Assembly: GCF_900129175.1 (NCBI RefSeq)
Contig: NZ_FQUI01000020.1
Span: forward strand, 1-37,034
DNA: 37,034 nucleotides
Direction of reading: 5' to 3'
From: Marinitoga hydrogenitolerans DSM 16785
GTDB lineage: Bacteria > Thermotogota > Thermotogae > Petrotogales > Petrotogaceae
The stretch's first letter is position 1; each line of letters starts with the position of its first letter. A program made the position numbers and the translations under genes. Below, piece by piece: positions 1 to 37,034 of the stretch. The notes under the pieces are model-generated. The model was given only the letters and a program-made list of their open reading frames with translations, searched no databases and was not told the origin of the DNA.

Positions 1-158
1 AACCGCTGAAAGCATCTAAGCGGGAAACGGGCCCCGAGATGAGGTTTCCCACTCTTCGGAGTTAAGGGCAGTTCGAGACTAGGACGTAGATAGGCCGGAG
101 GTGTAAGTACAGTGATGTATTGAGCCGACCGGTACTAATAGCCCGAGGCCTTGACCTT
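1..158 (+). rRNA. rrl: 23S ribosomal RNA, 3' end (partial)
   Basis: This is the last part of domain VI of 23S rRNA. Recognisable conserved stretches include the segment with AGTACGAG-type sarcin-ricin-distal sequence features, CCGGTACTAATAGCCCGAGG near 130-147 and the terminal GACCTT. The 3' boundary at about 158 is set by analogy with the E. coli 23S end (GAGGCUUAACCUU), so it may be off by a few bases. The 5' part lies upstream of the window. A 32-base spacer with no tRNA separates it from the 5S gene. Confidence 0.93.
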
Positions 159-190
159 ATTAAGTAACTATGCACATGTGAATGAGTATT

Positions 191-305
191 GAGGGGTGCA
201 GAAACCAGATATGGAAACACGCGGATCCATACCGAACCCGACCGTTAAGCATATCTGGGCCGATGGTAGTATGGGAAATCCATGCGAGAGTAGGTAGCGC
301 CCCTC
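191..305 (+). rRNA. rrf: 5S ribosomal RNA
   Basis: A complete 5S rRNA of about 115 nt. The ends pair as helix I: GAGGGGTGC at 191-199 with GCGCCCCTC at 297-305, nine pairs with one G-U. Internal landmarks are CCGAACCCGACCGTTAAGC in the loop B/helix III region, GGGCCGATGGTAGT in the loop E/helix IV region, and GCGAGAGTAGGTAGC before the 3' strand. It directly follows 23S rRNA, as in a normal 23S-5S operon end, and a T-rich run (305-318) follows it. Confidence 0.95.
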
Positions 306-398
306 TTTTTATTTTTCATTGCAGCTCTACGAGCAGTATATGATTTATAATAATAGTAATAATACAAAATTAATAATGATAATTTAAATATCTAATAT

Positions 399-426
399 AG
401 CAGCCATCCTTTGGCTGCTTTTTTTG
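399..426 (+). terminator. Intrinsic terminator closing the rRNA operon
   Basis: AGCAGCCA (399-406), a five-base loop and TGGCTGCT (412-419) form a perfect 8-bp stem, followed by eight T residues. This is a strong Rho-independent terminator on the + strand. It lies 94 bases past the 5S gene. The 306-398 interval between them is AT-rich and shows no tRNA or coding region. Confidence 0.88.
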
Positions 427-521
427 TTTACTTTGTTGATCGTTTAATTAAAAAAATTACCTTAAAAATATTATATTTAATCATATTGATACTTTTAAAT
501 AATGATTTTAATTATATTTTT

Positions 522-530
522 TGATATAAT
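522..530 (+). promoter_or_regulatory. Putative extended -10 promoter of the chemoreceptor gene
   Basis: TGATATAAT at 522-530 is an extended -10 element (TG-N-TATAAT) 34 bases before the chemoreceptor start codon. No good -35 hexamer lies 16-18 bases upstream, which is tolerable for an extended -10 promoter. I saw no FliA-type (GCCGATAA-like) element here. The rest of 427-521 is AT-rich with no other recognisable signal. Confidence 0.5.
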
Positions 531-564
531 TATATTGAAAATATTTTTTGAAGGAGGTTTGATA

Positions 565-2529
565 ATGAAATCGATAAAAACAAAGATTACTTTAGTTTTT
601 TCAATTGTTATAATCTCAGCAGGTTTGTTTGTAGGATTCTTTTTATACTTTTATCTTGGAAGTTCTTTAAAAGCTATTATTTCTGATTCAGCTTTTACGA
701 CTTTAGAACAACAATCAAAACAAATTGAAAATTTTTTAGATGGTCTAATTCATGAAATGAAATTGATTTCAAATCAAAAAATATTAAAAAGTATGAATTT
801 TAAAGATTCTATTGAGGGTTTAAAAAAAGATTTGAATATATTAGATGATTTTTCAATGTTATTTATTGCAAATAAAAATGGTGATGCATATACTACCTCT
901 GATGTTGAAACTAATATAAGTAATAGAGAATATTTTAAAAAAATAATGGTGGGTGAAGATTTAGCAATTAGTGATGTATTAATTTCAAAAGCAGATGGAA
1001 GTTCGATAATTGTTTTAGCGCATTCAATTAGAGATGATAATAATAATATTATTGGATTAATTGGTGCAACTATTTCTATAAGTAAATTCTTGGAATTTTT
1101 AACAACGAACGATGAAAAAAGCATTTATAGCTTTATAATTGATTCTAATGGAGTAATTATTTCTCATTCTATAAAAGATTTTGTCTGAAAAAATATATTA
1201 GATGATGATTCTAAGGGGTTAAATGAAGTAGCTCAGAAAATGTTAAAGAATGAAAGAGGTTATAATGAAATAATAACTAATGGCGAAAAAAGAATTTTGT
1301 TTTACATACCAATAAAAAGTTTAAAATGGTCTGCTGCAATCTCTATACCGGAAAAAATGTTATTAGAAAATTCTAATAAATTAATTCAATTCTTTACAAT
1401 AATAGTATTAATTGCAGTTTTAATAGCTTTGATTATTTCTGTTTTATTAGGAAATTCAATAGTTAAACCGTTGGTTAAATTGGCAGATAGTGTAAAAAAA
1501 TTTGGTGAAGGTGATTTAACACAAAAATTTGAAGTAAAAGGTAAAGATGAAATAGCAAGAATTTCAGAATCGTTAAATTATATGTCTAAAAATCTTGTTA
1601 GCTATTTGAAAAAAATAAAACAATCATCAGAAGATTTAGAAAATATGTCTCATGAAATAAATAATAATGTTGAATTTCAAACTAAACAGATGTTTGAAAT
1701 AAATTCAAAAACAGAAAAAATAAATGAAAGTTCATATTCTGCTGCAGCGTCAGTAGAAGAAATAAATTCAGGTGTTGAAGAAATAACAGCAGCAGCACAG
1801 AACATATCAAAAAGTGCTCAGGATTTGTCAAAAGAAGCTTTAGATGTTTCTAATAGTGCAAATGAAGGGAATCAATTGGTTGAAAAAATTTCAGAAATAA
1901 TAAATCATGCTGTAGAACAATCAAATGAAACAGTAGATAAAGTAAAAGAATTAGTATCAAAATCAGAAAATATAGGTCAAATAGTTGAAACTATTGAAAA
2001 TATTACAGAACAAACAAATTTATTGGCATTAAATGCAGCAATAGAAGCAGCAAGAGCTGGAGAAGCTGGGAAAGGATTTGCGGTTGTTGCAGATGAGATA
2101 AGAAAATTAGCTGAAGAATCTAAAAAGGCAACAGAACAAATAGCGCAAATTTTGTTAGAAATACAAAATGAAGCGAATAGTGCAAGTGATGCAACAATTC
2201 AGACAGGAGAGATAATATCAGATGTTGAAAAAGAATCAAAAAAGATATCAGACAAATTCAAAACAATTCTTGAAAAAATACAAAAAATAACTTTAGATAT
2301 AGAAGATTTAAGTTCAAGTTCAGAAGAACAAAGTGCGTCAACTGAAGAAATATCCGCAGGTATGGATAAAATTACGCATGAAATTAATTCAATTTCAGAT
2401 GAAATTTCAAATATTGCTAATGAATTAAACAATCAAAATGAGAATATAAAGAGACTAGAAGATTTTACTGAAGAATTAAAAGTTAAGTCAGAAGTGTTAG
2501 TTGAAGGATTAAAGAAATTTAAAATTTAA
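565..2529 (+). pseudogene. Methyl-accepting chemotaxis protein interrupted by an in-frame TGA
   Basis: A membrane chemoreceptor for the CheA/CheW pathway, 654 codon positions if read through. The ATG at 565 follows GGAGG at a good distance. Order: TM1 (residues ~9-32), a periplasmic dCache-type domain (REYFKKIMVGED, DSNGVIISHS), TM2 after the [13 protein letters not shown] stretch, a HAMP domain ([17 protein letters not shown]), and a coiled-coil signalling domain with the classical hairpin tip ([20 protein letters not shown]). Codon 208 (1186-1188) is TGA. The same frame resumes at once with KNILDDD and stays open to TAA at 2529, so one substitution, not a frameshift, splits the gene in the sensor domain. 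In dCache domains this site is usually Gly (GKNI), so GGA to TGA is the simplest origin. Without readthrough, the N-terminal product would lack TM2 and the signalling domain. A sequencing error cannot be excluded. Confidence 0.88.
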
Positions 2530-2560
2530 CAAAACCCCCGAATAGGGGTTTTGTTAAATT
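2523..2560. terminator. Bidirectional terminator shared by the chemoreceptor gene and mfd
   Basis: A 16-bp perfect inverted repeat: left arm 2523-2538, right arm 2545-2560, GC-rich core CCCC/GGGG. It overlaps the stop codons of both convergent genes (TAA at 2527-2529; mfd stop from 2559). A/T stretches on both outer sides let it work in both directions. Confidence 0.85.
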
Positions 2561-5474
2561 ATTCTGTACCAAATATTTCAAATAAAGTTTTTTCAGGATT
2601 ATGGGAATAAACGATAATTTTTTTATCTTCCGGAAAATGATTGAATCTTCTGGAGTGTTTTTTTAACAGTTTTATATCAATATCTAACTGTTTATTATAT
2701 TCAATAATTAAAGTATTATCATATATTTCGATATTTTTTGCTCCTTTTTTATATGCGATAATTCTCAGTTTTGCATATTCTAAAAGGTTAATAACTTCTT
2801 TTGGTATTTTTCCAAATCTATCTTCTATATCTTTTCTTATATTATCAATATTATTTATATCAGTTTCATTTGCAATTAGTCTATAAATTCGCATTCTTTC
2901 AATAGGATTCTCTATATATTTTTCTGGTATTATTAAATAACTTTTTATTCCTTTTATATCTAAATCAATTTTTTCTTTTATTTCTTTTGTTGGCATTTCA
3001 GAGGAATAATATTCCGCAATAGTTCTATTTAATATTTCTTTATACATATGCAAACCAACACTATTAATATGCCCTTTTTGATCAACTCCTAATAAGTCAC
3101 CAAATCCTCTAATTTCTAAATCTTGCAATGCTAACTTCATTCCACTACCTGGGCCAGAAATACTTTTTATTGCTTCCAACCTTTTCATGGTCTCGGTTTT
3201 AAGTTTTGATTTATATAAAAAATATGCAAATGCTCTTTTATTACTTCTCCCAACTCTTCCTCTTAATTGATAAAGTTGAGAAATTCCATATCTTTCAGCA
3301 TCGTCGACTATTAAAGTATTTGCATTTGGAATATCCACGCCATTTTCTATAATTGTAGTAGCAATAAGAACATCAATTTCTCCATTATAAAATAATTTTA
3401 TTATTTTTGATAAATATTTTTTTTGCATTCTTCCATGTGCAGCCACAATTTTTACTTCAGGAATAATATGTCTTAGTTTTTCTTCAATTTCCACAATATC
3501 ATTTATTCTATTATGGATATATAATGTTTGACCTCCTCTTGACTTTTCTCTAAGAATAGCGGTTCTAATAACTTTTTCAGAATATGGAAAAACAAAGGTT
3601 TCTACAGGTATCCTTCCAAAAGGAGGTGTGGAAATTATAGATAAATCTCTTAATCCAGTTAAAGAAAAATATAATGTTCTTGGTATAGGAGTTGCACTCA
3701 TTGTTAATACGTTAATACCATGAGATATTTCTTTTAATTTTTCTTTTTGAAACACACCAAACCTTTGCTCCTCGTCAATAATTAATAAACCTAATTTTTT
3801 AAATTTAATGTTTTTGTTTAATAAAGCATGGGTTCCTATAATTACATCAATTTTTCCAGAATTTATTTTATTAATAATTATATTTTTTTCTTTTGGAGTT
3901 TTAAAACGATCTATTAATTCTACAATTATTCCGATTTTTTCAAATCTTTCTTTAGTGTTATCAAAATATTGTTGGGCTAATATGGTGGTTGGTACTAAAA
4001 TTGCAGCTTGATATCCTGAGCTAACTGTTCGAACAACTGCTCTTAAAGAAACTTCCGTTTTTCCAAAACCAGCATCACCTGCAATTAATCTATCCATAGG
4101 TTTTGTTGATGAAAGATCATTTAATGTTTCTTCTATAGCTTTTTCTTGATCTATTGTTTCAATATATTCAAAAGTTTTTTTGAATTTTTCTTCTATTTCT
4201 TCATCGCCATTCAATGAGATACCTGTGGTATATTCCCTCAAAGCATATAATTTAATTAATTCTTTTACTTTATTTCTAATATTTTCTTCAACTTTTTTCT
4301 TTCTTTTTTGCCATGAATTAGAACCTATTTTATCTATTTTTACTAAATCTTTATCTCCAACATATTTAGTAATTTTATCTATTCTTTCTATTGGTAAAAA
4401 TACTTTGGCTTTATTCTCATATTCTATTTTAATTAATTCTTTTTCACCAAAATGTGTTTTAATTTTTTTCAAACCTTTATAAATACCCACACCATAATCT
4501 TCATGAACGATTAAATCATTTATATTTAAATCATCCCATTCCAATACAGGTATTTCTTTGCTTTTTTTCTTATAACCTATTTTTTTTATTAAAAAATTTT
4601 GTTTATCTATTTCTATAGGTTTATAGTCCAGTTTAAGTATTTTTTCAATATTCTTTCCGCTATATTCTTTATATAACTCTTTTTTTACATCTGAAAAAAT
4701 AAATTCAAGATTTTCTCTTTCTCTTTCATAATACGATTTAATATTTTCGTTTTCATTAATTACAAATATATCAGTTTTATTCAAATCAATATAATCAAGT
4801 ATTGTATTTTTTTCTAAAAAAGTAATTGCGGGTAATGTTTCAAATGATTCAAAATCCAAAGAAATGGAATTATATTGATGTTTGCTAAAAAATTTTTCTA
4901 AATTTTTATGATAATTATTTTCATATTTAAATAAGAATTCAGATCCAGGAGTAAATGTAAAAGAATTTAGATTTTCAATACTTTTTTGGGATTGTATATC
5001 AAAAAAATTAATTCTTGTAATTTCATCATCAAATAATTCGATTCTAATAGGATAATTATAAATAGGAATAAATATATCTTTGACAAAACCTTTTTGTGAA
5101 AACTCACAATATTCATATACATTCCATGTTTTGTTATAACCTGATAAAAAAGGGTTTAATTTAAAATCTTGATTAATTTTAAAATTAAAAATTTCTTTTA
5201 TCAATATGTGTTTCGGAATTGTATATCTACTTAATGAATGAAAAGTAGTAAAAATTACAGTATTTTCTGTGGTTAAAAGATTATAGAGCGTTTTTATTCT
5301 CAATGCTTTAATTTTATTCGACACTTTTATAGATTCAAAAGGAAAAATATCATAATTAGGATAAAATAAAATATTTTCATCAATAAAATTTTCTATATTC
5401 CATGATTCAGGAAAAATGATAATTTTATATTTTTTCTTTGATTTTTTAGCAAGTTCAATGATATCTTTAATAAT
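2559..5474 (-). CDS. mfd: Transcription-repair coupling factor Mfd
   Basis: Mfd displaces RNA polymerase stalled at DNA lesions and recruits UvrA (also encoded in this window). About 971 residues, shorter than E. coli Mfd (1148), with a reduced N-terminal UvrB-like module (~20-290). Then comes the RNA-polymerase-interacting domain (DLIVHEDYGVGIYKG to KVFLPIERID, ~320-370), a RecG-type helicase core with Walker A GDAGFGKT (~466-473), a DEEQ box (~568) and SATPIPRT, and a C-terminal TRCF domain (~840-960). Start choice: AGGAG lies 8 bases before ATT at 5472-5474, the same geometry as in cinA. GTG at 5481-5483 overlaps that Shine-Dalgarno, and TTG at 5496-5498 lies inside the preceding terminator hairpin, so I favour ATT. 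It is the last gene before the convergent chemoreceptor. No clear promoter was seen between the upstream terminator and the start. Confidence 0.93.
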   Translation of the reverse strand: MIKDIIELAKKSKKKYKIIIFPESWNIENFIDENILFYPNYDIFPFESIKVSNKIKALRIKTLYNLLTTENTVIFTTFHSLSRYTIPKHILIKEIFNFKINQDFKLNPFLSGYNKTWNVYEYCEFSQKGFVKDIFIPIYNYPIRIELFDDEITRINFFDIQSQKSIENLNSFTFTPGSEFLFKYENNYHKNLEKFFSKHQYNSISLDFESFETLPAITFLEKNTILDYIDLNKTDIFVINENENIKSYYERERENLEFIFSDVKKELYKEYSGKNIEKILKLDYKPIEIDKQNFLIKKIGYKKKSKEIPVLEWDDLNINDLIVHEDYGVGIYKGLKKIKTHFGEKELIKIEYENKAKVFLPIERIDKITKYVGDKDLVKIDKIGSNSWQKRKKKVEENIRNKVKELIKLYALREYTTGISLNGDEEIEEKFKKTFEYIETIDQEKAIEETLNDLSSTKPMDRLIAGDAGFGKTEVSLRAVVRTVSSGYQAAILVPTTILAQQYFDNTKERFEKIGIIVELIDRFKTPKEKNIIINKINSGKIDVIIGTHALLNKNIKFKKLGLLIIDEEQRFGVFQKEKLKEISHGINVLTMSATPIPRTLYFSLTGLRDLSIISTPPFGRIPVETFVFPYSEKVIRTAILREKSRGGQTLYIHNRINDIVEIEEKLRHIIPEVKIVAAHGRMQKKYLSKIIKLFYNGEIDVLIATTIIENGVDIPNANTLIVDDAERYGISQLYQLRGRVGRSNKRAFAYFLYKSKLKTETMKRLEAIKSISGPGSGMKLALQDLEIRGFGDLLGVDQKGHINSVGLHMYKEILNRTIAEYYSSEMPTKEIKEKIDLDIKGIKSYLIIPEKYIENPIERMRIYRLIANETDINNIDNIRKDIEDRFGKIPKEVINLLEYAKLRIIAYKKGAKNIEIYDNTLIIEYNKQLDIDIKLLKKHSRRFNHFPEDKKIIVYSHNPEKTLFEIFGTE

Positions 5475-5495
5475 ATTAACCACTCCTATATAAAA

Positions 5496-5516
5496 CAACG
5501 GACTTTAAGTCCGTTG
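5496..5516 (-). terminator. Intrinsic terminator ending the flagellar/chemotaxis unit
   Basis: Read on the - strand, CAACGGACT, a 3-base loop and AGTCCGTTG form a 9-bp perfect stem followed by TTTTAT. It lies 27 bases after the stop of the 103-residue gene and 21 bases before the mfd start, so it separates the large operon from mfd. Confidence 0.82.
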
Positions 5517-5543
5517 ATTGTTTTGTATGTTTGTTTTTTCTTA

Positions 5544-5855
5544 TTATATTCGCACATCTAAAGAATGTCCTCTATAGTCATCTACAACTATATTTTCTTT
5601 TTTTGTTTCTTTATTATTTTTTCTTTTTTTTCCTTTGTATTCAGATGTGTTTCTTTTTTGATTATTGTTAATATTTTGACTTTCAGATTTTTCTTCAGTG
5701 TTTTTAACTTGTGATTGAGCTTCTTTTTGTTTTTTAACCTGTTCTTCTAAGTTTGTTGTTTTTGCAGCTATTAAAGCATTATTTAAATTTTGAAGGTTAT
5801 TAGAAACATCAACATTTGTAATATAAGAAATACTAAGGTTAATTGGATCAGGCAT
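5544..5855 (-). CDS. Uncharacterised hydrophilic protein following fliA
   Basis: 103 residues, not recognised as a named family. The N-terminus (MPDPINLSISYITNVDVSNN) and the C-terminus (VVDDYRGHSLDVRI) look ordered. Between them is a Lys/Glu/Asn/Gln-rich, probably disordered or coiled linker. ATG at 5853-5855 is preferred because it sits 5 bases after GGTGA; an upstream GTG at 5862-5864 overlaps that Shine-Dalgarno. One base separates it from the fliA stop, so it is translationally coupled to the sigma factor and is the last gene of the unit. The position suggests a flagellar or sigma-28-related role (for example an anti-sigma partner such as FlgM), but no FlgM motif is clear to me, so that is only a guess. 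Confidence 0.75.
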   Translation of the reverse strand: MPDPINLSISYITNVDVSNNLQNLNNALIAAKTTNLEEQVKKQKEAQSQVKNTEEKSESQNINNNQKRNTSEYKGKKRKNNKETKKENIVVDDYRGHSLDVRI

Positions 5856-5856
5856 A

Positions 5857-6543
5857 TTAGTCACCGCCTAATTTCTTCTTTAATTTAATAATTATAGAAG
5901 AATGTATTTGAGATACTCTGGACTCTGAAATATCCAATATTTTTCCAATTTCTTTAAAAGTTAAATCTTTTTCATAATATAAAGAGACTATTAGCTGTTC
6001 TCTTTCATTTAGACTTAATATGGCTTTTTTAAGTTCAGTTTTTAAAATATCTTTATAAGCTAAAATTTCAGGGTCATTTTCATTAATGTCGGATTTTATG
6101 TTTATTTCGTTATTTGTTAATAAGAAAGAATCTAAACTCAATATTTGACTTCTATGTAATTCTGCTTTAAGTTTTTTTACATCTTTTTTTGTAATATCAA
6201 GTATATTAGCCAGTTCTTCATCACTTATATAATCGTCTATATTTTGTTTTGCTAAAATTTCTTCCATTTTTTTTATTTTATGTCTTAAATCTTTTGGAAG
6301 CCAGTCTATTTTTCGTAAATAATCAAGCATAGCTCCTTTAATTCTTTTTATAGCAAAGGAATAAAAGGTTACACCTTTTTGAGGGTTATATTTCTCCAAA
6401 GATTGGAGTAAACCTATAATCCCTTCCTGAATTAAATCATCCAGTTCAACATTTTTTGGAAGGGAGTGTAATAAATTTAAAGCTATATATTTTATTTTAG
6501 GCAAAAAGTTTTTTATTATATCATCTTTATTAATATTTTTCAT
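5857..6543 (-). CDS. fliA: Flagellar sigma factor FliA/WhiG (sigma-28)
   Basis: An alternative sigma factor that directs RNA polymerase to late flagellar and chemotaxis promoters. 228 residues, typical for the family. Region 2 contains ELDDLIQEGIIGLLQSLEKY and GVTFYSFAIKRIKGAMLDYLR, the usual core-binding and -10 recognition segments. Region 3 follows (residues ~80-130). Region 4 (~170-225) has LNEREQLIVSLYY, LTFKEIGKILDISESRVSQIH and a basic C-terminus, a helix-turn-helix for -35 recognition. The ATG overlaps the preceding stop by one base (TAATG). It sits near the end of the flagellar unit, so its expression depends on the early-gene transcript. Confidence 0.95.
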   Translation of the reverse strand: MKNINKDDIIKNFLPKIKYIALNLLHSLPKNVELDDLIQEGIIGLLQSLEKYNPQKGVTFYSFAIKRIKGAMLDYLRKIDWLPKDLRHKIKKMEEILAKQNIDDYISDEELANILDITKKDVKKLKAELHRSQILSLDSFLLTNNEINIKSDINENDPEILAYKDILKTELKKAILSLNEREQLIVSLYYEKDLTFKEIGKILDISESRVSQIHSSIIIKLKKKLGGD

Positions 6544-6725
6544 TATTTGTTAATCACTGCCTTTATAGTAGTATTCAAAATTATGACTACAGCAATACTT
6601 ATTATTGAACGAAGGATGGAAGTTATAAAAAAGTTTTTTGATATAAACATATTTATAAATAAAAATATAAAAAATGTTATGCCATAAAAAGTCAGTTCAA
6701 TATTTGAAAATTTCAACTTTTTCAC
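6543..6725 (-). CDS. Small two-helix membrane protein between cheD and fliA
   Basis: About 60 residues with two predicted transmembrane helices (roughly FYGITFFIFLFINMF and SIISIAVVIILNTTI) and a basic N-terminus. Not a recognised family. The start is uncertain: a GTG triplet run at 6723-6731 and TTG at 6714-6716 all lie in one frame behind a GGTGG-rich Shine-Dalgarno; I list GTG at 6723-6725. The gene overlaps the 3' end of cheD by about 29 bases and is joined to fliA by TAATG. These overlaps, and an open frame that fits the operon exactly, support a real gene. Confidence 0.65.
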   Translation of the reverse strand: MKKLKFSNIELTFYGITFFIFLFINMFISKNFFITSILRSIISIAVVIILNTTIKAVINK

Positions 6726-7167
6726 CACCACCCACCTTTTTCACCATAACTTCACCAGTTTCAAGGTTAAATTCTATACTTCTAGCTCTATTACCTCCAG
6801 TATCTTCTGCTATGATTCTAATACTAAATTTTTTCAACTGTTCTTTAACTGCAGCGGTGTTTTTTTGTCCAACATCCATAGATGATCCTTTAAACATAGC
6901 AGCCCCGCCAAAAATTTTAGCTGTGTAATTTGTTCCGCCAAGTTTTTTTAAATTTTCTAACAAAAGTGGAATACCTAAATCAGCATATTTTCCTGGTTTT
7001 GTAACATTACCTCCTGGAGATTTTGGTAACATTACATGTATTAAACCGCCAATTTTTTTGTTTTTATCCCATATGCAAACTCCAACGCATGATCCTAAAC
7101 CAAGAGTAACAAGGATATCAGGTGTCTTAGAAGCAAAGTATTCACCAATTCCAATTATTTTTTTCAT
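6697..7167 (-). CDS. cheD: Chemoreceptor glutamine deamidase CheD
   Basis: CheD deamidates glutamines in methyl-accepting chemotaxis proteins and binds CheC to stimulate its CheY-P phosphatase activity. 156 residues, the usual length. The catalytic Cys lies in TLGLGSCVGV (C27), with the conserved Thr at T21 and His in GGLIHVMLP (H44). Other hallmarks are KYADLGIPLLLENL, AKIFGGAAMF and GGNRARSIEFNLETGEV. The ATG follows a GGGGGT Shine-Dalgarno that overlaps the cheC stop, so the partners are translationally linked. The only chemoreceptor in this window is the interrupted one, so the substrates must include receptors encoded elsewhere. Confidence 0.96.
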   Translation of the reverse strand: MKKIIGIGEYFASKTPDILVTLGLGSCVGVCIWDKNKKIGGLIHVMLPKSPGGNVTKPGKYADLGIPLLLENLKKLGGTNYTAKIFGGAAMFKGSSMDVGQKNTAAVKEQLKKFSIRIIAEDTGGNRARSIEFNLETGEVMVKKVGGGEKVEIFKY

Positions 7168-7170
7168 CTT

Positions 7171-7797
7171 TTAACCCCCGTAAAACACTTTTTTTACATA
7201 TTCAAATAATTTATTTCTATTTTCTTCGTTCATTAAAAAAACTATCTTTCCTTTTATAACATTTTCCCAATCTTCAACTTGTATTTCAGTTTCTGTTAAA
7301 ATAACTTCGTCTTCAAAGGTTATGCTCATTACAATAGATTCAGCAATTAACGATGCAAAGGTATCTACAGCAACCTGAGGGGGGGTTACCTGTAAATTTA
7401 TATTTAAAAATTGTGAAATAGCGCTAGTGTATGAACCAAACATAATATTTCCCAATTCTCCTATCATTGAAGTAGACATTTCATCCAATTCGGTTATATT
7501 TTGAATTTCAATACCAACACTTTCTTTTATTAATCGTTTTACAGAATCTTTTTCTATTAAAAATACTAAAGAAGAATCCAAATCTCCTTGCATTTTAACA
7601 TAAGAACAAGCATATATTTCATCAGGCTCTTCCATATTTAAGAAAATATCAGATAATTTAATAACATCTAAATTTGGAACTGATATATCTACTTTTTTAT
7701 TTAACATCACAGAGAGTGAGCTAACGGCATTGCCCATTCCAATATTAGTTATTTCTTTAAAAGCAGACATGAAAAATTCGAAATTTTCATTATTCAT
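7171..7797 (-). CDS. cheC: CheY-P phosphatase CheC
   Basis: CheC removes phosphate from CheY-P, ending the chemotactic signal, and works with CheD encoded next door. 208 residues from ATG at 7795-7797, which follows GGAGGTG and overlaps the upstream stop by 8 bases. It has the two duplicated active-site helices typical of CheC: AFKEITNIGMGNAVSSLS near the N-terminus (Glu and Asn spaced E-x2-N) and SMIGELGNIMFGSYTSAIS mid-protein. Both motifs are intact, unlike CheX or FliY variants that differ in number or carry extra domains. A run of seven G residues (7379-7385, + strand) lies in the coding sequence, unusual in such AT-rich DNA. Confidence 0.93.
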   Translation of the reverse strand: MNNENFEFFMSAFKEITNIGMGNAVSSLSVMLNKKVDISVPNLDVIKLSDIFLNMEEPDEIYACSYVKMQGDLDSSLVFLIEKDSVKRLIKESVGIEIQNITELDEMSTSMIGELGNIMFGSYTSAISQFLNINLQVTPPQVAVDTFASLIAESIVMSITFEDEVILTETEIQVEDWENVIKGKIVFLMNEENRNKLFEYVKKVFYGG

Positions 7798-8434
7798 CAG
7801 GTTGCACCTCCAAGTTTTGTTTATCTTCAAAAAAGTTTTGTCCTCCAATAAATTCTAAATATTTTCCAAATAATCCAGTTGGATCTTGCAATATCTTTAT
7901 TTCATATATAAATTTACTTAAGTTAAAAAATTCCTGTCTTATTTTTGCAATTGTTCCATGGAAAACTATGTTAAAATCAACTATTGAAAGTTTAATGCTA
8001 ATACTTTTTTTTATTATATTAAGATAATCGTTTAATATGACTACTCCCAGAAAATTTTCATTTAAATCCCATATTAATCCTTTATATTTATCTTCTATTA
8101 AAACAGGGATAGAAATATAATGTCGTTCATTTACACGCTTATTTTTAATTTTAAAAGTACTTGTTAAATTTAAAGATAACATTACTTCAGTTTCACCAAA
8201 ATTCTTAATGTCTTTAATTTGAAAATTTGCCTGATAATAAGCACCTTCAAATATTGATTCTAACGTGACTTCTTCCCCCAAATTAAAGTCATATTTTGGA
8301 GATATTAACTGAATTTCTTTACCTTTAAAAACTTTGATTTTTGCCCTCAAAACATCATCTTTTATATAGACTCTAATTGAATTTCCAGGAAAAAAAACTA
8401 AAAATATTCTTTTAATAAAGCTTTTTCTATCCAT
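7790..8434 (-). CDS. YcgR/FlgZ-like PilZ-domain protein
   Basis: Probable cyclic-di-GMP receptor that adjusts flagellar function. 214 residues from ATG at 8432-8434 (AGGTGA four bases before it). The N-terminal half (~10-95) looks like the YcgR N-domain, a beta-rich segment with SIRVYIKDDVLRAKIKVF. The C-terminal PilZ domain begins with KRVNERHYISIPVLI, containing the RxxxR ligand motif. The second ligand motif, normally [D/N]xSxxG, reads NENFLG with Asn in the Ser place, so binding is plausible but not certain. It lies between flhG and cheC, a position that I recall for the related T. maritima protein. It overlaps cheC by 8 bases. Confidence 0.85.
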   Translation of the reverse strand: MDRKSFIKRIFLVFFPGNSIRVYIKDDVLRAKIKVFKGKEIQLISPKYDFNLGEEVTLESIFEGAYYQANFQIKDIKNFGETEVMLSLNLTSTFKIKNKRVNERHYISIPVLIEDKYKGLIWDLNENFLGVVILNDYLNIIKKSISIKLSIVDFNIVFHGTIAKIRQEFFNLSKFIYEIKILQDPTGLFGKYLEFIGGQNFFEDKQNLEVQPDE

Positions 8435-8438
8435 GATT

Positions 8439-9305
8439 TCACCTGTTATAAAAACCAAACAATAAAAGCAATTTTTTTAATAAATTATCATTGCTTTTAT
8501 TTTCTGGAGATGCATCCATATTTTCAATTTTTTCTGCAATTAGCATTAGATCATTAGCAACATGAGAAGATGGCTTGAAACTCGAAATTGGAGTTTGAGA
8601 TTTTACACTGTCGTGTACCAAATGATCAAAATTTATATAAAAAACATTTCTGATATCTTTAAATAAATATTCTTTTATTGTTTTTCTTAAAACCTGTTCA
8701 GCTGTGGCAGCTTCAGACTTTTTTCTAATCATATTTATCACAACATCAATAACGCCGTCAACTTCCAGAATAGATAAAGCTTTTACTACAGTATAAGCAT
8801 TTACTATTGCAGTTGGTTCAGGTGTTGTAACGAGTAAAATATTATCAGCAGCAATATAAAAAGGCTTTAAATTTTCATTATATCCTGCGCTTACATCAAT
8901 AATAACATAATCATGTTCTTTAGCAATATTAAAGAATTCTTCAATAGCTTTTCTTGTAAAGTTCTTTTGAAATGAGATCCAATCTTTAATATCCATACCA
9001 GTACTTAATAATTTTATTCCATATGGAGTTTTAATAATACATTCTTCCATAGTCAATTTTTTATCAAAATAATCCTTAATACTAACAGAAGGTGAAACAC
9101 CCAATAAAATTGAGGCATTTGCAAAGCCAGCATCTGTATCGAAAATTAAAACATTTTTGTTCATTTTAGCAAGATTTACAGCAGTGTTTACAGCTACAAT
9201 GGATTTACCCACGCCTCCTTTTCCACCGGTGACAAGTATTATTTTTGTTCTGTTTTTTGAAAATGTTTTTCTTAAATTTTCTGCTTGATCTTTAATTATG
9301 CTCAT
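8439..9305 (-). CDS. flhG: Flagellum number regulator FlhG (MinD-like ATPase, YlxH)
   Basis: A P-loop ATPase of the MinD/ParA class that controls flagellum number and stimulates the FlhF GTPase. 288 residues. The N-terminus carries DQAENLR (residues 6-12), matching the DQAxxLR helix known to activate FlhF. The deviant Walker A is GGKGGVGKS (~27-35), followed by DTDAGFANASILLG (Walker A'/switch) and YVIIDVSAGYNENL (Walker B region). A hydrophobic/basic C-terminus (LLKKLLLLFGFYNR) may form the membrane-targeting helix. The ATG overlaps the flhF stop by four bases (ATGA), tying the pair together. Confidence 0.95.
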   Translation of the reverse strand: MSIIKDQAENLRKTFSKNRTKIILVTGGKGGVGKSIVAVNTAVNLAKMNKNVLIFDTDAGFANASILLGVSPSVSIKDYFDKKLTMEECIIKTPYGIKLLSTGMDIKDWISFQKNFTRKAIEEFFNIAKEHDYVIIDVSAGYNENLKPFYIAADNILLVTTPEPTAIVNAYTVVKALSILEVDGVIDVVINMIRKKSEAATAEQVLRKTIKEYLFKDIRNVFYINFDHLVHDSVKSQTPISSFKPSSHVANDLMLIAEKIENMDASPENKSNDNLLKKLLLLFGFYNR

Positions 9306-10741
9306 AATGTCAGCTCCCCATAAAAGAGGTTAAATAATTTTTGTAAATTTGGAATTTCAATATCATTAGGTACATTTTGTCCTGTTGTTATATAACTAAT
9401 TGGTAAATTTGTTTCTTTGCTTAGAGATGGAATTTGTCCATATGATGACGTTTCGTCTAATTTAGTTATTATCAAATGAGTTGGTTTGCAAATTGAAAAA
9501 CGATTATAAACGTCAATCATATCTCTTAAACGCATATTAGCCGATATAACAAGAAAAATAAAATTAGGCTTTATAGAGTCAATATACATTTTTAATTCTC
9601 CTATTTGTATATCATCTTTATGGCTTCTACCAGCAGTATCAATTAATAAAATATCATAATATTTTAATGATTCCACAGTAGCTTTTAATTCAGTTGGAGT
9701 ATAACAGACAGAAGCAGGTATATCCATTATTTCAGCATATGTTTTTAATTGTTCTGTAGCCGCAATTCTATATAAATCTATTGTAGCAATAGCAACACCT
9801 TTATTGCTGTTTAATTTATTTAAAGCAGCAATTTTAGCTAAAGTTGTAGTTTTACCAACCCCAGTAGGTCCAATAAGCATTATTGTTCCATGAATATTTG
9901 GGATATCTATTTTGAAATTATTTTTAAATATATTAAATAGAATATTTTTAAAATCGTTATTTGATTTCCAATTTTCTTTATTCAAATTGCTTGGTAAAGC
10001 GTTTATAATTTCTTCGATTATTTGATCTGAAAGATCCTGTTTTTTAAATGATTCTATCAATTCTGAAATTAACGGGTTTGCTCCATTTAGTATAACTCTT
10101 TTTGAAAGCTTTTCAATTAATTCTTTTATTTCTAACAACTCATTTTGAGAATTTTTAGAAGTATTATTGATGTATTTTGAATTATTATTTTTTTCATAAG
10201 ATTTGGATTTATTAAAACTATTATTTTGGTAAGGATTTTTATTATAAGTAACTTTTCTATAATTTAAATTTTTGAATTCATCTTTTTCATTATTATAGAA
10301 TTTTTTAGCATCATCATCTATTAATTTTGACACTTCTCTTTGTTCTTCAATTAATTTTAAAATTTCATTTCTTGCGGTTAATTCTAATTTGTCCTTGCCT
10401 GGGGCATATTGATCATCATTATATGACTCTATTTTTTTCATTCTATTGATTCTATCATCTAATCTTTTATTTCTTTCTACCATTTCTTTAATTTCATTTA
10501 TTCTTCCCTGTGTATTATTTGAAAAGCCAGGACCAGATGGTCTTTTGATATTTTTTATAACGTCATTTGCCTGTTCATCAAGAACAGCAGTAACTTCTAT
10601 ATATTTTTTTCCACCAATACCTAAAAAGCCACCTTTATTTATTCGTTTAGTATCTAAGATATAGGCGTTTTCTCCCAATTCTTCTCTTATTTTTTCCATT
10701 GCTTCTGGGATTGTATTTACAATATACTTTTTTATTTTCAT
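9302..10741 (-). CDS. flhF: Flagellar placement GTPase FlhF
   Basis: An SRP-family GTPase that marks the site of flagellum assembly and partners with FlhG. 479 residues from ATG at 10739-10741 (AGAGGTGAG before it). Order: a basic N-terminal segment (MKIKKYIVNTIPEAMEKIRE, with GFLGIGGKKYIEV), a low-complexity Asn/Lys-rich linker (~130-205), then the NG domain. That domain has G1 GPTGVGKTTT (~291-300), DLYRIAATEQLKTYA (G2 and insertion box), LLIDTAGR (G3) and ITKLDETSSYG (G4). The Asn-rich linker probably reflects the AT-rich genome. It lies 10 bases after the flhA stop. Confidence 0.95.
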   Translation of the reverse strand: MKIKKYIVNTIPEAMEKIREELGENAYILDTKRINKGGFLGIGGKKYIEVTAVLDEQANDVIKNIKRPSGPGFSNNTQGRINEIKEMVERNKRLDDRINRMKKIESYNDDQYAPGKDKLELTARNEILKLIEEQREVSKLIDDDAKKFYNNEKDEFKNLNYRKVTYNKNPYQNNSFNKSKSYEKNNNSKYINNTSKNSQNELLEIKELIEKLSKRVILNGANPLISELIESFKKQDLSDQIIEEIINALPSNLNKENWKSNNDFKNILFNIFKNNFKIDIPNIHGTIMLIGPTGVGKTTTLAKIAALNKLNSNKGVAIATIDLYRIAATEQLKTYAEIMDIPASVCYTPTELKATVESLKYYDILLIDTAGRSHKDDIQIGELKMYIDSIKPNFIFLVISANMRLRDMIDVYNRFSICKPTHLIITKLDETSSYGQIPSLSKETNLPISYITTGQNVPNDIEIPNLQKLFNLFYGELTL

Positions 10742-10751
10742 AAACTCACCT

Positions 10752-12872
10752 CTAGACACTTATATTTCCATCAGCAGAAATGGGTATTTCCTGAACAATT
10801 TCATTATATGAAATAACATTTACATTTGGAATATTTGATGAGAGCCATCGTGAAAAATAAAATCGCAAAGGAGAACTACATAAAATTACGGGGTTATACC
10901 CTTTCATCATTTGTGATTCTAACATTTGGCTTATATTTTCTACAAGTTTTTGAGATAATTGCGGGGATAAAGCCAAAGTATAATTACCACCATATTCAAT
11001 TGTGTAATTATTTAAGGTATTTTCAGTGTTTTTATCTAAAATAAGTAGATGTAAAACACCATCACCTGATTTTATAGATTCACATATTTGTCTGGATAAT
11101 GCACTTCTAACTCCTTCAACTAATGAAACGGTGTCTTTAATTTCATTGCTCCCCAGTTCCATTAACTTTTCAAATATTACTGGTAAGTTTCTTATAGAAA
11201 TTCTTTCATATAATAATTCTTTTAGTACATTTCGTATTTCAAAGGTTTTAAAGATCATTGGGACTAATTCTTCAACTAATGATGGATCTTTAATTCGTAA
11301 ACCTTCTATGAGCATCTCCGTTTCTTTTGAACCAAGTATTTCATGAGCGTATTTCTTTATTATTTCTGATAAGTGTGTTGCAAAAACACTTGGAGAATCG
11401 ACTACAGTATAACCAAAGTTAACAGCATCTTCTTTTTGAGACTCATCTATCCAATATGCATCTAAATTAAATGAAGGTTCTTTTGTATGTACACCGGGAA
11501 TTTCTTCTGAAGCCATTCCAGAATTAATAGCTAATAATTTTTCAGGAAATAATTCGAATCTACCGACTTCGACTCCTTTTAATTTTATTATATATTCATT
11601 TGCACTTAAGAGAACACTATCTCGTACTCTTATAGGACTTATAACAATCCCTAATTCGTATGCAATTTGCTTTCTTACCATAGTAATTCTTTCAAGTAGA
11701 TCTCCGCCTTGACCTGGATCTGCTAAAGGAATTAATCCATATCCAATATCAATTTCTAAAACATCACTTTGGATTATTTCAGAAACTTCTTCAGCAGAGG
11801 TTAAAGGTGGCCCAGATGGTCGTTGTTGACCTCCTGCTTCTTCAGATATTCCAGCAGAAGGTTGGGATTCGAATCCTTCTGTAGGACCTGTAGCAGGAAT
11901 TATCTTTTGTAAATACCCTTTTGTTGTTAAGTAAGCTAAAACCAGCATCCCTCCACCTAGTAGCAATGCTGGCATTATAGGAAGAGGTGTTACTAAACCA
12001 AGAGTTAAAATAACTCCACCAGTCATATATAAAACTCTTTTTTCTGAAGAAAGTTCTTTAAGTAAATCTTTTCCTAAATTTTCTTTGGAGGCAGCTCTTG
12101 AAACAACAATACCAGTGGCAGTTGAAATTAATAATGCAGGTATTTGAGCAACTAAACCATCACCTACAGTAAAAAGAGTATACAACTGAGCAGCTTCTCC
12201 AATATCCAATCCTTGTTGTAAGACACCAATTATTAATCCACCAAGAATATTAATAATAGTTATAATAATTCCAGCTATAGCATCTCCCCTGACAAATTTA
12301 GATGCACCATCCATTGCGCCATAAAAATCTGCTTCACGTCTTATATCTTCACGCTTTTGTCTAGCCTCTTCTTCTGTTATAATTCCAGCACTTAAATCAG
12401 CATCTATACTCATTTGTTTTCCGGGCATAGCATCAAGAGTAAACCTTGCTGCAACCTCCGCAATTCTTTCTGCACCACGTGTAATAACTACAAATTGAAT
12501 TATTACAAGTATTAAGAAAATAACAATACCAACTACGTAATTTCCTCCAACAACAAAATCACCAAATGCCCTAATAACTTTACCTTGGAAATTTTTTCCT
12601 TGTAAAAGTATTAATCTGGTTGAGGAAACATTTAGAGATAATCTGAATAAAGTAGTAACCAATAAGAGTGTTGGAAAAGCGGAGATTTCAAGAGCATTTT
12701 TTATATACATTGTAACAAGTAACAAAACAATAGCTAATGAAATATTAGCCATTTGTAGAAAATCTAAAAGAAATGGTGGAATAGGTATAACCATTAATAT
12801 AACAACACTAACAATTAATAAAGGAACTATTAAGTCCAATTGTTTAAAAATTTTATTTAAAGTTTCACCCAT
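10752..12872 (-). CDS. flhA: Flagellar export gate protein FlhA
   Basis: The core integral membrane component of the flagellar type III export apparatus. It forms the ring that couples proton flow to protein export. 706 residues, normal length. The N-terminal half has about eight transmembrane helices (starting LIVPLLIVSVVILMVIPIPP). The conserved cytoplasmic loop between helices contains the FHIPEP-family signature READFYGAMDGASKFVRGDA (~190-210). The C-terminal half is the soluble docking domain for substrates and chaperones (from ~340). It begins four bases after the flhB stop and is followed closely by flhF. Confidence 0.97.
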   Translation of the reverse strand: MGETLNKIFKQLDLIVPLLIVSVVILMVIPIPPFLLDFLQMANISLAIVLLLVTMYIKNALEISAFPTLLLVTTLFRLSLNVSSTRLILLQGKNFQGKVIRAFGDFVVGGNYVVGIVIFLILVIIQFVVITRGAERIAEVAARFTLDAMPGKQMSIDADLSAGIITEEEARQKREDIRREADFYGAMDGASKFVRGDAIAGIIITIINILGGLIIGVLQQGLDIGEAAQLYTLFTVGDGLVAQIPALLISTATGIVVSRAASKENLGKDLLKELSSEKRVLYMTGGVILTLGLVTPLPIMPALLLGGGMLVLAYLTTKGYLQKIIPATGPTEGFESQPSAGISEEAGGQQRPSGPPLTSAEEVSEIIQSDVLEIDIGYGLIPLADPGQGGDLLERITMVRKQIAYELGIVISPIRVRDSVLLSANEYIIKLKGVEVGRFELFPEKLLAINSGMASEEIPGVHTKEPSFNLDAYWIDESQKEDAVNFGYTVVDSPSVFATHLSEIIKKYAHEILGSKETEMLIEGLRIKDPSLVEELVPMIFKTFEIRNVLKELLYERISIRNLPVIFEKLMELGSNEIKDTVSLVEGVRSALSRQICESIKSGDGVLHLLILDKNTENTLNNYTIEYGGNYTLALSPQLSQKLVENISQMLESQMMKGYNPVILCSSPLRFYFSRWLSSNIPNVNVISYNEIVQEIPISADGNISV

Positions 12873-12876
12873 TTAA

Positions 12877-13968
12877 TCACCTCGTAAGGTTTAAAACAGA
12901 AGCAATAATCTTTGCAACTATTTCATACATATCTTCTGGTATTTCTTCGTTTATATCAACTCTTTCGTATAATTGTCTGGCAACTGGGGGATTTCTGAGT
13001 ACGGGTACGTGATTTTCCCTTGCTATTTCTTTTATTCTGAAAGCTATCTTATCATATCCTTTAGCTACAACAATAGGAACGTCATTCTCATCTTTTTCAT
13101 ATTTAATAGCTACAGCATAGTGTGTTGGGTTGGTAACGACAACAGTAGCTTTTGGTACTTCTTTCATTATATTTTGATTTATTATTTGCCTTAGTCTACG
13201 CATTCTTGCCGCTTTTATTTGTGGATCTCCTTCAATATCTTTCATTTCTTGTTTTACTTCTTGTTTTGTCATTCTTAAATTTTTCTTGTATTCTCTTTTT
13301 TGATACCAGAAATCAAAGAGGCCTAATAACAACATTAAAATTCCTAATTTAAAAAAGATTTCTATTATAATAGAGAATAAGAATGTAAGAGAGGTTTCTA
13401 TGCTTGTATATGGTAAAGAAATAATAGTATTCCAATTTGATCTAATTATATTATATGAAATATATCCAACTAAAGATAATTTTATTAAAGATTTTAAAAG
13501 TTCAAAAAGTGTTTTCATAGAGAAAATTCTTTGAAAACCTTTTATTGGATTGAGTTTTCCCAAATCGAATTTCATTGCTTTTGGAGAAAAAAGGAATTTT
13601 GTTTGTAACATACCTAACAACAAACTGATAATTGCAGATGAAAATAAAAAAATAGTTATTTTTACGAAAAGATTTTGTTGCTGCAAGATTAAATTCATTA
13701 ATGCGTTTTCATCTAAAAAAGTTGTATCAAGAGATAAATATCTCATGAAAGCGGCTTTAAGATCTGTAAATAAATATTTTGATAAAACGTAAAAAACGAC
13801 TGAAACACCTAAAAAAGAAAAAGCAGTTAATAGTTCCTTTGAAACAGGAACATTTCCTTCTTCTCGAGCTTGTTGTAAACGTCTTGGTGTAGGTTCTTCA
13901 GTTTTGCTTGGATCGGCAAAAAGTTGTAAATTTATTTTGAAATCAATGTTATTAAAGAATTTATCCAT
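12877..13968 (-). CDS. flhB: Flagellar export switch protein FlhB
   Basis: FlhB switches type III export from rod/hook to filament substrates by self-cleavage. 363 residues. The N-terminus has the usual DPSKTEEPTPRRLQQAREEG motif, then four transmembrane helices (~45-220) and a charged cytoplasmic domain. The autocleavage site NPTH is intact at 280-283 (VVVTNPTHYAVAIKY). The ATG follows GGAGATAATAAA and lies inside the end of fliR, with a 37-base overlap. A tight fliR/flhB link fits their direct contact in the export gate; some bacteria fuse the two. Confidence 0.97.
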   Translation of the reverse strand: MDKFFNNIDFKINLQLFADPSKTEEPTPRRLQQAREEGNVPVSKELLTAFSFLGVSVVFYVLSKYLFTDLKAAFMRYLSLDTTFLDENALMNLILQQQNLFVKITIFLFSSAIISLLLGMLQTKFLFSPKAMKFDLGKLNPIKGFQRIFSMKTLFELLKSLIKLSLVGYISYNIIRSNWNTIISLPYTSIETSLTFLFSIIIEIFFKLGILMLLLGLFDFWYQKREYKKNLRMTKQEVKQEMKDIEGDPQIKAARMRRLRQIINQNIMKEVPKATVVVTNPTHYAVAIKYEKDENDVPIVVAKGYDKIAFRIKEIARENHVPVLRNPPVARQLYERVDINEEIPEDMYEIVAKIIASVLNLTR

Positions 13969-14705
13969 TTTATTATCTCCGATATATTAATGCTAAAAAT
14001 TTCTACCCAAACACCAATAATACTTAATAATATTAAAGTCCCTACTAGTATATTTAAAGGTAATCCAACAATAAAAACATTTATTTGGGGAATCATTCTT
14101 GAAACAATTCCTAAACTAATATTAACACTTAACATAAACGCACTCATTGGTAATGCGAGTTGAGCACCAATTTCAAAAATTTTGCCAAATGTTGATATTA
14201 TTTCAGGAAAAAATTTAATATTTATAGAAAAAACTAGAGGTATTGAATAAAATGAATTAATAATGGTTTGAAATAATACAATGTGCATTTTAAAAGATAA
14301 AAATGCAAAAATTCCTATTAAAAAGGCTAATTGGCCAATAATAGGAGATTCTTCTCCACTTATGGGATCAAATATTCCAGCAAGAGCAAATCCCATTTGA
14401 AAAGCAAAAAACTGTCCGGCAAATTGTAAAGCTGCTATAGGTAAATAAGAAACCAAACCAATTAAAATGCCTAAAAAGAAATTTATTAACATAATTGTAA
14501 TTAAATAGAAAGTTGGTAGATCAGGTATAGTTAAAGTTATCAAAGGTAAAGTAATCCATGAAATAAACACGGACGAAAATACCCGTAAATAAAACGGTAT
14601 TATGCCTGATCCGATAATAGGTGCAGAAATACTAAGACCTAAAATTCTAAAAAATATTATGGCCCAAACCCAGAAACGTGTTTCTAAAAAGGTTACAATA
14701 TCCAT
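13932..14705 (-). CDS. fliR: Flagellar export gate protein FliR
   Basis: An integral membrane subunit of the FliP5-FliQ4-FliR1 export gate. 257 residues, normal for FliR, with about six hydrophobic helices (e.g. FWVWAIIFFRILGLSISAPI, LRVFSSVFISWITLPLI, AALQFAGQFFAFQMGFALA). The motif QMGFALAGIFDPISGEESPIIGQ in the middle is characteristic (GF..A..DP..G...P). It starts one base after fliQ and its 3' end overlaps flhB by 37 bases. Confidence 0.95.
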   Translation of the reverse strand: MDIVTFLETRFWVWAIIFFRILGLSISAPIIGSGIIPFYLRVFSSVFISWITLPLITLTIPDLPTFYLITIMLINFFLGILIGLVSYLPIAALQFAGQFFAFQMGFALAGIFDPISGEESPIIGQLAFLIGIFAFLSFKMHIVLFQTIINSFYSIPLVFSINIKFFPEIISTFGKIFEIGAQLALPMSAFMLSVNISLGIVSRMIPQINVFIVGLPLNILVGTLILLSIIGVWVEIFSINISEIIKWINSLITLISK

Positions 14706-14706
14706 A

Positions 14707-14973
14707 TTAAATCATTCCAAAATATGTAGTTAATATTTCATATGTGAAATCCATTAATTTTTGAGCAATCCAACCAAACAATAGCCCAACAGCTAAAAAA
14801 GTAATAATAATCTTAGGAGCAAAAGTTAAAGTTTGCTCATTTATAGAAGTTATAGTTTGAAAAATACTTATAATTAATCCCACACCTAAACTAACTAATA
14901 AAATGGGTGAAATTATAGATAAAAATACAGATATAGCATATCTAAAAACATCAATAAAGGTTTCTAATGTCAA
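14707..14973 (-). CDS. fliQ: Flagellar export gate protein FliQ
   Basis: A small export-gate subunit of 88 residues with two transmembrane helices: YAISVFLSIISPILLVSLGVGLIISIFQ and KIIITFLAVGLLFGWIAQKLMDF. The central segment SIFQTITSINEQTLTFAPKI is the conserved FliQ loop (QA-T-I-E-TL-F-PK). It is separated by one base from both fliP and fliR. Confidence 0.95.
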   Translation of the reverse strand: MTLETFIDVFRYAISVFLSIISPILLVSLGVGLIISIFQTITSINEQTLTFAPKIIITFLAVGLLFGWIAQKLMDFTYEILTTYFGMI

Positions 14974-14974
14974 T

Positions 14975-15760
14975 TTACAAACCTCCCGAAACTTGGAAAC
15001 TTCTTATTAAGCCTCCAATTAATAAATCCCATCCATTTACAAGAATAAAAAGTAATAGTTTAAATGGCATTGAAATCATAATAGGTGGAATCATCATCAT
15101 ACCCATAGATAAAAGAATACTCGCGACAACCATGTCAACAATAATAAAAGGAATATAGATTAACACACCCATTTTAAAAGAAATTTCTAATTCGCTTAAA
15201 GCAAATGCAGGAATCAAAATTTCAGGTGGAGTATCGTTTATATTTTTTATCTCTTTTTGAACACTTGAAGCTAACATAAAAATATTATCTTGGTTTTTAT
15301 GAGTTACAATTTCATTAATCATAAATGTTTTTATTGGATTCCATGCATTTTCGAAAAATTGCGTATATGAAATCTGTTCTTCTGTATATGGAATAACAGC
15401 ATCTTGATAAATTTTATTAAATACAGGAGACATTATTAAATAAGTTAATATCAGAGCAACACCTATTAAAATTTGATTAGAAGGAGCCTGACGACTTCCC
15501 ATGGCAGTTCTCAGAAATGATAAAACTATAATAATTCTTGTAAATGACGTAAACATCATTATTAATGAAGGAGCTAATGTTAAAATAGAAAGTAATAATA
15601 ATATTTCAAGTGTTGGAACTAGCGTATTAGGGCCAGGTGTATTTCCACCTATATTAATAGAAATTTCTGGAATGGGTACAGGTTCTTGAGCTGAACCTGA
15701 AAAAAATAATAAAAGGAATATGATGATTAAAAAAGTTTTTTTATTGTATAGTTTCTTCAT
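14975..15760 (-). CDS. fliP: Flagellar export gate protein FliP
   Basis: The main subunit of the export-gate pore complex. 261 residues including a cleavable-type signal peptide (KKTFLIIIFLLLFFSGSAQE, ~6-25). The mature part has four membrane helices. Signatures are SLIMMFTSFTRIIIVLSFLRTAMGSRQAPSNQ in parts, AFALSELEISFKMGVLIYIPFIIVDMVVASILLSMGMMMIPP in parts, and FKLLLFILVNGWDLL. The start codon lies within the 3' end of fliO (20-base overlap). Confidence 0.96.
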   Translation of the reverse strand: MKKLYNKKTFLIIIFLLLFFSGSAQEPVPIPEISINIGGNTPGPNTLVPTLEILLLLSILTLAPSLIMMFTSFTRIIIVLSFLRTAMGSRQAPSNQILIGVALILTYLIMSPVFNKIYQDAVIPYTEEQISYTQFFENAWNPIKTFMINEIVTHKNQDNIFMLASSVQKEIKNINDTPPEILIPAFALSELEISFKMGVLIYIPFIIVDMVVASILLSMGMMMIPPIMISMPFKLLLFILVNGWDLLIGGLIRSFQVSGGL

Positions 15761-16085
15761 TTATTTTTTTCTCCCTTTTTAAAGCTCCAATAAAAGTATC
15801 AAAAAATTCTTTTTTCCCTTTTAAGAGCTCCGAAAGTTTTTCATAATCCAATTTGTCCAGATATGATATGGAATTGTTATTTGATAAAACAAGATAATAA
15901 TCATCAAGAACTTTTATAATATTTAAAGTCAAATTTCTATCAATATAAAACTTTTTTACAATTCTTACTGAAGGGGTATTTAATAATCCTTTATTTATAA
16001 GTTTTTTTTGAATGAAAACCAATAAAAGAATAAAAAGTAAAAGAAAAAATATTAAAAAAAATGCCCATAGTGTCCAATTAGTCAT
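15741..16085 (-). CDS. fliO: Flagellar biosynthesis protein FliO (FliZ-like)
   Basis: 114 residues: one N-terminal transmembrane helix (~5-27, FFLIFFLLLFILLLVFIQ) and a small cytoplasmic beta domain (VRIVKKFYIDRNLTLNIIKVLDDYYLVL), the usual FliO layout. FliO assists FliP assembly and is poorly conserved, so the assignment rests on size, topology and its place directly before fliP (20-base overlap). A 40-base gap with a possible hairpin separates it from cheY. Confidence 0.85.
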   Translation of the reverse strand: MTNWTLWAFFLIFFLLLFILLLVFIQKKLINKGLLNTPSVRIVKKFYIDRNLTLNIIKVLDDYYLVLSNNNSISYLDKLDYEKLSELLKGKKEFFDTFIGALKREKKINEETIQ

Positions 16086-16112
16086 AAAATTTGTTTGAGT
16101 TGATGAAAAAGT

Positions 16113-16135
16113 AAGGGGCGTAAGATCACCCCCTT
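16113..16135 (-). terminator. Weak hairpin at the cheY/fliO junction
   Basis: On the - strand AAGGGG and CCCCTT (arms 16130-16135 and 16113-16118) flank an 11-base loop, followed by ACTTTTTC. It overlaps the end of cheY. The large loop and short T-run suggest partial termination or mRNA processing rather than a full stop, because downstream export genes have no other obvious promoter. Confidence 0.4.
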
Positions 16136-16491
16136 GAAACCTTTTGGATTGCTTCTATTACTCTATTAGCTTGGAATGGTTTAACAATAAAATCTTTTGC
16201 TCCTGCTTGTATAGCTTCAATAACCATTGCTTGTTGTCCCATAGCGCTACATACTATAATTTTAGCAGCAGGGTCTTGTTTTTTAATTTCTTTTATAGCC
16301 TGGATCCCATCCATAACAGGCATAGTAATATCCATAGTAACAACATCTGGTTTTAATTCCATATATTTTGTCACCGCTTCTTGACCATTAGCGGCTTCTC
16401 CGACAACTTCCATCCCCGCTTTTGTAACAATATCTTTTAATAACATTCTCATAAAAGCAGCATCATCGACTATCAAAACTTTTATCGCCAT
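16126..16491 (-). CDS. cheY: Chemotaxis response regulator CheY
   Basis: A single-domain receiver of 121 residues that carries the signal from CheA to the flagellar switch. All key residues are present: acidic pocket D9-D10 (VLIVDDAAF), phospho-acceptor D54 (VVTMDITMPVMDG), S82 (IVCSAMG) and K104 (FIVKPF). It starts at ATG 16489-16491 after GGAGGTG; an in-frame upstream ATG at 16504-16506 would place the Shine-Dalgarno inside the gene. It sits between cheW and fliO, linking the signalling and export halves of the unit. Confidence 0.97.
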   Translation of the reverse strand: MAIKVLIVDDAAFMRMLLKDIVTKAGMEVVGEAANGQEAVTKYMELKPDVVTMDITMPVMDGIQAIKEIKKQDPAAKIIVCSAMGQQAMVIEAIQAGAKDFIVKPFQANRVIEAIQKVSRG

Positions 16492-16517
16492 TAAAAGCAC
16501 CTCCACTTAAATTATAA

Positions 16518-16943
16518 TTATATTTCTATAGATTCAAATAATTTATCTAAATTAAGATATACTATAAGTCTATTATCTATTTTTAAAACACCATTAACTT
16601 TTCCTACAAATGTTCCACTTTTTGAAGGTAAAATATCCAGTTCTTCATCATCAAACGAAATGACATTATTTACTTTGTTTACTAAAATACCAAGTTCTTC
16701 TTTTTCATGTTTCATAATTATTATACTATCAAACTCAAAATTTTCATCTATTTCCAGATCTAAAATTTTTGTTAAGTCAAAAACAGTAACGATTCTTCCA
16801 CGTAAATTAACAATTCCTTCAATAAAATCCTTTGAATTTGGAACAGGGGTAATATCTTCTTTTTCAATAACCATTTCAACATATTCAACATCAATCCCAA
16901 ATTCCTGGTTTAAAATTTCAAAAGATAGAATCTCTTTTTGCAT
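16518..16943 (-). CDS. cheW: Chemotaxis coupling protein CheW
   Basis: An SH3-like adaptor of 141 residues that joins CheA to chemoreceptors. Hallmarks are SFEILNQEFGIDVEYVEMVI at the N-terminus, PVPNSKDFIEGIVNLRGRIVTVFDL in the middle (the conserved NLRG receptor-binding region), and a second half with LGILVNKVNNVI. Start codon ATG, 12 bases after the cheA stop, preceded by GGTGAG. Confidence 0.96.
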   Translation of the reverse strand: MQKEILSFEILNQEFGIDVEYVEMVIEKEDITPVPNSKDFIEGIVNLRGRIVTVFDLTKILDLEIDENFEFDSIIIMKHEKEELGILVNKVNNVISFDDEELDILPSKSGTFVGKVNGVLKIDNRLIVYLNLDKLFESIEI

Positions 16944-16955
16944 AATCTCACCTCA

Positions 16956-18992
16956 TCATAATTCATTTAAGTTTGTAATATCAAGAATTAAAGCAATTCT
17001 TCCATCACCCAAAATTGCACCACCGCTAAATTCTTTTACACTATTAAGATACTTTCCAAGCGGTTTTATAACGATATCATCTTGCCCTAATAGAGTATCA
17101 ACAACAACTCCATATTTTCTATTTGCAGTTTTTACGATCACCACTTTTTCTGAAAGGCCATCATCATTTTTCGGCATTTTAAAGACATTTCTTAACCTAA
17201 TTAATGGAATAACTTCTCCTCTTAATACAAATACTTCATTTCCTTGAACTATTCTTATATCTCCATCTGTAACTTTTTGAGTTGTATCAATATTAGCGAT
17301 TGGTATAGCATATACAAAGTTATCAATTGTTACTAATAAAACCTGTATAATGGATAAAGTTAGAGGTAGTCTGATTATAATTTTTGTACCAATATCTTTT
17401 TTAGAAGAAATAGTTACACTTCCATTTAAAGATTCAACAACTGTTTTAACAACATCCATACCCACACCACGACCAGATAAATCTGTAGCTTGTTGTTTAG
17501 TAGAAAAACCTGGCAAGAAAATAAATGAGAAAACTTCATCATCACTCATAGTTTGAATCATGGAAGGATCAACTAAACCTCTTTCTACAGCTTTGTTAGC
17601 TATAACTTCTCTATCTAAACCTTTCCCATCATCTTCAACGGTAATAACAACACCGTCGCCTTCATGCCAGGCGGATAATTTGATTGTACCAATTTTAGGT
17701 TTTCCTTTTTTTATTCTCTCATCCACAGGTTCAATTCCGTGGTCTATAGAATTTCTAATTAAATGAATTAGTGGATCACCTATTTCATCAACAACTGTTC
17801 TGTCGAGTTCGGTATCTTCACCTTCAATAACTAAATTTACTTCTTTTCCAAGTTTTTTTGCGGTATCTCTAACAACCCTTGGGAATCTATTAAAGACAAA
17901 AGCAATTGGAATCATTCTAATTTTCATTACGATATTTTGCAAATCTAAAGTAATTCTGCTTAAATTTGCTAAACTTTCATCAACATCTTTTATTTCATAT
18001 TTTCTTAATGTTTCAGTTATTCTGCTTCTTGAAATAACTAATTCAGCCATTAAATTCATTAATTGATCTAATTTTTCAATATCAACTCTAACAGATTGAA
18101 GTTGAATTTTCTTTTTTGGTTCAGAAGATTTTTCAACAGAAACATTATTTTGATTATCAACATTATTTTTAGGTCCTTCGAAAATTTGTTGTTGCTTTTC
18201 AAAATCGGAAGGTTCAAATTCATTAACAGCAACACTTTCTACTTCGGAAATGCTAAATAGACTTTCTCTTAAATCATCTGCTGGGATATTAATTATTACA
18301 CCCAATTCTATTTCTAGATCGAATTTTTCATCTTCAATATCTTGTGAAGAAGGATTTGTGTATACAACTTCCCCACCTAAATCATCGATTTTATGCAAAA
18401 TCATAAAAGCTCTAGCAGCTTTTAATTGGACATCTTTATTAAAGCGTACTGTAATTAAAAAGAAATTTAGATTTTTCTCTTTAGCAGTTAAATAAAGATT
18501 TTTTAATGATTCTCTTGTAATATCATCAAGATGTGAAAGCTTTTCAGATGACTCTAAAGGAAGAGATTCTTTGTTTTTTTCTTTATCGGCTTCATTTTTT
18601 TTAGTTATAGTATCTGTATATTTCTCAAGAACAGAAATTAAATCATCTAAAGCATTCAAATCACCTTTTCCACCATTAGAAATATCAGCTATACTTTCTG
18701 TCAGAGCATCAAGTGTTTTAAAAAGCAAATCAATTAAGTCAGAATCAACTTTAGTTTCCCCTTTTCTAATTTTATCCAGAATATTTTCCATTCTATGAGA
18801 AACTTTAGCTATTTTATCAAAGCCCATTGTCCCAGCCATACCTTTAAAGGTATGCATAACTCTAAATATTTCATTTACTTTTTCTAAATTTTCTGGGTTA
18901 TTTTCTAATTCTAACAGCTCTTCATTTAATCTTTGTAAATTTTCATTAGCTTCTTCAATAAAAACATTCAAATAAATATCCATTTCTCCCAT
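16956..18992 (-). CDS. cheA: Chemotaxis histidine kinase CheA
   Basis: The central chemotaxis kinase, 678 residues with the full set of domains. P1/HPt (~1-110) carries phosphorylated His47 in [15 protein letters not shown]2 (~165-260) is the CheY/CheB-binding domain. P3 (~300-355) is the dimerisation helices, P4 the HATPase domain with the N-box [13 protein letters not shown]1 DDGKGLD, F-box [10 protein letters not shown] and G2 GRGVGMDVV, and P5 (~545-678) the CheW-like domain. The ATG follows GGAGGTTTTTTT, 11 bases after the cinA stop. cheB and cheR are not in the window. Confidence 0.98.
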
Positions 18993-19003
18993 AAAAAAAC
19001 CTC

Positions 19004-20200
19004 CTATAAAAACAGTTTTAATAATCTTATTAGCGAATAATAAGCAGATTTTTCTCTAATCATAGCTCTATTTCCGGAAAATATCTTTTTTTCAATTATT
19101 ATTTTATCATAAATTTTGTTATAAAATCCGAAAAACACTGTGCCTATAGGATAATTGTAGGAATTCTCTGGGCCAGCTATTCCGCTTATAGATATTGAAA
19201 AATCTGTATTTAAAAGTTGAGCAATATTTTTTGACATAAGTTCAACAACTTCTGAACTTACTGCACTATATTTTTCTAAAATATTCTTGTCAACATTTAA
19301 GATTTTATTTTTCGTTTCGTTAGAATATGCAATTATGCTTCCTTTATAAACTTTTGAGGAACCTGGTATATCAGTTATCAACTTTCCAACTAAACCTCCG
19401 GTACACGATTCAGCTGTAGAAATTGTTTTGTTTTTAAAAGATAATTTTTCTACAAGATTTTTTATAAAATGGTTTGGGACGATATTTTGAGAGAAATTTT
19501 TTTCAATGAAACAAACGATATCATTTATTTTTTCTGGATTGTCTTTAAATATTATTGAAGGTCCAATAGCCAGTTCTAATTTTGTCGAATATTTAATATT
19601 TTTTAGTTTTTTTTCCAGTTTAGACATTAGTTGCGATTCAGTAATATTATAAAATTGGATTTTTTTTACAGGAATCTTTTTAGCATCGAAATTAGAAAAA
19701 ATTTCATTTAAATATTTTTTAAACATAGGGATAGCCTCATTTGGGGGGCCAGGTAATAAAATATAATGTTTGTTATTTTTTGTTAAGTATAATCCTGGAG
19801 CACTACCTATATCATTTTTTAGTATTTTAGCATTTTCAAATAATAAAGCTTGTTTTTTTATAAATTTGTTTGGCGTTTTCCCGAATTTTTTATATCTAGC
19901 AATAATATTATTATAAATTTTTTCATTAAGAACTAACTTCTCATTTAGAAATTCGGCAACAACCTCTTTAGTAATATCATCATTTGTAGACCCAAGGCCA
20001 CCAGTTATTATTATTACATCATTATTTTCAAAAAGAAATTTTAAAGAAGATAAAATATCATCTTTTTTATCACTAACATTAATATGGGTAGATACTTCAA
20101 ATCCCATAGAATATAGAATATTAGAAATTTCTTTTGATGTAGTATTTAGTATATCTCCCTCAACAAGTTCATCGCCAGTGCTTAAAATAGAAATTTTAAT
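19004..20200 (-). CDS. cinA: CinA-like nicotinamide-nucleotide amidase
   Basis: CinA salvages pyridine nucleotides: the C-terminal domain deamidates NMN, and the N-terminal MoCF-like (COG1058) domain acts as an ADP-ribose pyrophosphatase. 398 residues. The N-terminal part shows [15 protein letters not shown] and [16 protein letters not shown] (~60-75). The C-terminal amidase part shows [35 protein letters not shown] and SISGIAGP. Start choice: AGGAG is 8 bases before ATT at 20198-20200, which aligns with the usual MK-x-x-IL-x-x-G start of the family. The alternative GTG at 20207-20209 overlaps the Shine-Dalgarno. ATT initiation is therefore my preferred reading. It lies inside the operon between glgX and cheA, as a passenger or co-regulated gene. 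Confidence 0.93.
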
Positions 20201-20249
20201 ATAAACCACTCCTAAAAAATTCTTATATATATTTTACCACAAAAAAAGT

Positions 20250-22403
20250 TCATTTAGAAATTAAAACAATGATACTTTTAGATTTAACAACATAATAATT
20301 GGAAACTTTTTGAGGAAAATCAAGGAAATCATTTGGAGATTCAAAGTGGGTATCAATTACACGAAACCAATTTTTATTATGTAATACAGGGAGTTCAAAT
20401 TTCAGTTCTTTTTCATAAAAATTAAGTGCAATATATACATCGTTATCAGGTGGAAGACTTTGATCTACAAAGTCTATACCGCTTATCATAAAAGCTAAAG
20501 ATTTAGAATAATGAGAAAAATCAGGTTGATTTAGTTTAACACCATGCCACGTAATGTCAGGTATTCCGTCACCAGAATAATCTTTTCCTGTAAAAAAATG
20601 TTCTCGTCTTAAAGTATGATGAGATTTTCTAAAGTTTATTAATTTCTTAACAAATTTAAATATATCAGAAAAATCTTCTTTTCTTTTCCAATCAACCCAA
20701 TTTTTTATTGTATCTTGACAATATGCATTATTGTTTCCATATTGTGTTCGACAAAATTCATCACCCATATATATCATTGGCGTACCTTGAGAGATCATAA
20801 GGATAGTAAAAAAATTTTTTATCTGTTTTTTTCTAATTTTTATTATATTTTCATCATTAGTTTCTCCTTCTATACCATAATTAAAACTATAATTATCATT
20901 AGAACCATCATTATTTTTTTCTCCATTTTCTTCATTGTGTTTTTCATTATAGGAAACTAAATCCCACAATGTAAATCCGTCATGTGAAGTTATAAAATTT
21001 ACACTAGCAACAGGAGATTTGTTTCCGTATAAATCTTCGCTTCCAGCGATTCTACATGCAATTTCAGCAACTAACCCTTCATCACCTCGAACAAACCTTC
21101 TTACAGAATCTCTAAATTTTCCATTCCATTCCGCCCATCTTTCAGGGAATGCACCTAAAAAATATCCACCAGCAGCATCCCAACCTTCTGCAATTAATTT
21201 GGAACCAAAAATTACAGGATCTTCAGCAATATCTTTCAACAATGATAAATCGCCTATCCAATTGCCATGTGGATCTCTTCCTAGTATTGAAGCTAAATCA
21301 AATCTAAAACCATCAACATGCATTTCAGTAACCCAATATCTTAAACTATCAATAATAAGATTTTTAACAACAGTATGATTACAATTAAAAGTATTTCCAC
21401 ATCCAGAATAATTTTCATAATATCTTTTATTCTTATTTAATATATAATAGACAGGATTATCTATACCTCTAAAAGATAAAGTTGGTCCTAATTCGTTGCC
21501 TTCACCTGTATGATTATATACAACATCTAAGATTACTTCAAATCCTTCTTTATGAAGGGTTTTTACAAAATCCTTAAATAAAAACACCTGTTCACCTATT
21601 TTTAAACCATTAGAATAATTTCCAGTTACAGCAAAAAAACTTAAAGGATTATATCCCCAAACATCTTTTAATCTTTCGCCAGTTATAGGATTATTTCTAA
21701 TAATTGAGTTAGGATTAAATTCGAAGATGGGCATTAATTCAATGGCATTTACACCTAATTCTTTTAAGTGGTATAACTTTTCAATAATACCATCAAATGA
21801 TCCTTTTGATTTCACATTGGAATTTGGATTCATTGTAAACAATCTAACATTTAATTCATAAATAACTAAATCTTTCAAAGGTATTCTTGGATGTATATCA
21901 TCTTCCCAATCATAAACAGAATCATCTATAACAATTGATTTCGTAGGACTTTTTGCAGAATCGATAGTAGAGAAAGATAAATCTAAAAGAGGAGAGGTTT
22001 TATCATATCCATAAACACTATCTTCATCCCAATTGTATGAACCAGAAATTGCTTTAGCGTATGGATCAGATAATAATTTATATTTATTAAATCTTAAACC
22101 ATTTAAAGGGTCATAAATTCCATCCACGCGCCAACCATAAAATTGACCGTGTTTTACATTATGAATATAAATATGCCAGATATTACCGGTTTTGTTTTTT
22201 ATTGGATCTAGTTCAAAAATATGAGAGGGTTCCTCATCATAAAAGTTTTGATATAATTCCAAAATAACTTTTTTACCATTCTCAGTAAAAAGAGCAAAAT
22301 TTGCTCCTCCGGAGTCAACAGTAACTCCTAATTTTGGATAACCTCGCTCAGTTTTTAAAAAAAGAGATTTTTCTGGATTTTCATAATAAAAATAAGTTTC
22401 CAT
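20250..22403 (-). CDS. glgX: Glycogen debranching enzyme GlgX/TreX (GH13)
   Basis: A cytoplasmic isoamylase-type enzyme that hydrolyses alpha-1,6 branches in glycogen. 717 residues. An N-terminal CBM48-like domain (~20-130: GVTVDSGGANFALFTENG, WHIYIHNVKHGQFYGWRVDG) precedes the catalytic barrel. The GH13 motifs are intact: region I DVVYNH (D293), region II GFRFDLA (nucleophile D369), region III AEGWD (acid/base E406) and region IV TSHDGF (D475). A short C-terminal beta domain follows. No signal peptide. It follows the DUF3783 gene by 12 bases and precedes cinA by 49. Confidence 0.95.
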   Translation of the reverse strand: METYFYYENPEKSLFLKTERGYPKLGVTVDSGGANFALFTENGKKVILELYQNFYDEEPSHIFELDPIKNKTGNIWHIYIHNVKHGQFYGWRVDGIYDPLNGLRFNKYKLLSDPYAKAISGSYNWDEDSVYGYDKTSPLLDLSFSTIDSAKSPTKSIVIDDSVYDWEDDIHPRIPLKDLVIYELNVRLFTMNPNSNVKSKGSFDGIIEKLYHLKELGVNAIELMPIFEFNPNSIIRNNPITGERLKDVWGYNPLSFFAVTGNYSNGLKIGEQVFLFKDFVKTLHKEGFEVILDVVYNHTGEGNELGPTLSFRGIDNPVYYILNKNKRYYENYSGCGNTFNCNHTVVKNLIIDSLRYWVTEMHVDGFRFDLASILGRDPHGNWIGDLSLLKDIAEDPVIFGSKLIAEGWDAAGGYFLGAFPERWAEWNGKFRDSVRRFVRGDEGLVAEIACRIAGSEDLYGNKSPVASVNFITSHDGFTLWDLVSYNEKHNEENGEKNNDGSNDNYSFNYGIEGETNDENIIKIRKKQIKNFFTILMISQGTPMIYMGDEFCRTQYGNNNAYCQDTIKNWVDWKRKEDFSDIFKFVKKLINFRKSHHTLRREHFFTGKDYSGDGIPDITWHGVKLNQPDFSHYSKSLAFMISGIDFVDQSLPPDNDVYIALNFYEKELKFELPVLHNKNWFRVIDTHFESPNDFLDFPQKVSNYYVVKSKSIIVLISK

Positions 22404-22415
22404 TTTATCATCTCG

Positions 22416-22649
22416 TTATTTTTTATTTTCTAATGCTTTTTTCAAAGCCTTTTTTACTTCTAAATCCTCTTTTCTTAATTCATTTATTAGATCACCAATT
22501 TTCCAATTGACATTAGTTTTTGTAGTAGTTGCAAAAATAATTCTCGGTAAGTCATCAACATTTTTTATTGTTTTCATAATTTTATTTATTTCATCGCTAT
22601 TAAAACCATTTAATATAATAACAGGTGTATCTTTTACTTCATCATACAT
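22416..22649 (-). CDS. DUF3783 family protein
   Basis: 77 residues from ATG at 22647-22649, well placed after GGAGGT. The sequence (VIILNGFNSDEINKIMKTIK, LPRIIFATTTKTNVNWKIGDLINEL) matches my recollection of DUF3783, a small soluble alpha/beta domain of unknown function found in Thermotogota, Firmicutes and others. A Lys/Glu-rich helix ends the protein. It is the first gene after the promoter near 22683, so it heads the long glgX/chemotaxis/flagellar unit. Confidence 0.8.
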   Translation of the reverse strand: MYDEVKDTPVIILNGFNSDEINKIMKTIKNVDDLPRIIFATTTKTNVNWKIGDLINELRKEDLEVKKALKKALENKK

Positions 22650-22682
22650 ATTAACAACCTCCAAAATATATTTATATAATAT

Positions 22683-22710
22683 ATTATATCACAAAATTAT
22701 CATGTCTAAA
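22683..22710 (-). promoter_or_regulatory. Putative sigma-A promoter of the 20-gene unit
   Basis: On the - strand, TATAAT (22688-22683) is preceded by TGA, making an extended -10, and by TTTAGA (22710-22705) 16 bases upstream, a 4/6 match to TTGACA. It lies 34 bases before the DUF3783 start and is divergent from the rubredoxin promoter. It is the only good promoter I can see for the whole DUF3783-to-fliA unit, although weak internal ones may exist (for example TGGTAAAAT in the glgX/cinA gap). Confidence 0.6.
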
Positions 22711-22752
22711 AAGTAAAGCAAGCGAAATAAAAATAATTGATATAAAAAGCTA

Positions 22753-22781
22753 TTGACAACACAAAAAAAAAATGATATAAT
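22753..22781 (+). promoter_or_regulatory. Consensus sigma-A promoter of rubredoxin
   Basis: TTGACA (22753-22758), a 17-base spacer and TATAAT (22776-22781): a perfect match to both hexamers with optimal spacing. It lies 50 bases before the rubredoxin start. Confidence 0.92.
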
Positions 22782-22785
22782 AATT

Positions 22786-22800
22786 TTGTAATTGTTACAA
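22786..22800 (+). promoter_or_regulatory. PerR/Fur-type palindromic operator candidate
   Basis: TTGTAATTGTTACAA sits just after the -10, covering the expected transcription start. It has perfect 6-base inverted arms (TTGTAA/TTACAA). Read as a 7-1-7 site it matches the Bacillus PerR box TTATAATNATTATAA at 12 of 14 fixed positions. Placement over the start site suits a repressor. Identification as PerR is inference. Confidence 0.5.
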
Positions 22801-22831
22801 AAATAAATAGCTTTTAATAGGAGGGATGGAA

Positions 22832-22993
22832 ATGAAAAAATACGTATGTACAGTATGTGGTTATATTTACGATCCAGAAGAAGGAGATCCTACAGCAGGA
22901 ATACCAGCAGGAACATCATTTGATGATTTGCCAGAAGATTGGGTATGTCCAATGTGTGGTGTAGGTAAAGACATGTTTGAAGTTCAGGAATAA
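22832..22993 (+). CDS. rub: Rubredoxin
   Basis: A small iron electron carrier of 53 residues. Two CxxC knuckles, [10 protein letters not shown] (C6, C9) and [10 protein letters not shown] (C39, C42), bind one Fe. Between them is the family pattern [21 protein letters not shown]. The length and every signature residue are typical. In anaerobes rubredoxin passes electrons to rubrerythrin, superoxide reductase or flavodiiron proteins in oxygen defence. The start follows GGAGG with good spacing. It is a single-gene + strand unit with its own promoter, operator-like palindrome and terminator, set between two long - strand blocks. Confidence 0.98.
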
Positions 22994-22997
22994 AACA

Positions 22998-23027
22998 AAA
23001 AAAACATCCCAGCTGGGATGTTTTTTT
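22998..23027. terminator. Bidirectional terminator between rubredoxin and uvrA
   Basis: A perfect palindrome (15-base arms) centred on AGCT, with core ACATCCC/GGGATGT flanked by A and T runs. T7 follows on the + strand. The matching A-run means it also works for the convergent uvrA, whose stop is 20 bases away. Confidence 0.92.
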
Positions 23028-23046
23028 ATTTCTTGAGTAAAAAATA

Positions 23047-25866
23047 TTATTTTATTAATTTTTTTAAATATTGACCAGTGTAAGTATTAGCATTTATTAT
23101 ATCTTCTACACTTCCTTGTGCAATAATATATCCGCCTTTTTCCCCGCCTTCTGTGCCTAGATCAATAATGTAATCAGCATTTTTTATAACATCCAGATTA
23201 TGTTCAATGATTATAACAGTATTACCCTTTTCCACCAATCTATGGAGAACCTCAATTAATTTCTTTACATCTTCAAAATGAAGACCAGTAGTAGGTTCAT
23301 CTAAAAAATATATTGTTTTTCCTGTAGCCCTTTTTCTCAATTCAGAAGTTAATTTTATTCTTTGAGCTTCACCACCGGATAAGGTTGTTGCAGGTTGGCC
23401 TAATTTTATATAGCCTAAGCCAACATCATTTAATAAGTTTAATATATTATATATTCTTGGGATATTTTGGAAAAAGTTTAAAGCTTCATCAACAGACATA
23501 TCTAAGATATCTGCAATAGATTTTTCTCTATATTTAACGCTTAATGTTTCTTTATTATATCTTTTTCCTTTACATACATCACATGTAACATATACATCAG
23601 GTAAAAATTGCATTTCAATTTTTAAATATCCATTTCCTCTACAGGCTTCACAACGGCCACCTTTAACATTAAAACTAAATCTTCCTTTTTTAAATCCTTT
23701 CATTCTGGATTCTTTTGTTGCAGCAAACAAATCTCTTATTAAATCAAACACACCAGTATAGGTTGCAGGATTGCTTCTTGGGGTTCTTCCAATAGGAGAT
23801 TGATCTATTGAGATAACATTATCAATATTTTCTAGACCTTCAATTTTTTTATAATATCCAGGTTTTACTCTGGCATTTCGCAATTCTTTAATTAAAGCGG
23901 GATACAAAGTATCCATAATCAAAGAAGATTTTCCCGAACCAGAAACACCTGTAATAGCAATAAATTTTCCTAGTGGAAATTCAACATCAATATTTTTTAA
24001 ATTATTATGTGAAGCACCATATAATATTAAAGAAATATTTTTATCAACTCTTTTGGTATTGTATTTTATTATTTCAATTCTTTTTTTTCCAGTAATATAT
24101 TGGCCAGTCAAAGAATTTTTTGGATTTTTTAGTAAATTTCTAACCCATCCACTATAGACAATATTTCCGCCATTTATACCAGCGCCAGGACCTAAATCTA
24201 TAATATAGTCCGATGATTTTATAACTTCTTCATCATGTTCTACTATTAATACAGTATTTCCTAAATCTTTTAATTTTTTTAATGTGTTTATTAGCCGTTC
24301 GTTATCACGTGGATGTAATCCTATAGTTGGTTCGTCTAAAACATAAGTGACACCAGTTAATCCTGAACCAATTTGTGTTGCTAAACGAACTCTTTGAGAT
24401 TCTCCACCAGAAAGAGTGTTTGCAGTTCTTGAGAGAGATATATATCCAAGACCCACATCTATAAGAAATCCCAATCGTTTTATTATTTCTGTCAAAAGTT
24501 CTCCAACAACCATTTTTTCAAATTTAGATAAAGTAATATTTTCAAAAAACTCTTTTGCCTTTTCAATAGGCATATCTGAAATTTCCTGAATATTTTTTTC
24601 ATTGATTTTAATATTTAAAGGCTCAATTTTTAATCTTTTTCCTTCACATGCTTGGCATGTTTTCATACTCATAAATTCATTTTGATAATAAAGTTTCATT
24701 TCTTCTGACTCTGTTGAGTTATAACGTCTTTCATACATATTATAAAGTCCTTCAAATTGTTTTTTGAAAGTATATATACCATTTGAAGTTATATATTCAA
24801 AATTTATTTTATCTTTTGTACCATATAATAAAGCATCTTGTGTTTCAGGTTTTAATTCTTTAATTTTTTTTTGTGGATCATCATTATAATGTAAGATAAC
24901 TCGTTCTAAACTTTTAATAAAATAACTATCTTTCCCGATTTTTACAACTCCATTGTATATATTTTTGTCAGGATCTAACATATAAGTAGGTTCAAATTCA
25001 TATTTAAATCCAAGACCATGACATTCTTCACAAGCACCATATGGGCTATTAAAAGAAAACAATTTAGGAGTAATTTCCGGAAAACTAAAACCACAATGAG
25101 GGCATACTAATTTTTCACTATATGTTCTTGATTTTATTACTTTTTCATTATTTAATTCTCTAATCTCTACAAATCCATCAGATTCTTTTAGTGAAAGTTC
25201 TATTGCTTCATATAATCTTTCATAGTTTTCCTTTTTTAATTTTAATCTGTCAATTAAAAGGTTAATAGTATGTCTATAACTTTTTCTCAAAGAAGAAATA
25301 TCTTCTAAATCAAATATTTCACCATCAATTTCGATTCTTTTATATCCGTTTTTTCTCATTTGTGCAATTTCTTTTTTGAATTCTCCCTTTTTCTCTTTAG
25401 CTATAGGAGAAAAAATATATATTCGAGAATTCTCATCAAATTCTTTATATACTTTATCAATTATTTCATCAATAGTAGACTTTTCAACAGGGATTTTACA
25501 TTTTGGACAAAATGGTTTTCCGATTCGTGCAAATAGTACTCTCATATAATCATAAATTTCGGTAACTGTTCCAACAGTTGATCGGGGATTGTGAGAAACG
25601 GATTTTTGTTCAATAGCAATAGCTGGAGATAAACCCTCAATATGTTCAACATCTGGTTTTTTTAACTCGCCCAAAAACATTCTGGCATAAGATGATACAG
25701 ATTCTAAATAACGTCTCTGACCTTCTGCATAAATAGTATCCATAGCTAAAGTGGATTTACCAGAACCAGATAAACCAGAAATTACAACTAATTTATTTTT
25801 TGGTATTTTAACATCAATATTTTTTAAATTATGCTCTCTTGCACCTTTAACATAAATATAATCCAT
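23047..25866 (-). CDS. uvrA: Excinuclease ABC subunit A (UvrA)
   Basis: The damage-sensing ATPase of nucleotide excision repair, which loads UvrB on DNA and is recruited by Mfd (also encoded here). 939 residues, normal length. The first ABC module has Walker [10 protein letters not shown] (~31-39) and a zinc site CPKC...CPHC. The first signature is [20 protein letters not shown] and its Walker B region is [16 protein letters not shown]. The second module has Walker [10 protein letters not shown], zinc finger CEACRGNG...CDVCKGKR, signature [17 protein letters not shown] and [14 protein letters not shown]. The insertion domain lies between ~120 and 250. It starts with ATG after GGTGAGGTG. Confidence 0.98.
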
Positions 25867-25952
25867 TCAAACACCTCACCGCTTTTTGAAATTAATCTGA
25901 TTCAAGTATATATTTGAATATAAAACAAATTTCAGTAGTCTTAAACAAGTAT

Positions 25953-25961
25953 ATTATAACA
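25953..25961 (-). promoter_or_regulatory. Putative extended -10 promoter of uvrA
   Basis: On the - strand TGTTATAAT (25961-25953) is an extended -10 element about 87 bases before the uvrA start. No convincing -35 is present. An AT-rich leader follows. Confidence 0.5.
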
Positions 25962-25975
25962 TAAAAAAATTTAAT

Positions 25976-25990
25976 ATCGATAAAATCGAT
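25976..25990. repeat. ATCGAT-AAA-ATCGAT dyad upstream of uvrA
   Basis: Two copies of the palindrome ATCGAT separated by AAA, so the site is both a direct and an inverted repeat. On the - strand it is followed after about seven bases by a T7 run. It could be a weak terminator for the CPBP gene or an operator just upstream of the uvrA promoter. It does not resemble a Firmicute LexA box. Confidence 0.35.
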
Positions 25991-26005
25991 CCAATATGAC
26001 TTTTT

Positions 26006-26590
26006 TTAAAAGTTTAGTTTATACAATCTATATAATGCTGGAAAGTCAACTAAAAAATGTATTATTATAACGCTAAATAAGCCATATTTAAAATATATAT
26101 ATGAAAAAAATAGTCCAAATGCAAATCTTAAGGGGAATGTCAATAAAAAGTATTTTTTGTTCTCTATTCCGTTTATAAAATTAAAAATATGTATTAATGC
26201 AAAAAGGAATGATGAAATAATAGATACAATAATTATACTATTATATACATTTAATAAAAGCTCGTTTAAAATACCTCTGAAAAATACTTCTTCCGTTATT
26301 GAAGCAGATAGTGGAATTAAAAATAATCTTTTTTTATTAATATATAATCTAAAACCTGAAGTTTTTATCCATTTTTCAGGTAAAAGTATTAATACAATGC
26401 CATATATAATGAAGATGTAATATAATGAATATGGGGTTTCAGAATAAAAAGGGATTTTAAAAATAGGTATTAAAAGAGAAAATAGAGCAATCTTTATTAT
26501 CAAAGATTGCTCAAAAGTGTATTTTTTTTCAATGGTATATATCAATATAAAGTAAATAATAATAGATAATAGCAAAAGAATAAGACTCAT
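26006..26590 (-). CDS. CPBP-family intramembrane metalloprotease
   Basis: A 194-residue polytopic membrane protein with about six hydrophobic helices. The CPBP/Abi (CAAX protease and bacteriocin-processing) motifs are present: EEVFFRG (E100, E101, R105), FALIH (F130, H134) and HFLVD (H178, D182). Members are glutamate-type or metal-dependent intramembrane proteases; the substrate is not predictable from sequence. The ATG overlaps the pyrG stop by four bases (ATGA), so it is translationally coupled to pyrG. Confidence 0.88.
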   Translation of the reverse strand: MSLILLLLSIIIYFILIYTIEKKYTFEQSLIIKIALFSLLIPIFKIPFYSETPYSLYYIFIIYGIVLILLPEKWIKTSGFRLYINKKRLFLIPLSASITEEVFFRGILNELLLNVYNSIIIVSIISSFLFALIHIFNFINGIENKKYFLLTFPLRFAFGLFFSYIYFKYGLFSVIIIHFLVDFPALYRLYKLNF

Positions 26591-28173
26591 TTTAATCCCT
26601 TTAATTCTTTTAGTTTATTTATAAACGATTTAAAAATGGGGTGAGGAGAACCAACTTTACTTTTTAATTCCGGATGAAATTGGACGCCGACAAAAAATGG
26701 ATGTTCTTTTATTTCAACAGCTTCTACAAAATCCGACTTAGCCGAAATAATTAATTTGTTTTCTGAATTTTCATTTTCAGGATAAGCGAATAAATCTTCA
26801 AATTTTTCAAAATTCACTTCATATCTATGCCTATGCCTTTCAAAAACAATATCTGTTTTATAAATATCATAGAGTTTAGAATTTTTTAAAATTATAGTTT
26901 TTTGAGCTCCTAACCGCATTGTTCCACCTAATTTTAGGATTTCTTTTTGTTCTTCCATTATATCAATTACAGGATAAGGTGTTTTTGGATCAAATTCTAA
27001 AGAATTTGCATTTTTTAGATTTCCAACATGTCTTGCAAATTCTATAACCATAACTTGCATACCTAAACAAATACCTAAAATAGGGATTTTGTTTTCTCTA
27101 GCTATTTTTACAGATTTAATTTTTCCTTCAATTCCTCTTTTACCAAATCCGCCAGGAATAATAATTCCATCATATTTAGATAGTAACTCTTTAGCTTCTT
27201 CTTCATTTAAATCTTCTATAAGTTGTGAATCAATTAAATCAGGTTTTTCAGCACCGCTTAAAAATATACTTTCAATGATACTTTTATATGCATCATCAGT
27301 TCCAAGATATTTTCCAATCATAGCAATTTTTAGTGGAGAAAAAGTTTTTGGGTAATTCCAATTTAAATGATTACTAATTTCAAGATTCAGTTTTTCTGCA
27401 ATAATAGTTTGTATTCCAATATTAAATAATTTTTCTGGAACTTCATAAACATTTTCAGCATCAGGTAAATTAATTACATATTTTCTATTTACTCCAGCAA
27501 ATAAAGCAATTTTATCTAAGCTATTTGAGTCTATACTTTTTTCAGTCCTAATAATCAGCATGTTTGGGTGAATACCTATTTTTCTTAATAGTTGAACAGA
27601 TTGTTGTGTAGGTTTAGTTTTAAATTCATTTGTTACATTTAAGTAAGGAACAAACGTAACGTGGATAAAAAAGAAGGTTTCAATACCTTCTTCTAAAGAT
27701 AATTCCCTCACAGCTTCTAAAAATATTTCACCTTCAATATCTCCAACTGTCCCTCCAATCTCAATCATTAACAAATCTGTATCAATATATTTTATTTTAT
27801 TTTTAATTTCTTCAGTTACATGAGGAACCATTTGAACAGTTGCACCAAGATATTTTCCTTCTCTTTCTTTTTCAATAATACTTTTAAATATTTGCCCGGC
27901 AGTTATATTATTATATCGTTTCATGTCTATCCCTAAAAATCTTTCATAATGTCCCAGATCTAAGTCTGCTTCATAACCATCGTCAGTAACAAAAACTTCT
28001 CCATGTTGATTAGGATTCATTGTGCCAGCATCAACATTTAAATAAGGATCGATTTTTAAAGATGTAATATTTATGCCACAATCTTTTAAAATTCGTCCAA
28101 TTGAAGCAGAAACTATACCTTTTCCAATTCCGCTTAAAACACCACCAGTAACAACGATATATTTTTTCGCCAT
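26587..28173 (-). CDS. pyrG: CTP synthase
   Basis: Converts UTP to CTP using ATP and glutamine, the last step of pyrimidine nucleotide synthesis. 528 residues, normal length. The N-terminal synthetase domain begins KYIVVTGGVLSGIGKGI (P-loop) and has SLKIDPYLNVDAGTMNPNQHGEVFVTDDG in parts, plus MIEIGGTVGDIEG. The C-terminal glutamine amidotransferase has the oxyanion region IIPGGFG, nucleophile C369 in LGICLGMQ, and GVQFHPELKS with the His-Glu pair. The Shine-Dalgarno is GAGGAGGT. The gene starts only 35 bases after the acpP terminator, with no visible promoter of its own. Confidence 0.98.
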   Translation of the reverse strand: MAKKYIVVTGGVLSGIGKGIVSASIGRILKDCGINITSLKIDPYLNVDAGTMNPNQHGEVFVTDDGYEADLDLGHYERFLGIDMKRYNNITAGQIFKSIIEKEREGKYLGATVQMVPHVTEEIKNKIKYIDTDLLMIEIGGTVGDIEGEIFLEAVRELSLEEGIETFFFIHVTFVPYLNVTNEFKTKPTQQSVQLLRKIGIHPNMLIIRTEKSIDSNSLDKIALFAGVNRKYVINLPDAENVYEVPEKLFNIGIQTIIAEKLNLEISNHLNWNYPKTFSPLKIAMIGKYLGTDDAYKSIIESIFLSGAEKPDLIDSQLIEDLNEEEAKELLSKYDGIIIPGGFGKRGIEGKIKSVKIARENKIPILGICLGMQVMVIEFARHVGNLKNANSLEFDPKTPYPVIDIMEEQKEILKLGGTMRLGAQKTIILKNSKLYDIYKTDIVFERHRHRYEVNFEKFEDLFAYPENENSENKLIISAKSDFVEAVEIKEHPFFVGVQFHPELKSKVGSPHPIFKSFINKLKELKGLK

Positions 28174-28208
28174 TTCACTAACCTCCTCAATTCAAAATTA
28201 AAATAAAA

Positions 28209-28232
28209 TAAGGGAAGCGAAAGCTTCCCTTA
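28209..28232 (-). terminator. Intrinsic terminator after acpP
   Basis: On the - strand TAAGGGAAGC, a four-base loop and GCTTCCCTTA form a 10-bp perfect stem, followed by TTTTATTTTAATTTT. It is a strong terminator between acpP and pyrG. Confidence 0.9.
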
Positions 28233-28241
28233 TAAAGGTCA

Positions 28242-28496
28242 TTATTCTTCTTCTATATTTAATTTTTCGGCTAACGAATTTACAACATCTTCGACAGTTT
28301 TGATGTTTTCTAGTTCCTCATCTTCAATTGTAACACCTAGTTCTGATTCAAAAGCCATTGTTAAATCAACAAGCTCTAAGGAATCAGCATCTAAATCATC
28401 TGTAAATGAAGCGTCTAAAGTAACATCTTCATCTTCAACATTTAATGTTTCTACTATAATTTCTTTTACTTTTTCAAAAAGTTCGTCTCTTGTCAT
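28242..28496 (-). CDS. acpP: Acyl carrier protein
   Basis: Carries fatty-acyl chains on a phosphopantetheine arm during fatty acid synthesis. 84 residues, strongly acidic. The attachment serine is S39 in DDLDADSLELVDL, the canonical DSLE motif. Helix I is LFEKVKEIIVETLNV; the C-terminal part is IKTVEDVVNSLAEKL. ATG after GGGAGGT. It has its own perfect promoter and terminator, so it is a short high-expression unit. No fab genes are nearby. Confidence 0.97.
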   Translation of the reverse strand: MTRDELFEKVKEIIVETLNVEDEDVTLDASFTDDLDADSLELVDLTMAFESELGVTIEDEELENIKTVEDVVNSLAEKLNIEEE

Positions 28497-28557
28497 ATTA
28501 ATACCTCCCTATTAGATTTCACAAGACAGCCATTATTTCATAATTAAAATCGGTATT

Positions 28558-28586
28558 ATTATATTAATAATTTAGCCAGTTGTCAA
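28558..28586 (-). promoter_or_regulatory. Consensus sigma-A promoter of acpP
   Basis: On the - strand TTGACA (28586-28581), a 17-base spacer and TATAAT (28563-28558): a perfect match with optimal spacing. The leader to the acpP start is about 55 bases and shows no recognised riboswitch. Confidence 0.92.
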
Positions 28587-28610
28587 GTAAAAGTTTTGTG
28601 TATTTTTTGT

Positions 28611-28637
28611 AAAAATTAAAACATTTTTTTAATTTTT
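28611..28637. terminator. Weak AT-only hairpin at the 3' end of the membrane-protein gene
   Basis: An 11-base inverted repeat (AAAAATTAAAA / TTTTAATTTTT) around the stop codon. With no GC pairs it would be a poor terminator. I list it because nothing better separates this gene from the acpP promoter. Confidence 0.25.
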
Positions 28638-29458
28638 TCTATTTCTTCTTTTGTTAGTATGTTTTTTTGAAGTAATTCTTCCATTTTTTTTATTCTACTT
28701 ACTGTATCTAATTTGGATAATTCTAAATATACATAACTTAAAAATTCATCTTTTGAATTAAAATTTTTAGGATCCAAATTCATAGAATGTGTATCAACTT
28801 TTTTGTTATTTATAATATCTTCATTTTTATTATTTTCTTCCAGAATTTTGTAAGTTCCATCTGCAATATATAAAGAATTTGTTTCTTTTATTAAAGATAT
28901 TAGTAAAAACCATTCATATAAATTAAAGGTTATTATTCTGAGAAACATAACAAAATTTGAATCTCTGTATTTTAGTATGGGTTTGTCAATTAAGTTTTTT
29001 TGTATTTCTACATTTTGAATATAAAATTGATCTTTTATTATTTTATTTATTAGTTTGGTATAAGTAAACCATATGAAAAATAAAAATAAAAAGAATAAAA
29101 AAGTATCAAAACCAGGTAAAACATATTCTAAATTTTGTAGTTCCTCAACTGAAGAAATTTGATTGTAAAATTTTTCTAGTTGATTTGAGATTTTTATAAA
29201 AATAATTGAAAACCCTGCAAAAGAAATTAAATATCCAAAAAGTATTTTTAAAGAATTACCTTCTTTTATTTGTTCTAAAGCAATTAATTCTATGTTTTTA
29301 GCTTTAAATAATTTTTTTAATCTTTTTATATGTTCATCTCTGTTTTTTAGTAATATATGATATATAAACATGGTGATAGCAAAACTTAAAGGCCATAAAT
29401 AAGGTATAATATATATTATCATTCCAATAATTACAATAAAAGGATTTAAAAAAATCAT
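28616..29458 (-). CDS. Uncharacterised membrane protein with SHOCT-like C-terminus
   Basis: 280 residues, no family recognised with confidence. Four hydrophobic segments are visible (~6-37, possibly two helices; ~71-91; ~117-137; ~170-192). A basic cytoplasmic stretch follows the first (LLKNRDEHIKRLKKLFKAK). The C-terminal ~35 residues (LDTVSRIKKMEELLQKNILTKEEIEKIKKMF in parts) resemble the short SHOCT oligomerisation motif (K-L-x-x-L-x-x-x-G-x-[IL]-T-x-x-E-[FI]). A charged, Asn-rich linker (~205-235) precedes it. It starts four bases after the hisS stop and is the last gene of the trk/hisS block. Confidence 0.75.
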   Translation of the reverse strand: MIFLNPFIVIIGMIIYIIPYLWPLSFAITMFIYHILLKNRDEHIKRLKKLFKAKNIELIALEQIKEGNSLKILFGYLISFAGFSIIFIKISNQLEKFYNQISSVEELQNLEYVLPGFDTFLFFLFLFFIWFTYTKLINKIIKDQFYIQNVEIQKNLIDKPILKYRDSNFVMFLRIITFNLYEWFLLISLIKETNSLYIADGTYKILEENNKNEDIINNKKVDTHSMNLDPKNFNSKDEFLSYVYLELSKLDTVSRIKKMEELLQKNILTKEEIEKIKKMF

Positions 29459-29462
29459 TTAA

Positions 29463-30728
29463 TCACTCCAATAAAGATTTTTCTTTTAAAATTTGTGGAA
29501 CCCAAAACTTTTCTACTTCAAATTGTTCTCCACTTATCATATTTTTTATAGTAACAGTCTCAGTCTTTAATTCATTTTCACCTATAATTGCAACAAATTT
29601 AGCTTTTATTTTGTTTGCATGTTTCATTTGATTTCTAATGCTTCTTTCAGAGAGATTTAAAAATACCTTTAATCCTTCTTTTTTTAAGATTTTAGATAAT
29701 TTTAACGCTTCAAAATCAGTTTTTTCTCCAGAATAGGCTATATATATATCAATTTTTTCTGGATTTTCAATTTCAATATTTTCTTGTTTTAATGCAAGAA
29801 TAATTCTTTCCACTCCAACACCAAAACCTATAGCAGGTGTTTCTCTTCCGCCAATTTCTTCAACTAAAGAATTATATCTTCCTCCACCTAAAATAGCAGA
29901 TTGAGCACCTAAATCCAGATGTTCAATTTCAAAAGCAGTTTTTGTATAATAATCAAGTCCTCGAACTATTTTTGGATCGACTTCATAATTTATATTTAAT
30001 TCATCTAAATATTTAATAACTTTATTAAAATGAGTTTTACAATCTTCACACAAATGATCTAAAATAACAGGAGCATCTTTAGAATATTTACTATCAACTT
30101 TACAATCTAAAAGGCGCATTATATTTGTCTCATATCTTTTTTGACAATCATGGCACATATTAGGTAATAAAGGGTTATAATAGTTTTTTAATGATTCTTT
30201 ATATTTTGGACGACATTTTTCACACCCTATACTATTAATTTTGATTTTATAATTTTTTAAACCAAAAGCTTTTAATAATTCATCTGCTAAAATTATTATT
30301 TCGGCATCTGAAATTGGGGTATCGGTGCCGAATATTTCAACGCCAATTTGATGAAACTGTCTTTGCCTACCAGCTTGAGGTCTTTCATATCTGAACATTG
30401 GTCCCATATAATAAAGTTTTATGGGAGATCCAAGATTGATCATTGAATTTTCCACATAAGCTCTTACGACAGGAGCTGTTCCTTCAGGTCTTAATGTAAT
30501 AGAACGTCCTCCTTTATCCTTGAATGTATACATTTCTTTTTGTACAATATCAGATGTTTCACCTACACTACGTTTAAATAATTCTGTTGATTCAATTATA
30601 GGAGTTCTAATTTCTTTAAACCCGTATTTTAAAAATATTTCACGTGCTTTGGATTCTACGAAATACCAATATTTAGTTTCTTCACCAAAAATATCTTGAG
30701 TACCTTTTAATCTTTTATACTGCGCCAT
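29463..30728 (-). CDS. hisS: Histidyl-tRNA synthetase
   Basis: Charges tRNA-His. 421 residues, class II. Motif 2 region FRYERPQAGRQRQFHQIGVEIFG; histidine-specific motifs RGLDYYTKTAFE and GGGRYNSLVEEIGG; motif 3 AIGFGVGVERI. A C-terminal anticodon-binding domain follows (~325-421, with IYIAYSGEKTDFEA). A cysteine-rich insertion (CEKCRPKY, CHDCQKRY, CEDCKTHF) lies at ~170-240 and may bind zinc. Initiation looks unusual: a perfect GGAGGTGAG is 18 bases before the ATG, with a small hairpin between. Confidence 0.97.
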   Translation of the reverse strand: MAQYKRLKGTQDIFGEETKYWYFVESKAREIFLKYGFKEIRTPIIESTELFKRSVGETSDIVQKEMYTFKDKGGRSITLRPEGTAPVVRAYVENSMINLGSPIKLYYMGPMFRYERPQAGRQRQFHQIGVEIFGTDTPISDAEIIILADELLKAFGLKNYKIKINSIGCEKCRPKYKESLKNYYNPLLPNMCHDCQKRYETNIMRLLDCKVDSKYSKDAPVILDHLCEDCKTHFNKVIKYLDELNINYEVDPKIVRGLDYYTKTAFEIEHLDLGAQSAILGGGRYNSLVEEIGGRETPAIGFGVGVERIILALKQENIEIENPEKIDIYIAYSGEKTDFEALKLSKILKKEGLKVFLNLSERSIRNQMKHANKIKAKFVAIIGENELKTETVTIKNMISGEQFEVEKFWVPQILKEKSLLE

Positions 30729-30755
30729 ATATTACCCTTAAAAGGGCTCACCTCC
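30729..30755 (-). promoter_or_regulatory. hisS ribosome-binding region with hairpin between Shine-Dalgarno and ATG
   Basis: On the - strand GGAGGTGAG (30755-30747, inside the end of trkH) is followed by CCCTTTTAAGGG (30746-30735), which can fold into a 4-5 bp hairpin, then six bases and ATG. Folded, the effective spacing is about 6 bases; unfolded it is 18. AAGGG at 30739-30735 could instead act as a weak Shine-Dalgarno. Confidence 0.45.
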
Positions 30756-32240
30756 TTCTAATTTAGAAAGATTAATCTGTATTATGTCTTTTATATCCCT
30801 AAATATTTTGATAATAGCAAAGAATATTACAAAGAATTCAAGTCTTCCTAAATACATTCCCATTGTTTCAATCCAGATAATACCTAAAGGTGAATTTGGA
30901 GTAGTTATTCCGACAGATAAACCAACAGCTGATAATGCTGAAGCATATTCAAATAAAGAATCTTCCATTGAATAACCGTAAGATAATAGAACAAGAACAC
31001 CTATAGTATATATTAAGAAATACATAAATACAACGGCAATTACATCTTTTAATGTATCATAGGATATTTTCTTTTTAGAAATTCCTTTATAGACTTCTAT
31101 ATGGAAAATACTGCCTTCAGGTTTAAAGTAACTTTTTATTTGATGAATAATAATTTTCCATATTACAAAAATTCTAAATAATTTCAATCCACCTGAAGTG
31201 GAATCCATCATACCGCCTAATATCATTAATATTGTCATAATCAAAAGGCCAAAATTATTCCAATTATTAAAAGAAACAGTAGAAAATCCTGTTCCTGTTA
31301 AAGCAGAAATAGCCTGGAAGGCAGAGTGACGTAGACCGCCCCAAAATCCGTATAGCATTTTCGTTGTAAAAAATAAAATTAAAGGTATAGATATTATTAA
31401 TATGAAAAGCATAGTTTTAGGTTCTGGATTCTTTTTAAATAAATCTCTTCTTTTCAATGCAGCATAATGGACACCAAATCCCGTACCTCCTGCAATCATC
31501 AAACCCATAATAATAATTTCTGCGTTTATATTATTAAATTCTCCAATACTATTAATTTTTGTGGAAAAACCACCTGTAGCTAAAGCTGTCAGTGTATGGT
31601 TAAAAGAGTCAAAAAAAGACAACTTAGCTATAAATTTTAAAAGGATAATTCCAATTATAGCCCATGATATATAAATACCAAATATAATTTTTGCAGAATC
31701 TCTTAAATTTGGAACAACGTTATCAGTTCTTCCTTCTGCTTGATACAAACCTACGCCCAATGCTCCAGTTGCAATAACCATAATTAATGCAAAACCAGCT
31801 CCGCCAAAGTATTGCATTAAACTGCGCCATAATAGGAAAATTTTTGGTATTTTTGTAACATCAACTAATGTGAGCCCTGTTGTTGTCCAACCACTTGTGG
31901 ATTCAAAAATTGCTTGATGTATATTTAATATTCCTGAAAAGACAAAAGGTAATGCAGAAAAAAATATCGCCAATGTCCATACTAAAAATATTATTACAAT
32001 GGCATCTTGAATATTAATAGCGGAAGTTTTAACATTCCAACTAATTAAAATAAAAAAAGTTCCTGTAAAAATGCTAATAAGTCCAGCTTCTAAAAAACTA
32101 TAAAAAGAATTTAAATCGCGATAAAAAAGAGCTAAAGAGCCAAATAAAATTAATCCAACTCCGAAATATACAAGCATCAATCCAGTATTTTTAAAAATTA
32201 ATTTATATCTATATTTTAAATTAGTAAGGTATTTTGGCAT
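30738..32240 (-). CDS. trkH: Potassium uptake membrane subunit TrkH/KtrB
   Basis: The ion-translocating subunit of a Trk/Ktr K+ transporter, 500 residues with about ten transmembrane helices. The four pore-loop repeats each keep the selectivity-filter glycine: STSGWTTTGLTLVD, LTALATGGFSTK, ISALTGTGFSTVSF and SALSAVGLSVGITT. KKISYDTLKDVIAVVFMYFL belongs to the C-terminal part. The ATG lies four bases after the stop of the second trkA subunit gene and AAGGGATGA precedes it, so pore and gating ring are made together. Confidence 0.95.
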   Translation of the reverse strand: MPKYLTNLKYRYKLIFKNTGLMLVYFGVGLILFGSLALFYRDLNSFYSFLEAGLISIFTGTFFILISWNVKTSAINIQDAIVIIFLVWTLAIFFSALPFVFSGILNIHQAIFESTSGWTTTGLTLVDVTKIPKIFLLWRSLMQYFGGAGFALIMVIATGALGVGLYQAEGRTDNVVPNLRDSAKIIFGIYISWAIIGIILLKFIAKLSFFDSFNHTLTALATGGFSTKINSIGEFNNINAEIIIMGLMIAGGTGFGVHYAALKRRDLFKKNPEPKTMLFILIISIPLILFFTTKMLYGFWGGLRHSAFQAISALTGTGFSTVSFNNWNNFGLLIMTILMILGGMMDSTSGGLKLFRIFVIWKIIIHQIKSYFKPEGSIFHIEVYKGISKKKISYDTLKDVIAVVFMYFLIYTIGVLVLLSYGYSMEDSLFEYASALSAVGLSVGITTPNSPLGIIWIETMGMYLGRLEFFVIFFAIIKIFRDIKDIIQINLSKLEGGEPF

Positions 32241-32244
32241 AATT

Positions 32245-32928
32245 TCATCCCTTCAAAAGTTTAAGTTTTACTTCTGGAACTTTGTCTTTTAATGAAAAGA
32301 TAACTAATTTATCTCCAGGAATTATCTCTGTATTACCTTGTGGAACAAAAATTTCATCTTTTCTAATTAACATACTAACAATAGAATTTTCAGGCATATG
32401 TAAATCTTTTAGTTTTTTATTTGCAGCAAAATCTTGTTTTTTTATTTTGAATTCTATAATAGCTAATTTATCAGCATAAGGATTAAAGAAACTTAAATTT
32501 GTTTGATATTCAATAGAAGCTTCAATTAATTTTTCTATCCAATTTGTAATACTTACAGTTTCAATATGATTTTTAAGAAATAATTTTTCATTTTCTGGAT
32601 AATTCACAAGGGAAAGAACCCTTATATCCTCATATATTTGTTTAACTAACCAAGAAACAACAAAATTAAGCGCATCATCATTAGATAATGAAATCATTCC
32701 GCCTACTCTATTGGGAGCAACGTCAAGAGATTCTAAGAAACTTATTTCTGTAGGGTCATGTAAAATACCTTCTAAATTTGAATAATAAGCTTTTAAAGAT
32801 AAAATTCTGTTTATATTTTCAATATTAGAAGAAATATAAAATACATTATGTCCTTGATACAATAAATTTCTTACAATTGAATAAGCTATGTTCTCTCCTT
32901 CAATTATATAAAAAATTTTATTTTTCAT
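32245..32928 (-). CDS. TrkA subunit B: degenerate Rossmann plus RCK_C domain
   Basis: 227 residues. The N-terminal half looks like a TrkA_N/RCK fold, but the nucleotide loop is degenerate (IIEGENIAYSIVRNLL, not GxGxxG). The C-terminal half is a recognisable RCK_C (TrkA_C) domain, ~150-225: LAIIEFKIKKQDFAANKKLKDL, PENSIVSMLIRKDEIFVPQG and TEIIPGDKLVIF. Together with the upstream 143-residue gene it corresponds to the two-subunit TrkA of T. maritima (TM1088A/TM1088B, as I recall), a hetero-octameric gating ring. The ATG overlaps the upstream stop by four bases. Confidence 0.88.
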   Translation of the reverse strand: MKNKIFYIIEGENIAYSIVRNLLYQGHNVFYISSNIENINRILSLKAYYSNLEGILHDPTEISFLESLDVAPNRVGGMISLSNDDALNFVVSWLVKQIYEDIRVLSLVNYPENEKLFLKNHIETVSITNWIEKLIEASIEYQTNLSFFNPYADKLAIIEFKIKKQDFAANKKLKDLHMPENSIVSMLIRKDEIFVPQGNTEIIPGDKLVIFSLKDKVPEVKLKLLKG

Positions 32929-33356
32929 TTTTTAACACCTTCATTTCCAACTAATTCATCAACAGAATGTTCAATTGGACAGAAAATATTCAATCCAGCT
33001 TTTTCAAAAATATTTTTTTTATGGGGGTCATTAACCCTTGCAATTATTTCAATATTTTTATTTTTTGATTTATAAAAAGTATTACATGCATTAGCAAGCA
33101 TAAAATTCAAGTTATCATCTGGAGTAACTATATATATTAAATCAGCTTTTTCAGCCTTTACTTGTTCTAAAATAGCAATATCAGAACTATCAACTACCAT
33201 CGAAAATCCTGTAAAATTATATTTTTTTAAACGTTCTAATGCGTCAGGAGATTTGTCAACAACAATCACATTATGATCTTTAGAAAATCGTCTAGCTAAT
33301 TCAGAACCCAATCTTCCACATCCAATAATGATTATATATTTTATTTTATTTTTCAT
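32925..33356 (-). CDS. TrkA subunit A: NAD(H)-binding TrkA_N domain only
   Basis: 143 residues, a lone TrkA_N (RCK_N) domain. The dinucleotide loop is intact (IIIGCGRLGSELARRF, GxGxxG), followed by NVIVVDKSPDALERL with the ribose-binding Asp, GFSMVVDSSD and ADLIYIVTPDDNLNFMLA. It lacks RCK_C, which the next gene supplies. It starts inside the end of the receiver gene (11-base overlap) after GGAGG, so the receiver protein and K+ regulation are translationally linked. Confidence 0.92.
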   Translation of the reverse strand: MKNKIKYIIIIGCGRLGSELARRFSKDHNVIVVDKSPDALERLKKYNFTGFSMVVDSSDIAILEQVKAEKADLIYIVTPDDNLNFMLANACNTFYKSKNKNIEIIARVNDPHKKNIFEKAGLNIFCPIEHSVDELVGNEGVKK

Positions 33357-34029
33357 TATTCTGAGCCTCCAGAATTTTAACTATAATATTTTCCAGTTCT
33401 TTATCTTTAATAGAATTTTCTGCAAGAGCAAGTGCAGCATTATAATGTTTTTTTAATAAATTAATATTATTTAACTTTTTCCAATATAGATAACCAAGTA
33501 AAAAATGTCCCTCATATCTATTAGGATTATCAAATATTAAATTACTTATTTTATCTTCCAGCATGAAAAATTCCAAATTCTCATTTTTGTCAAATTTTAT
33601 CAATTCATTTCGTAATTTTCTATATTTACTTTCAAAAGTTTCACCTTTAAATATTGATTCAGCTAGCATTATAGAAAATTCCTCTGGAACTATAGGTTTT
33701 TCTATCCAGTCCATAGCACCTATTTTAAAAATATTTTTTATAGAATTTAAATTCATTTTATTACTTACAATATATAGAGGGGTTCTAGGTTGATATGTTT
33801 TTAATATTTCTAAATAATCGGTGATATTTTCACCATGAAGTTCTATTTCGCTTATTATTAACGAATATTTTTCTTTAAAATTATCTTCGTTATTTAAAAA
33901 ATCTTTTAATTCATTTAAAGTATAAATAACAGTATTGATATAATCTACATTTTGAAGGTAATTATCAATCATCTTTTCATATAATATAACTATTTCTGGT
34001 GAATCATCAATAATTAATATTTTATGCAT
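33346..34029 (-). CDS. Atypical response regulator: receiver lacking phospho-Asp, plus helical tail
   Basis: 227 residues from ATG at 34027-34029 (TTAGGAGGA before it). The N-terminal receiver domain (~1-120) keeps the acidic pair D8-D9 (ILIIDDSPE), S89 (YIVSN) and K111 (WIEKPIVPEEF), but the phospho-acceptor position is Glu61 (SLIISEIELHG) where LxxxD is expected. Glu can mimic phosphorylation, so the domain may be locked active or work as a binding module. The C-terminal ~100 residues are helical with a TPR-like pattern (NRYEGHFLLGYLYWKKLN, LLKKHYNAALALAENS). There is no DNA-binding domain. It is placed between hslU and trkA with overlap to trkA. Confidence 0.85.
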   Translation of the reverse strand: MHKILIIDDSPEIVILYEKMIDNYLQNVDYINTVIYTLNELKDFLNNEDNFKEKYSLIISEIELHGENITDYLEILKTYQPRTPLYIVSNKMNLNSIKNIFKIGAMDWIEKPIVPEEFSIMLAESIFKGETFESKYRKLRNELIKFDKNENLEFFMLEDKISNLIFDNPNRYEGHFLLGYLYWKKLNNINLLKKHYNAALALAENSIKDKELENIIVKILEAQNNEK

Positions 34030-34039
34030 AAAAATCCTC

Positions 34040-35431
34040 CTAAAGGACAAATTCGCTCAAATCCTTGTCTTCAGCGAGTTTTCCTATTCTTTGTTTTACA
34101 TATTCTTTTGTAATTTGTATTTCCACTTCAGAACCTAAAGGTGCTTCAAAAGAAACTTCTTCAAGTACCTTTTCAACAACAGTATATAATCTCCTAGCAC
34201 CAATATTCTCAATTTTTTCATTTAAATTAAATGCAATCTTAGCAATTTCATTTATACCCTCATCGGTAAATACTAAATTTACCCCATCTGTTTCTAACAA
34301 CGCTTTGTATTGTTTGGTAACAGCATTTTCAGGTTCAACTAATATTCTAACAAAATCTTTTTCTGTTAATGCATCTAATTCAACTCTAATTGGGAATCTG
34401 CCCTGCATTTCGGGAATTAGATCAGAAGGTTTAGCAACATGAAAAGCTCCAGCAGCAATAAATAACATATAATCTGTTTTTATTGGACCGTGTTTTGTTA
34501 TAACAGTTGTACCTTCAACTATAGGTAATAAATCTCTCTGAACTCCTTCACGTGAAACATCCGGGCCGGAACTTCCTGATTTTGCAGCTATTTTATCCAT
34601 CTCATCAATAAATATAATACCCCTATTTTGAGCTCTATCTAGTGCTTCCTGTATCATTTTATCTTTATCAATCAGCTTTTCTGCTTCCATTGGTAATAAA
34701 ACTTTTCTAGCATCTTTAATTTTCATCTTTTTTCTGATTGTTTTTTTAGGCATCATATTTGAAAACATTTCGCCAATTTGTATACCCATATCTTCAAATT
34801 CTGGGCCAAGTCCGGCAAACATAGGAGCAGCACTTTCTTCAACTTCAATCTCGATTTCAATATCTTCCAATTCTTTATTTTTTAATTTTTGTTTTAATTG
34901 AGCTCTTCTTTCAAGGTTATTTGTATCTTGAACAGGTTCTTCTTTCCTTGGCTGATTTTGGCCGAACATATTTAATAATTCCATAAAATTACCTGCTGAA
35001 GGTTGTCTTGATTTTTTTACACCCATTAAAGCATCTAATATTTTTTCATTTACCATTTCTTCAGCTTTTTCTTCAACTTCAATCATCATTTCATTTCTTA
35101 CCATGTTTATAGAAACATCAACTAATTCTCTTATCATAGATTCAACATTTTTTCCAACATAACCAACCTCAGTAAATCTTGTAGCTTCAACCTTAATAAA
35201 TGGCGCATTAGCAATTTGAGCTAATCTTCGTGCAATCTCAGTTTTTCCCACCCCAGTAGGTCCTATCATCAATATATTTTTTGGCATTATCTCTTTTTTT
35301 ATTTCTTCTGGTAATTTTAATCTTCTGTACCTATTTCTTAGAGCTACAGCAACAGCTTTCTTAGCGTCATTTTGTCCTATGATGAATTTATCTAATTCTC
35401 TAACAATTTCCTTTGGAGTTAATTCTACCAT
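34040..35431 (-). CDS. hslU: ATP-dependent protease ATPase subunit HslU
   Basis: The AAA+ unfoldase that feeds the HslV peptidase. 463 residues from ATG at 35429-35431 after GGAGGTG. Walker A GPTGVGKT (57-64), pore loop EVGYVGKNVESM (~90), an I-domain insertion (~110-240), Walker B GIIFIDEMDK, sensor region EMQGRFPIRVELDALTE and ENIGARRLYTVVEKVLEE. The C-terminal tail DLSEFVL is close to the family tail that inserts into HslV, so an HslV partner is expected although no hslV is adjacent. Ten bases separate it from the receiver gene. Confidence 0.96.
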   Translation of the reverse strand: MVELTPKEIVRELDKFIIGQNDAKKAVAVALRNRYRRLKLPEEIKKEIMPKNILMIGPTGVGKTEIARRLAQIANAPFIKVEATRFTEVGYVGKNVESMIRELVDVSINMVRNEMMIEVEEKAEEMVNEKILDALMGVKKSRQPSAGNFMELLNMFGQNQPRKEEPVQDTNNLERRAQLKQKLKNKELEDIEIEIEVEESAAPMFAGLGPEFEDMGIQIGEMFSNMMPKKTIRKKMKIKDARKVLLPMEAEKLIDKDKMIQEALDRAQNRGIIFIDEMDKIAAKSGSSGPDVSREGVQRDLLPIVEGTTVITKHGPIKTDYMLFIAAGAFHVAKPSDLIPEMQGRFPIRVELDALTEKDFVRILVEPENAVTKQYKALLETDGVNLVFTDEGINEIAKIAFNLNEKIENIGARRLYTVVEKVLEEVSFEAPLGSEVEIQITKEYVKQRIGKLAEDKDLSEFVL

Positions 35432-35455
35432 ATTTACACCTCCGCGCAAAGTTTC

Positions 35456-35478
35456 AAATCCCCCATAGAGGGGGATTT
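35456..35478. terminator. GC-rich hairpin between the SLBB gene and hslU
   Basis: AAATCCCCC (35456-35464), a five-base loop and GGGGGATTT (35470-35478): a 9-bp perfect stem directly after the SLBB stop codon. In the - direction the trailing T stretch is very short (ATTTG), so it may terminate only partly or protect the upstream mRNA end. It lies 24 bases before the hslU start. Confidence 0.6.
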
Positions 35479-35480
35479 TA

Positions 35481-37034
35481 TTATTTTCCGGTAATAATGT
35501 TATTTATATTATTATAAGTTGTATAACTATTATTAAAGAAACTCATAAAGTTACTTACAGTAGTCATTACATTTACAACATTCGTTAGCACATTTTTAGG
35601 AACATAAATAATATTTCCAGGTTCTAATAACTTATTCATACTTTCTGGGACATTTCCACCATTGTAAAAATCTTTAAGATTTAATACAATAGGTGGTTGA
35701 TTAGGTCCATCGGTAAATAAAAACACATTTGATAGTTCGGCAGTTTGTGGATTAACTCCTGCTTTAAATAAAGCTTCAATAACATTTAAACCTTTTGTGT
35801 AAGGGATTAATCCAGGTTTTAAAACTTCTCCGAAAATATATACAAACTGATTATGTGTTGTTGGGACATAAACTACTGTACCAGGATCTATTAAAATTGA
35901 GTTTAAACTTTTTACTTTATCCAAATCAATTTCTTCAAAATCCCCATTGGCTTTGTATAAATTAATATATTTTTGTGTTTTCCAATCAATAGATAGTTGT
36001 CCAAGAATTTCCGTTAATGGAATAGGTATCTCTGTTTTGATGCTTCTTGGTGATGTATTTCCTAAAACTGTAATATAATTTAAATTCACATCTAAAACAA
36101 AGTTTACATATGATCCCTGAGGTATTTTAGCCAAAGGATTATTAATTACATCTAAAGAATTATACTCTGCAATCTTTTCATTATTGTTATAAACCATAAT
36201 AGTTCCTTCATTTGATGGAGAAAATCCGTTAACACTACTAAATACATCAATTAAAGTAACATAATCATTTGCTTTAGGAACAATAATCTTTACAGAACCA
36301 TTTTTGTAAATTAATACATTATCATTTTTGATCTTTTTTATATTAACATAAATTTCACCTGAGATTGGCATATTGCTTAATGTGTTTTCAGCATCTAAAC
36401 CATTATATTTTTTAACTTCACCATTATACTTAACTTCAATTTCGTATTTTTCTGAAGGAACAAATCCAGCTCTTAATAATACATTCCACAAAGAATCATT
36501 GAGTTTGGCAGAATAAGTACCATTAACAACACCTTCGCCTAATAAATATACATCTCTTTTTGAAGTTTTTGCCATTATCATTGTACCGGGTTCAACTATA
36601 TTATTATATATTTTGTTTTCTTCTATAGAAATAGTTTTTGATGTGTTGTTATTAAATAATACTAATTCACCACTGAACTCATTATTAAATCCTCTTGCTT
36701 TAGAAATTATTGCAGATAATGTAATTGGTTCAGAAATATCAAAGTCTAATCTTCCAGTATAATTAAATGCTCCTGAGGTATATACATAATTCTTTTTTAT
36801 TTTAATTTTAACGATACTTCCTGGTTTTAAAGTTTCATATTCAAAACTTTTAATTTTATCTTCAGTCAATCCAAGCTTAGCTAAAATAGTTGATTTATCG
36901 ATAGTTTCCTTTTTATCGAAATAAATAGTTTTAGAAACATCGCCAACCACATAAACGAATTTTTCAACAGGGATAATATCAATATACATATTATTTTTCA
37001 AAGGAATATTATCCTTAGCAATAATAGTTTTTTT
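35481..37034 (-). CDS. Multi-SLBB-repeat protein, polysaccharide-export type (5' end outside window)
   Basis: 517 residues are visible, and the frame stays open to the window edge, so the true N-terminus lies beyond it; the in-frame TTG near 37001 is not a credible start. The protein is a string of about six SLBB-like beta-grasp repeats of ~70-80 residues. Their starts read FVYVVGDVSKT, YVYTSGAFNYTG, DVYLLGEGVVNG, VLIYKNGSVKI, YITVLGNTSP and FVYIFGEVLKPG. Each is followed by a helix of the type LSAIISKARGF or VIEALFKAGV. SLBB repeats form rings in Wza-like exporters and in some periplasmic or toga-associated proteins; the N-terminal Poly_export domain or signal peptide, if any, is outside. 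The C-terminus is Asn-rich. Confidence 0.85.
   Translation of the reverse strand, partial: KKTIIAKDNIPLKNNMYIDIIPVEKFVYVVGDVSKTIYFDKKETIDKSTILAKLGLTEDKIKSFEYETLKPGSIVKIKIKKNYVYTSGAFNYTGRLDFDISEPITLSAIISKARGFNNEFSGELVLFNNNTSKTISIEENKIYNNIVEPGTMIMAKTSKRDVYLLGEGVVNGTYSAKLNDSLWNVLLRAGFVPSEKYEIEVKYNGEVKKYNGLDAENTLSNMPISGEIYVNIKKIKNDNVLIYKNGSVKIIVPKANDYVTLIDVFSSVNGFSPSNEGTIMVYNNNEKIAEYNSLDVINNPLAKIPQGSYVNFVLDVNLNYITVLGNTSPRSIKTEIPIPLTEILGQLSIDWKTQKYINLYKANGDFEEIDLDKVKSLNSILIDPGTVVYVPTTHNQFVYIFGEVLKPGLIPYTKGLNVIEALFKAGVNPQTAELSNVFLFTDGPNQPPIVLNLKDFYNGGNVPESMNKLLEPGNIIYVPKNVLTNVVNVMTTVSNFMSFFNNSYTTYNNINNIITGK

Follow-up and report, generated by a model that had tools for sequence, protein, structure and literature searches.

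This locus raises the question of what a receiver domain with glutamate in place of its phospho-acceptor aspartate, joined to a helical C-terminal half, does directly upstream of potassium-uptake genes. The window, i.e. the whole stretch of 37,034 nucleotides analysed from Marinitoga hydrogenitolerans DSM 16785, carries on its minus strand the gene of a 227-aa REC-TPR response regulator (33346..34029), delimited by ORF and profile search, with an ATG start behind AGGAGG. This ATG lies 10 bases past the stop codon of hslU (34040..35434, minus strand), a gene that is the upstream neighbour in its own family only and that we judge, from gene neighbourhoods, to be outside the system. Downstream on the same strand come trkA1 (32925..33356; 143 aa, TrkA_N domain only), trkA2 (32245..32928; 227 aa, TrkA_N and TrkA_C) and trkH (30738..32240), which Pfam identifies as the gene of the 500-aa potassium-uptake membrane subunit. 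By Pfam and best solved relatives, trkA1 and trkA2 are related to TM1088A and TM1088B. With separate TrkA_N-only and TrkA_N+TrkA_C genes plus trkH, the window contains the gene set of a two-subunit Trk of the TM1088A/B type. The two trkA genes overlap by 4 bases, and trkH and hisS follow.

A re-reading of the sequence bore out the initial annotation as to the ORF, its frame, residues D8, D9, E61, S89 and K111, and an 11-base overlap with a trkA subunit, which corresponds to positions 33346..33356 (minus strand) shared with trkA1. Conservation of this overlap in Thermotogota had been proposed as a check. The trkA1 ATG lies at -11 in 7/7 genomes of the window's genus, while the other four genera of the family have gaps of 8-15 bases instead, so the overlap is, as far as these sequences tell, a genus trait; the comparison of start codons leaves aside 19 Thermotogota genomes whose trkA1 motif escaped the pattern. 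Elsewhere in the window, on the plus strand, adjacent ORFs at 502-1188 and 1240-2529 encode a dCache sensor and a HAMP-MCP signalling domain; they look like two parts of a single chemoreceptor gene split by a frameshift or an assembly error.

The receiver domain occupies residues 1-126 (33652..34029, minus strand). The protein matches Pfam Response_reg (PF00072) over residues 4-118 with 40.4 bits (cut-off 30.2), and its model matches solved receivers in the PDB over residues 1-129, with Z up to 18.8 (121 residues, rmsd 1.6). By sequence and alignment, the acidic pair D8 D9 (34003..34008), the Thr/Ser switch position S89 (33763..33765) and the conserved lysine K111 (33697..33699) are present, all on the minus strand. 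The canonical phosphorylatable Asp is missing, its codon 61 being GAA for Glu (33847..33849, minus strand). The protein therefore combines a receiver fold with a replaced acceptor Asp, the two features of an aspartate-less receiver (ALR).

The C-terminal half (residues 128-227; 33349..33648, minus strand) is TPR-like, judging from Pfam matches of relatives, their alignment, the family profile and weak matches of a model. Among five relatives scanned, the C-terminal halves of four (L074, L084, L066 and L050) pass the Pfam TPR cut-off and the fifth (L038) falls slightly under it (26.4 vs 27). The window's own half gave no TPR match when scanned alone against Pfam; it aligns with the TPR-positive relatives, and the family profile matches engineered or consensus TPR proteins over positions 133-199. 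This half was modelled alone, since whole-protein fold searches filled with receiver matches, and the model shows five helices; the solved structures that it resembles are mostly TPR proteins, all at weak scores (best E 0.076, none to E 0.001). Domain scans found no DNA-binding domain in the window protein or in the relatives scanned. A TPR-like region replacing a DNA-binding output had been claimed for this gene; the TPR-like half is retained, but it is the general rule in the whole group and not a local replacement.

A profile of 22 sequences was run over 103 genomes of the mostly thermophilic phylum Thermotogota, and full-length relatives were found at 71 places in 69 of them. The search shows a sharp gap between the weakest member (1.3e-38) and the next match, which belongs to ordinary receivers (1.2e-25). 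Only the 71 places up to E 1.3e-38 were counted; at a loose cut-off all 103 genomes match through ordinary receivers. The first search, with the window protein alone (73/103 genomes, E 0.001), had ordinary receivers mixed in and was replaced. At 64 of the 71 places the gene lies at most 300 bases upstream of trkA1 on the same strand, in the order trkA1-trkA2-trkH (TM1088A/B type). Such an arrangement is far from chance, and the random placement in related genomes that had been named as counter-evidence was not seen. The association with Trk potassium uptake claimed at the outset is upheld by this linkage and by its recurrence outside the phylum. As a full-length profile match directly upstream of trkA1, the window protein belongs to the group that we define as REC-TPR of Trk operons.

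Families are labelled here as f1 (the window's own, Petrotogaceae), f2, f9, f10 and f11, and genera by g-numbers. Two of the seven other places end at a contig edge (G034; contig C51 of G031), and five, all in f10, are truly elsewhere. At the f10 loci L133, L134, L135, L136 and L147, a gene of about 254 aa overlaps the receiver-TPR gene (e.g. L136:7300-8064). It has no Pfam or NCBIfam match and may be a new partner of a receiver-TPR protein that left the trk operon. There are also 22 Thermotogota genomes with trkA1 but without such a receiver, and in one receiver-less genome the trkA1 product is identical to TM1088A over 143 residues. Since the receiver gene is missing there and in nine f1 genomes with trkA1, Trk can work without it. 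Two further observations concern the operon itself. In G067 (f9), the operon is split by a gene for an IS1182-family transposase (L128:3877-5466), located between trkA1 and trkA2 and oriented as they are. The histidine-tRNA ligase gene hisS, found after trkH in the window (29463-30728), is also present in the f2 and f10 loci L114-L118, L143 and L144, making it another neighbour that the trk operon has kept for long.

The acceptor position was read from an alignment of 76 sequences, the 71 Thermotogota places plus 5 from outside. Glu is found in 11/11 members of f1 (7/7 within the genus) and once in f11 (G100), and Asp in the 59 remaining Thermotogota members and in 5/5 outside sequences. The f1 sequences form a single clade (SH-aLRT 100) in the receiver tree, on which two changes account for Glu; this is a quick tree with long branches, in which the place of f1 is unsure. 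As read from alignment and tree, Glu is a derived state that arose twice, lineage-specific and not a founding property of the group. Orthologues with Asp, which the initial annotation regarded as evidence against its phosphorylation-independent scaffold, do exist outside f1 (59/71 places). For this reason phosphorylation independence, which the uniform Glu of f1 fits, is narrowed to a lineage-specific derived state.

All five canonical positions (two Asp, Asp, Ser/Thr and Lys) are intact in 52/71 Thermotogota members. D8 and D9 had been described as conserved, and both are present in the window; in the relatives this does not hold, as position 8 is Glu in 2/7 members of the genus and in 4/4 other genera of f1 (6/11 in total). 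The second acid, position 9, is Glu in 3/11 f1 members, and both acids are Glu in 3/11, the two positions being always acidic within the family (11/11). Residues S89, K111, P169, H175, H195 and L202 are kept in all 11. In the f10 receivers (5/5) the second acid is changed to Ala or Ser and the Ser/Thr to Gly, in G018 both the first Asp and the Lys are gone, and G019 has Asn at position 9. Across the aligned sequences, the phospho-site has been damaged repeatedly, while linkage to trk persists, f10 excepted.

The window receiver is an ALR, a known kind. In the excerpted text of the ALR survey (PMC4395418), Glu is the commonest acceptor replacement (26%), and ALRs with Glu for Asp keep the Thr/Ser and Lys positions, as the window receiver does. 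Three points set the window protein apart from the ALRs of that excerpted text: its output is TPR-like and not a DNA-binding domain; the class Thermotogae is among the five listed there as having no ALRs, whereas here all 11 members of one Thermotogota family have one; and Asp-bearing orthologues in the same operon are also known. Replacement of Asp by Glu can mimic phosphorylation, though often not by itself (PMC4395418, same excerpts), so the constitutively active state proposed initially is just one possibility for this receiver.

A scan of genome contigs with follow-up searches found the same receiver-TPR architecture in Clostridia and Cyanobacteria. Twenty outside places were compared, and trk genes lie directly downstream at 16 of them. 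Twelve places have the order kinase - stand-alone receiver - receiver-TPR - trkA1 - trkA2. In 11 of these a trkH was seen; the twelfth stretch ends before any trkH could show. One cyanobacterial place has kinase - receiver-TPR - trkA1 - trkA2 - trkH, and in three Clostridia the pair kinase - receiver-TPR precedes other trkA or trkA/trkH-like genes. A KdpD-type potassium-sensor gene comes after the receiver-TPR gene in one cyanobacterium, and no potassium gene was found within 1.5 kb at three of the 20 places. The kinases scanned have HAMP, PAS, HisKA and HATPase domains. The distribution in Clostridia is sporadic (at least 8/391 genomes at E 1e-45 and at least 8/198 at 1e-60), and the cyanobacterial class has at least 3/145 genomes; these counts are lower bounds, from the best 8-21 candidates scored per genome. 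The receiver-TPR proteins of the planctomycete G107 (L176, L178 and L182) have no trk gene nearby and were left out of the 20 places. Also outside this count is L084 (Tissierella, kinase upstream), whose stretch ends 250 bases past the gene.

In Coleofasciculus (L066:4989-6885) the receiver-TPR gene is directly followed by a short KdpD with KdpD and Usp domains, another potassium link, in which the domain scan found no kinase core. Two Thermotogota genomes (L122 and L148) have a second copy of the kinase-REC-REC-TPR type besides the usual one. On the tree, the receiver-TPR proteins of these second copies cluster with those of Clostridia and of one cyanobacterium, which suggests transfer or, in the case of L148, a small MAG contig, contamination.

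With a probability of roughly 0.58, we read the protein as a receiver-TPR response regulator dedicated to the two-subunit Trk system of potassium uptake. It would exert its control at the protein level, the likeliest route being docking on the TrkA ring (or TrkH), and would have become a pseudo-receiver in Petrotogaceae. A protein-level regulator of the ring is the best explanation because it is a TPR receiver with no DNA-binding domain, lies in the same operon and is kinase-linked in other phyla. The TPR half would dock on the TrkA gating ring (or TrkH), and docking would shift the nucleotide-controlled gating of the ring; both this contact and the effect on gating are suggested by genomic association. 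In the ancestral switch, a histidine kinase would phosphorylate the Asp. In Petrotogaceae, Glu has taken the acceptor position, and the protein is best regarded as a pseudo-receiver without aspartate; its amount, a binding partner or another ligand, and not phosphorylation, would set its influence on the ring. Classical phospho-control is unlikely in this family, as the Asp is missing and there is no kinase in the operon. The f10 members (5/5) that are not beside trkA, the receiver-TPR proteins of G107 without trk, and the genomes with a receiver-less Trk all count against this explanation, as does the faster change of the protein relative to its neighbours within the genus. More tentatively, with somewhat less than an even chance, the group would represent a two-component system with a channel as its output, in which kinase, receiver and receiver-TPR protein have the TrkA gating ring as their direct target. 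The architecture in question occurs in Clostridia, one cyanobacterium and, kinase-free, most Thermotogota; in Petrotogaceae, the Asp-to-Glu change would have made of it a kinase-free, phosphorylation-independent transporter subunit.

The strongest alternative is that the gene is a fading relic. Petrotogaceae would have lost the signalling input, the receiver would be decaying towards loss, and its position would be inherited synteny, perhaps with translational coupling through the overlap. The acidic pair drifting to Glu in f1 is what this would predict, and the 11-base overlap is absent in the other four f1 genera. Moreover, the receiver-less genera g2, g3 and g6 form one clade (100/100), so a single clean loss suffices, and within the genus the receiver protein evolves at about double the rate of its neighbours. 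Against decay, dN/dS of the receiver gene is 0.04-0.15 over 21 pairs of the genus, compared with 0.02-0.13 for trkA1, trkA2, hslU and trkH in the same pairs; with dS close to 1 or higher in most pairs, these ratios are rough, and the only clearly unsaturated pair (G039-G040) gives 0.038. The range makes a decaying pseudogene less likely. In addition, no frame break was found in the 11 f1 ORFs, and Glu61, S89, K111, P169, H175 and H195 are kept in all of them although identity between the window protein and the other f1 genera is just 37-42%. The codon comparisons indicate that the gene is under purifying selection, clearly constrained though evolving faster than its neighbours, and we consider the relic explanation unlikely.

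Still less probable, at about one chance in eight, would be a protein that is still a phospho-switch, with Glu61 or another residue being modified, or with a stand-alone receiver or kinase acting on it by binding. The retention of S89 and K111 and of acids only at positions 8 and 9 in 11/11 f1 members would suit a working switch, and Glu can in principle be modified, according to the excerpts of PMC4395418; the same excerpts know of no case in which phosphorylation of Glu plays a part in the signalling of bacteria. Both acids being Glu in three of the 11 members speaks against it as well, and the f1 copies inspected have no kinase gene in the stretch from hslU to trkH.

TPR domains generally bind proteins, and the TPR half could instead recruit a transcription factor, which would make the protein a transcriptional or post-transcriptional regulator of the trk operon acting via a partner. 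A local transcriptional regulator would show a similar co-location with the genes it regulates. Domain scans found no DNA- or RNA-binding domain, however, and the trk genes are the only constantly linked genes in the loci tabulated, which leaves this explanation a very small probability.

An adaptor role for the neighbouring HslUV protease, or HslU as the partner as the initial annotation had offered as an alternative, has next to no likelihood and is dismissed here: hslU lies upstream throughout f1, 10 bases away in the window, but among the 40 context loci whose neighbourhoods were tabulated it precedes the receiver gene only in f1, the upstream genes being feoA-feoB plus a small ORF in f2 (g10-g12), pgk-tpi in f9, purA in g13 and other genes in the rest, with trkA1 remaining downstream, and hslU persists, running directly into trkA1, where the receiver is gone (g2, g3 and g6; four loci). 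On the evidence of gene order, the constant neighbour is trkA and not hslU. At L131:5238-7193, phosphoglycerate kinase and triosephosphate isomerase form one ORF, while in L130 and L132 this cluster has them as two ORFs.

Other proteins are known to control these transporters. Lee et al. are said to have reported in 2007 that EIIANtr regulates the TrkA potassium transporter in E. coli, which would resemble the regulator proposed here in being a phosphorylation-switched protein acting on TrkA. EIIANtr is a PTS protein, unrelated to receivers and not known to be encoded beside trkA. KdpD/KdpE, together with KdpD serine-kinase control of KdpFABC, is alike in that two-component proteins control a potassium transporter, including a post-translational arm; in the excerpts of PMC11018627, KdpE binds DNA and that arm is the kinase activity of KdpD, whereas the window protein is a receiver-TPR without DNA-binding domain and the system it belongs to is Trk instead of Kdp. 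Gating of TrkH by TrkA rings depends on ADP/ATP (excerpts of PMC6987127). The best solved relatives of the window's trkA1 and trkA2 are those of the Thermotoga maritima TM1088A:TM1088B ring (PDB 3l4b), a mixed octameric two-subunit ring according to the excerpts of PMC4380455. The genome with the identical TM1088A has a rhomboid gene in that position and no receiver-TPR gene, and the term response regulator is absent from the main text of PMC4380455 as excerpted. Titles and abstract starts of the open-licence literature gave no recognisable description of a receiver-TPR protein with a link to TrkA; most subscription journals lie outside this scope, and the association may be described elsewhere.

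Response regulators are mostly regarded as gene switches. If the proposed protein-level control of the TrkA ring is true, two-component signalling would set membrane transport directly, with a receiver-TPR protein tied to a potassium-channel ring in three phyla. A series is found before the same trkA genes, from Asp with a kinase to Asp without a kinase, to Glu without a kinase and to loss of the gene, and it lets experiments ask how a phospho-switch becomes a fixed subunit. The receiver would also add an input that is absent from the organism whose two-subunit ring was crystallised.
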